A program made the translations under genes and the position numbers. A stretch of DNA of 64,000 bases from Bacteroidetes bacterium GWF2_43_63 (lineage in GTDB: Bacteria; Bacteroidota; Bacteroidia; Bacteroidales; DTU049), in contig MEOQ01000042.1 in NCBI GenBank assembly GCA_001769275.1, positions 62,001-126,000 of the forward strand, given 5' to 3'. Positions 1 to 64,000 of this stretch are shown here, one piece after another (within the stretch, counting starts at the first letter, position 1; each line of letters opens with the position of its first letter). Under the pieces are notes generated by a model. The model was not told the DNA's origin, ran no database searches, and saw only the letters and a list, made by a program, of their open reading frames with translations.

Positions 1-1
1 G

Positions 2-1117
2 GTGAAAAGCGTTCGCGCAAAAGGATCTGCCGAAAATTCCCTTTGGTTCGCCTATAAGGTTTTTATTGCGGACCGCGGAACAAAAATCGATGCGCTTGGC
101 AAATCAATGAAACGCTTACAGGATGCAGGGAAAGCGGACTCGGTGAAAATCATTGAACAGCAAATGAAGGATATCAACACAGAAGTGGCTGATTACAAAA
201 ACAAGTTTATTAAGGATAATCCAAAGTCGCTTATCGCAAAAATATTTGATTGTTCCCGCGAACCCGAAGTACCCGAAGCCCCGCTGCTGTCAAACGGACG
301 CAAAGATTCTACTTTTGCCTATCGTTACTATCGCGCACATTTCTGGGACATGTACGATTTTACCGACGACAGATTATTGCGGACTCCTATTTATCATGCT
401 AAACTCGATCAGTACCTCACTAAAATTATCCCGCAGATTCCCGATACATTGATTGCAGAAATTGATGTGATCATTGAGAAAACCCGTCCCAATAAAGAGG
501 TTTTTAAATACACGGTCTGGTATCTTACACATTACTACGAAACCTCGCAGGTGATGGGAATGGATGCTGTTTTTGTTTTTATAGCCGACAAGGTTTATCG
601 TCCGGGCGATGCAACCTGGGTTTCGGAAAATGTGAATAAAAAAATTCTGGAACACGCAGATAAACTCAAACCCAACCTGATTGGGAAAACCGCTCCTGAG
701 CTTATTTTACTGGGCCTCGACAATCAACTGATTTCAATGCATTCCATTCCGGCAGCATTCACAATCCTTTATTTCTGGGATCCAACGTGCGGTCATTGCA
801 AAACTGAAACACCAAAACTGGTTGAGTATTACAATAACGTGAAAGATACAATGGATTTAAAAGTGTATTCCGTTTGTTCCGACACAAGTCTCACAGCCTG
901 GCGAAACTATGTTATAGAAAAGAAAATGGATGCTTTCATTAATGTAAATGGAACGCGCACGGCAAAAGGCAATTTCCATGATTTGTATGATATTTTTTCA
1001 ACACCGGTCGTTTATGTACTCGACAGCAAAAAACGTATTATAGGCAAAAAAATTCCGGTAGATCAAATTGCTAATTTCCTCGCTTTCTACCGCAAACACC
1101 CAACATTGAAGGATTGA
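2..1117 (+). CDS. TlpA-like thioredoxin lipoprotein, 5' end cut off
   Basis: The frame is open to the left edge, so this is the C-terminal part of a longer protein. About residues 105-230 look like the DUF5106 region common in Bacteroidota TlpA-type proteins. From about residue 228 a thioredoxin/AhpC-TSA fold follows, with the redox motif CGHCK after WDPT and a later cis-proline segment (FSTPVVYVLD). Family members are periplasmic or lipid-anchored and work in thiol-disulfide exchange. They usually begin with a lipobox signal peptide and a DUF4369 domain, both of which would lie outside the window. A DMT exporter starts 3 nt after the stop, so the two are probably cotranscribed. The substrate is unknown. 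Confidence 0.85.
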   Translation: MKSVRAKGSAENSLWFAYKVFIADRGTKIDALGKSMKRLQDAGKADSVKIIEQQMKDINTEVADYKNKFIKDNPKSLIAKIFDCSREPEVPEAPLLSNGRKDSTFAYRYYRAHFWDMYDFTDDRLLRTPIYHAKLDQYLTKIIPQIPDTLIAEIDVIIEKTRPNKEVFKYTVWYLTHYYETSQVMGMDAVFVFIADKVYRPGDATWVSENVNKKILEHADKLKPNLIGKTAPELILLGLDNQLISMHSIPAAFTILYFWDPTCGHCKTETPKLVEYYNNVKDTMDLKVYSVCSDTSLTAWRNYVIEKKMDAFINVNGTRTAKGNFHDLYDIFSTPVVYVLDSKKRIIGKKIPVDQIANFLAFYRKHPTLKD

Positions 1118-1120
1118 TTT

Positions 1121-2020
1121 GTGAATAGCTCTATCCCAAGGCGCATTCGGAATCAGGGCATCGCATTTGCCATGACCGACGTGCTCGCCATGACGGGCGT
1201 TTACATCTTTTCAAAAATATTTCTTCAGGATCTTCCTTTCCCTGTCTTCGGTGTTTACTGGTTTTCCGCCGGGTTGATCTGGAATCTTTTTCTTTCATTA
1301 CTTGCACCCGGGACATATTCTAAATTTGAAATTAAAGGGTCGTACCTGTTGTTTCTGGTCATTGTCGGAATTCTTGATATGACGGCAACGATTATGTGGT
1401 TCGAAGCGGTTGATAAAACCGACAATCCGTCATTGGTTTCGTTTATGACCAACATAAGTCCGGTCTATGCAGTTGTTCTGGGATATCTTTTTCTTAAGGA
1501 AAAACTTTCGCTGAGCGAAGGCGTTGGAATTATTATCACACTGGCAGGTGCTGTGCTGATCGGCTACCGGAGCGACTTTACATGGGCCGGATTTCTTTTT
1601 TCGGGTGCAGGAATTATTCTGATTTCGTCACTTATCAGCCAGGGTGGAAAGGTGATTCTTAAAACCCGGATCCGGAATTATCATCCCATTGTGCTAAGCA
1701 TGAACCGCGTTGTTTTTCTGCTTGCATTTTCAATTATTTTTACTTTTATCTATGACTATTCGCTCGATATTGGAGTGGAAACAATTATATATATTTCTAT
1801 TGGAGCGCTCATGGGGCCTGTGATTTCAGCGTTTGCCGGATACAATGCCCTCGCGCGCCTGAAAGTTTCCACATGGTCCATTCTGAGCACCAGCCGTTCA
1901 TTTTTTGTTATGCTTGTTTCATTTCTGGTGCTGCATAATCTTCCTGACATGATTCAGATTGTTGGTGGATTGCTCACGGTAGCAGGCGTTGTTGTTATTT
2001 CGCTTGCACGCGTTAAGTGA
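1121..2020 (+). CDS. EamA/DMT-family transporter
   Basis: A 299-residue, very hydrophobic protein with about ten predicted membrane helices arranged as two EamA repeats. The typical segments are visible, for example NPSLVSFMTNISPVYAVVLG followed by FLKEKLSL in the first half. DMT proteins of this type are inner-membrane exporters or permeases for small metabolites; the substrate cannot be read from sequence. The start is GTG, 3 nt after the stop of the thioredoxin gene. The next ATG (residue 18) would cut into the first helix, so GTG is preferred. No separate promoter is evident and translation is probably coupled to the upstream gene. Confidence 0.85.
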   Translation: MNSSIPRRIRNQGIAFAMTDVLAMTGVYIFSKIFLQDLPFPVFGVYWFSAGLIWNLFLSLLAPGTYSKFEIKGSYLLFLVIVGILDMTATIMWFEAVDKTDNPSLVSFMTNISPVYAVVLGYLFLKEKLSLSEGVGIIITLAGAVLIGYRSDFTWAGFLFSGAGIILISSLISQGGKVILKTRIRNYHPIVLSMNRVVFLLAFSIIFTFIYDYSLDIGVETIIYISIGALMGPVISAFAGYNALARLKVSTWSILSTSRSFFVMLVSFLVLHNLPDMIQIVGGLLTVAGVVVISLARVK

Positions 2021-2051
2021 TATGCACAACGCTCAATGCAAAGCGCAAAAC

Positions 2052-2103
2052 GCCATACTCCTAACTCCATACTCCTAACGACTAATGCCTAACGCCTAAA
2101 GCC
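2052..2103. repeat. short-period low-complexity repeat
   Basis: Degenerate units of the type CATACTCCTAAC and AATGCCTAACGCC are repeated here, between the DMT gene and the 3' end of the rhomboid gene. No coding potential. It belongs to a set of intergenic short-period repeats in this window (5357, 20539, 21681, 48331, 60028). Confidence 0.5.
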
Positions 2104-2128
2104 TCACCGAAGGTGCTTAACCTTGGTC

Positions 2129-2155
2129 TGGTCGCGCGTCTCTGGTCGCGTGACC
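2129..2155 (+). repeat. degenerate copy of the CGCGTC hairpin element
   Basis: The GCGCGTCTCTGGTCGCGTGACC stretch resembles the better copies at 20930 and 28503, with the central TCC-GAC replaced by TCTGGTC, so the stem is imperfect. It lies between convergent genes. Confidence 0.5.
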
Positions 2156-2164
2156 ATTTCCATC

Positions 2165-2773
2165 CTACATAAAATTGCTCAAAAACAAAGTCGCAAAGCG
2201 GTAATCGAGAATGATCATGAAAACCACTCCGTACACGGCACCGAAAAAATGTGCGTCGTGTCCGATGTTGTCTTTGCCTTTGCGACTCATGTACCATGAA
2301 TAAATCAGATACAGAATTCCGAAAACAAAGGCAGGCAGCTGAATGGGAATGGGGAAAATCATAAGTCCAGACATGGGATACATGAGAATGTACGCAAAAG
2401 TGATCCCGGAAACGGCTCCTGATGCGCCCAGTGCAGAGTATTGCGGATTGTTCAGATGGCGGCCATAGGAGTACATCGACGAAAAAATCAAACCTCCGAA
2501 GTATAGCAACATGAAATACAAAGCGCCTTCGGAGCCATATATCAGCTTAAGTGAATTTTCAACCACATCACCGAAAATATACAAAACCCACATGTTTACA
2601 AACAAGTGGAAAAAATCGGCATGAATGAAACCATGTGTAATGAAGCGATACCACTGATTTTCGCGCTTGATTTCCCAGGGATAAAACAGGAGATTTGCAA
2701 ACATCGCGCGATTACTCATGGCAATGAGTGACACTGCAACTGTAACAATTAAAATGATCAGAGTTATACTCAT
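2165..2773 (-). CDS. rhomboid-family intramembrane serine protease
   Basis: A 202-residue polytopic protein with six or so membrane helices. The rhomboid signatures are complete: HLFVN (H56, N60; the HxxxN motif), LGASGAVSG with the catalytic serine at residue 118, and HDAHFFGA with the catalytic histidine at residue 175. WYRFITHGFIH matches the L1-loop WR region. Rhomboids cleave transmembrane proteins within the inner membrane; the substrate is unknown. The length is typical of the short six-helix bacterial type without extra domains. The gene is 15 nt downstream of the membrane-protein gene on the same strand, suggesting one transcript. Confidence 0.93.
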   Translation of the reverse strand: MSITLIILIVTVAVSLIAMSNRAMFANLLFYPWEIKRENQWYRFITHGFIHADFFHLFVNMWVLYIFGDVVENSLKLIYGSEGALYFMLLYFGGLIFSSMYSYGRHLNNPQYSALGASGAVSGITFAYILMYPMSGLMIFPIPIQLPAFVFGILYLIYSWYMSRKGKDNIGHDAHFFGAVYGVVFMIILDYRFATLFLSNFM

Positions 2774-2788
2774 TGTTTAGAGTTGATA

Positions 2789-3583
2789 TTATTGCGGTTG
2801 GGTAAAATCAATTTCAGATCCCAACACACTGTGTGGAATGAGATAAACGGCCAATTGCAGAATACATGCAGCCAGTACCCATCCTCGTTTTTGAGGATTT
2901 CTGCGGATGATGAAATAAGCAACAACCCACAGAATAAATGAAAGGGCTGTTTTATTGTCGGTCAGGTCATGGCCAAATGGCCAGCCAGTCCAGTAAGCAT
3001 CAAAAGCATATTTCTGAACAATGGGCCCAAGAATAAGCCCTCCGGCAAGCAAAGTGATCATTGACCAGAATGTCAGACTCACCAGTTGTTTGCGGCGTTT
3101 GATGGCTTCCAGTCCTGCGCGGATAGAAATAATCATGGATAAAATCATAAATATCACGTGCGGAATCAGCACCCACGAAGGCACCTCACCTTTGTAGCGC
3201 AGAACGACTGGTTCTTCAGTTAAAGCTACTTGTTTGTTTTTTTCGATAAGATATACCTGATACATCATTTTTCCGGCAGGAGGCAGTGCTGGAAGCGTTG
3301 CTGTCAGCGCGCCATTGCTGTTTTTGAGAACTAGCACCTGCCATTCATCGTTGCTCCGAAAACGGCGATACTGAACAATTCCTGCTGCGTCGGGATCGCT
3401 TGTATTCACTTCGATTCGCGCACCATCGCTGCCACCCCAGGTACGAAGCATTTTATATTTTACGGTTTGTCCAAGATATTCAACACTGCCGCGTACCGGT
3501 GTTGTGGGCCCGGTCATGCGCTGATATACCATAACCGAGACTGCGAGAATAATGGCCAGAATCCATAACCACAAAGACTTCAT
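2789..3583 (-). CDS. conserved membrane protein of unknown function
   Basis: I do not recognise a named family. Residues 1-21 form a membrane anchor, followed by about 110 residues predicted to be extracytoplasmic and beta-rich, then four hydrophobic helices at the C terminus with short loops. The frame can be extended to 3619, but an ATG at 3583 is preferred. A minus-strand -7 element (TATTTTTG, 3599-3606) lies inside the longer version, and MKSLWLWIL makes a natural N terminus. The gene is transcribed towards the rhomboid gene, which follows after 15 nt. It diverges from the lipoprotein gene at 3651. Confidence 0.7.
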   Translation of the reverse strand: MKSLWLWILAIILAVSVMVYQRMTGPTTPVRGSVEYLGQTVKYKMLRTWGGSDGARIEVNTSDPDAAGIVQYRRFRSNDEWQVLVLKNSNGALTATLPALPPAGKMMYQVYLIEKNKQVALTEEPVVLRYKGEVPSWVLIPHVIFMILSMIISIRAGLEAIKRRKQLVSLTFWSMITLLAGGLILGPIVQKYAFDAYWTGWPFGHDLTDNKTALSFILWVVAYFIIRRNPQKRGWVLAACILQLAVYLIPHSVLGSEIDFTQPQ

Positions 3584-3598
3584 ATGCGCTGTTTTCAG

Positions 3599-3606
3599 CA
3601 AAAATA
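3599..3606 (-). promoter_or_regulatory. -7 element TATTTTTG for the membrane protein and rhomboid genes
   Basis: Read on the minus strand the octamer is TATTTTTG, matching the Bacteroidota TAnnTTTG. It ends 15 nt before the ATG at 3583 and is one base away from a plus-strand element. Confidence 0.55.
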
Positions 3607-3607
3607 C

Positions 3608-3615
3608 TAATTTTG
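3608..3615 (+). promoter_or_regulatory. -7 element TAATTTTG for the lipoprotein gene
   Basis: TAATTTTG fits TAnnTTTG, 35 nt upstream of the ATG at 3651. It sits back to back with the divergent element at 3599-3606. Confidence 0.5.
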
Positions 3616-3650
3616 GCAAATCTCCGTTTCTAATCTGATTAATATCATTG

Positions 3651-5084
3651 ATGAAGATGAACCGTTATATAATACCATTACTCACCCTCTGTGTTTTGTT
3701 GCTGGCTGCTGGCTGCAGAAAGGACGAGCAGTTCAACGATGATCCTGATTTCAGACTGGAGTTTTCGGCAGACACTATTTATTTCGACACCGTTTTTTCA
3801 ACGGTTGGCAGTGTGACATTGTCGGCCAGGGTGTTCAATAACAGCAATGACTACATCAGCATTTCGTCGGTATCACTTGGCGGAGGCAGCAACAGCAATT
3901 TCCGCATCAATGTCAATGGGCAGGAAGGAACATCTTTTTCGGATGTTGAGATTGGACCCAAAGACAGTATTTTTATTTTTGCTGAAGTAACAGTCGATCC
4001 GAATAATTTATCAAACCCTGTTGTGATAGAGGATTCGATCAATTTCATTATTAACGGAAATCATCAGAAAATTCAGCTGGTGGCTTGTGGACAAGATGCT
4101 TATTTTCATTTTCCCGATCATCCTGAAACGGAGTATTTGCCGGCTTATTCGCTGGTTTCGGGCGTGTGGAACAGCGACAAGCCGCATGTGGTCTATGGTT
4201 ATGCCGTCGTTGATGAAGACAGCGTTCTCACAATTTCTGCCGGAACCAACGTGTACATGCACAACGATGCCGTGCTTTGGGTTTATGACGGCGGCTCGCT
4301 CCAGATATATGGTGCGAAAGATAATGAAGTGACTTTTCAGGGCGATCGCCTCGATGATTATTACAAAGACCTGCCCGGAATGTGGGGCAAAATCTGGCTT
4401 TCAGCAGGAAGCAAAGACAATGTGATTGATTATGCCATCATCAGAAACGGTCGCATCGGCGTACATGTCGATACACTTGGCGCTTCGGTCAATCCTACGC
4501 TTACAATCACCAACACCATCATCGATAACATGTCAACGGCCTGTTTTGTTGCACAGGGATCGTACGTGAAAGCAGAAAATTGTGTGTTCGGAAATGCCGG
4601 CTATTTCTCGGTTTTGTTGAATATCGGCGGAAATTACGATTTTCGTCATTGTACCATGGGAAACTACTGGTCGCACGGAACCCGCAGTGCATCAGCCATT
4701 GTGCTGAATAATTACTATGAAGACGTTTATGGAAACATACAGAATCGCGATCTCACCAATGCTTATTTCGGCAACTGCATTCTCTATGGTGCCAATGCTG
4801 ATGAATTGCTTTTGGATAAAAGTGCTTCAGGCGGATTGTTTAATTATTCGTTCGATCATTGTTTGATCAAGACCACGCTAAGTGTTACCCAGAGCGGCTT
4901 TACAGATTGCATCAGAAATGCCAATCCTGCATTTGCAGACTCAACAATATTTAGTATCAACTCAGGATCTGCAGCCATCGATGCTGGCGATGCAACAATC
5001 ACCGGTACGCTTATGACAGATATTACCGGCAATCCGCGTATTGTTGGTACAGCGCCAGATCTGGGCGCTTATGAGCTGCAATAG
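3651..5084 (+). CDS. beta-helix lipoprotein with choice-of-anchor Q end
   Basis: A 477-residue lipoprotein: the signal peptide ends in LLLAAGC, giving an acylated cysteine followed by RKDEQ. The first 130 residues after the anchor look like an immunoglobulin-type beta domain (FDTVFSTVGSVT, then a choice-of-anchor D-like stretch). The rest is a right-handed beta-helix type repeat rich in N and G. The end, SAAIDAGDA followed by NPRIVGTAPDLGAYE, is the choice-of-anchor Q signature. Such proteins sit on the outer membrane or cell surface; the ligand is unknown. A TTG three bases upstream is in frame, but ATG is preferred. Downstream lies 430 nt of repeat-rich DNA. Confidence 0.8.
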   Translation: MKMNRYIIPLLTLCVLLLAAGCRKDEQFNDDPDFRLEFSADTIYFDTVFSTVGSVTLSARVFNNSNDYISISSVSLGGGSNSNFRINVNGQEGTSFSDVEIGPKDSIFIFAEVTVDPNNLSNPVVIEDSINFIINGNHQKIQLVACGQDAYFHFPDHPETEYLPAYSLVSGVWNSDKPHVVYGYAVVDEDSVLTISAGTNVYMHNDAVLWVYDGGSLQIYGAKDNEVTFQGDRLDDYYKDLPGMWGKIWLSAGSKDNVIDYAIIRNGRIGVHVDTLGASVNPTLTITNTIIDNMSTACFVAQGSYVKAENCVFGNAGYFSVLLNIGGNYDFRHCTMGNYWSHGTRSASAIVLNNYYEDVYGNIQNRDLTNAYFGNCILYGANADELLLDKSASGGLFNYSFDHCLIKTTLSVTQSGFTDCIRNANPAFADSTIFSINSGSAAIDAGDATITGTLMTDITGNPRIVGTAPDLGAYELQ

Positions 5085-5162
5085 CGCGCAACGAAAGAAG
5101 TATGGCGCCGGGGGCTTCGCTCTCTTTCTATTGCTATCGGAACTACTCACTCGATCTGAATT

Positions 5163-5205
5163 GGGGCGCGCGTCTCCTGCATGCAGCGTTTTACGCTGAC
5201 TCGTG
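5163..5205 (+). repeat. long-form CGCGTC hairpin element
   Basis: The outer arms GCGTC and GACTC (one mismatch) enclose an inner hairpin AGCG-TTTTA-CGCT. The second long copy at 20838 has AACG-TTTTA-CGTT, so the inner pair G-C is replaced by A-T on both sides. Confidence 0.65.
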
Positions 5206-5356
5206 AAATATTCTTACCTCCGACATCCTTTATGGGTGCTGCGCACGTTTTACCTGAGGCTCAGCCATCGGCTAATGTATTTTGCACCGGAGTTTACTCC
5301 GCAGGAGGCGGAGGCGCATCTGCTGGTGCTTTGCAGCTTTCTTGAAGGCTCCGCCA

Positions 5357-5398
5357 CTTGACCTTGACCTAAACCTTGACCTTGTTCTTGACCTTAAA
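5357..5398. repeat. CCTTGA short tandem repeat
   Basis: Six- to seven-base units of the type ACCTTGACCTAA are repeated. The pattern is similar to the AACCTC/AACCTT tract before asnB at 21681. Confidence 0.55.
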
Positions 5399-5516
5399 TT
5401 CATGCTAAAACATATGCACGCACTGATTATTTGTGAAATATCTCCTATCTTTACTAATTGTTGATGTGAAGAATTTCCTTTTTTGCATCTAGAAAAAGTT
5501 TAATAATGCCCAAAAT

Positions 5517-8500
5517 ATGAAAAGCACCTATTTGTTCATGAGCCTGATCATTCTGATGTCGGCAATTCCGGCCTTTTCGCAAAACGAAGCAGCATATGAA
5601 AAGCTATGGAAAACCACCGACAGTCTGATCGGGAAATCGCTGCCGCAATCAGCAATGACTGAAGTAGAAAAGATTTATGCGAAAGCGACTGCCGAAAAAA
5701 ACAGTCCGCAGATAATCAAGTCTGTGATTTACCGCATCACGCTTATGTCGCAGTATCAGGAAGACTATTATGAAAATTCAATTTCGGAATTGAAGAAGGA
5801 AATCGAAAAAGCAGTTTTTCCTGCCAAGCCACTGATGTATGCCATGCTTGGTGAAATGTACTGGAATTATTACACCGTGAATCGCTACAAATTTTATCAG
5901 CGCACGGCCACCGATAATTTCGACAACGAAGACATTAAAACATGGACGCTTGACCGACTTGTGAAAGAAGTGAAATGGTGTTACGATCAGGCATTGAAGG
6001 AGCCGGAGAAACTGGCAGAAGTGAAACTCAATTCATATCAGGCCATCATTGATTATTACGACTATCTGCAATATTCGCCCACCATGCTCGATCTGATAGG
6101 TTGGATGGCCATTTCGAGATTTACAAACGAAGAAACAGCTCTTACAAAACCAGCTCGTGTATTTAAAATTGACAGTAAGGACTATTTTTTTCCGGGACGA
6201 AGCTTTGCAGGAATGAAAGTCTCTGCCTACGATACGACATCGTTTGTGTTTTACGCCACGCAGGTTTATCAAACCCTGACGCGCTTACATGAGAAAGACA
6301 AAGACTCTGAAGTGTTTACATTCGTTGAATTGCAGCGGCTTTCCTTTATGCGATCGAAATGCATAATGCCGGACAGGGACTCTCTGTATCTGAATGCTCT
6401 CAAAGAGTTGCATGCAGCCAGTTCTGGGAAAAAAGACCAGGCGGAAACGGGTTATGCGCTGGCCGTCTATTACAATTCACTCGCATCGCGCTATCATTTC
6501 GAAACGGCTCCTCAATATAAATGGCATTACAACACGGCGCTGGAATATATCAATGAAGTCATCCGTGATTATCCGGGAACGCGCGGAGCCAACAATTGCA
6601 ATGTGCTGAAGGAAACTATTCTGACTCCTTCGGTGACGCTGAGTTTCGAAAACACTTCCTATCCGGGAAAACCTTTTGAAGGAATTCTGTCGTATTCAAA
6701 TACCGCTGAAACCTGGTTCAGAGTTATTAAAATTGATCATGACAAAGACCGAGACCTGGACCATAAAATGAGTTATGAAGAAATCATTGAATATTATTCG
6801 AAGCTGACGCCCGTTAAAGAATTTTCAGTAAAGCTGAATGATCCGGGCGATCATCAGAATCACAGCACCAATGTGGTTTTCGAAGGTTTGAATTCAGGTT
6901 ATTACATCATTCTTCATTCCAGTTCTGCCGATTTTAGTCTGGCCAAAGGATGGGTAGGTTACACTTCGTTGTGGTCAACATCCATTTCGTATCTGATGCA
7001 GGATTACAACAATCAGGAAACGACATTTCTTGTTGCTGATCGGCTTTCCGGAAAACCATTGGCTGGCGCGCAAATAGCCGTGTTTTATGAGAAATACAAT
7101 TACCTCACACGGGAGTATGTTTATAATAAATACAAGGTGCTGACCACCGATGCAAACGGAAAAGCTTTCCTGGGTACACTTCCGAAAGGATCGGATTACC
7201 GCTACATGTATGCAGATGTGTCATACAACGGTGATCGCTATTGCCCTTACACGACTTTTTACATGTATCCGCCCTATGATTACAGCAACGACGGACAAAC
7301 GGTTTCATACTTCTTTACAGACCGCAGTCTTTATCGCCCCGGTCAGACCGTTTATTTCAAGGGTATCATGTTGAAAACCGACAAAGAAAACAATTATAGT
7401 ATTCTGCCTGGAACAAAATCGACTGTCACTTTCTACGATGCCAATTATCAGGTGGTGAGCCAGGTTGAGCTGACATCAAATGACTTCGGTACTTTTACGG
7501 GTTCATTCACTGCACCTGATAATGGAATAACCGGGAACATGAGAATTACCAACGGTTACGGTACTGGGTATTTCAGCGTGGAGGAATACAAGCGTCCGAA
7601 GTTTTATGTGCAGTTCGACCCGGTCAAGGGCTCCTATCGTTTGAATGAAAAGGTGACTGTGAGCGGTAAAGCGCTTGCCTACGCTGGCAATAATATCGAT
7701 GGCGCCAAGGTGAAATACCGTGTTGTGCGCAATGCAAGATTTCCGTATTGGTGGGGCTGGTGGCAGTTCTCGATGCCATATTCAGCGCAGGTTGAAATCG
7801 CAAACGGCGTAGCAACAACGGATGAAAACGGAATTTTTAAAATTGATTTTACGGCGCTTCCCGACGAGTCGATCCGCAAGGATTATCTGCCGGTTTTTAA
7901 TTATACAATTTATGCTGATGTGACTGACATCAATGGCGAAACACGTTCCGGAAATACATGGGTGGGAGCCGGATACAAAGCGTTAATCCTTGGCTCAAAC
8001 ATTTCGCAGGATGTTGTGAAAGGTGGGATTAAAAACTACGAAATAAGCTCAGAAAATTTGTCAGGTCAGACGGTGCCTTCGGAAGTTACGATGTTGATTT
8101 ACACTTTAAAATCTCCGGATAGGATAATCAGTCAGCGCTTGCTCGCACAACCTGAATACAAGTCTTTATCGAAAGATGAGTATTTGAATAAGTTCCCTTT
8201 CGGCGAATTTGCTGATGAAAACAATCCTTCGAACTGGGAAAAAGGAAAGCTGATTTATTCACATCTTTTCAATACCGGTAAAGACTCGTTGTTAAACATT
8301 GACAGTGTCCTGGCTGGCACACAGGGCCCGTTTATGATGGTTCTTACTGCAAAGGATGCGTTTGGAGAAAATGTCGAATATCAGCGCTACTTCAATTATT
8401 ATATTCCATCGGAAAAAAAGTCATGCAGCAATCAGGCGTTTTATGTGCATGAAGTAAAAACAACCTGTGAGCCCGGAGAAACGGCTTCAATCCTTGTTGG

Positions 8501-11500
8501 AAGCTATGGTGAAGACACGCGGATAATGGTTGAAGTTGAGCACAAAAACAAAATTGTAAGCGCGCAATGGTACACACTGAACAATGAACAGAAGCTGCTG
8601 ACGTTTCCTGTAACCGAGGCCCATCGCGGAAACTTTGCCATCCATTTGGTTTGCATAAAGGGAAATCGTTTCTATTCGGGCGAAGTGAATGTGTATGTAC
8701 CGCATACCAACAAGCAACTTGATATTGAAATTGAATCTTTCCGCGACAAGCTACAGCCGGGCGAAGCGGAAAAATGGAAAATCATTATTAAAAATAAAAA
8801 AGGCGACAAAGAACTTGCAGAACTTATGGCCGGTATGTACGATGCTTCTCTCGATGCATATAAAAGTCATAGCTGGTATCTAAGTCTGCTGAGCTATTAT
8901 TACAGTTATCGCAACTGGGATGCTTCTTCGAATTTCACAACCAAATCTTCCTATCAGTATTCCCTTGCATATACGCGCAATTATTACAATCAAAATATCT
9001 ATCTGCCCAAGCTCAAATGGTTTAGTTTTCCATTGTATTCCTATGGTTATTATTCCTATGGGTACGATGGTTATGGTGGAGACATGGCTGACAATACAGG
9101 TGTTGTTACAATGGCCTGTCAGACTACATCAACTGGTGCCACGAGAGAAAAAGCAGCAAACAAAAAAGATGCGCCGGCTGCCATGGATCTGCTCGTTGCT
9201 GGTGAAGCGGAAATGTCGCTCGAAGAATCGATGGATGAAGATGGCGAAATACCCAAAGGCGGACTCAAAGTGGATAGAGATTATCGCAATGATAAGGGCG
9301 GCGAAGCAAACATGAGTGATATTGCGGTGCGTACGAATTTCAGCGAAACGGCTTTTTTCTTTCCGCAGCTGCGTACCAACGAAAACGGAGAAACGGTAAT
9401 TGAGTTCACTATGCCCGAATCGCTCACCAAATGGAAGTTTATGGGGCTCGCTCACACAAAAGATCTAAAGACCGGTTCGATTACAAAAAATCTTGTTACG
9501 CAAAAAACGCTGATGATAAATTCCTTTGCACCCCGCTTTCTGCGCGAAGGAGATAAAATTATTTTCACATCAAAAATTACCAATCTGAGCGAAGCAGACA
9601 TGGATGGAACTGTTATGCTTGAACTCATCGATCCGCTGACAGGACTATCGATTGCTGAAAAGTTTGGCCTGACTGCAAACTCAATGACTTTCAGTGTGAA
9701 GAAAGGACAAAGCACAAAAGTTGCATGGGAACTCAATATTCCGTTTGGAATCGGAGCAGTTACTTATCGGATAAAAGCAAAATCCGGTGCATTCACCGAT
9801 GGTGAAGAAATGTCGTTGCCGATTCTTTCAAACCGCATGCTGGTTACTGAATCATTGCCGTTGCCTGTTCGCGGAAACGAAACAAAGACTTTTACATTTG
9901 ATAAACTCGTGAACAGCGGCAATTCAAAAACACTGGTGAGTCATCGCTACACCCTTGAATTCACCAGCAATCCCGCATGGTATGCTGTGCAGGCACTGCC
10001 ATATATTATGGAGTATCCGTATGAGTGCAGTGAGCAAACATTTAGTCGCTATTATGCAAATACGATTGCCACATTCATTGCCAACAGCTATCCGAAAATC
10101 AAAGAAGTTTTTGACACCTGGAAAAATCTGACACCGGAATCATTCCTTTCAAATTTGGAGAAAAATGAGGAATTGAAATCATTGGTGCTCGAAGAAACGC
10201 CGTGGGTGCTGGATGCAAAGGATGAGAGCGAACGCAAAAAACGTGTTGGGTTGCTGTTCGATCTGAACAGAATGGCGAAGGAACAACGTCGCACCGAAAC
10301 GCTGCTCATCAAATTGCAGGCTTCCAATGGTGGCTTTCCCTGGTATAAGGGAATGCCTGACGATCGTTATATCACTCAGCATATTGTATCCGGATTCGGA
10401 AAACTCGATCATCTCGGAATTCGTGAAATCAAGGAAAACAGCCGCATTGAGAACATGGTTTCGAAAGCGGTTTATTATCTCGATGACCGCATCAGAGAAG
10501 ATCTGGTTAACATTAAAAAGTATTATCCGAAATATAAAACCGAGCAGCATATCAGCTACATTCAGGTGCATTATCTTTATGCGCGCAGTTATTTTCTGAA
10601 CTATGCTGTAAGTGAAAGAAACAAGGAGGCGTTCGATTATTTCTTTGCGCAGGCGAGGACCTACTGGACATCTTTTTCTACTTACGGACGCGGCATGATC
10701 GCGCTTGCTCTTAATCGTTACGCTGATAAAACCATTCCGGCTGACATTGTGAAATCGCTGAAAGAGACTTCGCTTCACTCAGATGAAATGGGAATGTACT
10801 GGCGCGAATTTGCAGGTGGCTATTACTGGTGGGAAGCTCCTATAGAGTCACAGGCGTTGATGGTGGAGGTTTTCAGTGAAGTTGCCAATGACGCAACGGC
10901 TGTTGAAGAACTGAAAATCTGGTTGCTCAAACAAAAACAGGTTCAGGATTGGAAATCAACTAAAGCCACTGTTGATGCGGTGTATGCATTGCTGATCCGC
11001 GGATTTAATTTGCTTGCTTCCGACAAAATTGTTGAAGTAAAAATCGGAAACGAAGTGATCGATCCTTATAAGATTGACAATTGTAAAGTTGAAGCAGGAA
11101 CCGGTTATTTCAAGACAGCATGGACCGGCGATCAGGTGAAACCCGACATGGGAAAAATTCAGGTAACCAAGAAAGACAGCGGAATTGCATGGGGTGCTGT
11201 GTATTGGCAGTATTTTGAAGACCTGGATAAAATTACTCCGCACGAAACGCCAATCAGCATCAAAAAGCAATTGTTTGTTGAGCGCCAAAGTCCAACCGGT
11301 CCACGTATGGAGCCAATCGGCGACAATGCAACACTGAAAGTCGGTGACAAAGTTAAAGTTAGAATTGAAATTCGTGTTGACCGCGAAATGGAATATGTGC
11401 ACATGAAAGATATGCGTGCATCGTGCATGGAGCCGGTGAATGTGCTGAGTACAACCAAATATCAGGGCGGACTCTGGTATTTCGAAAACACACGCGACGC

Positions 11501-11672
11501 AGCAACCAACTTCTTCTTCAATAATCTTCTGAAAGGCACTTACGTGTTTGAGTACTCAATGTTTACAACTCATGCCGGCGATTTCAGCAATGGAATAACG
11601 ACAATTCAATGCATGTATGCACCGGAATTCTCAAGCCACAGCGAAGGTATCAGAGTGAAGGTGGTTGAATAA
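5517..11672 (+). CDS. alpha-2-macroglobulin family protein with thioester
   Basis: A 2051-residue secreted protein. A signal peptide (residues 1-21, ending AFSQ) is followed by about 350 mostly helical residues, then macroglobulin beta domains. The MG2-type segment FTDRSLYRPGQTVYFKGI is near residue 600. A Tyr/Gly-rich and charged linker at about 1175-1265 may be the bait region. The A2M core (FFFPQLRTNENGETVIEFTM) follows at about 1280. The thioester motif CSEQ is at residues 1504-1507, with a helical thioester domain after it (LQASNGGFPWYKGM). Bacterial A2Ms trap proteases by covalent capture through the Cys-Gln thioester; that role is inferred. There is no lipobox, unlike E. coli YfhM. The gene stands alone, with no pbpC next to it. 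Confidence 0.9.
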   Translation: MKSTYLFMSLIILMSAIPAFSQNEAAYEKLWKTTDSLIGKSLPQSAMTEVEKIYAKATAEKNSPQIIKSVIYRITLMSQYQEDYYENSISELKKEIEKAVFPAKPLMYAMLGEMYWNYYTVNRYKFYQRTATDNFDNEDIKTWTLDRLVKEVKWCYDQALKEPEKLAEVKLNSYQAIIDYYDYLQYSPTMLDLIGWMAISRFTNEETALTKPARVFKIDSKDYFFPGRSFAGMKVSAYDTTSFVFYATQVYQTLTRLHEKDKDSEVFTFVELQRLSFMRSKCIMPDRDSLYLNALKELHAASSGKKDQAETGYALAVYYNSLASRYHFETAPQYKWHYNTALEYINEVIRDYPGTRGANNCNVLKETILTPSVTLSFENTSYPGKPFEGILSYSNTAETWFRVIKIDHDKDRDLDHKMSYEEIIEYYSKLTPVKEFSVKLNDPGDHQNHSTNVVFEGLNSGYYIILHSSSADFSLAKGWVGYTSLWSTSISYLMQDYNNQETTFLVADRLSGKPLAGAQIAVFYEKYNYLTREYVYNKYKVLTTDANGKAFLGTLPKGSDYRYMYADVSYNGDRYCPYTTFYMYPPYDYSNDGQTVSYFFTDRSLYRPGQTVYFKGIMLKTDKENNYSILPGTKSTVTFYDANYQVVSQVELTSNDFGTFTGSFTAPDNGITGNMRITNGYGTGYFSVEEYKRPKFYVQFDPVKGSYRLNEKVTVSGKALAYAGNNIDGAKVKYRVVRNARFPYWWGWWQFSMPYSAQVEIANGVATTDENGIFKIDFTALPDESIRKDYLPVFNYTIYADVTDINGETRSGNTWVGAGYKALILGSNISQDVVKGGIKNYEISSENLSGQTVPSEVTMLIYTLKSPDRIISQRLLAQPEYKSLSKDEYLNKFPFGEFADENNPSNWEKGKLIYSHLFNTGKDSLLNIDSVLAGTQGPFMMVLTAKDAFGENVEYQRYFNYYIPSEKKSCSNQAFYVHEVKTTCEPGETASILVGSYGEDTRIMVEVEHKNKIVSAQWYTLNNEQKLLTFPVTEAHRGNFAIHLVCIKGNRFYSGEVNVYVPHTNKQLDIEIESFRDKLQPGEAEKWKIIIKNKKGDKELAELMAGMYDASLDAYKSHSWYLSLLSYYYSYRNWDASSNFTTKSSYQYSLAYTRNYYNQNIYLPKLKWFSFPLYSYGYYSYGYDGYGGDMADNTGVVTMACQTTSTGATREKAANKKDAPAAMDLLVAGEAEMSLEESMDEDGEIPKGGLKVDRDYRNDKGGEANMSDIAVRTNFSETAFFFPQLRTNENGETVIEFTMPESLTKWKFMGLAHTKDLKTGSITKNLVTQKTLMINSFAPRFLREGDKIIFTSKITNLSEADMDGTVMLELIDPLTGLSIAEKFGLTANSMTFSVKKGQSTKVAWELNIPFGIGAVTYRIKAKSGAFTDGEEMSLPILSNRMLVTESLPLPVRGNETKTFTFDKLVNSGNSKTLVSHRYTLEFTSNPAWYAVQALPYIMEYPYECSEQTFSRYYANTIATFIANSYPKIKEVFDTWKNLTPESFLSNLEKNEELKSLVLEETPWVLDAKDESERKKRVGLLFDLNRMAKEQRRTETLLIKLQASNGGFPWYKGMPDDRYITQHIVSGFGKLDHLGIREIKENSRIENMVSKAVYYLDDRIREDLVNIKKYYPKYKTEQHISYIQVHYLYARSYFLNYAVSERNKEAFDYFFAQARTYWTSFSTYGRGMIALALNRYADKTIPADIVKSLKETSLHSDEMGMYWREFAGGYYWWEAPIESQALMVEVFSEVANDATAVEELKIWLLKQKQVQDWKSTKATVDAVYALLIRGFNLLASDKIVEVKIGNEVIDPYKIDNCKVEAGTGYFKTAWTGDQVKPDMGKIQVTKKDSGIAWGAVYWQYFEDLDKITPHETPISIKKQLFVERQSPTGPRMEPIGDNATLKVGDKVKVRIEIRVDREMEYVHMKDMRASCMEPVNVLSTTKYQGGLWYFENTRDAATNFFFNNLLKGTYVFEYSMFTTHAGDFSNGITTIQCMYAPEFSSHSEGIRVKVVE

Positions 11673-11679
11673 AGCATTA

Positions 11680-11719
11680 ATTACAGGGAATGCCGCTTGA
11701 GAGAGGTGTTCCCTGTAAT
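11680..11719 (+). terminator. possible hairpin terminator after the macroglobulin gene
   Basis: An 11-bp perfect stem (ATTACAGGGAA with its complement ending at 11719) and an 18-nt loop lie just after the stop. No strong T run follows, so termination is uncertain. Confidence 0.4.
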
Positions 11720-11736
11720 ATTATATGAAGATTAAT

Positions 11737-11744
11737 TATATTTG
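11737..11744 (+). promoter_or_regulatory. -7 element TATATTTG
   Basis: A perfect TAnnTTTG 12 nt before the ATG at 11757. It would give a leader of only about 6 nt. Confidence 0.6.
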
Positions 11745-11756
11745 CAAAAAAATGTT

Positions 11757-13937
11757 ATGAAGAACTTTATTTTGCTTCTCTGGTTTGTGGTTTTGTCAGT
11801 AATAGCAGTTTCTCAAAACATGGTTTATAACAATGCTTATTTACTGCCAAGAAATCAGTCTGACAATCCGCGCAACAACAATACAATTTATGTGGATCAT
11901 CTAAATAGAAAATATGCCGGAGGAGGATTCACCACATTTTATCAGAACGGGCTTTCTGCTAACGCTGTTGCGGGAATAGATGGCTATTGCGCAGAGCTTG
12001 ATGATGCCGGAAATGTTTTGTGGTTTTTTCAGCTCAATGGTTCAGGCAATGAAACTGTCACAAATATTATTTCGGATGACAATAATTGTCTTTATCTCCT
12101 CGGAACATTTGATGATACCTTGACCGTCGATACTTTTACAATAATTAATAATGGAATATACAGCTCAAATATGTTTATTGTCAGGCTTGATCCGAACCGC
12201 AATGTAGATACTGTCTGGTGTACATATACAATCGACGCTCCCAGCCATGTGCAGCCGACAAAGGTTTGTTTCAGCCCGGATTATAACACGTTGTATATAT
12301 CAGGTTATTGTGGTCTTAGAATGTCTTTTGATTCAATACCTGGTGGTATGGGCTGGGATCCAGAGCCTTTTTTGGCGGCTTTTTCAACTAATCCTCTGAA
12401 ATGCATTTGGTTGCAGAACATTGGTGTCTTTTCATACAATGAATCCAGACCCATTGATATGTTTACGGATAATGACGGTAATGTTTATGTTGCTGGATCA
12501 TACTATACAGGTGGTTATGATATACACAAGTTTACTCCTGACGGAATGTCGGTCTGGAGTAAGCAGATCGGGGGTAACTCACAATGCCTTGGAACAGATA
12601 ACAGAATTTACGTTGGCAGAAGTTTTTCAGGGAGCCTTTCATTCGGGAGTTCTACATTAACATCAGTTGGTGGTTCAGACATCGGAATATTTGTATATGA
12701 TACTGCAGGAACACCGTTGAATGCTCATTCTTACGGGGCATTATCAAATCAAATTGTGACTAATCTTACAAATGGCTTTGATGATAAACTGATTGTTTCA
12801 GGTGAGACAAACTCCTCTCTTACTTTGGACACTATACAGCTGAATTTCACCAGCAATTGGAATTTTTTCACATTTGAGATGGATACAGCTTTTAATGTAA
12901 GTTGGGCTGCTTCTGGATCTTCCACATATGATTGGGCTGGAATAAATACGGTATTACCTTACGGAAACAACAAGTATTTTGTATCCGGTTATTTTCAGTT
13001 TAATTTAAGCTTGCCTTCAGGGACCATGAATATAGATACAATTGGCAGCACGGTCTTGTTTGCAGCAGATCTTGAATCATACGGTTTTGCATCTTCTTTT
13101 AAAGGAAAAGTCACTTATGGAGGCTCTCCAGTGGATGGAGCGTTGGTCAAATTGTTTCAGCTGGAAGATGGTGCTGCTTATTTGAGGGGAAGTGCGTTAA
13201 CAGACGCTGCAGGAAATTATCAGGTGTCAGCTATTGATACCGGTGAATTTGTCCTTTCATCATCGTATATGATGCTGCCGGTAACATATTATGAAAATGC
13301 CTATCGGTGGGATTCTGCTCAGGTCTTTCATATAGTCGATGACACAATCATAAACCCTGTTGATATTTTATTTTTACAATCCCAGCAAATGTCGGGAACC
13401 GATTCAATTTCAGGTCATGTTAACCTGTTTTCGGGCGAACCTGTGTTTTATATGTCTGTTTTTTTGACAGATTTAAACGGGTCTCTGGTCTCATTCACAC
13501 GAACGGATTCTTTGGGTTACTATATGTTTGAGAATGTTGATGCCGGCTCATACATGCTGTTTATTGATACTGCTGGAATGGAGCTTGCGTCAATGTATTA
13601 CATTACCATTGGAACAAAAGGACATTATTCCGGGTATGATTTTATCATTGGTTCAGATGGGATTATTTATGCCGGGATTGAACAGAATCCTTCAGTTGTG
13701 ATTGCCAGAATTTTCCCGAATCCGGCAAATGAAATTATTTCAGTTGTATTGCCAGGAGGAGAAATGATTTTTTCAATAAGTGTCTTCAATATGTCAGGAA
13801 CATTAATCCGACATGTGGCAGGGGTCTTTTCTGACAGAATTGATTTCAGTCTCGAAGACATGGCGAAAGGTGTTTATAATTGTCGTGTTATAACCAGCTC
13901 TGGACAACTTGGTGATTACAAAATCATCAAGCTCTGA
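11757..13937 (+). CDS. T9SS-exported repeat protein with CarboxypepD-like domains
   Basis: A 726-residue secreted protein. A signal peptide (MKNFILLLWFVVLSVIAVSQ) is followed by roughly 430 residues of propeller-like blades of the SBBP type, with phrases such as DNDGNVYVAGSYY and DDNNCLYLLGTF. Two carboxypeptidase-regulatory-like beta domains come next, GKVTYGGSPVDGALVKLF and SGHVNLFSGEPVFYMSVFL. The last 80 residues are a T9SS type A sorting domain (IFPNPANE, then MAKGVYNCRV). It should be exported through the outer membrane and cleaved or anchored there. The frame opens 15 nt earlier at a TTG, but the promoter position supports ATG 11757. The function is unknown. Confidence 0.85.
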   Translation: MKNFILLLWFVVLSVIAVSQNMVYNNAYLLPRNQSDNPRNNNTIYVDHLNRKYAGGGFTTFYQNGLSANAVAGIDGYCAELDDAGNVLWFFQLNGSGNETVTNIISDDNNCLYLLGTFDDTLTVDTFTIINNGIYSSNMFIVRLDPNRNVDTVWCTYTIDAPSHVQPTKVCFSPDYNTLYISGYCGLRMSFDSIPGGMGWDPEPFLAAFSTNPLKCIWLQNIGVFSYNESRPIDMFTDNDGNVYVAGSYYTGGYDIHKFTPDGMSVWSKQIGGNSQCLGTDNRIYVGRSFSGSLSFGSSTLTSVGGSDIGIFVYDTAGTPLNAHSYGALSNQIVTNLTNGFDDKLIVSGETNSSLTLDTIQLNFTSNWNFFTFEMDTAFNVSWAASGSSTYDWAGINTVLPYGNNKYFVSGYFQFNLSLPSGTMNIDTIGSTVLFAADLESYGFASSFKGKVTYGGSPVDGALVKLFQLEDGAAYLRGSALTDAAGNYQVSAIDTGEFVLSSSYMMLPVTYYENAYRWDSAQVFHIVDDTIINPVDILFLQSQQMSGTDSISGHVNLFSGEPVFYMSVFLTDLNGSLVSFTRTDSLGYYMFENVDAGSYMLFIDTAGMELASMYYITIGTKGHYSGYDFIIGSDGIIYAGIEQNPSVVIARIFPNPANEIISVVLPGGEMIFSISVFNMSGTLIRHVAGVFSDRIDFSLEDMAKGVYNCRVITSSGQLGDYKIIKL

Positions 13938-14255
13938 TATAACAGTTTTCATGATTATTTTTTGCTGATTTATGGTTGTTGAAAAATCACACGTCGTGTT
14001 TTAAAACGCACGATGCGCGTGTTTCTTTTCCTATCCTTTTTTTCAGACAATGCAAAAGAAAACGATTGTTTTAATATGTCCATTGGTAGCAGTCAGAGAT
14101 AATACTGGTTGGGTTCAGTCTCCAGGCCAAACCCATCAGTTTATTCTAAAAAGACTGTGCCCAGCGTATATTTATAAAAGATTACACCCAACGAAAAAAT
14201 ATTTTACTTTGTAAATTGTATTTCGTCTTATACCTAAGAAGAAAAAGTTGTTTTT
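13938..14255. other. intergenic region
   Basis: No gene seen. An imperfect inverted repeat (ACACGTCGTGTTTT against AAAACGCACG...CGTGT) spans 13989-14022 and may act as a weak terminator. The rest is AT-rich leader for the HD gene, with only a partial match to TAnnTTTG near 14210. Confidence 0.5.
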
Positions 14256-14825
14256 ATGAAAGAAAGAAACATCCTGTCCATGTCTGAAAAGGCAAGAGAG
14301 TACGCGTACTGGAAACACAACAGGCCTTCTGAAAGTCAGCGCTATGGCTCTGCTCCATATTCTATGCATTTGGAAAAAGTAGTGGAGGTGATCAAAAAGT
14401 ACATTTATCTGTTGGAAGAAGAGTGTCATGAAGACGTGATTGCTGCCGGATACCTGCATGATTCGGTAGAAGATACCGATACAACTCCAGAGATGCTTAA
14501 GTCAATGTTCAACCTCCGTATTGCAGAACTGGTGCTGCGTGTATCGAACGAGCGCGGTTGGGACAAGAAGGAAATTCTGTTTAAGACACTGCCGAAAATC
14601 TGGCAAAACAAACAAGCTACATTTCTAAAAATGTGTGACCGAATTGCCAACGGATCCAATTCTAAAAAGGGAGAGGGTGAACGGGCAATATCTCTGTATA
14701 AGCGCTATAGCAGCGAATATCCAATTTTTCGCTACGCGCTGAAAGTGGAGGGAGAATTTGATGAAATGTGGCAGGAACTGGATGCTGTCTTCGACTTCGG
14801 TGCCAAATCAACAACTTGTCTGTAA
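14256..14825 (+). CDS. small HD-domain hydrolase, RelA/SpoT-hydrolase-like
   Basis: A 189-residue soluble protein. The metal-binding HD residues are in place: H38 (YSMHLEKV), H68-D69 in GYLHDSVEDTD with E72 and D73, and D128 in KMCDRIAN. The HDxxEDT form is that of the (p)ppGpp hydrolase part of SpoT and of stand-alone Mesh1-type enzymes, so a (p)ppGpp or related nucleotide pyrophosphohydrolase is the best guess. The spacing is looser than in Mesh1, so another phosphohydrolase is possible. There is no synthetase, TGS or ACT domain. The gene stands alone and converges with the BFD-type gene, whose stop is 4 nt away. Confidence 0.7.
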   Translation: MKERNILSMSEKAREYAYWKHNRPSESQRYGSAPYSMHLEKVVEVIKKYIYLLEEECHEDVIAAGYLHDSVEDTDTTPEMLKSMFNLRIAELVLRVSNERGWDKKEILFKTLPKIWQNKQATFLKMCDRIANGSNSKKGEGERAISLYKRYSSEYPIFRYALKVEGEFDEMWQELDAVFDFGAKSTTCL

Positions 14826-14829
14826 TAAA

Positions 14830-15009
14830 TTATTTGTTGATTTCGTTGAGGATTTCCTGAATGTCGTCCTGGCATGATCCGCACACAGTGCCGGCCGTAG
14901 TTGCTTCTCCAACTTCTTCAACGGTTTTAAGCCCTTTTTCTTTAATGGCTTTTACGATTTCGCTTTTGTAAATCTCGTTGCAATTGCAAATGATAATATC
15001 TTCTTCCAT
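14830..15009 (-). CDS. BFD-like [2Fe-2S] protein, 59 residues
   Basis: A small gene reading MEEDIIICNCNEIYKSEI at its start. It has the four cysteines of the BFD fold: CNC at residues 8-10 and VCGSC at 43-46, separated by a helical stretch (KAIKEKGLKTVEEVGEATTA). Proteins of this size are bacterioferritin-associated-ferredoxin-like; the fold also occurs in nitrite reductases and assimilatory reductases as an electron or cluster carrier. No bacterioferritin gene is nearby, so the partner is unknown. The start is the ATG at 15009. Transcription runs towards the HD gene, and the two stop codons are only a few bases apart. Confidence 0.85.
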   Translation of the reverse strand: MEEDIIICNCNEIYKSEIVKAIKEKGLKTVEEVGEATTAGTVCGSCQDDIQEILNEINK

Positions 15010-15091
15010 TTTTTCTTGTAAATGTAGTCAGAAATTACCTTAATAAATGCAATAGTGACATTTATCAGCAGCAACAACTGTCAAAAAATCA

Positions 15092-16915
15092 TCAGAATAG
15101 TTTTATGCCAACCCTTACCCCGACTCTGAAAGGCACAGTTACTTTGGGCCAGCGCTCATCGCCGAAGTTCACGTTTTCGAGATAATATTTTTCGCTATCA
15201 AATCCTGTTTCGAGCCAGCGATATCCAAGACCTAATCCAAATACAGTTTGGAAATAGATTCGATGAAGCAACCAGGCTGTAGCTTTCATTCCATATGTGA
15301 CATCGAAACGCTTTCCGATTGGATCGATTGTTTCAGTAGTGAAGGCATTGGTTTCGCGATCAACAACCGATGTAGTAACAGGGAGGAACTCGTAATTACC
15401 ATAACGAAATTCAATGAATGGCCCCACATTAATAATTTCATTGCCGTTAACACTGTTGAGATTTATCCACCACGAACCTTCCCAGCCTGAGTAGGTGTTG
15501 TTGTCGCCGGGCTCACCGTCATCAACCCCATACGCGCCAAAGCGACTTTTATCGGTGTACATATCGTAGGTGCAATATCGGAATCCATGACTAAATCCGG
15601 CTGTGACCAAATCGGCATGCAACGAAAGCTGATTGTATTTTGACTGCCAGATGAGTTTGCCGGGGGCAACACCAACACACAGGCCCCAGTTGTTGCGTAG
15701 CTTTTCGCGTCGTAGTTCTTTTGCCTCTTGTTCTTTTTTCTCTGCAATTTTTTGTTCAGTCGTAGTGACTCCATTGCTGTCATCGATATATTGATAATAA
15801 GCAAGAAGTTTTTCATAATCAGCAGAAGTGCTGTATTCACTCATTTTTTCAAAGATCAGATTGCACGCTTTTCTGATGCGGTCTTTAGCAGTAGAGCGAT
15901 CTTCTGTGACCGAGGTTTCATCGCGCCAGGCTTTTGTTTTTTCAATGTAATCATACAACTCTTCAATAACAGAGTGATCATGCAGTTTGGCCTCGGTGAG
16001 GTAGTTGTGCGCGATTTTCTTTTCATTCATGAGCATGTTGGCATTGTACAGGCGCATCAGCTGCTGATCAACGAAAGACGATGACCCGTCATCTTTCAGG
16101 TCTTTCAGAATAACGTCGGCTGCTTCAAGTCGCTTGACATCAGTGTTTGAGAATTCAGCATCGGGCATACTCAGCTTTTTGTTTGCCAGCCAGGCTGCAT
16201 ATAATTCCATCATCAGAACTTTAGATTCCAATAATTCCTGATCTTTCAGGTATTCTTCAGAATTCATCAGAATGTTGTTTACTCGGATAAAGTGATATTT
16301 TTTAGCGGAATCGTTACTAATGATTCTGACAAAATCATTTCCGAGTTCCTCTTTCATCAAGCTGATATATTCGAGCCCATATTTGCGCCGGTAGTCATTG
16401 TTTTTTTGTTTACCACCATTGTAAAATCCAAGATAAACGAGATTGGAATAGCTGTTTTTTAAATCTTCTGCTTTATAAAAATCCAGTATCATATCGCTCA
16501 GCAAAATGGTGTTTTGCGTAGGTCTGATTGCAAGAGCTTTGTTTACATAGGTGTTCAGTAACTCGTCGGTGAAAATATCCTGAACGCATTTGTGTTTGCT
16601 TAAATTGAACCAGGCAATGGTCAGGTAAGTATCCGCGAGATACATGTCAATGTCTTTCGAAAAATCCGGCTGAAGCTTTCTGGCAGCATCGCAATGTTGA
16701 ATGGACGACTGTAAAAGACGATATGCTTCGCGCGCTTTGTCACAAAGCTGCGTTGATTCTTCTTTGCTGTCTTTTATTTCGTTGTAAATATCCAGCGCGT
16801 CGTAGAATTCTTTACTCCAGGCATCAAGCTCTTCAAGGGCTTTTTTTTCATTTTCCTGAGCAAGCAGCAGGTACCCGAATGATGTCAGCAGTAACACAAG
16901 AAAAATTTGCTTCAT
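15092..16915 (-). CDS. secreted helical-repeat protein with C-terminal barrel-like part
   Basis: A 607-residue protein with a signal peptide (residues 1-19, ending YLLLAQ). Residues 20-390 are mainly alpha-helical with TPR-like spacing (AREAYRLLQSSIQHCDAARK, then DTYLTIAWFNL). A charged helical linker (EKKEQEAKELRREKLRNN) leads to about 195 residues of alternating aromatic beta strands ending RVGVRVGIKLF, like a small outer-membrane barrel. I do not know the family. The combination suggests an outer-membrane protein with a periplasmic interaction domain. A -7 element lies 23 nt upstream. A frame of the same strand inside it is a shadow. Confidence 0.65.
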   Translation of the reverse strand: MKQIFLVLLLTSFGYLLLAQENEKKALEELDAWSKEFYDALDIYNEIKDSKEESTQLCDKAREAYRLLQSSIQHCDAARKLQPDFSKDIDMYLADTYLTIAWFNLSKHKCVQDIFTDELLNTYVNKALAIRPTQNTILLSDMILDFYKAEDLKNSYSNLVYLGFYNGGKQKNNDYRRKYGLEYISLMKEELGNDFVRIISNDSAKKYHFIRVNNILMNSEEYLKDQELLESKVLMMELYAAWLANKKLSMPDAEFSNTDVKRLEAADVILKDLKDDGSSSFVDQQLMRLYNANMLMNEKKIAHNYLTEAKLHDHSVIEELYDYIEKTKAWRDETSVTEDRSTAKDRIRKACNLIFEKMSEYSTSADYEKLLAYYQYIDDSNGVTTTEQKIAEKKEQEAKELRREKLRNNWGLCVGVAPGKLIWQSKYNQLSLHADLVTAGFSHGFRYCTYDMYTDKSRFGAYGVDDGEPGDNNTYSGWEGSWWINLNSVNGNEIINVGPFIEFRYGNYEFLPVTTSVVDRETNAFTTETIDPIGKRFDVTYGMKATAWLLHRIYFQTVFGLGLGYRWLETGFDSEKYYLENVNFGDERWPKVTVPFRVGVRVGIKLF

Positions 16916-16938
16916 GTACGTTATAAATTAATTGATGG

Positions 16939-16946
16939 CAAAAATA
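16939..16946 (-). promoter_or_regulatory. -7 element TATTTTTG
   Basis: On the minus strand the octamer is TATTTTTG, 23 nt before the ATG at 16915. Confidence 0.5.
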
Positions 16947-17009
16947 CACAAATCTGTCAGCATAACAGAACTTGATTTGATTTTTTGAACAAAGTTGTAA
17001 AAAACAATG

Positions 17010-17519
17010 CTAAAACGCCGGGCAGCCAAACGAAACATCGCTGTATTCAAAAATTACAGATGACTTTTTTGGATCGGTGAAATAGTAATAATTCACCAGC
17101 ATCCAGCTCATGCGGTCATCGACAAGTGCAAATATTTTTTTCAGAAACACATTGGTGTCAGTATTTTTCACGGCAATACTGCCATTCAGAAAGCATTTCG
17201 AAATCACTGTGCTGAAGCGGATACTGCAAAAATTCATATTGGTGTCGCGCACAATGGACGTTGCTTTTTCGATTAACGAGTCAAGTTCAATAGTGTCATT
17301 ACGATTTAAAAATTGATCAAGTTCCCTTTTCTTTTCATCAGAAAAGGCGTAAGACAAATCGGCTGGATTGAAGGATACGATGAACTTGTTCTTTTTGCAG
17401 TGGAGTTGGAGAGATTCATCATCGGACTGCAGTAATATTTTTTGTTTGTGTGTGTATTCGGGCTGACTGAAACATAGAATTGCTGCAGATGCAAATATGA
17501 TAAAGGCGATAATTCTCAT
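17010..17519 (-). CDS. secreted protein of unknown function
   Basis: A 169-residue protein with a clear signal peptide (MRIIAFIIFASAAILCFSQ). The mature part has no motif I recognise. It contains four cysteines and ends VSFGCPAF. A -7 element at 17554-17561 lies 34 nt before the start and directly beyond the tsf terminator, so it likely has its own promoter. The next gene on the strand is the helical-repeat protein, whose own promoter lies in the 94-nt gap. Confidence 0.6.
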   Translation of the reverse strand: MRIIAFIIFASAAILCFSQPEYTHKQKILLQSDDESLQLHCKKNKFIVSFNPADLSYAFSDEKKRELDQFLNRNDTIELDSLIEKATSIVRDTNMNFCSIRFSTVISKCFLNGSIAVKNTDTNVFLKKIFALVDDRMSWMLVNYYYFTDPKKSSVIFEYSDVSFGCPAF

Positions 17520-17553
17520 TGAGCTTACGTTTAGTCCGAAAAAATTCCAGCTT

Positions 17554-17561
17554 CAAAATTA
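17554..17561 (-). promoter_or_regulatory. -7 element TAATTTTG
   Basis: Minus-strand TAATTTTG, 34 nt before the ATG at 17519. It immediately follows the T run of the tsf terminator. Confidence 0.5.
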
Positions 17562-17564
17562 ATA

Positions 17565-17592
17565 AAAAAGCCACCCGATTTGGATGGCTTTT
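17565..17592 (-). terminator. rho-independent terminator after tsf
   Basis: On the minus strand AAAAGCCATCC pairs with GGGTGGCTTTT across a short loop and is followed by TTTTTT. It lies about 20 nt after the tsf stop and closes the ribosomal operon. Confidence 0.75.
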
Positions 17593-17613
17593 CATTATTT
17601 TGACTTGAAGCGA

Positions 17614-18447
17614 TTACTCGCCTAAAGCTAAGCGGTAGAATTTAGTCACGTTCAGATTTGGACTTACCGATTTCAGGTACTGAGCTACAGTCATGCTGCC
17701 GTCCTTGATGTAATCCTGATTCACGAGGGTGCTTTCCTTGTAGAATTTATTGAGTTTGCCCTGAGCAATTTTCTCAAGCATTTCTTCCGGTTTGCCTTCC
17801 TGGCGAGCTTGTTCTTTTCCGATTTCGATTTCCTTCGCAATGGTTTCGGCCGAAACATCGTCCTTGTCAATTGCAATAGGCTTCATCGATGCAATCTGCA
17901 TGGTCACGTCTTTCCCGGCTTCGATTACTTTTTCGCCACCTTCGGTCAGACCAGCAAGGGTGCTGATGCGATGATTGTAATGGTTGTACATCACAACACA
18001 GGGAGCTTCAATGCAATCGTAATGGGTAAGGGTGATCTTCTCACCAATTTTACCAACGAGATCAGTCACGCGGTCTGCAATGCTGCGTCCGTCGATCATG
18101 AGAGCATTCAGTTCGTCGATGTTTTTCGGTTTGAAAGCGATAGCGGCGTCAGCAAATGATTTGCTGGCAGACACGAAATCGTCGTTTTTAGCAACGAAAT
18201 CAGTTTCGCAGTTCATCATGATAACAGCGCCAAAGGTATTGGTATCGTCAACAGCTGCAATCACGTAGCCTTCGTTGGCTTCGCGGTCGGCGCGTTTAAC
18301 GGCCAGTTTCTGTCCTTTTTTGCGAAGAATTTCAATGGCTTTTTCGAAATCGCCTTCTGATTCAACGAGGGCATTTTTACAATCCATCACACCGGCTCCG
18401 GTTAAATCGCGGAGTTTATATACGTCTTGTGCACTAATGTTTGCCAT
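17614..18447 (-). CDS. tsf: elongation factor Ts
   Basis: A 277-residue nucleotide-exchange factor that regenerates EF-Tu-GTP in the cytoplasm. The N-terminal UBA-like motif VYKLRDLTGAGVMDCKNAL and the signature NCETDFVAKN (TDFVAKN at 82-88) are both intact. The core and C-terminal module have the usual length. It starts 12 nt after the rpsB stop, the classic rpsB-tsf arrangement, and ends at a strong terminator. No anomalies seen. Confidence 0.98.
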   Translation of the reverse strand: MANISAQDVYKLRDLTGAGVMDCKNALVESEGDFEKAIEILRKKGQKLAVKRADREANEGYVIAAVDDTNTFGAVIMMNCETDFVAKNDDFVSASKSFADAAIAFKPKNIDELNALMIDGRSIADRVTDLVGKIGEKITLTHYDCIEAPCVVMYNHYNHRISTLAGLTEGGEKVIEAGKDVTMQIASMKPIAIDKDDVSAETIAKEIEIGKEQARQEGKPEEMLEKIAQGKLNKFYKESTLVNQDYIKDGSMTVAQYLKSVSPNLNVTKFYRLALGE

Positions 18448-18459
18448 GTTTCTGAAATT

Positions 18460-19326
18460 TTAGTCTTTTACTTCAATATTGGTTTTGCGGTTGCCACCTT
18501 TAGGTGTTGCCTTGCTGAGAACGCGTTTGCGTTTTGGCTTGTCGGATCCGTCTTCTTCTTCACCAGCAGCTTCAATCAGGTTGCCGTCCTTGTCATATTC
18601 TTCTTCGTGCTCTTCGGTAGCCTCGACATCTTTTGTCATTTTTCTTTCTTCGAGACCTTCGTTGATAAAACCAACAACTTCCTGAAGAATGATTGAAATT
18701 GATTTTCCTGCGTCATCGTTTCCGGGAATAGGGAAGTCAACTTTTTTCGGATCTGAGTTGGTGTCAACAATTGCAAAGGTTGGGATACCCAGGATCTGAG
18801 CTTCGGCAACAGCGATGTGTTCTTTGGCAATGTCAACAACAAAAAGTGCTGAAGGCAGTTTGTTCAGGTCGGCGATTGAACCAAGGTTCTTTTCAAGTTT
18901 TTCACGTTCGCGTTTAATCTGCAGACGTTCACGTTTTGAAATGCTTGTGAAAGATGGGTCGTTGAGCATTTTATCAATGTAGACCATTTTTTTCACGGCT
19001 TTGCGGATGGTGGCAAAGTTGGTGAGCATACCGCCCGGCCAGCGTTCAACCACATAAGGCATAGAGGCATTCTTTGCAGCTTCTGCAACGATTTCCTTTG
19101 CCTGTTTCTTTGTTCCTACAAAGAGAATTTTGCGTCCTGATTTTGCGATCTGTTTCAGAGCAGCGCCTGCTTCATCCAGCTTGGCGATGGTTTTATACAG
19201 GTCGATGATGTGAATTCCGTTTTGCTCCATGAAAATATAAGGAGCCATGTTGGGATTCCATTTGCGTTTGAGGTGACCGAAGTGACAGCCGGCCTCGAGC
19301 AGTTGATCAAAAGATAAGTTTGACAT
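18460..19326 (-). CDS. rpsB: 30S ribosomal protein S2 with charged C-terminal extension
   Basis: A 288-residue S2. The body is canonical: GCHFGHLKRKWNPNMAPYIF at the N terminus, KILFVGTKKQAKEIV, and RWPGGMLTNFATIRK. After about residue 230 there is an extension of some 55 residues, first acidic (EATEEHEEEYDKDG), then basic (KPKRKRVLSKATPKGG). It lies between rpsI and tsf in the conserved Bacteroidota order. The 109-nt gap before it contains a hairpin that may attenuate transcription coming from rpsI. Confidence 0.97.
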   Translation of the reverse strand: MSNLSFDQLLEAGCHFGHLKRKWNPNMAPYIFMEQNGIHIIDLYKTIAKLDEAGAALKQIAKSGRKILFVGTKKQAKEIVAEAAKNASMPYVVERWPGGMLTNFATIRKAVKKMVYIDKMLNDPSFTSISKRERLQIKREREKLEKNLGSIADLNKLPSALFVVDIAKEHIAVAEAQILGIPTFAIVDTNSDPKKVDFPIPGNDDAGKSISIILQEVVGFINEGLEERKMTKDVEATEEHEEEYDKDGNLIEAAGEEEDGSDKPKRKRVLSKATPKGGNRKTNIEVKD

Positions 19327-19371
19327 TTAGATTTGTGTTATTTGTTTACATTCCTTTTGTTTGAAAAAGCA

Positions 19372-19405
19372 ATTGCTGAGTAGCGTTTTGAACGGTCTCA
19401 GCAAT
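19372..19405 (-). other. hairpin between rpsI and rpsB
   Basis: A perfect 9-bp stem (ATTGCTGAG with CTCAGCAAT) and a 16-nt loop, followed on the minus strand by TGCTTTTTC. It could be a weak terminator or attenuator between rpsI and rpsB. I do not recognise a known leader RNA. Confidence 0.35.
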
Positions 19406-19435
19406 TTGGATACTAAACGCGATGTCTTATGCAGA

Positions 19436-19822
19436 CTATCGTTTAGAGAACTGGAATCTCTTCCTTGCTTTTGGACGACCAGGTTTTTTACGCTCAACCA
19501 TACGTGGGTCGCGGCGCATCAATCCCTGTTCTTTCAGTGCAGGACGATATTCTTCGTTGAGTTCCACAAGGGCACGTGAAATGGCGAGACGCAGAGCCTC
19601 GGCCTGTCCTTTGTATCCGCCACCATCGAGCAGTGCTCTCACATCATATTTTCCAGTGGTACCGGTAATGATGAACGGCTGATCAATAATATATTGAAGA
19701 GTTTCGAGCGGGAAATAAATTTTATAATCCTTGCCGTTGACTGTTACGTTTCCGTTTCCGGAACTCAGTCTCAGACGGGCAACAGCTGTTTTTCTTCTTC
19801 CTAAGGTCAGAGTTTCAGACAT
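19436..19822 (-). CDS. rpsI: 30S ribosomal protein S9
   Basis: A 128-residue S9 with the family features GRRKTAVARLRL near the N terminus and the basic tail GRPKARKRFQFSKR that reaches the P-site tRNA. It begins 5 nt after the rplM stop, so the L13-S9 pair is cotranscribed as in most bacteria. Confidence 0.98.
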   Translation of the reverse strand: MSETLTLGRRKTAVARLRLSSGNGNVTVNGKDYKIYFPLETLQYIIDQPFIITGTTGKYDVRALLDGGGYKGQAEALRLAISRALVELNEEYRPALKEQGLMRRDPRMVERKKPGRPKARKRFQFSKR

Positions 19823-19827
19823 GTCCT

Positions 19828-20283
19828 TTATTTGATTTCGTTAATATTCACCGATTTGGGCTGCTGGCCTTCGTGCTTGTGCTCTGTGCCTGCATAAACA
19901 TACAGATTTCTGAACAATTCAGCGCCCAGCTTTGTTTTTGGAAGCATGCCCTTTACAGCCATTTCAACAACGGCTTCGGGTTTGCGTTTCAGCAAATCAG
20001 CAGGATTGGTAAAGCGCTGTCCACCAGGGTATCCCGTATGACGCACATATTCCTTATCTGTCAGCTTTTTGCCAGTCAACATCACTTTTTCAGCATTGAT
20101 GACAATGACATTATCTCCGCAATCCGAATTCGGAGTGAAGCTGGGTTTGTGTTTGCCTCTGAGCATGAATGCCACCATTGCGGCAAAGCGTCCCAAAGTC
20201 TGATCTGTAGCGTCAACAATAACCCACTCTTTATTAGCGTTGGCTTTGTTGACTGATTTCGTTTTATAACTGAGCGTGTCCAT
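19828..20283 (-). CDS. rplM: 50S ribosomal protein L13
   Basis: A 151-residue L13. WVIVDATDQTLGRFA and the segment KPSFTPNSDCGDNVIVINAE are diagnostic. The frame can be extended ten residues to 20313, but MDTLSYKTKS is the usual Bacteroidota N terminus. A perfect -7 element at 20330-20337 lies about 46 nt upstream. It is the first gene of the rplM-rpsI-rpsB-tsf operon. Confidence 0.98.
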   Translation of the reverse strand: MDTLSYKTKSVNKANANKEWVIVDATDQTLGRFAAMVAFMLRGKHKPSFTPNSDCGDNVIVINAEKVMLTGKKLTDKEYVRHTGYPGGQRFTNPADLLKRKPEAVVEMAVKGMLPKTKLGAELFRNLYVYAGTEHKHEGQQPKSVNINEIK

Positions 20284-20329
20284 TACAATTGTTTTAGAGA
20301 GAAATAGGCCCATTTTTCAATTCGGGCTG

Positions 20330-20337
20330 CAAAGGTA
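20330..20337 (-). promoter_or_regulatory. -7 element TACCTTTG of the ribosomal operon
   Basis: A perfect minus-strand TAnnTTTG upstream of rplM. Transcription would start close to 20323-20325. Confidence 0.65.
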
Positions 20338-20538
20338 AGAAGATTTTTTTATTAACCAATACCGTTTAATAAAAAAAGTTTGAAAAACGTTAATAGTGAA
20401 CACTATAGCCCTTTTGTTTTGTACCGGAACCTGTAAAATTGTTAAAAAAGTGACCCTGTTTTGCCCCGGAATTTTGTAACTTAGACCCCAAGTCACAAAT
20501 TTTTGAGAACATCGTATCATGTATACCAATAGAGTATC

Positions 20539-20600
20539 GAACAAGGAACAAGGAAGGGTGAAGTGAAATACTGAGCATCGAACACTGAGCAAGGAACAAG
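20539..20600. repeat. GAACAAGGAACAAGG low-complexity repeat
   Basis: GAACAAGGAACAAGGAA and AGCAAGGAACAAG occur here. The same words recur as an inverted pair at 60028-60118. Confidence 0.45.
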
Positions 20601-20743
20601 TAAATTGAAGGAAGAAGGCAGTGTGAACTTTGCTTGGTTAATTTCCTTCATATTTGCGATAACTATTGTTACTCATTTCCATGCTCCATATTCACTGTGC
20701 TAATAAGCTGCGATCGCATTATAACATTCTATGCTTATACATA

Positions 20744-20798
20744 GATTCCCGACGGTTACATGTCCTCTTTTCTATCGGACGGTGGAATGTCGGGAATC
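20744..20798. repeat. REP-like palindrome GATTCCCGAC...GTCGGGAATC
   Basis: Perfect 10-bp outer arms enclose an inner stem GTCC...GGAC. Its reverse complement shares ATTCCACCGTCC and GGACATG-AACCGT with the element at 30262. The outer TCCCGAC/GTCGGGA arms match those of the repeats around the transposase at 52057. Confidence 0.7.
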
Positions 20799-20837
20799 AT
20801 TTAGTGTTTCGCCAATCGGAGAATATCAATCCATAAT

Positions 20838-20882
20838 TGGGCGCGCGTCTCCTGCTTGCAACGTTTTACGTTGACGCGTGAT
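20838..20882 (+). repeat. long-form CGCGTC hairpin element
   Basis: Outer arms CGCGTC and GACGCG enclose TCCTGCTTGC and an inner hairpin AACG-TTTTA-CGTT. It pairs with the copy at 5163 as a covarying homologue. Confidence 0.7.
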
Positions 20883-20929
20883 CTCCGGCTCAAATCCTCA
20901 TTTGTAGAACACAAAACCAGCACCCCGTA

Positions 20930-20958
20930 TTGGGCGCGCGTCTCCCGACGCGTGACCT
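20930..20958 (+). repeat. short-form CGCGTC hairpin element
   Basis: TTGGGCGCGCGTCTCCCGAC then GCGTGACCT; CGCGTC and GACGCG pair with a 4-nt loop. It lies 48 nt from the long-form copy, in the same orientation. Confidence 0.7.
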
Positions 20959-21041
20959 CTGAGTTCCAATCCGTTTCAATATATTTAACGAATGCGAATT
21001 TTAAAATATGTAACTTCGCATGTTATTTAAGTGAAGAGTCT

Positions 21042-21371
21042 ATGGAAAACAACCGACTTGAAAATATTTATGATGCCCCGGGTTGGGATAAAATAAAGGA
21101 ATACTACGAAACGCTGGTCGAAAAACCGGGTTTTCGGGTCGAAAAAATAATGTCTTCGGGTCATACTTCTCCCGCTGAAGGCTGGTTCGATCAGAATGAA
21201 AACGAAACAGTAGTGCTTCTTAAAGGTAATGCGATTATCGAATTCGAAAATGACCGGCGTGTTGAAATGAACGAAGGTGACATGCTTACCATATTTGCTC
21301 ACGAACGCCACCGAGTTGCATTCACCTCTGTCGATCCGCCCTGTACCTGGATCGCGGTGTTCTGGAATTGA
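21042..21371 (+). CDS. small cupin-domain protein
   Basis: A 109-residue single-domain cupin. The two cupin motifs appear as GHTSPAEGWFDQNENETVVL with LKGNAIIEFE, and EGDMLTIFAHERHRVAFTS. The metal-ligand positions are partly replaced in motif 1 (E-W-F-D-Q-N instead of HxH), while motif 2 keeps an H in ERHRV. It may therefore bind a metal weakly or act as a binding or isomerase fold; the function is unknown. The start is the ATG at 21042; the frame upstream runs through intergenic repeats. The gene is isolated. Confidence 0.8.
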   Translation: MENNRLENIYDAPGWDKIKEYYETLVEKPGFRVEKIMSSGHTSPAEGWFDQNENETVVLLKGNAIIEFENDRRVEMNEGDMLTIFAHERHRVAFTSVDPPCTWIAVFWN

Positions 21372-21451
21372 AATTCTTTTTTAATCTGAAAATTTTCTTA
21401 TTGTATTTTGGTGCATCGTGCGATTGTTCGCGGATCCCCGCAATTTTGCGC

Positions 21452-21531
21452 TTCGATGGAGTTTATCCCGCTGTTCGTGCTTCGACGGAGTTTACCCCGC
21501 TGTCGACATTTCGACGGAGTTTATCCTGCTA
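21452..21531. repeat. three tandem copies of a CGACGGAGTTTACCCCGC unit
   Basis: Units of about 22 nt repeat every 28-30 nt with few differences. The GGAGTTTACCCCGC core also occurs, reverse-complemented, inside the repeat at 51950 and, in variant form, at 5288. Confidence 0.55.
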
Positions 21532-21680
21532 CTGTCACTTCGACTCCGCTCAGTGTGACAGCAGGCAGGGCTCAATGTGACAGCGGCGGGGCTCGCCGCT
21601 ATTCATTTTGAACTACGGCGTTTACTCAGCAAGGCGGAGTAGTTCTTTCAATGGACTTTTTGTCTGTTTTTGAACTTCGC

Positions 21681-21750
21681 TCCTCAACCTCAACCTCAAC
21701 CTTAACCTTAACCTCAACCTTAATCTTAACCTCAACCTTGACTCAACTTG
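21681..21750. repeat. AACCTC/AACCTT hexamer tract
   Basis: About eleven degenerate hexamers just upstream of the asnB promoter. They create a false N-terminal extension (Thr-Leu-Ser repeats) of the asnB frame. Confidence 0.65.
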
Positions 21751-21760
21751 TCTATTTTTA

Positions 21761-21768
21761 TATCTTTG
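21761..21768 (+). promoter_or_regulatory. -7 element TATCTTTG of asnB
   Basis: A perfect TAnnTTTG ending 5 nt before the asnB ATG. Transcription would begin at or within a base or two of the start codon, implying a leaderless message. Confidence 0.6.
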
Positions 21769-21773
21769 CATCT

Positions 21774-23633
21774 ATGTGTGGAATTGCAGGAATATTTTCG
21801 TCGGACGAACTGCTTCGTCAGCGCATTACAGCAATGAACGCGGAGCTGCAGCATCGCGGGCCGGATGCACATGCGGAGTGGACCGAAGGTCAGATGTCGC
21901 TCGCGCACAGCCGCCTTTCAATTATTGATGTTTCCGAAGCGGCGCATCAGCCCATGGTTTCAGCATGTGGCCGTTATGTGATTGCTTTTAACGGTGAAGT
22001 CTATAATTTCAAACAGCTGGCGCAGAAACTCCTGAATGATTTTCCGGAAACCTATGGTCGCAACGGATTCAAAACACAATCGGACACTGAAGTTGTGCTG
22101 GAATTATTTGCCGCTTATGGTCCGGAGTCGGTGAAAATGCTCAATGGTATGTTTGCCTATGCGGTTTATGACCGGAACGAGAAAAAACTTTTTTTGTTTC
22201 GCGATCGTGTTGGCATTAAGCCGTTGTTTTATTCTCAACAAAAAACGAATTTGAGCTTCGCGTCTGAATTGCGAAGTCTGATGAAAGCGTTATCGGTGAA
22301 AACTTTTAATGCGGGTGCTCTTCCGTTGTATCTGCATGTTGGATATTTTCCAGAGCCGCATACCGTAATCAATGAAGCGAAAAAATTTCCCGCAGCGCAT
22401 TATGGCGTGTGGAACGGCGTTGATCTGACGCTGACAAAATACTGGAATCCGGAAGATTTTGCGGGCCAGACGGAGGATATTTCTTTTTCCGAAGCAACTG
22501 AAAGATTTAAAAATTTGTTGGAGGAATCTGTTACTGATTCGCTCATCAGCGATGTGCCGCTGGGTGTTTTTTTGAGTGGTGGCATCGACAGTAGTCTGGT
22601 GGCTTCTGTGGCTGCTTCGCGGGCATCGGGACGAATAAAAACTTTCACGGTGTCGTCGCCCGACGCGCTGCACGATGAAAGCACCTATGCCCGGAAAATC
22701 GCACAGCATCTGAATTCGGAGCATTATGAAATGGCGGCTGATGAAAAAGCAATGCTCGATCTTGCGCTGCCATTGCTTCAGCAGATGGATGAGCCGCTGG
22801 CGGATTCTTCGTTTTTTCCGGTGTACATCATTTCGAAATTTGCGCGGCAACATGTAACTGTAGCACTGGGCGGTGATGGCGGCGATGAGCTCTTTCAGGG
22901 CTATGGTTCTTATGTCTGGGCAAAACGATTAAGTAATTTCTGGGTGCAGATGGGATCACCCATGGCTCGATTGCAACAACGAAGCAAAAGACATTATCAG
23001 TTTTTTCATTCTGCGCTGAAAAAACATTTCAAGTCCAATATTTTCTCGATAGAGCAAAACCTGTTTCCATCCTGGGAACTGGATTCGCTGAAGTTTTCAA
23101 TGCCTGAGCATTTCCCGGAAGTGAGCCGCGCTTATCTTAATCTTTCGCCGGCTGCATCGCAGGCGTTTTTCGATCTTACGCATTATTTGAAAGACGATTT
23201 GCTTGTAAAAATTGATCGCGCATCCATGCTCACAAGTCTCGAAGTTCGGCCACCACTGCTCGATCACCGGCTTGTGGAAGCATCGCTCCATTTGCCGATG
23301 GAATTCAAGACGAAAAATGGAAACACCAAATTGTTGCTGAAGGAAATTCTGGCGGAATATGTCCCACGCGAACTGTTCGAACGACCGAAGAAAGGATTCT
23401 CTGTCCCAATGCAGCGTTGGCTGAAAACAGATCTTTCATTTTTGCCCGAAAAATATCTTGAACAATCTGGTCTGCGTTTGTTTGATGCGATTCCAAAATG
23501 TTTTGTACAGAATATTGTCAAACAATACAAATCGGGAAAGGTAGACTGGTACTACAACCGCGTATGGGTTCTCACTGTATTGAGTCATTATCTTGAACAG
23601 CATAGCGACATTGAAATTCCGAAATTATCATGA
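21774..23633 (+). CDS. asnB: glutamine-hydrolysing asparagine synthetase
   Basis: A 619-residue enzyme that makes asparagine from aspartate, ATP and glutamine. The N-terminal glutaminase begins MCGIAGIF, so Cys2 becomes the nucleophile after Met removal; RLSIIDVSEAAHQPM and FNGEVYNF follow. The synthetase domain has the PPi loop LSGGIDSSLVAS and GGDGGDELFQGY. The frame can be extended 41 residues upstream, but that part is repeat DNA and would block the N-terminal Cys. The GT4 gene overlaps the stop by 4 nt. This AsnB type often sits in surface-polysaccharide clusters, where it may amidate a sugar precursor; plain asparagine synthesis is equally possible. Confidence 0.93.
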   Translation: MCGIAGIFSSDELLRQRITAMNAELQHRGPDAHAEWTEGQMSLAHSRLSIIDVSEAAHQPMVSACGRYVIAFNGEVYNFKQLAQKLLNDFPETYGRNGFKTQSDTEVVLELFAAYGPESVKMLNGMFAYAVYDRNEKKLFLFRDRVGIKPLFYSQQKTNLSFASELRSLMKALSVKTFNAGALPLYLHVGYFPEPHTVINEAKKFPAAHYGVWNGVDLTLTKYWNPEDFAGQTEDISFSEATERFKNLLEESVTDSLISDVPLGVFLSGGIDSSLVASVAASRASGRIKTFTVSSPDALHDESTYARKIAQHLNSEHYEMAADEKAMLDLALPLLQQMDEPLADSSFFPVYIISKFARQHVTVALGGDGGDELFQGYGSYVWAKRLSNFWVQMGSPMARLQQRSKRHYQFFHSALKKHFKSNIFSIEQNLFPSWELDSLKFSMPEHFPEVSRAYLNLSPAASQAFFDLTHYLKDDLLVKIDRASMLTSLEVRPPLLDHRLVEASLHLPMEFKTKNGNTKLLLKEILAEYVPRELFERPKKGFSVPMQRWLKTDLSFLPEKYLEQSGLRLFDAIPKCFVQNIVKQYKSGKVDWYYNRVWVLTVLSHYLEQHSDIEIPKLS

Positions 23634-24856
23634 GTTCGCTGAAAGTAATATACATCAGCTACGACGGCATGTGCGACCCGGTGGGAGCTTCGCAGGTGCT
23701 TCCATATATTGCGGAACTTTCGAAAAAAAACATCGAATATTTTCTGATCAGTTTTGAAAAAGCTGATAAATTTAAGTCGGGCGAAGCCGTTGTCAGGGCA
23801 CAGATTGATGGGTTGTCAGTAAAGTGGTATCCGTGCAGTTACACAAAAAACCCACCGGTAGTTTCCACTACGCTTGATTTGCGGAAAATGAAGCTTTTGT
23901 GCGAAAAAATATGCAATGAGAATGCAATTGATTTCATACATGCCCGTAGCTATATTTCGGCTTTGGCTGCATTGCAATTGTTTCGAAAAAGAAATATCCC
24001 GTTTATATTTGATATGCGCGGATTCTGGGCTGACGAACGCGTCGACGGCCGGATATGGAATATGCGGAATCCGTTGTATAAAACAATATACAGCTACTTT
24101 AAAAGAAAAGAAAAAACATTACTGAAGAAATCTGCCGTCATCATTTCATTAACGCATGCTGCCAAATCGCTTATGTGCGAAGAATGGAGCGTGCCGGAAA
24201 ATAAAATTCATGTTATTCCCTGTGCCGCTGATTATGCGCACTTCACAAAGCCGGATAAAAATTCGATTGACGAATTCAGATTAAAGGTTCAGGTGCCTGC
24301 TGTATCCGGAAAAACGTTGATGTATGTTGGATCAACCGGCACCTGGTATATGATGCAGGAGATGTTCGATTTTTACGATGTGTTCAGAAAAAACTTTCCG
24401 CATTCTCAGTTTGTTTTGTGCATCAATGAAAAAAATCCGGTTGTTGAATCCATGAAGCTTAAATATCCTGAAGAAATTGTTGTTCTGGAGCGAATTCCGA
24501 GAAGTCAAATGTCGCATGTACTTTCGCTGGCGGATTTTAGTGTTATGTTTATTAAACCAGCATTCAGCAAAAAGGCATCTTCTCCAATAAAGCTCGGAGA
24601 ATCGCTTGCAATGGGTGTTCCTGTAATTTGCAATGCCGGCGTTGGTGATCTTGGTACTATTGAAGATGAAAAATTCGGAGTTGTTGTGAATACTACAACG
24701 ATTATAGAATATGAGGCCGCTTGCAAGCGACTTGCAGCATTTGATTTCAGTGCTGCGGATATCCGCGACAGATCTGCTTTTGCGTATGATCTGGCCAGAA
24801 ATGTCGACAAGTACTTTGCTGTTTATCACGAAGTAAAAGCTGATAAATATCATTGA
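23630..24856 (+). CDS. glycosyltransferase, GT4-like
   Basis: A 408-residue GT-B protein. The N-terminal donor-independent half has the Rossmann start VIYISYDGMCDPVGASQVL, and the C-terminal half has the family segment SSPIKLGESLAMGVPVICNA with the nucleotide-sugar-binding E. It probably transfers a sugar from a nucleotide donor to a glycan or lipid acceptor at the inner membrane. The ATG overlaps the asnB stop (ATGA), so translation is likely coupled. No other glycan genes lie nearby, so the product is unknown. Confidence 0.85.
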   Translation: MSSLKVIYISYDGMCDPVGASQVLPYIAELSKKNIEYFLISFEKADKFKSGEAVVRAQIDGLSVKWYPCSYTKNPPVVSTTLDLRKMKLLCEKICNENAIDFIHARSYISALAALQLFRKRNIPFIFDMRGFWADERVDGRIWNMRNPLYKTIYSYFKRKEKTLLKKSAVIISLTHAAKSLMCEEWSVPENKIHVIPCAADYAHFTKPDKNSIDEFRLKVQVPAVSGKTLMYVGSTGTWYMMQEMFDFYDVFRKNFPHSQFVLCINEKNPVVESMKLKYPEEIVVLERIPRSQMSHVLSLADFSVMFIKPAFSKKASSPIKLGESLAMGVPVICNAGVGDLGTIEDEKFGVVVNTTTIIEYEAACKRLAAFDFSAADIRDRSAFAYDLARNVDKYFAVYHEVKADKYH

Positions 24857-24897
24857 CCTGGTATGGTCTGAAATCAAAGATTTGATTATAAGTTTTG

Positions 24898-24905
24898 TAC
24901 CTTTG
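24898..24905 (+). promoter_or_regulatory. -7 element TACCTTTG of the metal operon
   Basis: A perfect TAnnTTTG 4 nt before the ATG at 24910. This predicts a leaderless or nearly leaderless transcript, or initiation at the second ATG (24916). Confidence 0.6.
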
Positions 24906-24909
24906 CAAT

Positions 24910-25365
24910 ATGAAAATGTTGCACACTTTCTTTGTGCTGTTGTTAATCCCGCTGATGATCTTATCAACCGGGGGCTTCAATATTTTCAAACACATGTGCC
25001 ATGATACCGGCGTAACGATGGTATCGTTTCAATCGCCGGAATCGTGCGAGCATGAATCAGGAGAGCACCACGAAGATTGCCTTGCAGCTTGCTGCAATCA
25101 TATGGAAACTACGAATTCATGCTGCGAGAATAATCATTTATTTATTCGCACCATCGACAATGTTTCAAATACGGATGACCGACCGGTCATTGATGCTGAT
25201 AACACACTTTCTAATATTACTGCGACCATTTTATTTATCGCACTGAATCAAAAAATTCCGGAGGAATATTTATTCACCGATTATACGTCGCCGCCTGAAC
25301 ATTCAGGCAAATCCACAGTTGTAAAACTACATTCATTAAAGATTGATTGTTGTTCTGTTGTGTAA
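24910..25365 (+). CDS. HYC_CC_PP family secreted protein
   Basis: A 151-residue Bacteroidota protein with a signal peptide (MKMLHTFFVLLLIPLMILS). The family landmarks are visible: HMCHDTG near residue 28 (the HxC element), two CC pairs (AACCNHM and SCCENN), and SPPEHSG near the C terminus. The many His and Cys residues (CEHESGEHHEDC) suggest metal binding in the periplasm. It is the first gene before a TonB receptor and two HMA proteins, which supports a role in transition-metal handling, probably copper or a similar thiophilic ion. The family has no established function. An upstream in-frame ATG (24895) lies before the promoter element. Confidence 0.75.
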   Translation: MKMLHTFFVLLLIPLMILSTGGFNIFKHMCHDTGVTMVSFQSPESCEHESGEHHEDCLAACCNHMETTNSCCENNHLFIRTIDNVSNTDDRPVIDADNTLSNITATILFIALNQKIPEEYLFTDYTSPPEHSGKSTVVKLHSLKIDCCSVV

Positions 25366-25400
25366 AACAAGCAGATTAAAAACAACAAAACAGATTTTTA

Positions 25401-27620
25401 ATGAAAAAAACAATTTTATTGTTCATGGCCATGGCCATGATATATCTTACCGGGCATTCTCAGGTGACTGGAGTGGTGTTTGGGGAAGACAATTCAGGGA
25501 AGCGAACAGTGCTTCCTGCTGCCAATGTTTACTGGTCTGACAGAGAGCTTGGTGTTGTAACTGACATGCAGGGAAATTTTTCAATTGCAGAGCCGCCTGC
25601 CGGCGTTAGAATTATAGTTTCTTATGTTGGTTATGTGAGCGATACACTGACGGATTTCAATCAAAAAAACGCTGAAATAGTTCTGAAGGAAAGCAATGTG
25701 CTGACTCAGGTTGATATCGTTGAAAATGGCTCCGGGTCGCATCTTGACAGAATGGATCCGTTGTGGACTCAGGAAATTGGCAGTGGAGAATTACAGCGTG
25801 CAGCCTGTTGCAATTTGTCTGAGAGTTTCGAAACCAACGCTTCGGTTGATGTGAATTACACCGATGCCGTCAGTGGTGCTAAACAGATTCAGTTGCTTGG
25901 GTTGAATGGAGTTTACAGTCAGCTGATGATTGAGAATATTCCGTTTATGCGCGGCCTTGGATCTGCGTTTGGACTCGAATACATTCCGGGCACGTGGATG
26001 AATTCCATTTCGATATCCAAAGGAACTTCCGCTGTAATTAATGGCTACGAGAGCATTACAGGACAAATCAATGCGGAGTTTAAAAAACCGGAAGCAAAGG
26101 AAAAGCTCTTCTTCAATTATTATCTCAATGATGCCGGCCGACACGAATTCAATTTCAATGCGGCCGCCGATTTGAACAAAAAGCTAAGCACTATTTTGCT
26201 TGGTCATTATTCGTTTAATAACACTGAAATTGACCATAACAAAGATGGCTTTAAAGATATGAATACGGGCCATCAGATCAATGTTGCCAACTTCTGGCAG
26301 TACTTCAGCCCCAAAGGACTTGAGATGAGATGGGGCATGCGTATACTCGACGAAACCCGCGCCGGGGGCCAGATTAGCGGCAGTCCTTTTTTCGTGGTGT
26401 CACCCGAAGGACTTTGGAAATCCAACATTACCAACCGCAGAGGAGAGGCGTTTGTTAAAACAGGATATGTATTCAAAGAAAGGGCTGGAACCAGTTTTGG
26501 CTTTATTAATTCTTTTTCAGTGCATGAACTCGAAATGCTATTTGGCAACAAGGCGTACAGCGGTTTGCAGAAATCTTTTTATTCGAATTTTATTTTTCAT
26601 TCAGAATTTAAAGACAGCAAACATCAGTATGATGCAGGCTTCAATTTCATCTACGACAATGTATCGGAAACGATGAACGACAGTTCCTGGAACACCGAAG
26701 AAGTGGTGCCGGGTGTTTTTTTTCAATACACTTATACTTTTCCTGAAAAAGTTACGGTGATGGCGGGTTTGCGCGAGGATTACAATAACCGCTTTGGATT
26801 AATAACAACACCTCGATTACACGTAAAATATCATTTGAATAAAAAGACCACCATTCGAGCTTCAGCTGGACTTGGATCCCGCTCTCCGTATGCGATTCCC
26901 GAGAATATTTCTTTATTGACCTCAGCCAGTCAAATTGTATTTCTGGATGAACCGGAACTTGAGCAGGCGCTGAATTACGGAGCAACACTGGTGCGTTATT
27001 TTGATGTGTTGGGAAAAGAATTGATGGTGTCGCTTGAATATTTCAAAACCGATTTTCAGCATCAGATGTTGATTGATATGGAATCGGACACTTCGAATAT
27101 TTATGTTTACAATCTCAATGGTAAATCGTTTTCGCACAATGCGCAGGTAGAAGTTTCCTATCCGGTGCTTAAGCATCTTGAAGTCCGCGCTGCTTTCCGT
27201 TATAACGATGTGAAACAGTCGGAGCGAAACGGAGAATTTCAGCAGAAGCCGCTTGTAAGCAATTACAAAGGATTGGTTACCCTGGCTTTTGCAAGTAACA
27301 TGAAGCGCTGGCAGGCCGATGCGACAGCGCAGTTTATCGGAAAGTCGCGACTGCCAGACCGCAGCCAGTTTCCTGCACCGTATCAGCTGGATGAATACTC
27401 TCCTGAACACTTTATTGTACATTTGCAGCTTGCAAGAAACTTTAAACGTTGGACGATTTATGCAGGAGCTGAGAACATCACTGATTTCAAGCAACACCAT
27501 CCCATCATCTCTGCTGACAAGCCGTATAGTCAGTATTTCGACAGCAGTGTTATATGGGGTCCGGTGATGGGCAGGAAGATTTATGCAGGAGTAAAAATCA
27601 GATTCAACAAAAAAGACTAG
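25401..27620 (+). CDS. TonB-dependent receptor in a metal operon
   Basis: A 739-residue outer-membrane receptor. The signal peptide (ending YLTGHSQ) is followed by a carboxypeptidase-regulatory-like domain (about 22-105; GVVTDMQGNFSIAEPPAG, VSYVGYVSDTL). A plug domain at about 110-220 contains RGLGSAFGLEYIPGTWMNSI and SVINGYESITGQIN-like motifs, and a 22-strand-type barrel ends KIYAGVKIRFN. It imports a TonB-driven ligand; the flanking HYC_CC_PP and HMA genes point to a metal or metallophore. A single Cys-Cys pair (RAACCNLSES) lies at the start of the plug, which is unusual. The 35-nt gap upstream and the 2-nt gap downstream fit an operon. Confidence 0.92.
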   Translation: MKKTILLFMAMAMIYLTGHSQVTGVVFGEDNSGKRTVLPAANVYWSDRELGVVTDMQGNFSIAEPPAGVRIIVSYVGYVSDTLTDFNQKNAEIVLKESNVLTQVDIVENGSGSHLDRMDPLWTQEIGSGELQRAACCNLSESFETNASVDVNYTDAVSGAKQIQLLGLNGVYSQLMIENIPFMRGLGSAFGLEYIPGTWMNSISISKGTSAVINGYESITGQINAEFKKPEAKEKLFFNYYLNDAGRHEFNFNAAADLNKKLSTILLGHYSFNNTEIDHNKDGFKDMNTGHQINVANFWQYFSPKGLEMRWGMRILDETRAGGQISGSPFFVVSPEGLWKSNITNRRGEAFVKTGYVFKERAGTSFGFINSFSVHELEMLFGNKAYSGLQKSFYSNFIFHSEFKDSKHQYDAGFNFIYDNVSETMNDSSWNTEEVVPGVFFQYTYTFPEKVTVMAGLREDYNNRFGLITTPRLHVKYHLNKKTTIRASAGLGSRSPYAIPENISLLTSASQIVFLDEPELEQALNYGATLVRYFDVLGKELMVSLEYFKTDFQHQMLIDMESDTSNIYVYNLNGKSFSHNAQVEVSYPVLKHLEVRAAFRYNDVKQSERNGEFQQKPLVSNYKGLVTLAFASNMKRWQADATAQFIGKSRLPDRSQFPAPYQLDEYSPEHFIVHLQLARNFKRWTIYAGAENITDFKQHHPIISADKPYSQYFDSSVIWGPVMGRKIYAGVKIRFNKKD

Positions 27621-27622
27621 CA

Positions 27623-27904
27623 ATGAAAACAACAATTGAAATAGAAAACCTGAAATGCCATGGTTGTGCAAACACAATCAGCAAGGGCATTTCCGCGATG
27701 GAAGGTGTGAACAACGTCATCGTTGATCATGAGACATCAAGTGTTACCATTGAATATGACGGCAACAACGAGCGCATGGATGAATTTGCTGAAAAGCTAA
27801 GATCGCTTGGATACCCGAAGGCAGGTGAAAATTCAACGGGCAGGAAAATCAAGTCCTACGTTAGTTGCGCCATAGGAAGAATCGACTCAAACAAAAACAA
27901 ATAA
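27623..27904 (+). CDS. heavy-metal-associated (HMA) domain protein, cytoplasmic
   Basis: A 93-residue protein with no signal peptide. The ferredoxin-like HMA fold covers residues 1-68 with the metal motif KCHGCANTI (CxxC), VIVDHETSSVTIEYDG and a final LGYP. The last 25 residues are a basic tail (RKIKSYVSCAIGRIDSNKNK). CopZ/Atx1-like domains carry Cu(I) or another soft metal. The start is the ATG 2 nt after the receptor stop; the longer open frame overlaps the receptor. It is probably the cytoplasmic end of the uptake or handling route. Confidence 0.88.
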   Translation: MKTTIEIENLKCHGCANTISKGISAMEGVNNVIVDHETSSVTIEYDGNNERMDEFAEKLRSLGYPKAGENSTGRKIKSYVSCAIGRIDSNKNK

Positions 27905-27906
27905 AA

Positions 27907-27913
27907 AAGGAGA
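27907..27913 (+). promoter_or_regulatory. Shine-Dalgarno AAGGAGA
   Basis: A strong ribosome-binding site 3-4 nt before the ATG at 27917. Most genes here lack one, so this gene may be expressed at high level from the shared message. Confidence 0.5.
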
Positions 27914-27916
27914 ATT

Positions 27917-28357
27917 ATGAAAACACGCATTTTTGCAATGGTTGCGGCAGCCCTCTTTGTATTGCCGATGATTACATTTGGCCAGACCGAAACGAAGGTT
28001 AAACCAAAGAAAACGGAAGAAATTAAAATCCAGACCAATCTGCATTGCGGTGATTGCAAGCAGAAAATTGAAGCTGAATTGGCTTCTGTCAAAGGAGTGA
28101 AAGAAGCTGTTGCTGATGTTGACACGAAAGTTGTCACTGTAAAGTTCAGCCCGAAGAAAACCAGCGCTGATGTAATTGTTGAGCGCATTCAGAAGCTCGG
28201 CTATCAGGCCAAGACTATCGGTGGATGCTGCCCGGGCGGCACAAAAAGCACTGGTGGATGTAAGGATTCAGGCGGCACTGAAAGCAAAAGTGGCTGCAAA
28301 GGCAGTGGAGCCGGCGCTGGAAGCGGTTCAGGCCAGGGCTGTGGCGGAAAGCACTGA
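27917..28357 (+). CDS. secreted HMA-domain protein with Cys/Gly-rich tail
   Basis: A 146-residue protein with a signal peptide (MKTRIFAMVAAALFVLPMITFGQ). The HMA domain at about 35-100 has the motif LHCGDCKQKIEAEL and ends LGYQAKTI. The tail from residue 102 is low in complexity: GGCCPGG, STGGCKDSGG, KSGCKGSG and the end GCGGKH give six Cys and one terminal His. It probably loads several metal ions in the periplasm. A good Shine-Dalgarno (AAGGAGA, 27907-27913) precedes the ATG, which is rare in this window. A strong terminator follows, so this is the last gene of the operon. Confidence 0.85.
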   Translation: MKTRIFAMVAAALFVLPMITFGQTETKVKPKKTEEIKIQTNLHCGDCKQKIEAELASVKGVKEAVADVDTKVVTVKFSPKKTSADVIVERIQKLGYQAKTIGGCCPGGTKSTGGCKDSGGTESKSGCKGSGAGAGSGSGQGCGGKH

Positions 28358-28381
28358 TGTAATTAAAATCAGAATCACTAT

Positions 28382-28417
28382 AAACGGCGTTTCGGTTTTT
28401 CCGGGCGCCGTTTTTTT
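28382..28417 (+). terminator. rho-independent terminator of the metal operon
   Basis: AAACGGCG pairs with CGCCGTTT across a 16-nt loop and is followed by seven T. It lies 25 nt after the stop of the secreted HMA gene. Confidence 0.8.
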
Positions 28418-28435
28418 GTGCGCTATGAACAACAT

Positions 28436-28463
28436 TGGTCACGCGTCGGAGACGCGCGCCCAG
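28436..28463 (-). repeat. short-form CGCGTC hairpin element, inverted
   Basis: TGGTCACGCGTCGGAGACGC then GCGCCCA. It is the reverse complement of the copy at 28503. The arms pair perfectly around a 3-nt loop. Confidence 0.75.
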
Positions 28464-28502
28464 ATTGATGGCCACTATGACACAAAATAAATCTGAAACA
28501 CA

Positions 28503-28530
28503 TTGGGCGCGCGTCTCCGACGCGTGACCT
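28503..28530 (+). repeat. short-form CGCGTC hairpin element
   Basis: TTGGGCGCGCGTCTCCGACG then CGTGACCT. CGCGTC and GACGCG form a perfect 6-bp stem with loop TCC. With the copy at 28436 it makes a 95-bp inverted repeat. Confidence 0.75.
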
Positions 28531-28724
28531 TGTCCCAGTGCTATTGCACTCATGTGGTTAATCTGTTGACAAACGGAGCGCGGAGGTGTTGCCACCAAAG
28601 CACAAAACTTCCTGAGTACGAAGTTCCCGGTCCCTGTTTGAGTTGTAGCTAATTTGACGCAACCGGGATCTCCCGGAAAACCTTCGCGGCTTCTCTATTT
28701 TTCCGCCCACAGATTTCGCAGATT

Positions 28725-29198
28725 TTATTCGGCAACCAGCATTTTTCTGGAAGCTTTTCTCCGTTTTATTATCATAATAAGAGCAATGGTATAGGCAATG
28801 ATGAAAGCAACGGTTCCGCTCAGAATTCCAATAATATTTACGTTTGGTTCGAACATGATTATAAAGGCGGTCATACAGGCGAGCAGTATGAGATTTGGTA
28901 TTACGTATAAGATATAACCCCAGGCTTTTCCACGAAACATGATGAATGAACCAAGCCATTTTATCAGGATGAACAATTCTCCGACAGCGACAATCATGTA
29001 GTATTTGCTGTCGTTCAGCGCAAAGTCCATCTTAAAAGAACGTTTTAATGCGCCATCAAGAAAAGAAGAAAACATGGCTTTATTTGCTTCTTCAAAAATC
29101 ATCCACTCAATGTAAATATAAGAGAAATACAGTGAGATAATTCCGGTTAGAAAAAACAGAATTTTAACCAGCAACGAAGGTTTGAATTTGAAGGTCAT
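28725..29198 (-). CDS. four-helix membrane protein, unknown
   Basis: A 157-residue protein with four predicted membrane helices and a basic C-terminal end (IKRRKASRKMLVAE). The family is not recognised. About 40 polar residues after the first helix (EWMIFEEANKAMFSSFLDGA) may lie outside the membrane. It is the last of a run of small membrane-protein genes on this strand. A terminator between it and the DUF5684 gene suggests separate expression. Confidence 0.55.
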   Translation of the reverse strand: MTFKFKPSLLVKILFFLTGIISLYFSYIYIEWMIFEEANKAMFSSFLDGALKRSFKMDFALNDSKYYMIVAVGELFILIKWLGSFIMFRGKAWGYILYVIPNLILLACMTAFIIMFEPNVNIIGILSGTVAFIIAYTIALIMIIKRRKASRKMLVAE

Positions 29199-29221
29199 GG
29201 TAAATATTTAGACTTCAAAGC

Positions 29222-29260
29222 TAACAAAAAAAATAAAAAAAACTGCCCGAAGGCAGTTTT
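29222..29260 (-). terminator. rho-independent terminator after the DUF5684-like gene
   Basis: On the minus strand AAAACTGCC pairs with GGCAGTTTT around a TTCG loop, followed by a long T-rich run. It lies 7 nt after the stop at 29268. Confidence 0.8.
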
Positions 29261-29267
29261 AATTCAA

Positions 29268-29645
29268 TTACATAGTTGGTTGACTAGGATATACCGGTGC
29301 TACTGGCTCTACCGGCGGATTGTATTGTGCACTTCCATAACCCAGAATAGGGATGAAAATAATCGACAGGAAAATCAATCCAAGTGTAAAACCAACACCT
29401 TTTCCAAAATTAACACTGATAGCGTGAAGCAGCATAATTAAGAAAATGAAGTTGGCGATGGGAACGAGGAGAATAATGATCAGCCACCATGCTGGTTTTT
29501 TTGCAATCAGCGTCATCACGTAAATGTTGTAAATGGGAACCAGAACTGCCCATCCGGGCTGACCAGCTTTTGTGAAAATTTTCCACATTGGAACGATTAC
29601 CAGAAAAATCATGATAACCAGGTAAACGAGAATCATTGCGATCAT
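29268..29645 (-). CDS. DUF5684-like small membrane protein
   Basis: A 125-residue protein with three to four hydrophobic helices. The central segment AGQPGWAVLVPIYNIYVMTLIAKKPAW is typical of the DUF5684 (SigP-like) family found in many bacteria; the end is Pro-rich and disordered (NPPVEPVAPVYPSQPTM). The function is unknown. It follows the DUF5362-like gene by 31 nt and ends at a strong terminator, so the two form a small operon. Confidence 0.65.
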   Translation of the reverse strand: MIAMILVYLVIMIFLVIVPMWKIFTKAGQPGWAVLVPIYNIYVMTLIAKKPAWWLIIILLVPIANFIFLIMLLHAISVNFGKGVGFTLGLIFLSIIFIPILGYGSAQYNPPVEPVAPVYPSQPTM

Positions 29646-29676
29646 AGGCTTAGGGTTTTAAGTTAGTGTTTAGTTT

Positions 29677-30120
29677 TTAGAAATTGAAACCTCTTGAAAA
29701 ATCCATATTGCTGTAGTTGAGACCAACTGCCAGAGCGATAATAACACCAATAATCATCAGTGCAAGACTGACAATCATAACAATTCCGCTGGTGACAAAG
29801 AAGTTTTTCACTTGTTTGTGATAATCGGCTAAGTCTGACTGGGAGCCAGACATCAGAAATGTTTTTGCGCGGTTAGATGCATTGATGAGGAAAAGTCCGA
29901 TAATAAACGGAATCCATGTGAAAAGAATTCCGATACCAAATGTCATAATGGTGTATAAAGCAGCCATCACAATATTAAACACGCCCATAAACATCATCCA
30001 GCCACGTGTTTTGGCAATGTGGTCTTTAATCACGTCTTCCCATGTCATCTGCGGTTGTTGTGGCGGATAATAGTTTTGCTGCTGATTGGGATCCTGATAA
30101 TTGTTGGGTTGCTGTTCCAT
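29677..30120 (-). CDS. DUF5362-like membrane protein with Gln/Pro-rich N terminus
   Basis: A 147-residue protein. Residues 1-25 are Q/N/P/Y-rich and probably disordered (QQQNYYPPQQPQ). Then come an amphipathic stretch, two membrane helices with a short loop, a soluble piece (SGSQSDLADYHKQVKNFF) and one or two more helices. The layout resembles DUF5362. No catalytic motif is seen. It is the first gene of a pair with the DUF5684-like protein. Confidence 0.55.
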   Translation of the reverse strand: MEQQPNNYQDPNQQQNYYPPQQPQMTWEDVIKDHIAKTRGWMMFMGVFNIVMAALYTIMTFGIGILFTWIPFIIGLFLINASNRAKTFLMSGSQSDLADYHKQVKNFFVTSGIVMIVSLALMIIGVIIALAVGLNYSNMDFSRGFNF

Positions 30121-30261
30121 GGTTAATTATGTTAAAGAAGCAAATATATAATAATTCTGACTCATTGTCAAACAGGACCAGATTTTTTTTAAAAACATCT
30201 CATAAATCTGTGGTTCTGTAATGAAGGAATCTGTCTGAAATTGCGATCGGGAGCAAAAACA

Positions 30262-30415
30262 ACATTCCACCGTCCGAAAGCGACGAAGGAGCTGAAGGAC
30301 ATGGAACCGTTGTTTTTGCAGATGTTACGACGGTTCCATGTTCTGGCCTGTTTAGAAAACCCACGAAGAGTTTCGAACTCTTCGTGGGTTAATTGTAGCC
30401 GGAACGGTGGAATGT
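30262..30415. repeat. BIME-like pair of REP-like elements
   Basis: The outer arms ACATTCCACCGT (30262-30273) and ACGGTGGAATGT (30404-30415) and the inner arms ACATGGAACCGT (30299-30310) and ACGGTTCCATGT (30330-30341) are perfect 12-bp complements. Together they make two inverted copies of one hairpin unit. The second copy has a 33-bp palindrome in its loop. The unit is related to the one at 20744-20798. Confidence 0.75.
30358..30390. repeat. 33-bp perfect palindrome, copy 1
   Basis: The 15-bp arms AACCCACGAAGAGTT and AACTCTTCGTGGGTT flank TCG. Its homologue at 32975-33007 has the same length and three arm changes, all compensated. Confidence 0.8.
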
Positions 30416-30481
30416 CGTAACAACTCGTTATTTTGAGACAGTTTATGGCTTACGGTTCAATGTGCAATTTCAAGCAGTATC

Positions 30482-30934
30482 TCAGCAATATTTGAAAAGA
30501 TTCCAACCCCAGTTGAGCAATACAATTAAGACAAGGACAATCACAACCGTTTTTTGTCCAAGAACACGGTTGGTTTTTTCAAAAAACAAATAAAGGCTTG
30601 CCTTTTTGGAGATTGCGTCGTACAGCAGCCAGAACGGTAGTACAACCATGATGGCAGCAATAACAATCCCGAACGGATTGAACAAAACAGATGCAACTAA
30701 ATCGCCCTGGAAAAGTGATTCTACGGCCCGTGAGGAGCCGCACGAAGGACATGGAATGCCGGTTACGTTTCGAAAATAGCACACTTTTAAATCAGTGATC
30801 CCGAAAAGCTTTTCTGCAACACTTAAAAATGCTAGCCAGCAAAAACCCAGCAGACATGCAGCAGCTGCGAAAAAATAGAATTTTCTTTTTTTCTTTTCAA
30901 CTGTAGCCGCGGGTGTCACAGCAATGTTTTTCAA
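30482..30934 (-). CDS. DUF2752 membrane protein
   Basis: A 150-residue protein with three predicted membrane helices. The DUF2752 signature is clear: CYFRNVTGIPCPSCGSSRAV, with the CPxCGxxR core at about residues 64-71, then LFQGDLVASVLFNPFGI. The function is unknown; the two cysteines might bind metal. It starts 7 nt after the TM2-domain gene, a pairing common in Bacteroidota. Confidence 0.85.
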   Translation of the reverse strand: MKNIAVTPAATVEKKKRKFYFFAAAACLLGFCWLAFLSVAEKLFGITDLKVCYFRNVTGIPCPSCGSSRAVESLFQGDLVASVLFNPFGIVIAAIMVVLPFWLLYDAISKKASLYLFFEKTNRVLGQKTVVIVLVLIVLLNWGWNLFKYC

Positions 30935-30941
30935 AATACTT

Positions 30942-31283
30942 TTAGTATCCGAGATACATCTGGAATTTTTCCATGTTTTTCTGACGGGTCAGACCCATGA
31001 TGGTGAACCAGTCAATGATTGTCCAGATGCCGAATCCACCGCAGGTAAGCAGTTTCAAAACGCCCAGTCCGGTATCTCCAAGAATGAAACGGTCGACACC
31101 GAGTGAGCCGGCAAAAAGCGAAACGATAAGAATCATCGTTGGATCATGTAGCTGCAGGGCCTGAATACTAATCCATTTCGAGTCATCCATGGCGAGCAAT
31201 TTTTCTCTGATAAATCCAAGTTGATGCGGTTCGAAAAATTTCGCATTTGTCATCAGAAACATGTCGACATTTTGTGCGTTCAT
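30942..31283 (-). CDS. TM2-domain protein
   Basis: A 113-residue protein. A soluble N-terminal part of about 48 residues precedes the TM2 module: [39 protein letters not shown] and a short basic end. TM2 proteins have two helices joined by a DRF-type loop; their role in bacteria is not settled. It is followed after 7 nt by the DUF2752 gene and is probably the first gene of the pair. Confidence 0.88.
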
Positions 31284-31349
31284 AGTTTTTATAGTTTAAT
31301 GAGAATCCGGATGCAGCTTCGGAAAGATGGCTGCATCAGGTAAAATTAT

Positions 31350-32888
31350 TTATTCAATTGATCCGATTACTTTTTCAACTTCGTCAAGAATCTCACCAGT
31401 ACTCACCAGTTCTTTCATTTTGTTGTGATCAGGATAGAGCGGGCGATCAATCTCAAGGTAATCAACATATTTGCGGATTACTTTATGGGCCGTTTCGGTG
31501 CCGGTTCCCCATTTGTACGGAGTCTCGAGTTTGTTGCGGAGATTGAGTGCCTGAGCGGCAGCCATGAATTCGATTCCCAACACACCATTGGCGTTTTCCA
31601 TGATCTGGAAATTTTTCAAAGCTGTATTCATACCCATCGAAACAAAGTCTTCCTGATCGGCAGCTGCCGGAATACTCTGAATTGATGCGGGAGCCGAAAG
31701 AATCCGCTGTTCAACAATCTGCATGTCGGCAGTGTACTGACTCAGCATAAGGCCTGAGAAAAGTCCGGGATTTTCACTGAGGAACGGTGGAAGTCCAATG
31801 CTCAGCGCCGGATTGTTCAAACGATTCATTCTGCGCTCTGAAAGCACACAAACCATGGTGATGCAATATCCGGCCATGTCCATGGGAACCGCTACCGGTG
31901 AGCCCTGGAAGTTGGCACCTGACAGCTGCAGATTTTCTTCGGGGAAGAAAATAGGATTGTCGCCAACACCATTCAATTCAATTTCAACCTGCGATTTGGC
32001 ATATTTCAATGCATCGTGTGCAGCACCGATTACCTGCGGAGTTGAGCGCATAGAATAAGCGTCCTGTACTTTTACCTTCATGCGTTTTTCCATCAAATCG
32101 CCATTGGCAGCCACTTTACGAATGGCAGCTGCAGAACGGATGGCTCCGGCAAAGCCACGCACTTCATGAATTTTATGATTGTAAGGTCCAAAGTTGGCTT
32201 TCAGCGCTTCGAGCGACATGGTTGTGGCAATTTCGGCCTGTTTCAGAAAACGATTGGCATCGTACAGGAAAATGGCACTCATAGCCGTAAGTACGTTTGA
32301 ACCATTGATGGTAGCCAAACCGTCGCGGGCCATCAGGCCGGGAACGGGAATACCGGCGCGTTTCAGCGCTTCTTTACCTTCGAGCAGTTCGCCTTCAAAA
32401 TATGCATGTCCTTCGCCCATCATCAGCAACGCGATCTGCGACATAGGGGCAAGGTCGCCGCAGGCACCAACAGAACCTTTTTTACAAACCATTGGAGTCA
32501 CGCCTTTATTGAGCATGTCAACCAGCGTCTGTGTGATTTCAAGGCGGCAGCCCGAGTTTCCGTGAGCGTGAACGTTGATTCGTCCAACCATTGCGCCCCG
32601 CACCCATTCGATGGGCATTGGGTCGCCGATACCGGCAGCATGATTATATACGAGGTATTTCTGAAATTCTTTGATCTGTTCTTCGTTGAGAACCATTTCC
32701 GAAAATTCACCGATCCCGGTGTTGATGCCGTACATAATTTCGCCAGCCTCGAGTTTCTTTTCCACCATGGCGCGACAAGCGTTGATGCGTTTCACTGCAT
32801 CGGGATGGAGTTCAACTTTTTCGCCTTTACGTGCTACCTGCACCAGTTTTTCAATGGTCAGACCCTGACCGTTTATTACTATTGCCAT
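31350..32888 (-). CDS. hutH: histidine ammonia-lyase-like enzyme with Ala-Cys-Gly MIO site
   Basis: A 512-residue lyase of the HAL/PAL/TAL family; histidine ammonia-lyase releases ammonia from histidine to give urocanate. Active-site positions match Pseudomonas putida HAL: Y53 (MYGINTG), H83 (YNHAAG), N195 (TINGSN), then YSMR and GANFQGSP. The MIO-forming triad at 142-144 reads A-C-G in GSVGACGDLAPMS, where nearly all relatives have A-S-G. The selectivity pair is N-H, closer to HAL (S-H) than to TAL (H-L). No hutU, hutI or hutG is nearby, so a different aromatic substrate or an aminomutase role is possible. The start at 32888 gives the usual family N terminus. Confidence 0.85.
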   Translation of the reverse strand: MAIVINGQGLTIEKLVQVARKGEKVELHPDAVKRINACRAMVEKKLEAGEIMYGINTGIGEFSEMVLNEEQIKEFQKYLVYNHAAGIGDPMPIEWVRGAMVGRINVHAHGNSGCRLEITQTLVDMLNKGVTPMVCKKGSVGACGDLAPMSQIALLMMGEGHAYFEGELLEGKEALKRAGIPVPGLMARDGLATINGSNVLTAMSAIFLYDANRFLKQAEIATTMSLEALKANFGPYNHKIHEVRGFAGAIRSAAAIRKVAANGDLMEKRMKVKVQDAYSMRSTPQVIGAAHDALKYAKSQVEIELNGVGDNPIFFPEENLQLSGANFQGSPVAVPMDMAGYCITMVCVLSERRMNRLNNPALSIGLPPFLSENPGLFSGLMLSQYTADMQIVEQRILSAPASIQSIPAAADQEDFVSMGMNTALKNFQIMENANGVLGIEFMAAAQALNLRNKLETPYKWGTGTETAHKVIRKYVDYLEIDRPLYPDHNKMKELVSTGEILDEVEKVIGSIE

Positions 32889-32974
32889 TTTGTTTTGGGT
32901 TAGATTGTTTTGTGAAAATTCGAAAACGCTAAATTAGAAAAAATGGAAAGACAAAGGAAAAAAGTTTGAAACCC

Positions 32975-33007
32975 AGCCCTCGAAGGGTTTCAAACCCTTC
33001 GAGGGCT
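32975..33007. repeat. 33-bp perfect palindrome, copy 2
   Basis: The 16-nt arms AGCCCTCGAAGGGTTT and AAACCCTTCGAGGGCT flank one C. It is followed by a half copy (33010-33030) with one mismatch. It lies between the stop of the AAA gene and the start of hutH and may act as a terminator for the AAA gene: on the minus strand a T-rich stretch follows. Confidence 0.8.
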
Positions 33008-33009
33008 AA

Positions 33010-33030
33010 GTTTCAAACCCTTTGAGGGCT
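33010..33030. repeat. half copy of the 33-bp palindrome
   Basis: Right arm only (GTTTCAAACCCTTTGAGGGC and T), one mismatch to copy 2. It begins 3 nt after copy 2 and lies 5 nt from the AAA stop. Confidence 0.6.
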
Positions 33031-33034
33031 TTGT

Positions 33035-35647
33035 TCAGGAGTTTGTTTCACTCCGCTTAAAACCAATGCTGCCGCTTTGTGTGCTGGTGGGCAACTCAAT
33101 GTCGTTGAAATCTTCCCTGATGATGGTGGCAATCATTTGTGGCGCACGCAGGCTGCTTTCCATCGAGGCGAGTCGCAGATTCTGGCGTCGGATGACGGTT
33201 TGGGTGATCTTGCGGATCTCTCTCGCATTGCCGAAATATTCATCGCGTTTTTTAAGCATGTCGGCAATCAGTGTCAGAAAATGTTTTTCAGTATCGGAAT
33301 CCATCAGCAATCCTTCGGTTTCAAACATGCCTCTGGCAATATCGAGCAACTCGGTTTCGGTGTAATCAGGAAAATTCAGCACCCTGTCAAAGCGTGATTT
33401 GAGGCCGGGATTCGACAATAAAAATTTACTCATCGGTCCGGGATATCCAGCGGCAATGATAGCGAATTCGCCGCGATGATCTTCCATTTCTTTGAGCAGA
33501 ACTTCCACGGCTTCTTTCCCGAAATCGTTGCCACCATTATCGGTGAGCGCATATGCTTCATCGATGAACAGCACGCCGCCCATGGCATTATCAATCACTG
33601 TCTGTGTCTTAATAGCAGTCTGACCAATGTATCCAGCTACGAGTTCCGATCGGTCAACTTCAACAACATGTCCACGCTCAAGTAAGCCAAGTGCCTTGTA
33701 AAGCTGGCCAATGATGCGGGCTACGGTGGTTTTGCCTGTTCCCGGATTTCCGGTGAAAACTGTGTGCAGAGAGAATTTATTCAGAACATCTTTTCCGAGA
33801 TCGTTGTAGTAGCGGACCAATTTCACCAACTCATTCATTTCGGTTTTGATAAGATTGAGTCCAACCAAATGATTCAGATCGTTGAGGGCGATATTGAGCA
33901 AACCCTCATCGACAGCCAGTTTCAGCTTTTTCTTTACTTCACGCGATCTGATTTCAGTCACATCGCTCAGATGGATTGTCGACAATTCATCTTCACTCAG
34001 ATCTCTCACATTTGGCTTGAGCATCAGGCGGCGGGCCATATTCATTTTCGCTTCATCTACCAGCGACAAGGCCATGCGGGCGTTTCCGAATGTGCGGTCA
34101 CGACTCCGGTATTCTGCAATTACAAAATCATTCATTTCTTTTTCTGCTTCCGGCGAAATGATCAGTTTTTTCTTTGTTGCATAATGATGAATAATTTTCA
34201 AGAGCTCGTCCGGCAGATAATCTTCGAAGTGAAATGAATAATTGATGCGGCTTTTCAATCCGGGATTGGAGAAAAGAAAATCATGCATCTCGTTCGGATA
34301 GCCTGCAAACATGATGGCTATATCGCCTTTACCATCGGACATTTCCTTGATGAGAATTTCAATTACTTCGTGGCCGAAATCTTTTTCATCGTCTTTGCGG
34401 TACAACGCATAGGCCTCATCGATAAACAGAATTCCACCTTGAGCTTCGCTGATTTTTTTCTTCACTTTCGGCGCGGTCTGTCCGATGTATTCGGCCACCA
34501 GTTCTGCGCGACCTACTTCAATCACATGACCTTTCGACAGCAACCCCATTGTGTTGTAAATTCGTCCAAGCAAATTGACAACCGTTGTTTTTCCTGTGCC
34601 GGGATTGCCGGTAAAAATACTGTGCAGACTCACTTTGTCGGAATCCTGAAACCCTTTCTCCTTGCGGATACTGATGAAGTCGATGTAACTGATATGCTCG
34701 CGAATTTGCTTTTTTACAGATGAAAGTCCGATCAGCTGATCGAGTTCCGCAAGCACCTCTTCAATGTTTTCTTTTTTTGCTGCATTATTTACAAGAGCAT
34801 TGTTCTGAATCAGTCCCGGAGCGAAAACTTCGACATCTCCTTCTTCGGCGGTTTCTTCGAAATGCAGCGGGATGGTGCCGAGCAGATTTTCCATGAACAC
34901 GACTTCGACGTAGTACAAGTCTTGTTTGTAGGTGTCACCGCCAGTATTGTTGCCCCATCCCGTAGCGAAACTCAACTTTGCATTGGCGCTTGAATTCACA
35001 TAATTGAGCATGCTGGTCGTGCCTTTCAATTGACGGGCCTTGTCGTAGAAAAACAAAAACACTTCGCAGTAATATGGTTGAGCTGCTTTGTTTTCGATAG
35101 TCACTTCCACCCAAACATATTTGGTATCCGTTTTCGAAAATTGCTTCAGATAAACACGTTCTTTTTCATCAACGAAATTCCACCCACCTTCGAAAACGCG
35201 CATGGATTGCAGGTTGAAATATGGATTATTTTCCTGTGTTACGAGGCCTTCCCCTTCCACGTGAAATTCAGCGGTACCAACCATTTCGCCTTCAATCCAG
35301 GCTTCCCAGAAATAGTCTCCGCGTTTCCAGAACGAACCGTTGGCTTCTGCACCCCATCCCTGACGGAAATAGATTTCGTTTTTTTCTTTACTCACATCGA
35401 GTTTTTCCACAATGTTGCACAGTTCTTTATTATTTCCCTTTGTGTCTTTGGAAAAACATTTCAGATTGATTTCTGCAGTCCAGTCTTCTTCGTCAAAAAG
35501 TTTGTTATAGAAACTAAGTTCAGCATACAGATAAGTTGTTTCAAGATTTTCGAAAACCTTTCTGTATTTTTTCCCATCGAGCACCCATTCAGTGCTTGCA
35601 TACACTTTCAGGGCCTTGAATTTATAAGCTTTTCCGATAGAACTCAT
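33035..35647 (-). CDS. two-module CbxX/CfxQ AAA ATPase with duplicated N-terminal domain
   Basis: An 870-residue protein. Residues 10-134 and 145-265 are two copies of a roughly 120-residue beta-rich domain; both contain FRQGWG/FATGWG followed by a Y-x-x-E segment and end GTAEFHVE / GTIPLHFE. Two AAA modules follow, with Walker A GNPGTGKT at 347-354 and again near 632, and Walker B ILFIDEAYAL and VLFIDEAYAL. The domain order fits CbxX/CfxQ proteins, which act as remodelling chaperones (rubisco activases, and EccA of type VII secretion). The target here is unknown. The ATG overlaps the uvrA stop (ATGA), so translation is coupled. The longer open frame to 35794 lies inside uvrA and is rejected. 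Confidence 0.85.
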   Translation of the reverse strand: MSSIGKAYKFKALKVYASTEWVLDGKKYRKVFENLETTYLYAELSFYNKLFDEEDWTAEINLKCFSKDTKGNNKELCNIVEKLDVSKEKNEIYFRQGWGAEANGSFWKRGDYFWEAWIEGEMVGTAEFHVEGEGLVTQENNPYFNLQSMRVFEGGWNFVDEKERVYLKQFSKTDTKYVWVEVTIENKAAQPYYCEVFLFFYDKARQLKGTTSMLNYVNSSANAKLSFATGWGNNTGGDTYKQDLYYVEVVFMENLLGTIPLHFEETAEEGDVEVFAPGLIQNNALVNNAAKKENIEEVLAELDQLIGLSSVKKQIREHISYIDFISIRKEKGFQDSDKVSLHSIFTGNPGTGKTTVVNLLGRIYNTMGLLSKGHVIEVGRAELVAEYIGQTAPKVKKKISEAQGGILFIDEAYALYRKDDEKDFGHEVIEILIKEMSDGKGDIAIMFAGYPNEMHDFLFSNPGLKSRINYSFHFEDYLPDELLKIIHHYATKKKLIISPEAEKEMNDFVIAEYRSRDRTFGNARMALSLVDEAKMNMARRLMLKPNVRDLSEDELSTIHLSDVTEIRSREVKKKLKLAVDEGLLNIALNDLNHLVGLNLIKTEMNELVKLVRYYNDLGKDVLNKFSLHTVFTGNPGTGKTTVARIIGQLYKALGLLERGHVVEVDRSELVAGYIGQTAIKTQTVIDNAMGGVLFIDEAYALTDNGGNDFGKEAVEVLLKEMEDHRGEFAIIAAGYPGPMSKFLLSNPGLKSRFDRVLNFPDYTETELLDIARGMFETEGLLMDSDTEKHFLTLIADMLKKRDEYFGNAREIRKITQTVIRRQNLRLASMESSLRAPQMIATIIREDFNDIELPTSTQSGSIGFKRSETNS

Positions 35648-38469
35648 TTTTCCCATTCCGGTAATTTTTTTGAAATAACAGATGCCGTTGCAGAGTTTTT
35701 TATTTTTCTGATTCCTCCAATAGGTCCCTGATAAAGAACTTCGCCACCAAGATCGCCGCCATGCGGACCCAGATCGATAATATAGTCGGCGCATTTTACC
35801 AGTTCCATATTGTGCTCAACAAGAACTACCGAATGGCCTGCATTAATAAGTCTTGTGATGGACTGATAAAAATACTGAATGTCGTGATAATGTAAGCCTG
35901 TGGTTGGTTCATCAAAAATGAACAATATTGATTCGTTGGGGAGTGCTTTTGAAAGAAATGAAGCAAGCTTAATGCGTTGTGCTTCGCCACCTGAGAGCGA
36001 GCTGCTGGATTGTCCAAGCTGAAGATATCCAAGGCCGACATCGGCAAGCGGTTGAATTTTGTCGCATATGCGTTTGCAATTCGTTCCAAATTTTCCGTCT
36101 ATCTGATCTCTGAATAATTTTAATGCTTCTTCAACGGTCAAATCCAGTATGTCTGAAATACTTTTATCGGCAAATTGCACATCAAGTACATCAGATTTGT
36201 ATCGTTTTCCTTCGCACTCTTCACAAACAAGATGAACGTCAGCCATAAACTGCATTTCGACCGTTATTGTTCCTTCGCCCTGACACATTTCGCAGCGTCC
36301 ACCCTCCACATTGAAAGAGAAAAATCCGGGTTTGTAATTTCGTTGTTTTGACAACGGTAGTGATGCAAAAAGATCGCGGATTTCGTCAAAAGCTTTCAGG
36401 TAGGTGGCCGGATTAGAGCGGGTAGAGCGACCGATCGGATTCTGATCCACCATTTCAACTCCGGTGAGTAAATGGATGTCACCATCAATGGATCCGAAGC
36501 TTCCGCCTTGTTCTGAATAATTTCCGAAATGGCGTTGCAGTGCTGGATACAGCACTTGCCGGACCAATGATGATTTTCCGCTTCCACTCACACCGGTCAC
36601 GGCAGTAATGGCATTGATGGGAATTTTTACGCTGATATTTTTCAGATTGTTTTGCTCAACATTTTTTAGTTCAATAAAAAATTTAGGCTTTACTGTTTTT
36701 TCTTTCGATGGCAATTGGTCTTCGCCTCTGAAATACTTAGCCGTGTAGCTGTCTTTGTTTTTCATAAGCTGTTGCATAGTGCCCTGAAACACGATGTGCC
36801 CGCCATTGCGGCCAGCGCCGGGTCCGATGTCAATTATGAAATCCGACGCACGAATAATGTCTTCATCGTGTTCAACAACAATTACAGTGTTGCCCATGTC
36901 GCGCAAACTTTTCAGCACACTAATTAGTTTTTCGGTATCGACCGGATGCAGTCCGATACTGGGTTCATCCAGAATGTACATTGAACCCACCAGACTGCTG
37001 CCGAGTGCGCGCGCCAGGTTTATGCGTTGTGTTTCACCGCCGGAAAGTGTATTTGAAAGCCGGTTCAGCGTAAGATATTCCAGTCCTGTATTACTAAGAA
37101 ATTTTAGCCGGAAATTTATTTCGCGCAAAATATGATGAGAAACTTTTTCATCGTATTCAGATAGATTCAGATTGTTGAAAAACTCAATCAGGTTTCTGAC
37201 AGGCATCAGCACCAGATCGGAAATAGATTGATCGTTTATTTTCACGTAGGATGCATCGTGGCGAAGTCGCGTTCCGCGGCAGTCGGGACAACCTGTACGT
37301 CCCTTGTAGCGCGACAACATGACGCGGTATTGTATTTTGTACAGGTTTTGTTGAAGCATATTGAAAAATGCATCGAGGCCTTCAAAATGTTTGTTGCCGG
37401 TCCAAAGCAATTTTTTTTGCGCGGCGGTGAGTTCGCAAAATGGCTTATGCACAGGAAAATCAAATTCCCAGGCCACATTGAGAAAATCGTTCAGCCACTC
37501 ACTCATTTTTTCACCTTTCCATGGAGCGATGGCGCCATCATAAACGGATAGTGCTTTGTCAGGAATCACAAGATCGGGATCGATGCCTATGATGGTTCCA
37601 AATCCTTCGCAAGTGGGGCAGGCACCGTAGGGATTATTGAATGAAAACAAATTGACTGACGGTTCTTCAAAAGAAATTCCATCTTCTTCGAAGCGGTTTG
37701 AAAACGATTCGTAATGTTTGTCGTTTTCAGAATAGATAATGCTGATTCCGCTTCCTTCAGTGAAGGCTGCTTCAATACTCAGTGAAAGGCGTTGCGCAAT
37801 TTCTTCGGGGTCTTCCGTTGTCACTGCGCGATCGATCATCAGATATAGTCTGTCTGATTTTATTGCCGATTTTTTCTTTTTCAGTTCTTCGAGTAGCGTT
37901 TCAATGGGAATAGTCTCACCGTCAACAAGCATGCGGGAGTAGCCTTGCTGCAAACTGAGGGCAAGTGCTTCACTAAGGCTCAGCCCTTCGCGAACTGCAT
38001 ATGGAGTAATGAGATATACGCGGGTGCCGGCAGGAAGTTTTTTCAGATAAATGAGAACATCTTTTGTCTGATGACGTTTCACCTCATTACCGCTTACGGG
38101 AGAATAGGTGCGGCCGATGCGCGCATACAGAAGCTTAAGATAGTCGTAAATTTCAGTGACCGTTCCAACTGTTGAACGCGGATTTCGAGTGGACGATTTT
38201 TGTTCAATAGCGATGGCCGGAGCAATGCCTTCAATGATGTCAACATCGGGTTTGAGCATACGTCCCAGAAACTGACGCGCATAGGAACTCAGGCTTTCAA
38301 CATATCGGCGCTGACCTTCAGCAAAAAGTGTATCGAACGCCAGCGAACTTTTTCCGGAACCGGAAAGTCCGGTAATGCAGGTTAACTTCCCTGCCGGAAT
38401 TTCAACGGAAACATTCTGCAGATTGTTTACCCGTGCGCCTTTTATAATGATTTTCTGATCTTTTTTCAT
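35644..38469 (-). CDS. uvrA: excinuclease ABC subunit A
   Basis: A 941-residue DNA-damage sensor of nucleotide excision repair. It has two ABC modules: Walker [10 protein letters not shown] at 34-42 and GVSGSGKSS in the second half, with signatures [12 protein letters not shown] and [12 protein letters not shown]. Zinc modules CPTCEGFG...CPDCRGTR and CEMCQGEG...CEECEGKRY are complete. The length is normal, so it is probably the main UvrA. The -7 element is 7 nt before the start. The AAA gene overlaps the stop by 4 nt, which makes a two-gene operon. Confidence 0.97.
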
Positions 38470-38476
38470 GGACTTG

Positions 38477-38484
38477 CAAAGATA
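38477..38484 (-). promoter_or_regulatory. -7 element TATCTTTG of uvrA
   Basis: A perfect minus-strand TAnnTTTG, 7 nt before the uvrA ATG. Transcription would start within a few bases of the start codon. No LexA-type box was recognised. Confidence 0.6.
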
Positions 38485-38643
38485 AGAAATTAGTCAGGAA
38501 ATTCCTCACCTTAAATTATTCTTTTGCAGGTGCAACCACTTTGAGCAGGATTGGTCTTTATTGGGTTAAAGACCGCCCACCTGACAGTTTATTTCCAGCA
38601 TTATAGCAATGGAGGCCTGTTTTGTGTTTGCAAGGTATATAAT

Positions 38644-38651
38644 TACCTTTG
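38644..38651 (+). promoter_or_regulatory. -7 element TACCTTTG of the giant surface-protein gene
   Basis: A perfect TAnnTTTG 78 nt before the ATG at 38730. The leader is about 70 nt, one of the longest inferred here. Confidence 0.5.
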
Positions 38652-38729
38652 CAAGCAATTCATTGTGTTATTTCTGATTATTTTCAGGGAGGTCGATTTT
38701 AATCCGGATGATTACTCTAATTCAGTTTT

Positions 38730-41700
38730 ATGAAAATAAAGATTTTTTTTGTTGCAGCTTGTGTTCTTTTTAGTCTGAGCAGCATTGCCCAGATTAGTGT
38801 TACTGCTCAGTCGAACGCAACGGTGCTGGCGCAATATCTTGCGGGCCAGAATATTTCCGTGTACAATGCGACACTTCTTGGCAGCACATTGCAATCGGGC
38901 TATTTTACTTATACCGGAGGTATGCTTGAAACTTCATCGGGCGTGATTTTATCAACTGGTAATGCTGCCGATGCTGTGGGCCCGAATAGCAGCGAAAACA
39001 CTTCATCATCCATGAATCAGCCGGGTGATGCAGCTCTGACTGCGCTGGCAGGGTACAGCACCTTCGACAGGGTTGAGTTGAAATTCGACTTTCAGGTTCA
39101 GTCCGATTATGTGGAGTTCAGCTATATTTTTGCATCCGAAGAATACAATGAATTTGTAAACACGCAGTATAACGATGTGTTTGCTTTTTATATCAGCGGC
39201 CCCGGAATTGTTGGCGAAAAAAATCTTGCAGTGGTACCTACCACCAACGTCCCTGTTACCATCAATTCCATAAACAATGGAAGTTTCTGGCAGTTTTATA
39301 ATGACAATGAATTGGGAATGCTGACAAATCATGTGGAGTTTGATGGCTATACAACAAAAATGAAAGCCGTTGCGTCCGGACTCATTCCATGTTCAAACTA
39401 CACATTGCGTCTTGTAATTGCTGACGGATCGGATCAGGCCTATGACTCATGGGTGCTTCTTCAGGAAAACTCATTGGTGCAGGGAAATGTGAGCGCAATC
39501 ACCACAACACCGACTGTTGACAACACCGCGCTGGAAGGCTGTATTCAGGCCAGTTTCACTTTTCAGCTGGATAGTGTTTACACGTATGATATTCCAATTT
39601 ATTATGAAATTCTTGGTTCTGCTATCAACGGCGTGGACTATGATCAGATTGAGGACCATATAACAATTTCTGCCGGACAATCCAGTGCTACCATCATTAT
39701 TGATGCATTTGCTGACGGACTAACAGAAGGTCAGGAAATAATTTATTTAGTTTATGAACCCACTGCATGCGGCCAAAAAGACACCATTCAGCTTTTTATT
39801 GATGATTCGCAGCCGATAGATTATTCATTGGCGGGAATTGATCTTGGATGCGCTGGCGACAGCAGTGGTCAGATTGATGCAGCCATCACAGGCGGTTTCC
39901 AACCTTATGTATTAACTATAGTGGATTCACTCAGCAACTCACTGACAGTTCTCTCCACTGACTTGCCGGTTGATTATCTCCAGGCCGGAACCTATGAAGT
40001 GTTTGTTGACGATATTTACGGTTGCAATGGCGATGCACAAGTCATCAGCGGTGAGTATGATGCTGGTGCTACGTTTCTGCCGGATGGAAATGGAAACGTG
40101 TATACCACATCTATTCCGATTACCGGATTTGGGGCAGCTGTGCTCACAAATCCAAGTCAGCTGCAGTCGCTGTGTCTGAACATGGAACATTCGGCGCTGG
40201 GTGAGGTTGAGATCGTTTTGATAGCACCAAACGGAACTCAGCTAACTCTGAAAGAAAGATTCAACAATGCAGATGGCGGACATACAAATATGGGCGAACC
40301 ATGTGCCAAAGGTCCCACCGATGGCGGAAATACGGATACCACAGCCGGAGTTGGATACGATTATTGTTTTACAAATAATCCGGTGTTTGGAACCATGGTT
40401 GATGAACAATCAAATTACAATTATACTTACACTGATTTGTTGGGCGAGGTGTTGACCGACAATTATCTTCCTGCCGGCTCATACACCCCATATGAATCAT
40501 TCATGAATCTGGTTGGAGTTCCGTTGGATGGTATCTGGACAATCTGGGTTAAAGATCATAATCCACAGGATAACGGGTGGATTTTCAACTGGACTATCAG
40601 TTTCACAAGCCTGAATTCGGGAAATACTTTGACACTGAATGAACCCGATTCAAATATTATCACTGTTGCTACAACCAGCCCGGCTTGCGGAGCAAACACT
40701 GGTGCTCTCAACATCACTGTCAGCGGCCCGGATGGACCTTTCACATATCTCTGGAGTAATGGTGCTGTCACCGAAGACATCAGTAATCTGGCTGCAGGCG
40801 TGTATACCGTAACGGTTACGAATGCAAACGACTGTAACACTATTGGTGTATTTACGGTTTCAAACATTGCAGGTGCCGTGGTAACTGAAGTGATTACTCA
40901 TCAGCCATGCGTTGGCCAGAATAACGGAGCCATTGACATTTCGGTCTCGGAGACTATTACATCATATGCATGGAGTAATGGAGCCACAACGCAGGATGTT
41001 GCCAGCCTTTCACCCGGAATTTATACCGTGGTTGTAACTGCTGCTACCGGTTGTGTGACCTCGAAAACTTTTGAAGTGATGCCGGCCAATCCAATTATAT
41101 TATCATCGGGAGTTATCAATGAAATCTGCGGCAACATGGAAGGGGAAATCAATCTTGAAGTTTCCGGCGGTGTTTCGCCATATCAGTATGTATGGTCAAA
41201 CGGTGCATCGACACAAGATCTTACTGATTTATTTCAAAACACTTATTCAGTAACCGTAACCGATGCCAATAGCTGTACTGCTGTTAAAAGCGTGACGGTA
41301 ATGAATATTGTAGGACAGTGTTCTGTTGCTTGTGATCTTGCAATTAACAATGCTACAGTAGTTCAGGAAACCTGCGGCAATGCAAACGGTTCCATCAGCA
41401 TTTCTGCCTTTAGTTCCAACGCACCGATTCTTTACAACTGGAGCAACGGTGCAACGACATCGTCGCTCAGCAACCTGCCGGCAGGTGCATATTCAGTAAC
41501 ACTTACCGATGCTGAAGATTGCAGTGTGACAAGTTCATACACGATAGTAAACAATGCGGGAAATTTATTAATTACAAATCCAATTGTTGTTAACGAAGTT
41601 TGTGGAAACAACAATGGTTCGATAAACATATCAACATCCGGCGGAAACGGAACACTTTCTTACCTTTGGAGTAATGGTGCTGTAACCCAGGATTTAAGCG

Positions 41701-44700
41701 GTATTTCAGAAGGAATATATTCTGTTACAGTTACTGATCAGACCAATTGTTCGGTAAATGCATCATTCAACGTAATCAATGAAACAAGCGGAATGTCGCT
41801 CACATTTCAATATGTGATGAACGAAACATGCAACAACAATCAGGGTTCAATCGACATTAATCTTTCAACCGGAACTTACACTTATCTGTGGTCAAGCGGT
41901 GCTGTAACGCAGGATCTGACCGGATTATCTGAAGGAAGTTATACTTGCACAGTTACACAAAGCGGCACCGGTTGTCAGCTGATAACGCCGGTTTTCAATG
42001 TTCAGAATCTTGCCGGAACGCTGGCCATAAACATTCTTGATTATGACCATGAGTACTGCAATCAGAACAACGGTGAAATCATGTCAAGCGTTACAGGTGG
42101 CTCTGCGCCTTATGCTATACTGTGGTCAAACGGAGAAACAACAAATAATATTTACAACCTGAATGAAGGAACTTATTCCTGCACAGCAACTGATGCATCG
42201 GGATGCAGTGTGTCCTCAGCTCCGGTTGTAATTGTAAATACGGCTGGAACGCTTAATGTTGCCTATGCCATGAGCGAAGAATTCTGCAACAACGATCTTG
42301 GAAGCATCAACATCATGGTAACTGGCGGTGTAAGCCCGATCAGCTATGCATGGTCAAATGGTGAAACGACGGAAGATATTGACAGTTTGACAAGCGGCAA
42401 CTACACGTACACAGTGACCGATGCCAACGCTTGCGCCGCATCCTCGGCCATTTATGTGTCCGAAAACTCCGGCTCATTGACAATTATAAGCGACAGTGTT
42501 GTCCATACAACGTGCGCTCTGAGTCAGGGAGAAATTTACATTGAACCCATTGGTGGCAGTGGTATATACACATTTATCTGGTCAAACGGAGCCATCACAG
42601 AAGACATAATTGGTATTCCGACTGGTTTTTATACTGTTACTGTTTCCGATGCAATTGGTTGTTCCCAATCTTCATCGTATGTAGTGAATGGAAGTCTGGA
42701 AATGGACTCCGTTTCTATAACAAATGATGCCTGCAATTTTTTAGATGGTGGAATAAATATTTCTGTTTCAGGCGGAAGTCTGTATGCATTCAACTGGAGT
42801 AATGGTGCGACAAGCGAAGATCTCTCAGGAATTGGTGCCGGAAATTATTCCGTTCAGATTTCATCGTTTGAGGGATGCGTTTTTGATACATCATTTGTGG
42901 TCGAAAATACTTTGAATTGCAGCAGTATTTGTATTGATGCCCAGACCACCGAAACAAGCGGAGTGCTCTTTGATTCAGGCGGTCCCACAGCCAATTATGC
43001 AAACAATCAGAACTGCGGATTCCTCATTCAGCCTGATTGTGCAGATTCTGTGATTCTTACTTTCACTAGCTTTGTGACTGCATCGACCAATGATAATCTA
43101 CGCATTTATGACGGTCATGATGCTACTGGTATTTTACTTGGAACATATTCTGCTACGACAATTCCGCCAGTACTCACTGCCGCTTCAGGACAAATGTTCC
43201 TTCTGTTTGTCAGCAATGCAAACGGGACTGCGGCCGGGTTTGAAGCAAACTGGACCACCATTCCTCTTACAACAATTCCAACAGCTGCCTTCACTGTTTC
43301 TGACAATAATCCGGCTTTGAACACGTCTGTTTCATTTGTAAATACGGATGCAGATGCTTTTGACTGGAACTGGGATTTTAATGGCGATGGCATTACCGAT
43401 GGTACAACGCAGAGTGTCTCTAACACTTTCACTTCTCCTGGTTCTTATACAATTTCTTTGATTGCTTCGAACTGCAATGGGGCTGACACAACAACGCAAA
43501 CAATTATTGTCCAGAGTGCGCCGGAAATTTCGCTCAGCTCTGATTCAATAACACATTACACTTTGACGAACTGTGATACTTCCGCTACACATTCTTTCAC
43601 AATTTTCAATACAGGAACCGGAGATCTGGTCTGGACCGGAGCTAGCGGATTACTAACGCTGGTGCCGTCTTCCGGAACAATTGCTTCGGGTGCGCAGCAG
43701 CTCGTTACTGTCACAATTCCTGTTTCTTCACTGGCCGGGGATTATTTTTACTACAACATCATTTCGTCAAACGATGCAGACGAGGCTACTTTGACAGATA
43801 CTGCGATTACGCATCAGACCATGAACTGTTTAAACCTGATGTGTTCTGTAACCGGTTCAGTTCAGGTGAGCGGACAGTTGACCGATAATGGTGGCGCTGC
43901 AGGCCCATATAGCGATAATATGAATTGCGGCTTCCTGATTCAGCCCGATTGTGCAGATGCTGTAACGCTGGCATTTACTTCGTTTGCAACGCAGGCAGGA
44001 TCTGATTTTGTGAGAGTTTATAATGGAACAGATGCAACAGGTACTTTGCTTGGTGCATTTTCCGGGACGAATGTTCCTGCTCCTGTAACAGCAAACTCAG
44101 GATCAATGTATGTTTTGTTTACGAGTAATTCTACAATTACCAACACAGGCTTTATTGCCAATTGGTCATCCGATCTCTTCACATCCGCTCCTACAGGCGC
44201 TTTCACAGCTTCGGACAACAATCCGGCCCTGGGAGTGAATGTTGTTTTTACAAATACAGAAGCCAATGCATCCGATTGGCAATGGGATGTGGATGGTGAC
44301 GGAACGACCGACTACACAACACAGAATATAAGCTATGCATACACAACTCCCGGAACATACACTGTTTCATTGATTGCATCGAATTGTCTGGGTGGTGATA
44401 CAACGCAACAGGTGATTGTTGTTCAGGCGGGGCCTGAGATTGCGTTGAGTTCCGACTCAATAACGGATTACACAATTTCCGATTGCGGTACAGAAATTAC
44501 ACACACTTTTACAATTTACAATAATGGCGGAGGAGATCTTGTCTGGAACGGAACCAACGGAACCTATGCTTTGGTGCCGGCTTCCGGAACAATTGCCGGA
44601 GGTTCTTCTCAAACAGTAACCGTGATTTTCCAGGCATCGGCAACGGCGGGAGATTATTCATTTTACAATACGATTTCTTCCAATGATTCTTTGAGCCCTG

Positions 44701-46496
44701 TTTTGTCAGACACTGTCATTTTACATCAGTCAACAAACTGTTTGTTTGTCATGTGTACAGACACAGCTTCAACACAGCAATCCGGATTAATTTCAGATAG
44801 TGGTGGCCCAACAGGAAATTACAGTCCAAATGAATCCTGTGAATTTTTAATTCAGCCTTATTGTGCCGATGCTGTCACGCTTGCTTTCACAAGCTTTGCA
44901 ACACAGGGCTGGGGCGATAATCTGAAAGTGTATGACGGAACCGACACAACTGGAGTTTTACTTGGCACCTTTAGCGGAACGACTATTCCTGCTGCAGTGA
45001 CAGCTAATTCCGGCTCAATGTTCCTATTGTTTACAACCAATGCTTTCAATCAAATTGCAGGATTTGTGGCTGAATGGAATGCGGTTTTGATTACGACCCC
45101 TCCTGCTGCAGTATTTACAGTTTCAGACAATAATCCGCCAATGAATTCCAACGTCGTTTTCACAAGCACGGATGCAAATGCAACTGCCTGGCTTTGGGAT
45201 GTGGATGGTGATGCGACAACTGATTATACAACACAATCCGCAACTCATGCATTCGATACTCCGGGAACATATACCGTAACTTTGATTGCATCAAATTGTG
45301 TTGGAGCTGATACAACTACTCAGACAATTGTTGTGCAGACATCTCCGGAAATTGAAGTTCTGCCTTTGATTCCATCGGAATATACCATTGCTACCTGCGA
45401 CACTTCAATCACACACACAATCTATGTAATCAACAACGGCACCGGAGATCTTGACTGGAGCATCAGCAACGGAAGCTCGGTTTTTGTGCCGTCTGCCGGC
45501 ATTGTGGCTCCTGGCGATACTCAGATTGTTGTCGTTGTATTTAATAGTGAACCTGTGGTTGGATTTTATGAATATTATAATTCCATTTCTTCCAACGATC
45601 CGCTGAATCCTGTAATAACAGACACCGTCATTATTAATCAGAGTATTTATTGTCAGGCGGTTTGTGTAAATTCTTTATCTATTCTCGAAAGCGGCACACT
45701 CACTGATGATGGAGGAGTGAACGGCAATTACAGCAGTAATTTGAATTGTGGATTTTTGATTCAACCGCCTTGTGCTGATACCATTGTTCTGACCTTTGAT
45801 TCATTCGAAATGGAGGACAACTTCGACAGTGTTTATGTTTATGATGGCATAGACAATTCCGGCATTTTGCTGGGAGGATTTTCGGGTGTCGTTGTTCCAT
45901 CAGCGCTGACAGCTCAATCCGGCGCGATGTTTATCTTATTAACTTCGGACGCGTCGGTAGAAATGGCTGGTTTTACTGCTGCATGGACTTCTGATCTATT
46001 TGTTTGGCCCGCCGTTTCCGGTACTGTTACCCAGGCCACCTGTGCAACCTGCAACGATGGCGCAATTGAAATGAGCTCAGCAGGCAGTGTGATTCTTTCT
46101 TACGAGTGGTCAGTCGGGTTATTTACCGAAGATGTTTACGGACTTTTACCTGACAATTATTCGGTAACGGTTACCACGCCAAGCGGGTGTGATACTACAT
46201 TTGATTTTGTTGTGTCTTATATTGACGGAATAAACGACATCAATGCAGAAATGAATTTCATGCAGGTGTATCCCAATCCCGCATCATCAGATGTTTTCGT
46301 TGAATGGAATTTTACGGAAAATGAAAATGTCGTAATTGAACTTTCGGATGTTTTTGGCCGGGTACTATATTCTTCTGAAGAATCACATGAAGGAAAACTT
46401 AAGCTGAGTCTGGGCGTTTATGCTAAAGGCGTGTACCTGATCCGCTGCAGAAATTCAAAAGGAGAAAAAATCAAAAGAATTGAAATTGTGGATTAG
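38730..46496 (+). CDS. giant T9SS surface protein with SprB, CUB and PKD repeats
   Basis: A 2588-residue secreted protein. The order, in approximate residues, is: signal peptide 1-21 (SLSSIAQ); choice-of-anchor L 22-250; Calx-beta-like 250-360; one degenerate SprB repeat; proprotein-convertase P-type domain 450-627; ten SprB repeats 640-1390, each with a WSNGA-type core and a YTVTVTDA-type strand. Then comes the triad CUB-PKD-ASH-like (abnormal-spindle/choice-of-anchor D type) three times (1409-2309), a fourth CUB (2317-2421), a last SprB repeat, and a T9SS type A sorting domain (2509-2588; VYPNPASSDVFVEW, YAKGVYLIRC). CUB domains are uncommon in bacteria. SprB-type repeats occur in gliding adhesins, so an adhesin is likely. 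Confidence 0.88.
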   Translation: MKIKIFFVAACVLFSLSSIAQISVTAQSNATVLAQYLAGQNISVYNATLLGSTLQSGYFTYTGGMLETSSGVILSTGNAADAVGPNSSENTSSSMNQPGDAALTALAGYSTFDRVELKFDFQVQSDYVEFSYIFASEEYNEFVNTQYNDVFAFYISGPGIVGEKNLAVVPTTNVPVTINSINNGSFWQFYNDNELGMLTNHVEFDGYTTKMKAVASGLIPCSNYTLRLVIADGSDQAYDSWVLLQENSLVQGNVSAITTTPTVDNTALEGCIQASFTFQLDSVYTYDIPIYYEILGSAINGVDYDQIEDHITISAGQSSATIIIDAFADGLTEGQEIIYLVYEPTACGQKDTIQLFIDDSQPIDYSLAGIDLGCAGDSSGQIDAAITGGFQPYVLTIVDSLSNSLTVLSTDLPVDYLQAGTYEVFVDDIYGCNGDAQVISGEYDAGATFLPDGNGNVYTTSIPITGFGAAVLTNPSQLQSLCLNMEHSALGEVEIVLIAPNGTQLTLKERFNNADGGHTNMGEPCAKGPTDGGNTDTTAGVGYDYCFTNNPVFGTMVDEQSNYNYTYTDLLGEVLTDNYLPAGSYTPYESFMNLVGVPLDGIWTIWVKDHNPQDNGWIFNWTISFTSLNSGNTLTLNEPDSNIITVATTSPACGANTGALNITVSGPDGPFTYLWSNGAVTEDISNLAAGVYTVTVTNANDCNTIGVFTVSNIAGAVVTEVITHQPCVGQNNGAIDISVSETITSYAWSNGATTQDVASLSPGIYTVVVTAATGCVTSKTFEVMPANPIILSSGVINEICGNMEGEINLEVSGGVSPYQYVWSNGASTQDLTDLFQNTYSVTVTDANSCTAVKSVTVMNIVGQCSVACDLAINNATVVQETCGNANGSISISAFSSNAPILYNWSNGATTSSLSNLPAGAYSVTLTDAEDCSVTSSYTIVNNAGNLLITNPIVVNEVCGNNNGSINISTSGGNGTLSYLWSNGAVTQDLSGISEGIYSVTVTDQTNCSVNASFNVINETSGMSLTFQYVMNETCNNNQGSIDINLSTGTYTYLWSSGAVTQDLTGLSEGSYTCTVTQSGTGCQLITPVFNVQNLAGTLAINILDYDHEYCNQNNGEIMSSVTGGSAPYAILWSNGETTNNIYNLNEGTYSCTATDASGCSVSSAPVVIVNTAGTLNVAYAMSEEFCNNDLGSINIMVTGGVSPISYAWSNGETTEDIDSLTSGNYTYTVTDANACAASSAIYVSENSGSLTIISDSVVHTTCALSQGEIYIEPIGGSGIYTFIWSNGAITEDIIGIPTGFYTVTVSDAIGCSQSSSYVVNGSLEMDSVSITNDACNFLDGGINISVSGGSLYAFNWSNGATSEDLSGIGAGNYSVQISSFEGCVFDTSFVVENTLNCSSICIDAQTTETSGVLFDSGGPTANYANNQNCGFLIQPDCADSVILTFTSFVTASTNDNLRIYDGHDATGILLGTYSATTIPPVLTAASGQMFLLFVSNANGTAAGFEANWTTIPLTTIPTAAFTVSDNNPALNTSVSFVNTDADAFDWNWDFNGDGITDGTTQSVSNTFTSPGSYTISLIASNCNGADTTTQTIIVQSAPEISLSSDSITHYTLTNCDTSATHSFTIFNTGTGDLVWTGASGLLTLVPSSGTIASGAQQLVTVTIPVSSLAGDYFYYNIISSNDADEATLTDTAITHQTMNCLNLMCSVTGSVQVSGQLTDNGGAAGPYSDNMNCGFLIQPDCADAVTLAFTSFATQAGSDFVRVYNGTDATGTLLGAFSGTNVPAPVTANSGSMYVLFTSNSTITNTGFIANWSSDLFTSAPTGAFTASDNNPALGVNVVFTNTEANASDWQWDVDGDGTTDYTTQNISYAYTTPGTYTVSLIASNCLGGDTTQQVIVVQAGPEIALSSDSITDYTISDCGTEITHTFTIYNNGGGDLVWNGTNGTYALVPASGTIAGGSSQTVTVIFQASATAGDYSFYNTISSNDSLSPVLSDTVILHQSTNCLFVMCTDTASTQQSGLISDSGGPTGNYSPNESCEFLIQPYCADAVTLAFTSFATQGWGDNLKVYDGTDTTGVLLGTFSGTTIPAAVTANSGSMFLLFTTNAFNQIAGFVAEWNAVLITTPPAAVFTVSDNNPPMNSNVVFTSTDANATAWLWDVDGDATTDYTTQSATHAFDTPGTYTVTLIASNCVGADTTTQTIVVQTSPEIEVLPLIPSEYTIATCDTSITHTIYVINNGTGDLDWSISNGSSVFVPSAGIVAPGDTQIVVVVFNSEPVVGFYEYYNSISSNDPLNPVITDTVIINQSIYCQAVCVNSLSILESGTLTDDGGVNGNYSSNLNCGFLIQPPCADTIVLTFDSFEMEDNFDSVYVYDGIDNSGILLGGFSGVVVPSALTAQSGAMFILLTSDASVEMAGFTAAWTSDLFVWPAVSGTVTQATCATCNDGAIEMSSAGSVILSYEWSVGLFTEDVYGLLPDNYSVTVTTPSGCDTTFDFVVSYIDGINDINAEMNFMQVYPNPASSDVFVEWNFTENENVVIELSDVFGRVLYSSEESHEGKLKLSLGVYAKGVYLIRCRNSKGEKIKRIEIVD

Positions 46497-46540
46497 TAAG
46501 AATTAAACAAGCTGATTTTTAGTATCAGTTATAAATTTTA

Positions 46541-46585
46541 ACAGCTTATATTTTGTACCCGTTTTCGGGCGAAAGTATAAGCTGT
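46541..46585 (+). terminator. hairpin terminator after the giant gene
   Basis: The 10-bp arms ACAGCTTATA and TATAAGCTGT enclose an inner CCCG-TTTT-CGGG hairpin and are followed by TTTTAT. It lies 45 nt after the stop. Confidence 0.6.
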
Positions 46586-46638
46586 TTTATATCATCTGCG
46601 GCCTTGCTGCATGCCGTTTTGTTTTACCTGGGAATTCG

Positions 46639-46646
46639 TACCTTTG
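46639..46646 (+). promoter_or_regulatory. -7 element TACCTTTG of the mrp gene
   Basis: A perfect TAnnTTTG, 18 nt before the ATG at 46665 and 24 nt before the ATG at 46671. Confidence 0.6.
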
Positions 46647-46670
46647 CATAGAATTCTGATACGAATGACC

Positions 46671-47759
46671 ATGGAAAAGGAAGTAATTTTAGGCGCGCTG
46701 AAAACTGTTATTGATCCCGATTTTAAAAAGGATCTTGTAACACTTAACATGATAGATGCGTTGGAAATTTCTGATGCGAAAGTGTCGTTTACCGTTGTGC
46801 TAACAACACCGGCCTGTCCGCTGAAAGAGAAATTCAGAATAGATTGTGTTTCGGCTATTCATGCTGTGTATCCGGATGCAGAGGTGGAGGTGAAATTTTC
46901 TGCGAAAGTTACCAGCTATAAAGAAAAACCCGCACACGAAAACATCAAAAATATTATTGCTGTTATATCAGGAAAAGGCGGAGTTGGGAAGTCGACTGTG
47001 GCTGTGAATCTGGCTGCCGGCCTTGCACGCAGCGGAGCCAAAGTTGGTCTGGTCGACGGTGATATTCACGGCCCCAGCATTCCATTAATGTTTGGTGTGC
47101 AGCATGAGCATCCGAAGGTGATTGAAAAAGATGGAAAACAAATTATTGTTCCCTTCGAAAAATTCGGAGTTAAGTTGGTATCGATGGGCTTTTTTACCGA
47201 TACGTCCAAAGCGCTCATCTGGCGCGGCCCTATGATTGCAAGTGCCTTCACACAAATCATGAACGATACGGATTGGGGCGAACTAGATTATCTCATCTTT
47301 GATACGCCTCCCGGCACGGGTGATATTCATTTGACGCTGGTGCAGAATTACAGTGTAACTGGAATCGTTGTGGTCTCTACTCCTCAGGAAGTGGCTCTGG
47401 CAGATGCTCGCAGAGCACTAAATATGTTTGTTGATCAGCAGGTGAATGTGCCTGTATTGGGTGTTGTTGAGAATATGTCTTTTTTCAGTCCGCCCGAAAC
47501 ACCGGATAAAAAATATTATTTGTTTGGAAAAGAAGGTGCGCGCAAACTGGCTGCTGAAAACAATATCCGCTTACTGGCCGAAATTCCGCTTGTCGAATCC
47601 GTGAGTCAGAGCGGCGACAAAGGTATTCCTGCCGTTTGCGATGACCACAATCCGCTGCAAAAAGTTTTTATGAGCATGGCTCAGAACACCGCTCAGGCTG
47701 TTGCAATCCGAAATGCGACCATGGAGCCGACAAAAATTGTTGAAGTGAAAAATCAGTAA
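46671..47759 (+). CDS. apbC: Mrp/ApbC-family iron-sulfur carrier ATPase
   Basis: A 362-residue protein. The first 95 residues are a MIP18/DUF59 domain (VIDPDFKKDLVTLNMI). The rest is a ParA/MinD-type ATPase with deviant Walker A ISGKGGVGKSTVAVN, switch DGDIHGPSIPLMFG, and DTPPGTGDIHLTL. Mrp proteins bind and deliver Fe-S clusters in the cytoplasm. Where E. coli Mrp has the cluster-binding CxxC (near ENMS), this protein has ENMSFFSPPETPDKKYY and no Cys, so cluster binding may differ. ATG 46671 or 46665 are both possible; the longer frame from 46611 starts before the promoter. A NifU-type scaffold follows after 11 nt. Confidence 0.92.
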   Translation: MEKEVILGALKTVIDPDFKKDLVTLNMIDALEISDAKVSFTVVLTTPACPLKEKFRIDCVSAIHAVYPDAEVEVKFSAKVTSYKEKPAHENIKNIIAVISGKGGVGKSTVAVNLAAGLARSGAKVGLVDGDIHGPSIPLMFGVQHEHPKVIEKDGKQIIVPFEKFGVKLVSMGFFTDTSKALIWRGPMIASAFTQIMNDTDWGELDYLIFDTPPGTGDIHLTLVQNYSVTGIVVVSTPQEVALADARRALNMFVDQQVNVPVLGVVENMSFFSPPETPDKKYYLFGKEGARKLAAENNIRLLAEIPLVESVSQSGDKGIPAVCDDHNPLQKVFMSMAQNTAQAVAIRNATMEPTKIVEVKNQ

Positions 47760-47770
47760 AACAGAATAAC

Positions 47771-48004
47771 ATGAACACAGAACTCGAGACAAAAGTTAAA
47801 AACGTTATTGAACAAATTCGTCCTTATCTGCAGGCTGATGGCGGTGACATTGCCTTTGACCGTCTGACCGATGACAACGTGGTGTATGTACATTTACAAG
47901 GCGCCTGTCATAGTTGTCCTATGGCTACTCAGACATTGAAGAATGGTGTCGAAGCAACCATGTTGCGAGTGTTGCCGGAAATTAAATCGGTGGAGCAGGT
48001 GTAG
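47771..48004 (+). CDS. NifU C-terminal-domain Fe-S scaffold
   Basis: A 77-residue single-domain NifU-C/NfuA protein: VIEQIRPYLQADGGDIAFDR and the cluster motif GACHSCPMATQTLKNGVE (CxxC). It dimerises around a 4Fe-4S cluster in related proteins. It is encoded 11 nt after mrp. The pair probably moves clusters between scaffold and carrier, which could compensate for the missing CxxC in the Mrp partner (inference). Confidence 0.92.
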   Translation: MNTELETKVKNVIEQIRPYLQADGGDIAFDRLTDDNVVYVHLQGACHSCPMATQTLKNGVEATMLRVLPEIKSVEQV

Positions 48005-48364
48005 ATTTGAGAAATCAGATTTTTGATATGTGATTTTAGATCTGATTTTTGAAATATTGTTTGATGTAGGAAGAATTCCGCTCACGCGCAACGCACAGGG
48101 CAATCGGTATGCAGCATGCGGTGAGTGGCATGTGGGGCGCAACGCTGCGCAAGTTGAAAGTTCGTAAAGTATCAGGTTCATAAAGGCGACGTATACGCTT
48201 GCGGCATGCGGTGCTCAAAGTTCAACGCACTCAGGTCGCTTCGCGACGCAGAGAGGTTGAAGAAGTTCTAAGCTTCTTCTCTGAACTGAATGCTACATGT
48301 AACGATTCCCGCTTTCATCGGGATAAATTCCACGCGTAACGACCGTAACGTGTAACGAAAAAAA
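48005..48364. other. intergenic region, convergent genes
   Basis: No gene seen. There are two copies of GCATGCGGTG (48114-48123 and 48204-48213) and a TCCCG...CGGGA hairpin near 48307-48323. Short CGTAACG repeats lie at 48331-48358. No clear terminator with a T run was found. Confidence 0.5.
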
Positions 48365-49990
48365 TCACGACAAATATTTCGCAGCAAGTGGCATCCTTCT
48401 TCCCATGCCGAATGCTTTGGAAGACACACGCAGTGCGGGCGGAGACTGGTATCGCTTGTATTCATTGGTGTTCACCATTTTGCAGATGCGCGCCACAAGA
48501 TCTTTGTCAAAGCCGCGCGATATAAGGTCTGCAGGACTTTGAATTTCTTCAATATATAAGCGAAGAATTTCATCAAGAATGTTATAGTCCGGTAGCGAAT
48601 CGCTGTCTTTCTGATCAGGCCTGAGTTCCGCAGATGGTGCTTTGGTAATTGTATTTAAAGGAATGATTTCTTTTTCGCGATTGATGTAGGCGGTGAGTTC
48701 ATACACCTGCGTTTTGTACAGGTCGCCGATCACGCTCAGCCCGCCGCACATGTCGCCATACAGTGTTCCGTAACCTACCGCTGCTTCGCTTTTATTGGAT
48801 GTATTCAGTAAAATGTTTCCGAACTTATTCGACCATGCCATCAGCAATAAACCGCGAAGCCTGGCCTGCATATTTTCTTCGGTAATATTGAAAGGCAGAT
48901 CCTTGAAAACCGGCTTCAGTGTTTCGTTTACAGCGTCGAATGATTTTCCGATTGAAATAATTTCATGTCGCATTCCAAGATTCTGTGCCAGTTTTACCGC
49001 ATCGTCAATCGAATGTTGCGAGCTGAATTCAGAAGGCATTAGTAATCCATCGACATTTTTTTTCCCGAGTGCTTCGCACGCAAGACAGGCCACCACTGCG
49101 CTGTCGATGCCGCCTGATAAACCAAGGACTGCTTTTTTGAAACCAAGTTTGGTGAAATATTCACGGATGCCAAACACGAGCGCATCGTGTATCAGCTCTA
49201 TTTTGTTTTTGTTTATTTCTTGTTGTACCGTAGGAATAATGTCGGTGTCGAAAATAAAAAAGTCTTCTTCAAAAGCATTCAAAACTTTATAACTTCCATC
49301 GGGAAAGACAATCATGGAGCGGCCGTCGAAGATTAGCTCGGTTTGCGCCCCGGTCATGTTTACATACACCACCGGTATTTTATATTTCGCGGAATGATAA
49401 TGAAAAACTTCAAGTCGCTTTTCGAATTGTCCGCTACTAAAGGGTGATGCAGCAATATTGATGATCACGTCGGGATTTTCTTTTGAAAGCATTTCCATCG
49501 GATCAGAAACATACAAATGCTTTCCTTCAATGTTCCAAAGGTCTTCGCAAACCGTAATTGCAAGCTTCTTTCCTGAAATACTTACACATGAAAAATCGCG
49601 ACCTGGTTCGAAATAGCGGTACTCATCAAATATGTCGTAGTTTGGCAACAGCGCTTTGTGAATCTCTGTTTCCACTTTTCCGTTTTGCATTACCAGCGCT
49701 GAGTTGAAGAGCATTTTTCCGCGACCGGTGTTGTTGTAAGTAGGGCAGCCGGCTATCACAGAAATATCATTGGAATGAATTGCTATTTCATTTGCTTCAC
49801 GCAAACAAGCGTTGGTGTAATCGTCGAAATCGAGAAAATCGCGTGCGGGATAACCGGAGATGCAAAGTTCGGGAAACACGGCCAGATCGGCGCCGGCATG
49901 TTTTGCTTTATCAATGAATTCAAGTAGTTTTTTCCGGTTGAATTCAAAATATCCGGTATGTGTGTTTGTTTGACAGAGAGCGATTTTCAT
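48365..49990 (-). CDS. nadE: glutamine-dependent NAD+ synthetase
   Basis: A 541-residue two-domain enzyme that makes NAD+ from deamido-NAD+ with glutamine as nitrogen donor. The nitrilase-type glutaminase has the triad E41 (VFPELCISGYP), K112 (HKALLPNYD) and C148 (TVCEDLW). The synthetase domain shows the PPi loop LGLSGGIDSAVVACL and NTSNKSEAAVGYGT. The terminator of the barrel gene ends just upstream, so nadE is either read through or has an undetected promoter. The neighbourhood with gldB is known from other Bacteroidota. Confidence 0.95.
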   Translation of the reverse strand: MKIALCQTNTHTGYFEFNRKKLLEFIDKAKHAGADLAVFPELCISGYPARDFLDFDDYTNACLREANEIAIHSNDISVIAGCPTYNNTGRGKMLFNSALVMQNGKVETEIHKALLPNYDIFDEYRYFEPGRDFSCVSISGKKLAITVCEDLWNIEGKHLYVSDPMEMLSKENPDVIINIAASPFSSGQFEKRLEVFHYHSAKYKIPVVYVNMTGAQTELIFDGRSMIVFPDGSYKVLNAFEEDFFIFDTDIIPTVQQEINKNKIELIHDALVFGIREYFTKLGFKKAVLGLSGGIDSAVVACLACEALGKKNVDGLLMPSEFSSQHSIDDAVKLAQNLGMRHEIISIGKSFDAVNETLKPVFKDLPFNITEENMQARLRGLLLMAWSNKFGNILLNTSNKSEAAVGYGTLYGDMCGGLSVIGDLYKTQVYELTAYINREKEIIPLNTITKAPSAELRPDQKDSDSLPDYNILDEILRLYIEEIQSPADLISRGFDKDLVARICKMVNTNEYKRYQSPPALRVSSKAFGMGRRMPLAAKYLS

Positions 49991-50002
49991 GATGGTCTGC
50001 TT

Positions 50003-50033
50003 AAAAAAAATCCCGATTCTTTGGAACCGGGAT
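50003..50033 (-). terminator. rho-independent terminator after the barrel gene
   Basis: On the minus strand ATCCCGGTTC pairs with GAATCGGGAT with one mismatch, followed by eight T. It ends 13 nt before the nadE start. Confidence 0.75.
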
Positions 50034-50054
50034 GTTGTGTAAACAAATTCTTTA

Positions 50055-50735
50055 TTAGAACATGATGCCGAATTTCAGCATGATGTAGTTGCCCACAGAT
50101 TTGGTGTCTTCGAGCTGGTAGGTGAGACCGTTCACAAATGACAACTCAGCCAGTGCGCTGGTTGTTCCACCGAGTGAATATTCAAGTCCGCCGCTAATCA
50201 GGAAGTTTGCGCGAAAGAAATTGCGTTGATCTTTCAGATCCTGATCGTTGAGCGAAAGCATCTGAGAGCCGCTCAGTGGGCTGTATTCCATGTCAGCTTT
50301 TGCGTTGAGGCAAATACCGATAGATCCACCGATGCGTGCAAAATATGTAATATAGTTGATTTCGTTCGTCTTCATTTTTAATGTCAACGGAATGTCGAGG
50401 AATTGAAAACGATAATTTGATGTTAGTTTAGAAAAGACTGCAGTCGTGTCGGGAGGATAAATCTGGTTCACACCAATTTTCTGAAGTTTGCCACCCATGT
50501 AATTTACATCGAAACCTGTAGCGAATGAGAAGTTGTCGGCAATGGTAAGTTCGCCGATAAATCCCCAACCCATTCCGATCTTCATTCCCTGATATTCGAG
50601 TGAATCCTGATCTGGTTTCATCCAAGCCAAGCCTGTGTTTGCATGTAATCCGAAACGGAAGAATTTTTCATTCTGAGCATTGGATACAAATGCAAATGCG
50701 GATAAAAGAATCAGAGCTAATACAATCTTTTTCAT
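50055..50735 (-). CDS. outer-membrane beta-barrel protein, PorT-like
   Basis: A 226-residue protein with a signal peptide (MKKIVLALILLSAFAFVSNAQ) and an eight-strand-type barrel. Alternating aromatic strands (FRFGLHANTGLAWM, FSFATGFDVNYMGG, YRFQFLDIPLTLKMK) lead to a final strand YIMLKFGIMF that ends in Phe, the usual outer-membrane signature. It resembles the PorT-family outer_membrane_beta-barrel_2 proteins. Its presence next to gldB would suit a surface or T9SS-related role, but that is inference. The start is the ATG at 50735; a TTG at 50756 is less likely. A -7 element lies at 50764. Confidence 0.75.
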   Translation of the reverse strand: MKKIVLALILLSAFAFVSNAQNEKFFRFGLHANTGLAWMKPDQDSLEYQGMKIGMGWGFIGELTIADNFSFATGFDVNYMGGKLQKIGVNQIYPPDTTAVFSKLTSNYRFQFLDIPLTLKMKTNEINYITYFARIGGSIGICLNAKADMEYSPLSGSQMLSLNDQDLKDQRNFFRANFLISGGLEYSLGGTTSALAELSFVNGLTYQLEDTKSVGNYIMLKFGIMF

Positions 50736-50742
50736 ACTTTTG
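50735..50742 (+). promoter_or_regulatory. -7 element TACTTTTG of gldB
   Basis: Plus-strand TACTTTTG, 37 nt before the gldB ATG. It overlaps the start codon of the divergent barrel gene, so the two transcripts would overlap. Confidence 0.4.
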
Positions 50743-50763
50743 GGTTTTATTTTCAACGTAGTA

Positions 50764-50771
50764 CAAAGTTA
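50764..50771 (-). promoter_or_regulatory. -7 element TAACTTTG of the barrel gene
   Basis: Minus-strand TAACTTTG, 28 nt before the ATG at 50735. Confidence 0.5.
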
Positions 50772-50779
50772 ATAAAATT

Positions 50780-51844
50780 ATGAGACAGGCAAAAATTTTT
50801 GCAGCGACTCCCAATCTGTTGTTAATCATTGGCTTGATGGTCATAGCTGTGGGTTTTTCAAGCTGTGGCTGTAAGCGCGAGAAAAAGGAATTTGATCGTG
50901 AAGTTTCCGACAGCAAACTGGATTCGCTTTCATTCATAAAAGTGAGCATCAATCGCTACGAACAGGATTTATTTGCCATTCCTGTTGACAGTCTGAAGGA
51001 AGGACTCGTAAACATGCAGGATAAATACAGCTTTTTTTATTCACCCGAAGATTTAAACGATCCGATGAATATTGCCTATATGAAGCAATACCTGAAAGAT
51101 CCGACCATTCTGTCGTTGTATCGCGAAGCCATGAAACAATATCCTTCGCTCGCATGGCTCGAATCGGAGCTTACCATGACTTTCAGGCGGATTAAATATC
51201 TGATTCCCTCCTGGACTGTTCCAACGGTGTACACGTATGTTTCGGGCGGCGATATTGAATTGCCGGTGAAATATGCAGACAATAATCTTGTGATTGCGCT
51301 GGATCTTTTTCTGGGCGAAAAATATCCGGTTTACAATATGTGGGGTATCCCTCAGTATATTTCGAATCGAATGACAAAGGATTATCTGGTTATTAAATGT
51401 GCAACGGAAATCTGCAGAGCATATCTTGAAAAAAACTGTCCTGCCGGCAAATCGATGTTGGATAAAATGGTGTACGAAGGAAAACTGCTTTATTTTACCG
51501 ACGTGACAGTTCCTTCCGCTGCCGATTCTATTCGTATTGGATATACAGGGCAGCAGCTGTTTTGGGCCGAGAAAAATCAGGGAAATGTATGGGGCTTTTT
51601 TATTGAGAAAAAGCTTCTTCATTCAACCGAAATGCGCGAAATCAATAAGTTTATCGGCGAAGCTCCTTTCACAAGTGCTTTTTCGAACAACAGCGCACCC
51701 CGCATCGGGCGCTATATCGGATGGCAGATTGTACGTTCATATATGGCGAAAAACAAAAACGTAACATTCGAGCAGTTGCTGAAAAACAACAATTCACAGG
51801 AAATTCTGAATAAGTCAGGTTATAAGCCGGAGAAAACGGAATAG
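50780..51844 (+). CDS. gldB: gliding motility lipoprotein GldB
   Basis: A 354-residue lipoprotein with signal peptide and lipobox (VGFSSCG), so the mature protein is anchored by Cys. The body matches GldB in characteristic stretches: SINRYEQDLFAIPVD, then MLDKMVYEGKLLYF, then IGRYIGWQIVRSYM. GldB is needed for gliding in Flavobacterium and is found with T9SS in many non-gliding Bacteroidota; its biochemical role is unsettled. The usual partner gldC is not seen after it; the transposase region follows instead. It diverges from the barrel gene and lies near nadE, as in relatives. Confidence 0.87.
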   Translation: MRQAKIFAATPNLLLIIGLMVIAVGFSSCGCKREKKEFDREVSDSKLDSLSFIKVSINRYEQDLFAIPVDSLKEGLVNMQDKYSFFYSPEDLNDPMNIAYMKQYLKDPTILSLYREAMKQYPSLAWLESELTMTFRRIKYLIPSWTVPTVYTYVSGGDIELPVKYADNNLVIALDLFLGEKYPVYNMWGIPQYISNRMTKDYLVIKCATEICRAYLEKNCPAGKSMLDKMVYEGKLLYFTDVTVPSAADSIRIGYTGQQLFWAEKNQGNVWGFFIEKKLLHSTEMREINKFIGEAPFTSAFSNNSAPRIGRYIGWQIVRSYMAKNKNVTFEQLLKNNNSQEILNKSGYKPEKTE

Positions 51845-51870
51845 AAAGGTCGAGAAGAAGTCTAAGATCA

Positions 51871-51898
51871 TGGTCACGCGTCAGAGTCACGCGCCCAT
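51871..51898 (-). repeat. CGCGTC hairpin element, variant, inverted
   Basis: TGGTCACGCGTCAGAGTCAC then GCGCCCA; the core differs from the consensus (GTCAGAGTCAC for GTCGGAGAC). It lies just before the transposase repeat. Confidence 0.55.
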
Positions 51899-51930
51899 TA
51901 GCGCTGGACCCCGCCGCGGCGACAACAGCA

Positions 51931-52018
51931 TCCCGACATTTTAGCCCCGCCAAATGCGGGGTAAACTCCAGCAAGAAAGGGCTGATAAACAGACCTGCTG
52001 ACCTGGAATCGTCGGGAA
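51931..52018 (+). repeat. left REP-like repeat of the transposase
   Basis: It begins TCCCGACATTTTAGC and ends GGAATCGTCGGGAA. Its last 33 bases (51987-52019) are identical to 52839-52871. A 25-nt insert with CCCCGCCAAATGCGGGG and a GGAGTTTACC core (reverse) is absent from the right copy. Nested stems: TCCCGAC/GTCGGGA outside, CAGCA/TGCTG inside. Confidence 0.8.
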
Positions 52019-52033
52019 GTAACAGATTTTATG

Positions 52034-52041
52034 TAGTTTTG
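52034..52041 (+). promoter_or_regulatory. -7 element TAGTTTTG of the transposase gene
   Basis: A perfect TAnnTTTG, 15 nt before the ATG at 52057 and 16 nt after the left repeat. Confidence 0.5.
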
Positions 52042-52056
52042 TTTAAATAAAATGAA

Positions 52057-52707
52057 ATGAAAGAGCCATTTGTGGCAGGCAGATATTATCATGTTTTCAA
52101 CAGAGGAAATGACGGGATTGACTTGTTTAAATCAGAGGATGACTACAATCATTTTCTTGAGTTGTATTTAATATATGCAAATCCTTTTCTTGAAACACTT
52201 TCTTGGTGTTTGATGAAGAATCACTATCATTTTTGTGTACGTATTAAGAGATTTGAGGAAATTGGTTGCTTCGATAAACGAAGCCGATGGGCAAATGATT
52301 TAAGTGATAAGTGGAGACTTTTTCAAAGAAATGATATACCTGAAGAATATCAGATAAGCCCAAATCCTCTGCGAATGCTTAATTTCATGTTTGATGCCTA
52401 CTCGAAATATTTCAATTTTAAATACAAAAGAACTGGAGTGCTTTTCGAGCGAGGAATCGAACGAAGACTTGTTGAAAACAATGATTATTTAATTGAACTG
52501 ATTCTTTATATTCACAACAACCCGGTTAAACATCGGATAACTCCCACCCCTGATTTGTACTACTGGTCATCGTATAATGAAATATTAAAAGGGAGCTCTG
52601 TTTTCTGCAATTCGAGACAAATCATTAAATTATTTGATTCTGAAGAGAACTTCATTTATGCTCACAAGGCGAAATTTTCGGATGATTCAGCATGGAGTGA
52701 TTATTAG
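52057..52707 (+). CDS. REP-associated tyrosine transposase (Y1, HUH)
   Basis: A 216-residue transposase_17/Y1 family protein. The HUH metal site is seen as MKNHYHFCV, preceded by YHVFNRGNDG (RAYT N-terminal motif) and LSWCLM. The catalytic Tyr lies in ILYIHNNPVKH, the YIHxNP motif of the family. These enzymes nick single-stranded DNA at hairpins. Both sides carry the same repeat (51931-52018 and 52804-52870), as expected for a RAYT acting on REP elements. The gene is full length with no frameshift, so it may be active. Confidence 0.9.
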   Translation: MKEPFVAGRYYHVFNRGNDGIDLFKSEDDYNHFLELYLIYANPFLETLSWCLMKNHYHFCVRIKRFEEIGCFDKRSRWANDLSDKWRLFQRNDIPEEYQISPNPLRMLNFMFDAYSKYFNFKYKRTGVLFERGIERRLVENNDYLIELILYIHNNPVKHRITPTPDLYYWSSYNEILKGSSVFCNSRQIIKLFDSEENFIYAHKAKFSDDSAWSDY

Positions 52708-52732
52708 TTGTCCTGAAAATTGTTTTTCACCA

Positions 52733-52800
52733 GCACCCAACGATTCCGTGTCCATTCCTTTTCTCTATGCAGGTCGGTTGGACGCCAAAATGTTGGGTGC
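52733..52800. repeat. 9-bp inverted repeat between transposase and right repeat
   Basis: GCACCCAAC (52733-52741) and GTTGGGTGC (52792-52800) are perfect complements, 50 nt apart. They begin 26 nt after the transposase stop and end 3 nt before the right repeat. Confidence 0.6.
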
Positions 52801-52803
52801 ACT

Positions 52804-52870
52804 TTCCGACATTTTAGCGTCAGCATGAAAGGGTTGACAAACAGACCTGCTGACCTGGAATCGTCGGGAA
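52804..52870 (+). repeat. right REP-like repeat of the transposase
   Basis: TTCCGACATTTTAGC, then a short loop, then the same end as the left copy. The inner arms GTCAGCA and TGCTGAC pair perfectly. Same orientation as the left copy. Confidence 0.8.
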
Positions 52871-52985
52871 GAAATTTCAAATCGCGATAACTCTTGCGAC
52901 TGATTTTGTAAATCGTTTAGAGCCTTGCGCCACAATATAATATCTCCATTCAAAAAATCGTTATACTTGCATTAATCCATCCAAA

Positions 52986-53852
52986 ATGAAATCAATAGCT
53001 GTATTATTTATTCTGATCTGCTCAATGATTGGAGCTGTCGTTTCGCAGAACCAGAGCGGTGTTCAATACACTCCTCTTGGAAAATGTCTTGAGAATCCGG
53101 GCTTCGAATTTTCAGCCAGATATCTGGGATATACCGGAGGGATGTTTATTGAAGCAGCCATGAAAAACAAAAGCAACCAGCCCATGAATGTTCTTGTCGA
53201 GCCCGGACGCAGGCTTATTGCAGACACTGCGCGATGTCAGGATTTATTCATTGTGAAAGCTTATTTTGTTACAATAGCGCCCAATTCCGAAGTGAAAGTG
53301 AAAATCCGTGGCTTTTGCTGTGAGAGCGACAACTCAGCACCTATCAAAGAAATGAAATACAGTCCGGGCTACATGGCTCCTGAGAAATGGGTGAACCTTG
53401 CAACTTTTATCAATCAGAATGAATTTCCTGAGGATGCAACACAACATGCGGTGTGGGTGATTTCTAACGGGCATGACATCGCAGGTGTAGATTGCGGCAA
53501 ACGCGAACAAACGCTTGCTTTGCGCAAAATGCTGTGCGAACTTACAGGAAAAGAAATGCCATGGGCAACGGTGCAATACAAAGAAGATTCAACCGTTGTT
53601 TTTACCGGTGCTGTAACCCGCATTCGTGGCGATATTCAGTATTATGTAAGATACAACTGTCCCGTTACAATTATTCTCACCGATAATGCTGGCCGCCTCA
53701 TCAAAACCATGATGGAACCCACCATTCATGGCATAGGCAGATATACCTGGACGCTTGATCTTGATGTGACCAATTATCCTTCGGGCGATTACGAAGTTCG
53801 CATTTACGAAGATGAATCGATTTTGCTTGATCGGAAGAAGTTTGTGATATGA
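52986..53852 (+). CDS. secreted protein of unknown function
   Basis: A 288-residue protein with a signal peptide (MKSIAVLFILICSMIGAVVSQ). The first half has a beta pattern and conserved-looking Cys (TARCQDLFIVK, then GFCCESDNSAP, then GVDCGKREQTL). The last 80 residues resemble a FlgD/T9SS-like beta sandwich (ILTDNAGRLIKTM, SGDYEVRIYEDES) but lack a proper PNP motif. I cannot name a family. A weak -7 element (TATACTTG, 52962) lies 16 nt upstream, and a strong terminator follows. The gene stands alone. Confidence 0.65.
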   Translation: MKSIAVLFILICSMIGAVVSQNQSGVQYTPLGKCLENPGFEFSARYLGYTGGMFIEAAMKNKSNQPMNVLVEPGRRLIADTARCQDLFIVKAYFVTIAPNSEVKVKIRGFCCESDNSAPIKEMKYSPGYMAPEKWVNLATFINQNEFPEDATQHAVWVISNGHDIAGVDCGKREQTLALRKMLCELTGKEMPWATVQYKEDSTVVFTGAVTRIRGDIQYYVRYNCPVTIILTDNAGRLIKTMMEPTIHGIGRYTWTLDLDVTNYPSGDYEVRIYEDESILLDRKKFVI

Positions 53853-53871
53853 GGAAGCCCAAAAAGATATA

Positions 53872-53900
53872 AAAAAAGCCGCTTATAAAGCGGCTTTTTT
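53872..53900. terminator. bidirectional rho-independent terminator
   Basis: The 13-bp arms AAAAAAGCCGCTT and AAGCGGCTTTTTT with loop ATA lie 19 nt after the stop at 53852. They can serve both this gene and, less directly, the converging surface-protein gene. Confidence 0.8.
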
Positions 53901-54012
53901 GAATTAATACGTTTCATCTGGGAGTAACTTTTCCTGAATTTGGAAATGAATTTCCCAATTTAATTGATTTCGTGATTAGGCTTTGCGATGTTCAAATCCA
54001 ATTAGTTGACGG

Positions 54013-57000
54013 TTATTTTTTTATTACCCGAATAGTCAGAACATTTTTCTGAGAGCGACATTGCAAATTATAAACTGCAGGTTGCAGATTATATAGATTT
54101 AACAATGTTCGGAATTCCGAATTGCTGGCGATACATTTCTTTTGATAAACAACCTTTCCTAATTCGTTAATTATTTCCAGCGTAAATTCACCTTCGTCCA
54201 GATTTTGAATCACAACGTTGACTTCGTCTACAAACGGATTGGGATACGCTTGCATGGTAGGTTGCACTTCGGTGTAGTTGTCGCAATTAAGCGTGATGAT
54301 CGGATAAATTGTTGTTGTACCATCAAAATCTACCTGGGATAAGCGATAGTAATTATCTCCCTGCCACAGGTTTTCGTCAATAAACAAATAATCTATTAAA
54401 CTATTTGAGTTTCCGGCACCTTCAATTCTGCCAATTTCATAAAACTCGTTTTCGCCTTTGCGTTTTTCTACAAGAAAGTAGTCATTGTTTGTTTCAGAGG
54501 CTGTTTGCCAATAAACAGCAGCGGTTGAATTCTGGCAGCTTGCATAGAGTTTTAAAAGGTTGACCGGCAAGGTACTTGGGGGAGCTGTGTAATTCGATAT
54601 TTTTTCACAATTTACGGTGGTTGAAGAAAATGTAGCTGTTAGTTGATGTTGCAAACCATCAGGTATTAACCCTGTTAAAGTATATGCCTGAGGACTGGTG
54701 AATGGTGCTGTAAAAGTCTGGCAAACTGTACCGTCACAAATTTTCAATGTGCCAGTTGCTGGAGGATCGATAAAGTTAATATCACCCGAAACCGTGTATG
54801 TGGAACCAGTTTCTGTTGTGGTTGCAGTTATACTGGTAATATTACATTGAGTAACAATATTGCAATCTGCTGCACCTGCACCTGGAGCCCCGAAATTAGT
54901 CTGGTTAAATGATACCGTTCCGGCACAACCAGCCCAATTGCCGATTATTATAATATAGTATTCACCTACGACTGCATTGCGTATTTGAAGATACTCTGTT
55001 GCAGAGAGACTTCCGGAAAAATCAACCAAATTGCCGGATGGCGAGGCCAGTACATCTATCTCGCATAATGGGATCTCTGAAATTGTTGTTGTAGCTTCGG
55101 ATGTTGGATTGTAAGTGCTGTGGTACTCGGGGAAAGCATTGTCAAAAAGCTCACTTGGAGTAGTATTGGTTAAATCGGAAGCCAAACAAGTTACATTAGG
55201 AAATGGTCCGTAACATGAAAAATCCACATCACCACAGGAACTTGCAATGGTCATATCTAAGTCTCCGTCTTGAGATATTTGCATATACCACCATGAAGGA
55301 TTCTCCATATAGGTACACTGCCCAGCTGGGGCGGGCACAGCATCACTTGTTATATCGAAAGTTACACCAGGGCTATCATTTGATGCACAAAACGCAACAG
55401 CATTTTCGCAGGTGCTTGACCCAACAACCGAAACCACGTTTGATGTTGAAACACAAATGTTAAATGTGGTTGTTTGACCAGCAGTACCGATATATGTATA
55501 AACACGCACATAATACGTTTCACCGATAGTCAATCCTGATATAGTACTAACATCGGCATCATTGCATTTTATATTGGTCAATGACCCGCAGGTTCCACTA
55601 TAAACTGAATGATACATGTCGGTTACGGAACCAGCGATATTCAACAAGCTGATGGTATGAGACGCGTTTGTTGCTACAAAACTGAACCATACATCATCAT
55701 CCGCTGTTCCGGAACAGGAATTCGTCTGAGCAGATGCTGAGGCGCATTGGACAGTTCCTGCGGTTACCACAGTGCAGGTTGTTCCTGCATTTACGGTCAA
55801 TGGGGTGGCATTGACACATTCGTCGTTAGATGGAGCAGATGTGATGTACTGCAAAGATGATGAATTTGCAGTACCACCACTTGAAGTACACTTAATTTCC
55901 CTATAATAATAAAGGCCTGAAACACTTGGAGTATATGTAGCTCCCGTGGCCCCCGGAATCAATGTCCAGGGTGCGCCACCAGTAGGAGAAGAATACCACT
56001 GGTATGTTAATCCGCTTGCTTCGGTGGAGCCGGTAACACTGATTGCTCCTGTATGGCCACATGCTGTACTGGATGCGGTAGTTGTGCCTCCCAGTGGAGT
56101 GCCCGAGCATGGTGGAGCTGCTGTGATATTTACACAATAATCTTCTGTTTCTCCCCAGGTATAGGCTGTACTCGCATAATTTGTTGCAGTTGGAAAAGTC
56201 GTTTGTTGGGAAACAACTCTCATTCTGGTTATACCAGTTAATGCAGAGAGCGGAACGACAAAGCTTCCCGTTTCAGTATGTGGCCCGGATGTACTCGCGG
56301 CAGATGAATAACATCTTTCTGTAGTCTCAAATACTCCATTTTGATTGTAGTCAATATATATTTGAAAGCCATGTGAGTAGGATGTTCCTGTTGTTAATGA
56401 ACTGATACTAAAATTGGTTGTAGCCAATTGTTGAATATCTGGAGCAGCTACAGACCCTGTATAGTTACTATATCTGAATGCAATTGAGCCAGCACCTGGT
56501 GCAACTGCGCCAAGGGTGCTTGAGTTGTTTAAAGTTCCGACTGTAACATTAGAAATATCTTCATCAACAGTACTTGAGGCATAAATGGCTGGATATGCTC
56601 CACACGAGCAAATATCTCCAACAACAGTATATGAAACAACATTTGTATTGTTTGTACCGCCACCATTAGCACAAGTAGTAACAAGCTGATACCAGGTGTT
56701 GGCTGTAGCTGAGGTTGTTAATGTAGAACTTGTTGCTCCGGCAATGTTTGTCCATGGTCCTGTTGAAGATGTTCCGGATTGCCACTGGTACGTAATTCCC
56801 CCAGCCGCTGTAAGTCCTGTCGCCGATAGCGTAAAGTTGGTCGCCGCACAACCTGACCCAGAACTGATAGTAGCGGTTCCTGCATTTGGAGTGCCTGTAC
56901 AAGCCGTTGCTGCTGTTATATTTACACAATAATCTTCGGCTTCACCATATGAGTACGTTGTTGACTGAGCATAATTATTTACAGAAGGGAATGTTGTTTC

Positions 57001-58815
57001 TACGCAAACAACACGCATTCTTGTAATACCCAATGTTGCTGAAAACGGTACAACAAAGCTCCCTGTTTCTGTATGTGGTCCCGAAGTACTTGCAGCAGAA
57101 CTGTATGCCTGTTCTCCGGCATCAGCAAAATCCCCATCCTGGTTATAATCAATGTAAATCTGAAAACCATTATTGTAATTCGAGCCTGTTGTTAATGAGC
57201 TAAGACTGAAGTTAATAGTAGCTAATTGCTGGAGATTTGGTGCTCCAACTATTCCTGTATAATTACTGTATCGGAAAGCAATTGATCCGGCTCCTCCTGC
57301 AACAGCTCCTAAAGCACTGGTATTATTCAGTGATCCGACAGTCACATTACCGATATCTTCATCAGCCACATTGGATGCATAATTCGAAGGATATGCACCA
57401 CAGGAACAAAGATCTCCAACAATAGAGTAAGAAACAACATTTGTATTATTTGTTAAGCTACTATTTGTGCACGTGGTTACAAGTATATACCATGTATTCG
57501 CTGTTGCTGAGGTGATCAATGTTGAATTTGTTGCACCGGCAATGTTTGTCCATGGTCCCGTTGAAGACGTTCCGGATTGCCACTGGTAAGTAATTCCACC
57601 ATCTGCGGTTAGCCCAGTAGCTGATAATGTAAAGTTGGTTGATGCACAACCTGTCGCAGAGCTAATGGATGCCGTGCCAGCATTTGGCGTACCTGCACAG
57701 GGAGAAACACAGGACCTGGAAATTGTAAAATCACCGGTTGTGGTTCCTGTTCCGTAATAACCAACATAAACATAATAGGTTGTTCCTAATGTAGTGGTAA
57801 AAGTATACGTTTCGGTACCACTGCTAAGGGCAGCATCTTTACATGCAATATTTGTAAGACTGCCGCATGTGCCGCTCATAATGGCCATTTCAGCATCAAA
57901 TGCGGTTGTAGTAACTGAAATAGTATTATCGGTTCCTGTTCCGGTAAATGTGTACCACACGCCATAGGTGGACATTGTACAGCCTGTCCCTGCAGTTTCG
58001 GATACGGTGTTGACGGTTGTGCCAGCAAGATTTGTGGTGCCACACGGTAGAGCTGTTGCATTTGCACATAAATCATTGGCTGGAGCTGGGAGTGTATATG
58101 TAATCCTTATATATCCGCTTGCGCCAGCACCTCCAGCATTACTAGTGTTATTTCTATGACCTCCAGCTCCGCCACCTCCATAAGTTGATCCTGCAGTACC
58201 AGCAGCATTATCTGCACCAGAACCACCGCTACCACCTGGGGCAGTTCCGGTACCACCAGCTCTTAATGAGGCAGAAGCACCAGAGGCACTAGTGCTTGCA
58301 CCTGCGCCACCACCACCACCACCACAAGTTGAAGCTGTTCCGTTAACTCCGGCAGCTCCAGCGCCTCCGGCGTATTTTGTTGAGCCGGTTGAAGCGGCTA
58401 CTGTACCACCAGCTCCAGCGCCTCCGGACGTATTTGATGTAACACCTGTTCCAGCCCCCCCCCCCGCTGCTATTACTGATGTTGTGTTGAAAGAGCTTGC
58501 TTCTCCAGCTATAGCTGCAGTTCCGGTAGATGTACCACCACTGCCGCCAGCCCCAATCGTTATTGTATATGAATTCCCAGGAGTTACTGAAACTACGCTT
58601 GATGCATATGCGCCGCCGCCGCCGCCGCCGCCAGCTGCACCTTTAGTAGATATACCATATCCACCACCACCACCGGCACCCCAGCATTCAACGGTTACAG
58701 AAGTCACCCCGGCAGGGCATGTCCATGAACCGGAAGTAGTGAATGTTACTGTTGTTTGCCCAAATGCGAAAAGTCCTAAAAGACCGAGAATGGTGAAAAT
58801 ATATAATTTTTTCAT
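54013..58815 (-). CDS. glycine-rich GEVED T9SS surface protein with G11 tract
   Basis: A 1600-residue secreted protein. Approximate layout: signal peptide 1-20 (LLGLFAFGQ); Gly-rich domain 21-245 with homopolymer runs; a PPC-like domain 248-370; then Ig-like/GEVED pairs with the GEVED signature [13 protein letters not shown] at about 630 and [13 protein letters not shown] at about 895; a third Ig-like and a second PPC-like domain to about 1130; further beta domains; and a T9SS type A sorting domain from about 1520 ([27 protein letters not shown]). Eleven consecutive G (58455-58465) lie near residue 117-120, inside the Gly-rich part, and a (GCC)7 run is close by. Slippage would truncate the protein early. 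Transcribed after 58840. Confidence 0.85.
58455..58465 (-). repeat. G11 homopolymer in the coding strand
   Basis: Eleven C on the plus strand, eleven G in the message, encoding part of AAGGGAGTG. The length leaves the frame open in this sequence. Confidence 0.85.
58612..58632 (-). repeat. (GCC)7 trinucleotide repeat
   Basis: Seven perfect GCC units on the plus strand, read as consecutive Gly codons. Length change would keep the frame and alter a Gly run. Confidence 0.75.
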
Positions 58816-58839
58816 GTCTTGAATTGTTACGTCTTCTGA

Positions 58840-59457
58840 CTATTTTAAACTTTCTTTTTGGATGGTAATGCCCCATTTTTCAAGCAAGGCTTCAATCTCA
58901 TCAGGATAGATGGTTCCTTTACTGTACACTTCGAAAGAAGAATTCCCGTTGTAATTGACATCGCTGATAAAATCACTTTCTTTAAATACGCTGATAATAT
59001 CCTTTACCAGATCGTTATCATCAGTCATGTCCAAAGTGAACCAACAGATGTAATAATCATTTAAAACCCCACGCTCTTTAAAATCATTAGAACCTTGATT
59101 TGCAACTGGCTTGTCTGAAACTTCTTCATTAAGCTTGGGAGCCTGAGTCGTAAAATAGAGATGATACGCATCATTAATAGCTTCCACAATCATCTCTTCA
59201 TTAATGTCTTTTTGAGCCTGAAAAAAACAGGTCTTGCCATCTTTAGACAAAACAAAACGTTGTATCGAAGTGTTTGATAAAACTTCTAATTCTATAAATT
59301 TCAAAAAATCAACATCAACCGGATATTGAGATAATTGCATATAGGTAATACGCGTATCGTCGGGATAAAATTTTGTTGCATCAGAACTTACTAATTGAAC
59401 TTGAGAAAAAAGCACAAAAGGCATAAGCCCCAAAAAAAGTGTAATTAGTTTTTTCAT
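58840..59457 (-). CDS. secreted protein of unknown function upstream of the GEVED protein
   Basis: A 205-residue protein with a signal peptide (MKKLITLFLGLMPFVLFSQ). The mature part is acidic, alternates helices and strands, and contains two short cysteine sites (KTCFFQAQ and YICWFTLD). No family recognised. It precedes the 1600-residue surface protein by 24 nt on the same strand, so the two are probably coexpressed. The role as a partner is inferred only from position. Confidence 0.6.
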   Translation of the reverse strand: MKKLITLFLGLMPFVLFSQVQLVSSDATKFYPDDTRITYMQLSQYPVDVDFLKFIELEVLSNTSIQRFVLSKDGKTCFFQAQKDINEEMIVEAINDAYHLYFTTQAPKLNEEVSDKPVANQGSNDFKERGVLNDYYICWFTLDMTDDNDLVKDIISVFKESDFISDVNYNGNSSFEVYSKGTIYPDEIEALLEKWGITIQKESLK

Positions 59458-60027
59458 ATCAATGTTTTTCTTTTATCTGGTCGGTTCCGGGTTTCATTCT
59501 ATTGTTAAGCTTGTGTTTCAAAACAATAACCAAACTGATTGATTTTTTTCTTAATTGCTGGAACTGAATAAAAAGAAATCTGACAAAGCTCCTCTTTCCA
59601 ACTTGATTTAGTCGGATTTGAACGCCAAGAACAAAAGCTTATAACAGATTCCCCCATTAATTCCCCCGAATTAAATTTGTAAATTTTCTGTAAGATTAGA
59701 CAATTCCGAAAAAGTTTAACCTGTACACAGAAAATATGTCCGCAATTTACTAATAATACATTACTAAGCATATGTTTTTATACTATAAAAGATAGTCTTT
59801 TCTCGCACTGTTTGAAAATTTATTACACGAATAAGCAAAATTCACACTATTACAAACTATTAATTAAGATTAAAAAATTTTCCGAAAATAATTAACACAT
59901 CGATCGGATTAGGCTATTGTGGACATACCTTAATAAAATACCGGAGTTCCGGAAATCGGGTAATGAGAATTTTGTCTTGAACGAGAACTGTATTGAATTC
60001 GAACCGAAGTTTAGGTCGAGCCCGGGC

Positions 60028-60118
60028 GAACAAGGAACAAGAAATAAAGAACAAGGAAGTGAGAACGCTACATTACACATTAATTCAAACTTACTTCTTA
60101 CTTCCTTGTTCCTTGTTC
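60028..60118. repeat. inverted pair of GAACAAGGAACAAG
   Basis: Perfect 14-bp arms at 60028-60041 and 60105-60118. The same words occur at 20539-20600. Confidence 0.55.
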
Positions 60119-60159
60119 AATATTCTTTTTCGCGCCTTCGTGGCAAAATTCTTTGCGTC

Positions 60160-60540
60160 TTTGCGCCCTCTGCGCGAAACTTATGTAATATTTCTCTGCG
60201 TCACAGCGTTCTCTGCGCGTCCCATAGAATCAAGCTTCATCGAAGATGAAGTGAAGATTCGCATTAGCGTTCATAAGAGACATGCTGAGGGAAGATGATT
60301 CCTTCGCGTTCATTAGCGTAACCGAAGCGACTGCAAGGCGCTGAGCTCATGAACACCTCTGAAAACAATATAATGAGTGAATAATTCGCGGAAGATGAAA
60401 TCTCTCTGCGCCTCCGCGTTCTCTGCGCGAGACTTTTGTAAAATCTCTCTGCGCCTCCGCGTTCTCTGCGCGAAACTTTAGTAATATTTCCCTGCGTCTT
60501 TGCGTTCTCTGCGCGATGCTTGTGTAAAGTCTCTCTGCGC
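60160..60540. repeat. degenerate 43-45 bp tandem repeats abutting glmS
   Basis: The core TCTGCGCCTCCGCGTTCTCT and GCGCGAAACTT recurs at about 60160, 60193, 60401, 60444 and 60489, with a partial unit at 60530 that runs into the glmS stop. The last three full units are spaced 43 and 45 nt. A unique stretch (60225-60395) separates the first two from the rest. Confidence 0.7.
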
Positions 60541-60541
60541 G

Positions 60542-62383
60542 CTACTCCACCGTGACCGACTTAGCCAGGTTGCGCGGCTGATCAACATTACATCCCCGCA
60601 GCACAGCAATATGGTAAGCCAGCAGCTGCAACGGAATAGTGGCCAGCAGCGGCACCAAAAATTCTTCGGTTTCAGGAATTTCCATCACATAATCGCTCAT
60701 TCCCTTTACAGCAGTATCGCCTTCCGTAACAACGGCAATGATTTTTCCGGCGCGGGCTTTCACCTCCTGAATATTGGATACAACTTTATCGTAAGTTCCG
60801 CGATTGGTCGCAATTACAACCACCGGCATTTTTTCGTCAATAAGCGCGATGGGACCATGCTTCATTTCAGCAGCAGGATAGCCTTCGGCATGGATATAAC
60901 TAATCTCTTTGAGTTTCAGTGCGCCTTCCATGGCTACCGGGAAATTATATCCGCGTCCCAGATACAGAAAGTTTCGAACATCTTTGTATTGTTCAGCAAT
61001 TTTTTCAATAATGCCATGCGCTTTATCGAGCGTGATTTTAGCTTTTTCGGGAATGCGGTCCAGCTCATGAATATACTGATTGTATTTCGATTTACTGATG
61101 GTGCCGCGCTGGTGTCCAAGCATCAGGGCCAGCATCGTAAGAATGGTCACCTGAGCTGTAAATGCTTTGGTGGAGGCCACCCCGATTTCGGGTCCGGCGT
61201 GAGTATAGCTTCCGGCGTCGGTGGCGCGGGCAATGGTGGAGCCGACCACATTGCAGATTCCCAGAATGGTGGCGCCTTTCGACTTTGCAAGTTTGATGGC
61301 CGCCAGGGTGTCGGCGGTTTCGCCCGACTGGCTGATGGCTATAATGATGTCGTCTTCAGTGATCACAGGGTTGCGGTAACGAAATTCTGAAGCATATTCA
61401 ACCTCAACGTTGATGCGGGCCAGATCTTCGATCAGATATTCGCCCACAAGACCTGCATGCCACGAAGTTCCGCAGGCAACAATGATGATTCGTTTTGCAT
61501 TGCAGAGTTTCTGCTCATAGTCAACAATTCCGCCTAAAGAAATAATTCCCTGATCCGCCGAAAGGCGACCACGCATACAGTCGCGTATAGAGTTGGGTTG
61601 TTCATGAATTTCCTTGAGCATGAAATGAGGGTATCCGCCCTTTTCGATGGCGCCCAGATTTATCTCAAGTTTTTGAACATAAGGAGTTTTATCAATATTT
61701 TTAATTGTTTTGATCTTCAGTTCCTGACCACGTTCAAGAATGGCAATTTCCTCGTCCTCGAGGTAAACAACGTTTTTAGTGTATTCAACAATGGGAGTTG
61801 CATCGGAGGCAATAAAAAATTCGTCTGTGCCAATGCCAATAACCATGGGACTTCCCTTTTTTGCAGCAATGAGCATGTTGGGATTATCCTGCGAGGTGAT
61901 TACAATGGCATAAGCTCCGATAACCTGACTGAGAGCGATTTGCACAGCTTCGACCAGACTTGTTTTTTCGTTTATTTGAATGTCTTCAATCAGATGAATG
62001 AGTACCTCAGTATCTGTATGGCTTTTAAATTCATATCCGCGGTTAATCAATTCTTCTTTCAGAATGGCGTAATTTTCAATAATTCCATTGTGAATCATAG
62101 CCATTTTTCCGGAAGGAGAAACATGCGGATGTGCATTCACCTGGTTGGGCTCACCGTGTGTGGCCCAGCGTGTATGAGCGATTCCAATAGTTCCGCTTAG
62201 ATTCTCATTTTTAACCAATTCTTCCAGATCACGGACTTTTCCCATGCTTTTGAAAACACGCAGGCCGCCATTAACCAGAGCAACTCCGGCGCTGTCATAA
62301 CCTCGGTATTCAAGACGATGTAAACCATTAATCAGAATAGGATAGGCCTGACGTGGCCCCAGATAACCAACAATTCCACACAT
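60542..62383 (-). CDS. glmS: glucosamine-6-phosphate synthase
   Basis: A 613-residue enzyme making glucosamine-6-phosphate from fructose-6-phosphate and glutamine, the first step to UDP-GlcNAc. The glutaminase begins MCGIVGYLG (Cys2 nucleophile) with RGYDSAG and HTRWATHG. The two SIS domains contain CGTSWHAGLVGEYL, SQSGETADTL and the end DQPRNLAKSVTVE, all canonical. No ribozyme fits in the 21-nt gap to the upstream DUF4270 gene, so it is cotranscribed with it. Repeat DNA begins at the stop codon. Confidence 0.98.
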   Translation of the reverse strand: MCGIVGYLGPRQAYPILINGLHRLEYRGYDSAGVALVNGGLRVFKSMGKVRDLEELVKNENLSGTIGIAHTRWATHGEPNQVNAHPHVSPSGKMAMIHNGIIENYAILKEELINRGYEFKSHTDTEVLIHLIEDIQINEKTSLVEAVQIALSQVIGAYAIVITSQDNPNMLIAAKKGSPMVIGIGTDEFFIASDATPIVEYTKNVVYLEDEEIAILERGQELKIKTIKNIDKTPYVQKLEINLGAIEKGGYPHFMLKEIHEQPNSIRDCMRGRLSADQGIISLGGIVDYEQKLCNAKRIIIVACGTSWHAGLVGEYLIEDLARINVEVEYASEFRYRNPVITEDDIIIAISQSGETADTLAAIKLAKSKGATILGICNVVGSTIARATDAGSYTHAGPEIGVASTKAFTAQVTILTMLALMLGHQRGTISKSKYNQYIHELDRIPEKAKITLDKAHGIIEKIAEQYKDVRNFLYLGRGYNFPVAMEGALKLKEISYIHAEGYPAAEMKHGPIALIDEKMPVVVIATNRGTYDKVVSNIQEVKARAGKIIAVVTEGDTAVKGMSDYVMEIPETEEFLVPLLATIPLQLLAYHIAVLRGCNVDQPRNLAKSVTVE

Positions 62384-62404
62384 AACAGATAAGTTTTATT
62401 GATT

Positions 62405-63739
62405 TTATTGAATCAAAGTGTATGTTAATTCAAGTTTCATCGGATTGGCGTTGTCGGGGCCGTTAAGGATAACCCTGTTGCCGTAAATAGACGTGCCGCT
62501 GACCATAAGTACATATCCATAGGACGTTTTCCCCCCGGTAATTAAGTCCTGCATGTGTCTTGTAATCACAAAACGGTAACAGCCAAGATTTTCATCATAA
62601 AAGCCACCGTATGTTTCAGCATCTATAGTGTTGTCGCTCAGAAATGCATAATCTCCATCTTCGTCAAGTGCTACCAGCGCCAGTTTGACTGGTCGCGGAT
62701 AATTCTCATTGGTGACATCTGACTGGTCGGCAGGAATAAAAAGCTCTGCCCTGTTTATAATCACCGAGAATGCGCTATTGAGTGATTCAATGTCGGGAAA
62801 TTTTAGTACAACTTCTGTTCCTCCGAGTGGCTGAAGATATAGTTTTTGTTGACCCAGTGCTGTATCGCCGTTCACCTGAGCAAGGAGATCGGGATTGCCA
62901 CCGGCAAAAGAGTAATGGTTGAAATTATTGTAACGGGCACAAGCCATAGTGATATTAAACTTATAGCTAAGCGTGTCGGTGTCGTTGTGATAGTAAACCG
63001 AAAGGCCTGAATTGGCTGAAAGCACATCGAAAGAAATGATTGAACCGTTTTGGTTTTCCAATGTGGGGACAACACTTATTCCGTGGAAGAATTCTTCAAA
63101 GGTTGCATTTGATGACAAAGCCCCCATGGTGGATGCTTCAACAACGCGTTTGCCCAGATTCTTATCCAGCGGAATCCGCAGCTGCGGTCCAAGTCTTTCG
63201 CCGTCTATATAAATGCTGTCATTGTTGTTCGGCAAAAACGAAATGCTTCCAAGCCTTTGGCCTGATTCAATGGGCGAAAAGGCGTAATAGGAGCTGTCGG
63301 GCGAAATGGAGTTTTTTAGCTCGTGCACATTGAAGGTCATCCTGTTGTTTTGTTTATTGTTCCCGTAAATGTTGTAATACTCCAGATGTAAAATCACGGA
63401 GTCGATCACCACATTGTTGCCGAAATCAACATCGGTTCCTGACAGGCGAAGCTGGGTGCAAAACGAAGCTTTGGTTGGTCCGAATACAGGGTCGGTATAA
63501 TAACCGGCCAGACTTACGGCTGTTTCATCCGTTTTCACACTATCGGCCAGTCGGGTAAAGGCCGTGATTAAAAACGTATCTGATTTAACAGCATTGAGTT
63601 CATCGCCGGGTGGCTGAATGTCAAGTCCCAGCTGCTCATCGGCGGTGCATCCTGAAAGGATAAAGCCGGCAGCAATAAGAATTGCAAAAACAGTGTTTGG
63701 CAAAAGTTTGTTGAGTTTGAATCTGATCACCTTATTCAT
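62405..63739 (-). CDS. DUF4270 lipoprotein
   Basis: A 444-residue lipoprotein. The signal peptide ends ILIAAGFILSGC, giving a lipidated Cys; the mature part starts TADEQLGLDIQPPGDEL, which is typical of DUF4270. The rest is beta-rich, with the paired phrases VVIDSVILHLEY and SAFSVIINRAELFIP. The family is found beside glmS in many Bacteroidota and is probably outer-membrane anchored; its function is unknown. A start three residues further up (63748) is open, but the -7 element TAATTTTG lies directly against it. MNKVIRF is preferred. Confidence 0.85.
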   Translation of the reverse strand: MNKVIRFKLNKLLPNTVFAILIAAGFILSGCTADEQLGLDIQPPGDELNAVKSDTFLITAFTRLADSVKTDETAVSLAGYYTDPVFGPTKASFCTQLRLSGTDVDFGNNVVIDSVILHLEYYNIYGNNKQNNRMTFNVHELKNSISPDSSYYAFSPIESGQRLGSISFLPNNNDSIYIDGERLGPQLRIPLDKNLGKRVVEASTMGALSSNATFEEFFHGISVVPTLENQNGSIISFDVLSANSGLSVYYHNDTDTLSYKFNITMACARYNNFNHYSFAGGNPDLLAQVNGDTALGQQKLYLQPLGGTEVVLKFPDIESLNSAFSVIINRAELFIPADQSDVTNENYPRPVKLALVALDEDGDYAFLSDNTIDAETYGGFYDENLGCYRFVITRHMQDLITGGKTSYGYVLMVSGTSIYGNRVILNGPDNANPMKLELTYTLIQ

Positions 63740-63782
63740 ATTAAGCATGCAAAATTAGCAAAATAACTCGAATTGCCGTGGT

Positions 63783-64000
63783 TTATTGTGCTGCATTGCC
63801 GGCTGGCTCTTCAGGCTTTGGTTCTGCAGGAGTTTCATGCGGTTTTGCTTTTGTTTTTTTGTTTTGCATCAGACCGAACATCATAAACAGCGCTGTGATT
63901 ATCACAATCTGAATAACGAGCGAAGTGCTGATCAGACCAATTTTGTCGCTCTGTGCAATAGACAGAAAAAGAAGAATTGTAATGAGTCCGCGCGGAGCAA
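63783..64000 (-). CDS. cation:proton antiporter, C-terminal end
   Basis: An open frame enters from the right edge and ends at about 63783. It begins APRGLITILLFLSI, a sequence typical of the last conserved helix pair of CPA-family Na+/H+ antiporters. It then has one more helix (ISTSLVIQIVIITALFMMFG) and a polar tail rich in P, E and K. Only about 72 residues are visible, so the family is suggested rather than proved. Expression would run towards the DUF4270 gene. Confidence 0.6.
   Translation of the reverse strand, partial: APRGLITILLFLSIAQSDKIGLISTSLVIQIVIITALFMMFGLMQNKKTKAKPHETPAEPKPEEPAGNAAQ

Follow-up and report, generated by a model that had tools for sequence, protein, structure and literature searches.

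The locus raises the question of how a perfect palindrome came to lie within the loop of another palindrome. It belongs to a window of 64,000 nucleotides (the whole stretch of DNA analysed) from Bacteroidetes bacterium GWF2_43_63, in which the initial annotation had marked positions 30262–30415 as two inverted REP-like units, one with a 33-bp palindrome of another family inserted into its loop. These positions form the core only. The repeated element extends from 30227 to 30445, ends in terminal inverted repeats and sits between two open reading frames. Its parts are as follows.

30227–30240, forward strand: left terminal inverted repeat, GAATCTGTCTGAAA (consensus GAGNCTGTCTMAAA)
30253–30319, forward strand: REPIN hairpin 1 (H1), GCAAAAACAAC a TTCCA cc GTCC, loop, GGAC a TGGAA cc GTTGTTTTTGC, based on the fold and pairing statistics
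30262–30273, forward strand: arm A, C-type, ACATTCCACCGT
30299–30310, forward strand: arm B, C-type, ACATGGAACCGT
30324–30421, forward strand: REPIN hairpin 2 (H2), the H1 unit reversed with the palindrome at its tip, based on the fold
30330–30341, forward strand: arm B', complement of B
30358–30390, no strand: 33-bp perfect palindrome of class P1, 15-bp arms and 3-nt centre, kin of the palindromes flanking the RAYT at G000:C40
30404–30415, forward strand: arm A', complement of A
30432–30445, reverse strand: right terminal inverted repeat, TTTGAGACAGTTTA on the forward strand

The two 12-bp arm pairs, A with A' and B with B', are perfect complements as originally described, and the palindrome does occupy the loop of the second hairpin, its 15-bp arms being 100% complementary around the 3 central nucleotides. 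The 33-mer, allowing 3 mismatches, occurred 0 times in 100 shuffles of the window and is thus not due to chance. Folded as single-stranded DNA, positions 30253–30421 give −49.7 kcal/mol, compared with a mean of −19.86 (sd 2.93) for 200 shuffles (z −10.2). The lowest-energy fold consists of two adjacent local hairpins, H1 and H2, with the palindrome on the tip of H2. A hand-written nested fold limited to the A:A', B:B' and palindrome pairs is weaker at −31.7. Elsewhere in the window, positions 20752–20790 hold a degenerate remnant of hairpin 2, ACGGTTACATGT then ACGGTGGAATGT.

The two inverted REP units are repeated throughout the genome. A search with a 256-bp query scored 40 of 99 candidates and found 81 matches in them, and further fetching brought the intact copies to about 64 (67 parsed copies minus 3 parsed on the wrong strand). 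Each is built from a terminal repeat, spacer, A, loop 1, B, middle, B', loop 2, A', spacer and terminal repeat. Matches to the right arm at up to 2 mismatches number 71, against 0 in the reversed control. Among the 59 genomes searched (the source genome and 58 relatives) the element is present in two, the source genome and the congener G002, and a distant blastn search against plasmid records gave no match. Positions 2 and 9 of the arms vary in concert, with 37 of the 64 copies C-type throughout, 20 T-type throughout and 3 chimeric. A further 4 are C-type except at position 9 of arm A, which brings to 41 of 64 the copies that are C-type at position 2 of every arm. Copy L139 carries an extra 43 nt or so between B and B', with an inverted repeat of its own, and L131 and L134 have about 23 extra nt in loop 1.

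Changes on both sides of a stem that keep the pairing are found in 74 cells of the inner stem of H2 (maximum 32 in 300 shuffles), 52 cells of the outer stem of H1 (maximum 43 in 300) and 7 cells of the outer stem of H2 (maximum 4 in 300); as the copies are related rather than independent, these counts lend support and are not a probability. Covariation in excess of shuffles is likewise seen in the A:A' and B:B' pairs, through the C and T types (42 against 25 and 40 against 21, respectively), and therefore does not by itself distinguish the two-hairpin fold. No variation is seen among the 64 copies in the central TTCCA:TGGAA helices, and pairing at the foot of H2 is no better than in shuffles. 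The 64 copies are not characterised by a GTAG foot at the base of the hairpin; two have the motif in the left spacer, four in the middle and one in the right spacer.

The arms connect the element with genes for RAYTs (REP-associated tyrosine transposases), which are single-strand transposases of the HuH/Y1 type. Using the C9 protein as query, matches were found in 20 of the 59 genomes, the source genome included, where there are five RAYT loci (C9, C17, C40, C45 and one in the window). The last of these is the following gene.

52057–52707, forward strand: RAYT-like gene, 216 aa, motifs KNHYHF and YIHNNP, grouping with the C9, C243 and C144 RAYTs

Its product is 61% identical to the C9 RAYT, and the gene has a set of arm variants of its own on its flanks, ACCTGGAATCGT and ACACGGAATCGT (52001–52012, 52740–52751 and 52853–52864). 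Both this locus and C9, which is flanked by tandem repeats, have arms one mismatch from those of the element, and C17, C45 and C40 have none. Exact C-type or T-type arms were not found at any RAYT locus of the source genome, so that the local element copies look orphaned. In G002 the RAYT C243 has arms A and B on one side and B' and A' on the other, with C at position 2 in all four and C or T at position 9, and the RAYT C144 is enclosed by T-type arms, the left A arm being divergent. The initial description of two inverted REP-like units, as in a BIME, is borne out by these RAYT-enclosing arms.

Four proteins of the source genome match Pfam Y1_Tnp, that of C9 being the weakest, with 19.6 bits against PF01797 (cut-off 23) and 47.1 bits against NCBIfam NF047646 (cut-off 80). 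Five aligned RAYT proteins share an invariant HuH motif (N55-H56-x-H58) and an invariant Y151, the putative catalytic tyrosine to judge from its YI..NP motif. The HuH motif reads NHYH or NHFH in all five, and YIHNNP in the window and C9 proteins is replaced by YIN.NP in the other three. A PDB search for sequence relatives of the Y1 proteins found none at E ≤ 0.01. The Y1 genes L150, which has 52-bp repeats of its own, and L151, together with the partial match L152, were rejected as partners because they are without the arms of the element at up to 1 mismatch. The paralogue at G000:C17 (L184, 1200–2450) is flanked by a tandem repeat of its own, CCGATCTCTCTGCGTCGATG..CGCAGAGAGGTCG, which would fit a pattern of one REP kind per RAYT.

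Beside C144 in G002 is a further copy that keeps 156 bp on the left (98.1%) and 55 bp on the right (98.2%), with the 590 bp between them missing. It retains both hairpins and thereby has exactly the two-hairpin form of the element. Judged by its sequence this deleted copy looks like a newborn REPIN, although G002 is an assembly of 550 contigs and a tandem deletion copy could be an assembly fault.

The palindrome leads to a different RAYT lineage. The RAYT C40 of the source genome has palindromes of the 33-bp family on both sides, from which the window palindrome differs at 4 and 7 of 30 arm positions. A tree of 24 RAYTs places C40 with C495 (100/97), away from the group formed by the window, C9, C243 and C144 proteins (95/95), within which the window protein pairs with C9 (100/99) and C243 with C144 (93/73). 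The claim that the palindrome belongs to another family is upheld by this kinship, since its relatives flank a RAYT of a different lineage. A changed form of the palindrome, CCCTCACAGGGTT, has two copies in each of the congeners G001 and G002, of which one lies next to a RAYT in either genome; the corresponding search pattern finds 31 palindromes in the source genome and none in G003. From a wider scan of named genomes, which may have excluded records of the source genome itself, the 80 best RAYT loci were retained, most of them in records titled as Bacteroidota. Flanks were long enough at 73 of these, and at 51 of the 73 the two sides of the gene matched each other in inverted orientation, compared with 10% of 300 random pairs. 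The top 14 matches listed were palindromes of roughly 33 bp, several of them built like that of the window. As C-type and T-type arms enclose one RAYT lineage and kin of the palindrome flank another, REPs of two RAYT lineages are nested here, and on its sequence the element is best described as a REPIN of one lineage with the REP of another in its tip.

Loop 2 is of several kinds. Twelve of the 64 copies have a P1 palindrome, 8 a P2 palindrome (ATCCC type), one (L034) a palindrome fitting neither class, 11 a CCGCC-type tip and 32 a plain loop. The P1 loops, with flanks close to CTGTTTAGAA and AATTGTGG, include the window copy and one T-type copy (L012), and P2 loops occur with both C-type and T-type arms. 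A CCGCC-type tip is also seen in loop 1 of L119. Between P1 and P2, 4 of 30 arm positions differ; the two were probably acquired separately, their flanks being unrelated. The palindrome pattern is found at 49 places in the genome, or 48 after merging two with identical surroundings. Such REPIN loops, some in damaged copies, contain 25 of these, and 23 are free, among them one in the window.

32975–33007, no strand: free palindrome of the 33-bp family with no REPIN around it (G000:C42:94975-95007)

When the filled loops were compared with 33 palindrome-free loops (the 32 plain loops and the CCGCC-tipped L117), the P2 loops L017, L037 and L039, the last two identical, were found to have empty-loop relatives, each beating all 60 shuffled sets. 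No such relatives were found for the other 5 P2 loops or for any of the 12 P1 loops. None of the five distinct copies of the element inspected in G002 has such a palindrome in loop 2. The 11 other copies that share nearly the same loop and junctions indicate that at the window locus the palindrome came with the element, and not by a separate insertion. The nesting is older than this locus, and the composite P1 loop is present in at least 12 sites with nearly the same junctions. An orthologous locus without the 33-bp piece was not found in three congeners, where the neighbouring gene gave only 33–36% matches.

The proposal of a hairpin-targeting insertion fared less evenly. Both observations that the initial annotation had named as counting against it were made, namely that 11 other copies have nearly the same loop and junctions and that 23 of the 48 palindromes lie outside these loops. 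In its favour are the empty-loop relatives of P2, the self-complementary flanks of the elements themselves and the nesting at L029. For the 51 elements with both terminal repeats the flanks reach a self-complementarity score of at least 9 in 10 cases, compared with 2.7% of mismatched pairs (p 2e-4), and in 4 cases, compared with 0.9%, when the 8 nt next to the repeat are skipped (p 8e-4). At L029 the nesting is reciprocal, with the element inside a palindrome of the 33-bp type; L006 lies within a host palindrome TTCGGCCG..CGGCCGAA, and host palindromes with GTAGTC-type arms surround L019 and, in similar form, L014, L121 and L123. The flanks of L130 are related to those of L121, and therefore not all of the nested cases are independent. 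The free palindromes have a mean flank self-complementarity of 5.57 over 20 nt (control 4.52, p 4e-4; p 0.03 at 30 nt and 0.009 at 40 nt), and 2 of the 23 score at least 8 at 20 nt, against 2.5% of control pairs. Their flanks are thus only slightly self-complementary, and the idea that free palindromes sit in hairpin loops as a rule did not hold up. Targeting of hairpin loops is thus a plausible but unproven explanation, which accounts for the pattern economically and has few independent events behind it.

This genome has short mobile palindromes nested within each other. GTAGTC-type arms also enclose a second perfect palindrome at L064 (1636), L080 (1241) and G000:C45:68860-68937. These nested hairpins measure 77–78 bp each time and so may be one element family, not separate insertions.

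The pattern might arise with no targeting at all, if the 33-bp palindrome were a mobile REP landing at random in intergenic DNA and the spread of the element had multiplied one or two such arrivals in loops. This is a serious contender, to which we give somewhat less than even odds. It would account for the near-identical P1 junctions in 12 of the 64 copies, for the palindromes outside loops and for the modest self-complementarity of their flanks, and the few arm positions that separate P1 from P2 may mean that both go back to one acquisition. It fits poorly, however, with P1 and P2 loop flanks that appear unrelated by eye, with the empty-loop relatives of P2, with elements lying in other palindromes more often than control pairs do, and with the reciprocal nesting. 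Alternatively, template switching or gene conversion at palindromes could swap tips between copies without transposition of the palindrome. The occurrence of the same loop classes with C-type and T-type arms, the P2 loop of L016, which by eye reads inverted, the CCGCC-type tips in either loop and the covarying inner stems would all follow; yet we think such exchange less likely than not, and it leaves unexplained both the first entry into the loop of a palindrome of a kind that flanks another RAYT and the 23 free copies.

A different mover is suggested by the ends of the element. Both terminal repeats are recognisable in 51 of the 64 copies at up to 4 mismatches of 14, and in 37 at up to 2, and terminal-repeat pairs exist as hairpins without the core (L193, 45 bp; L196, 41 bp; L201, 64 bp). 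The left spacer of L193 is nearly that of L009, so L193 may be an excision product or a pre-insertion form. A MITE of the DDE type, with merely structural interior hairpins and no RAYT involved, would have such ends. It is nevertheless improbable, given that the core arms enclose RAYT genes in G002 with no terminal repeat beside them at up to 2 mismatches (L187 begins at a contig end), that 13 of the 64 copies are without one or both repeats, and that no clean or consistent target-site duplication was seen by eye in the copies. Single terminal-repeat matches at up to 2 mismatches show no excess genome-wide (245, against 307 in the reversed control). The strong fold, the covariation and the position between two open reading frames could also belong to a transcribed RNA element or terminator retained for the host. 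We regard this as very improbable, as there are 0 Rfam matches at the gathering score within the window, the unit has the same form on both strands and such arms sit at transposase genes.

Our preferred reading, with a probability of roughly 0.72, is that the feature is a non-autonomous REPIN, formed of RAYT-type bulged inverted hairpins in a terminal-repeat unit, and that the palindrome of a second lineage entered its tip ancestrally. Several points weigh against this reading: C-type or T-type arms were found at none of the RAYTs of the source genome, the C9 protein scores below the RAYT model cut-offs, the GTAG foot is absent as a feature of the copies, and for the P1 class of the window no palindrome-free loop resembles an empty site. 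In the ancestor the second-lineage REP would have entered the tip of hairpin 2, where hairpin tips may be exposed as single strand during replication. The route may have been single-strand insertion mediated by a RAYT, or swapping of hairpin tips between copies. The composite would then have been copied to at least 12 sites with its junctions nearly unchanged, the palindrome never having inserted alone at the window locus. As the terminal repeats point to a DDE transposase, a RAYT may not move the present unit.

It is possible, although we would bet against it, that RAYTs of the Bacteroidota prefer to insert their REPs into the hairpin tips of other REPs, so that rival families ride together and tips become exchangeable cassettes, and that REPINs arise by internal deletion of RAYT genes between inverted REPs. 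The genus bears on how REPINs arise and spread, as it offers arm types matched to RAYT paralogues, a unit that has lost most of its RAYT, and tips both filled and empty, which make origin and spread testable by simple cleavage and insertion assays.

The comparison with known systems draws on parts of the cited papers. REPINs consist of two inverted REPs with a less conserved spacer and compensatory changes, with a RAYT beside each type; a stable hairpin and a clover are proposed as folds in a figure legend, and descent from an IS200-like element is one possibility given for their origin (PMC3116915). The element shares the paired inverted REPs, the compensatory changes and a RAYT beside each type, but it has longer bulged hairpins, no GTAG foot, terminal repeats around the unit and a palindrome of another lineage in its tip. 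TnpA-Y1 subclass 2.6, mostly from Bacteroidetes, has genes bordered by atypical secondary structures that recur at other places in the genome, the motifs NH[LIV]H and YIH[QN]NP and, like subclass 3, repeats without a GTAG foot (PMC6006769). The RAYTs described here resemble it in their HuH and YI..NP motifs and their structured flanks with genomic copies, whereas the middle HuH residue is Y or F instead of L, I or V; the excerpted text of that paper names no nested REPs or internally deleted units.

Insertion sequences are known to insert at the symmetry axis of REP palindromes (PMC1525189), a likeness in the place of insertion, although a whole insertion sequence is concerned there and a 33-bp palindrome here. 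Perfect-palindrome REPs of other TnpAREP are also known (PMC8266576). That REP dimers can lie inside palindromes is already established, since the A. variabilis GTAG-15, T. roseum GTAG-23 and H. neapolitanus CGTC-1 units do so (PMC3733652). In the part of that account consulted no host palindrome is tied to a second RAYT, whereas the inner palindrome here is of a RAYT-flanking kind with free copies. Among the titles and abstract openings listed in searches of the open literature, none describes the REP of one RAYT inside the REPIN of another. The pairing of two RAYT lineages in a single element, together with what may be a snapshot of the birth of a REPIN, looks new.
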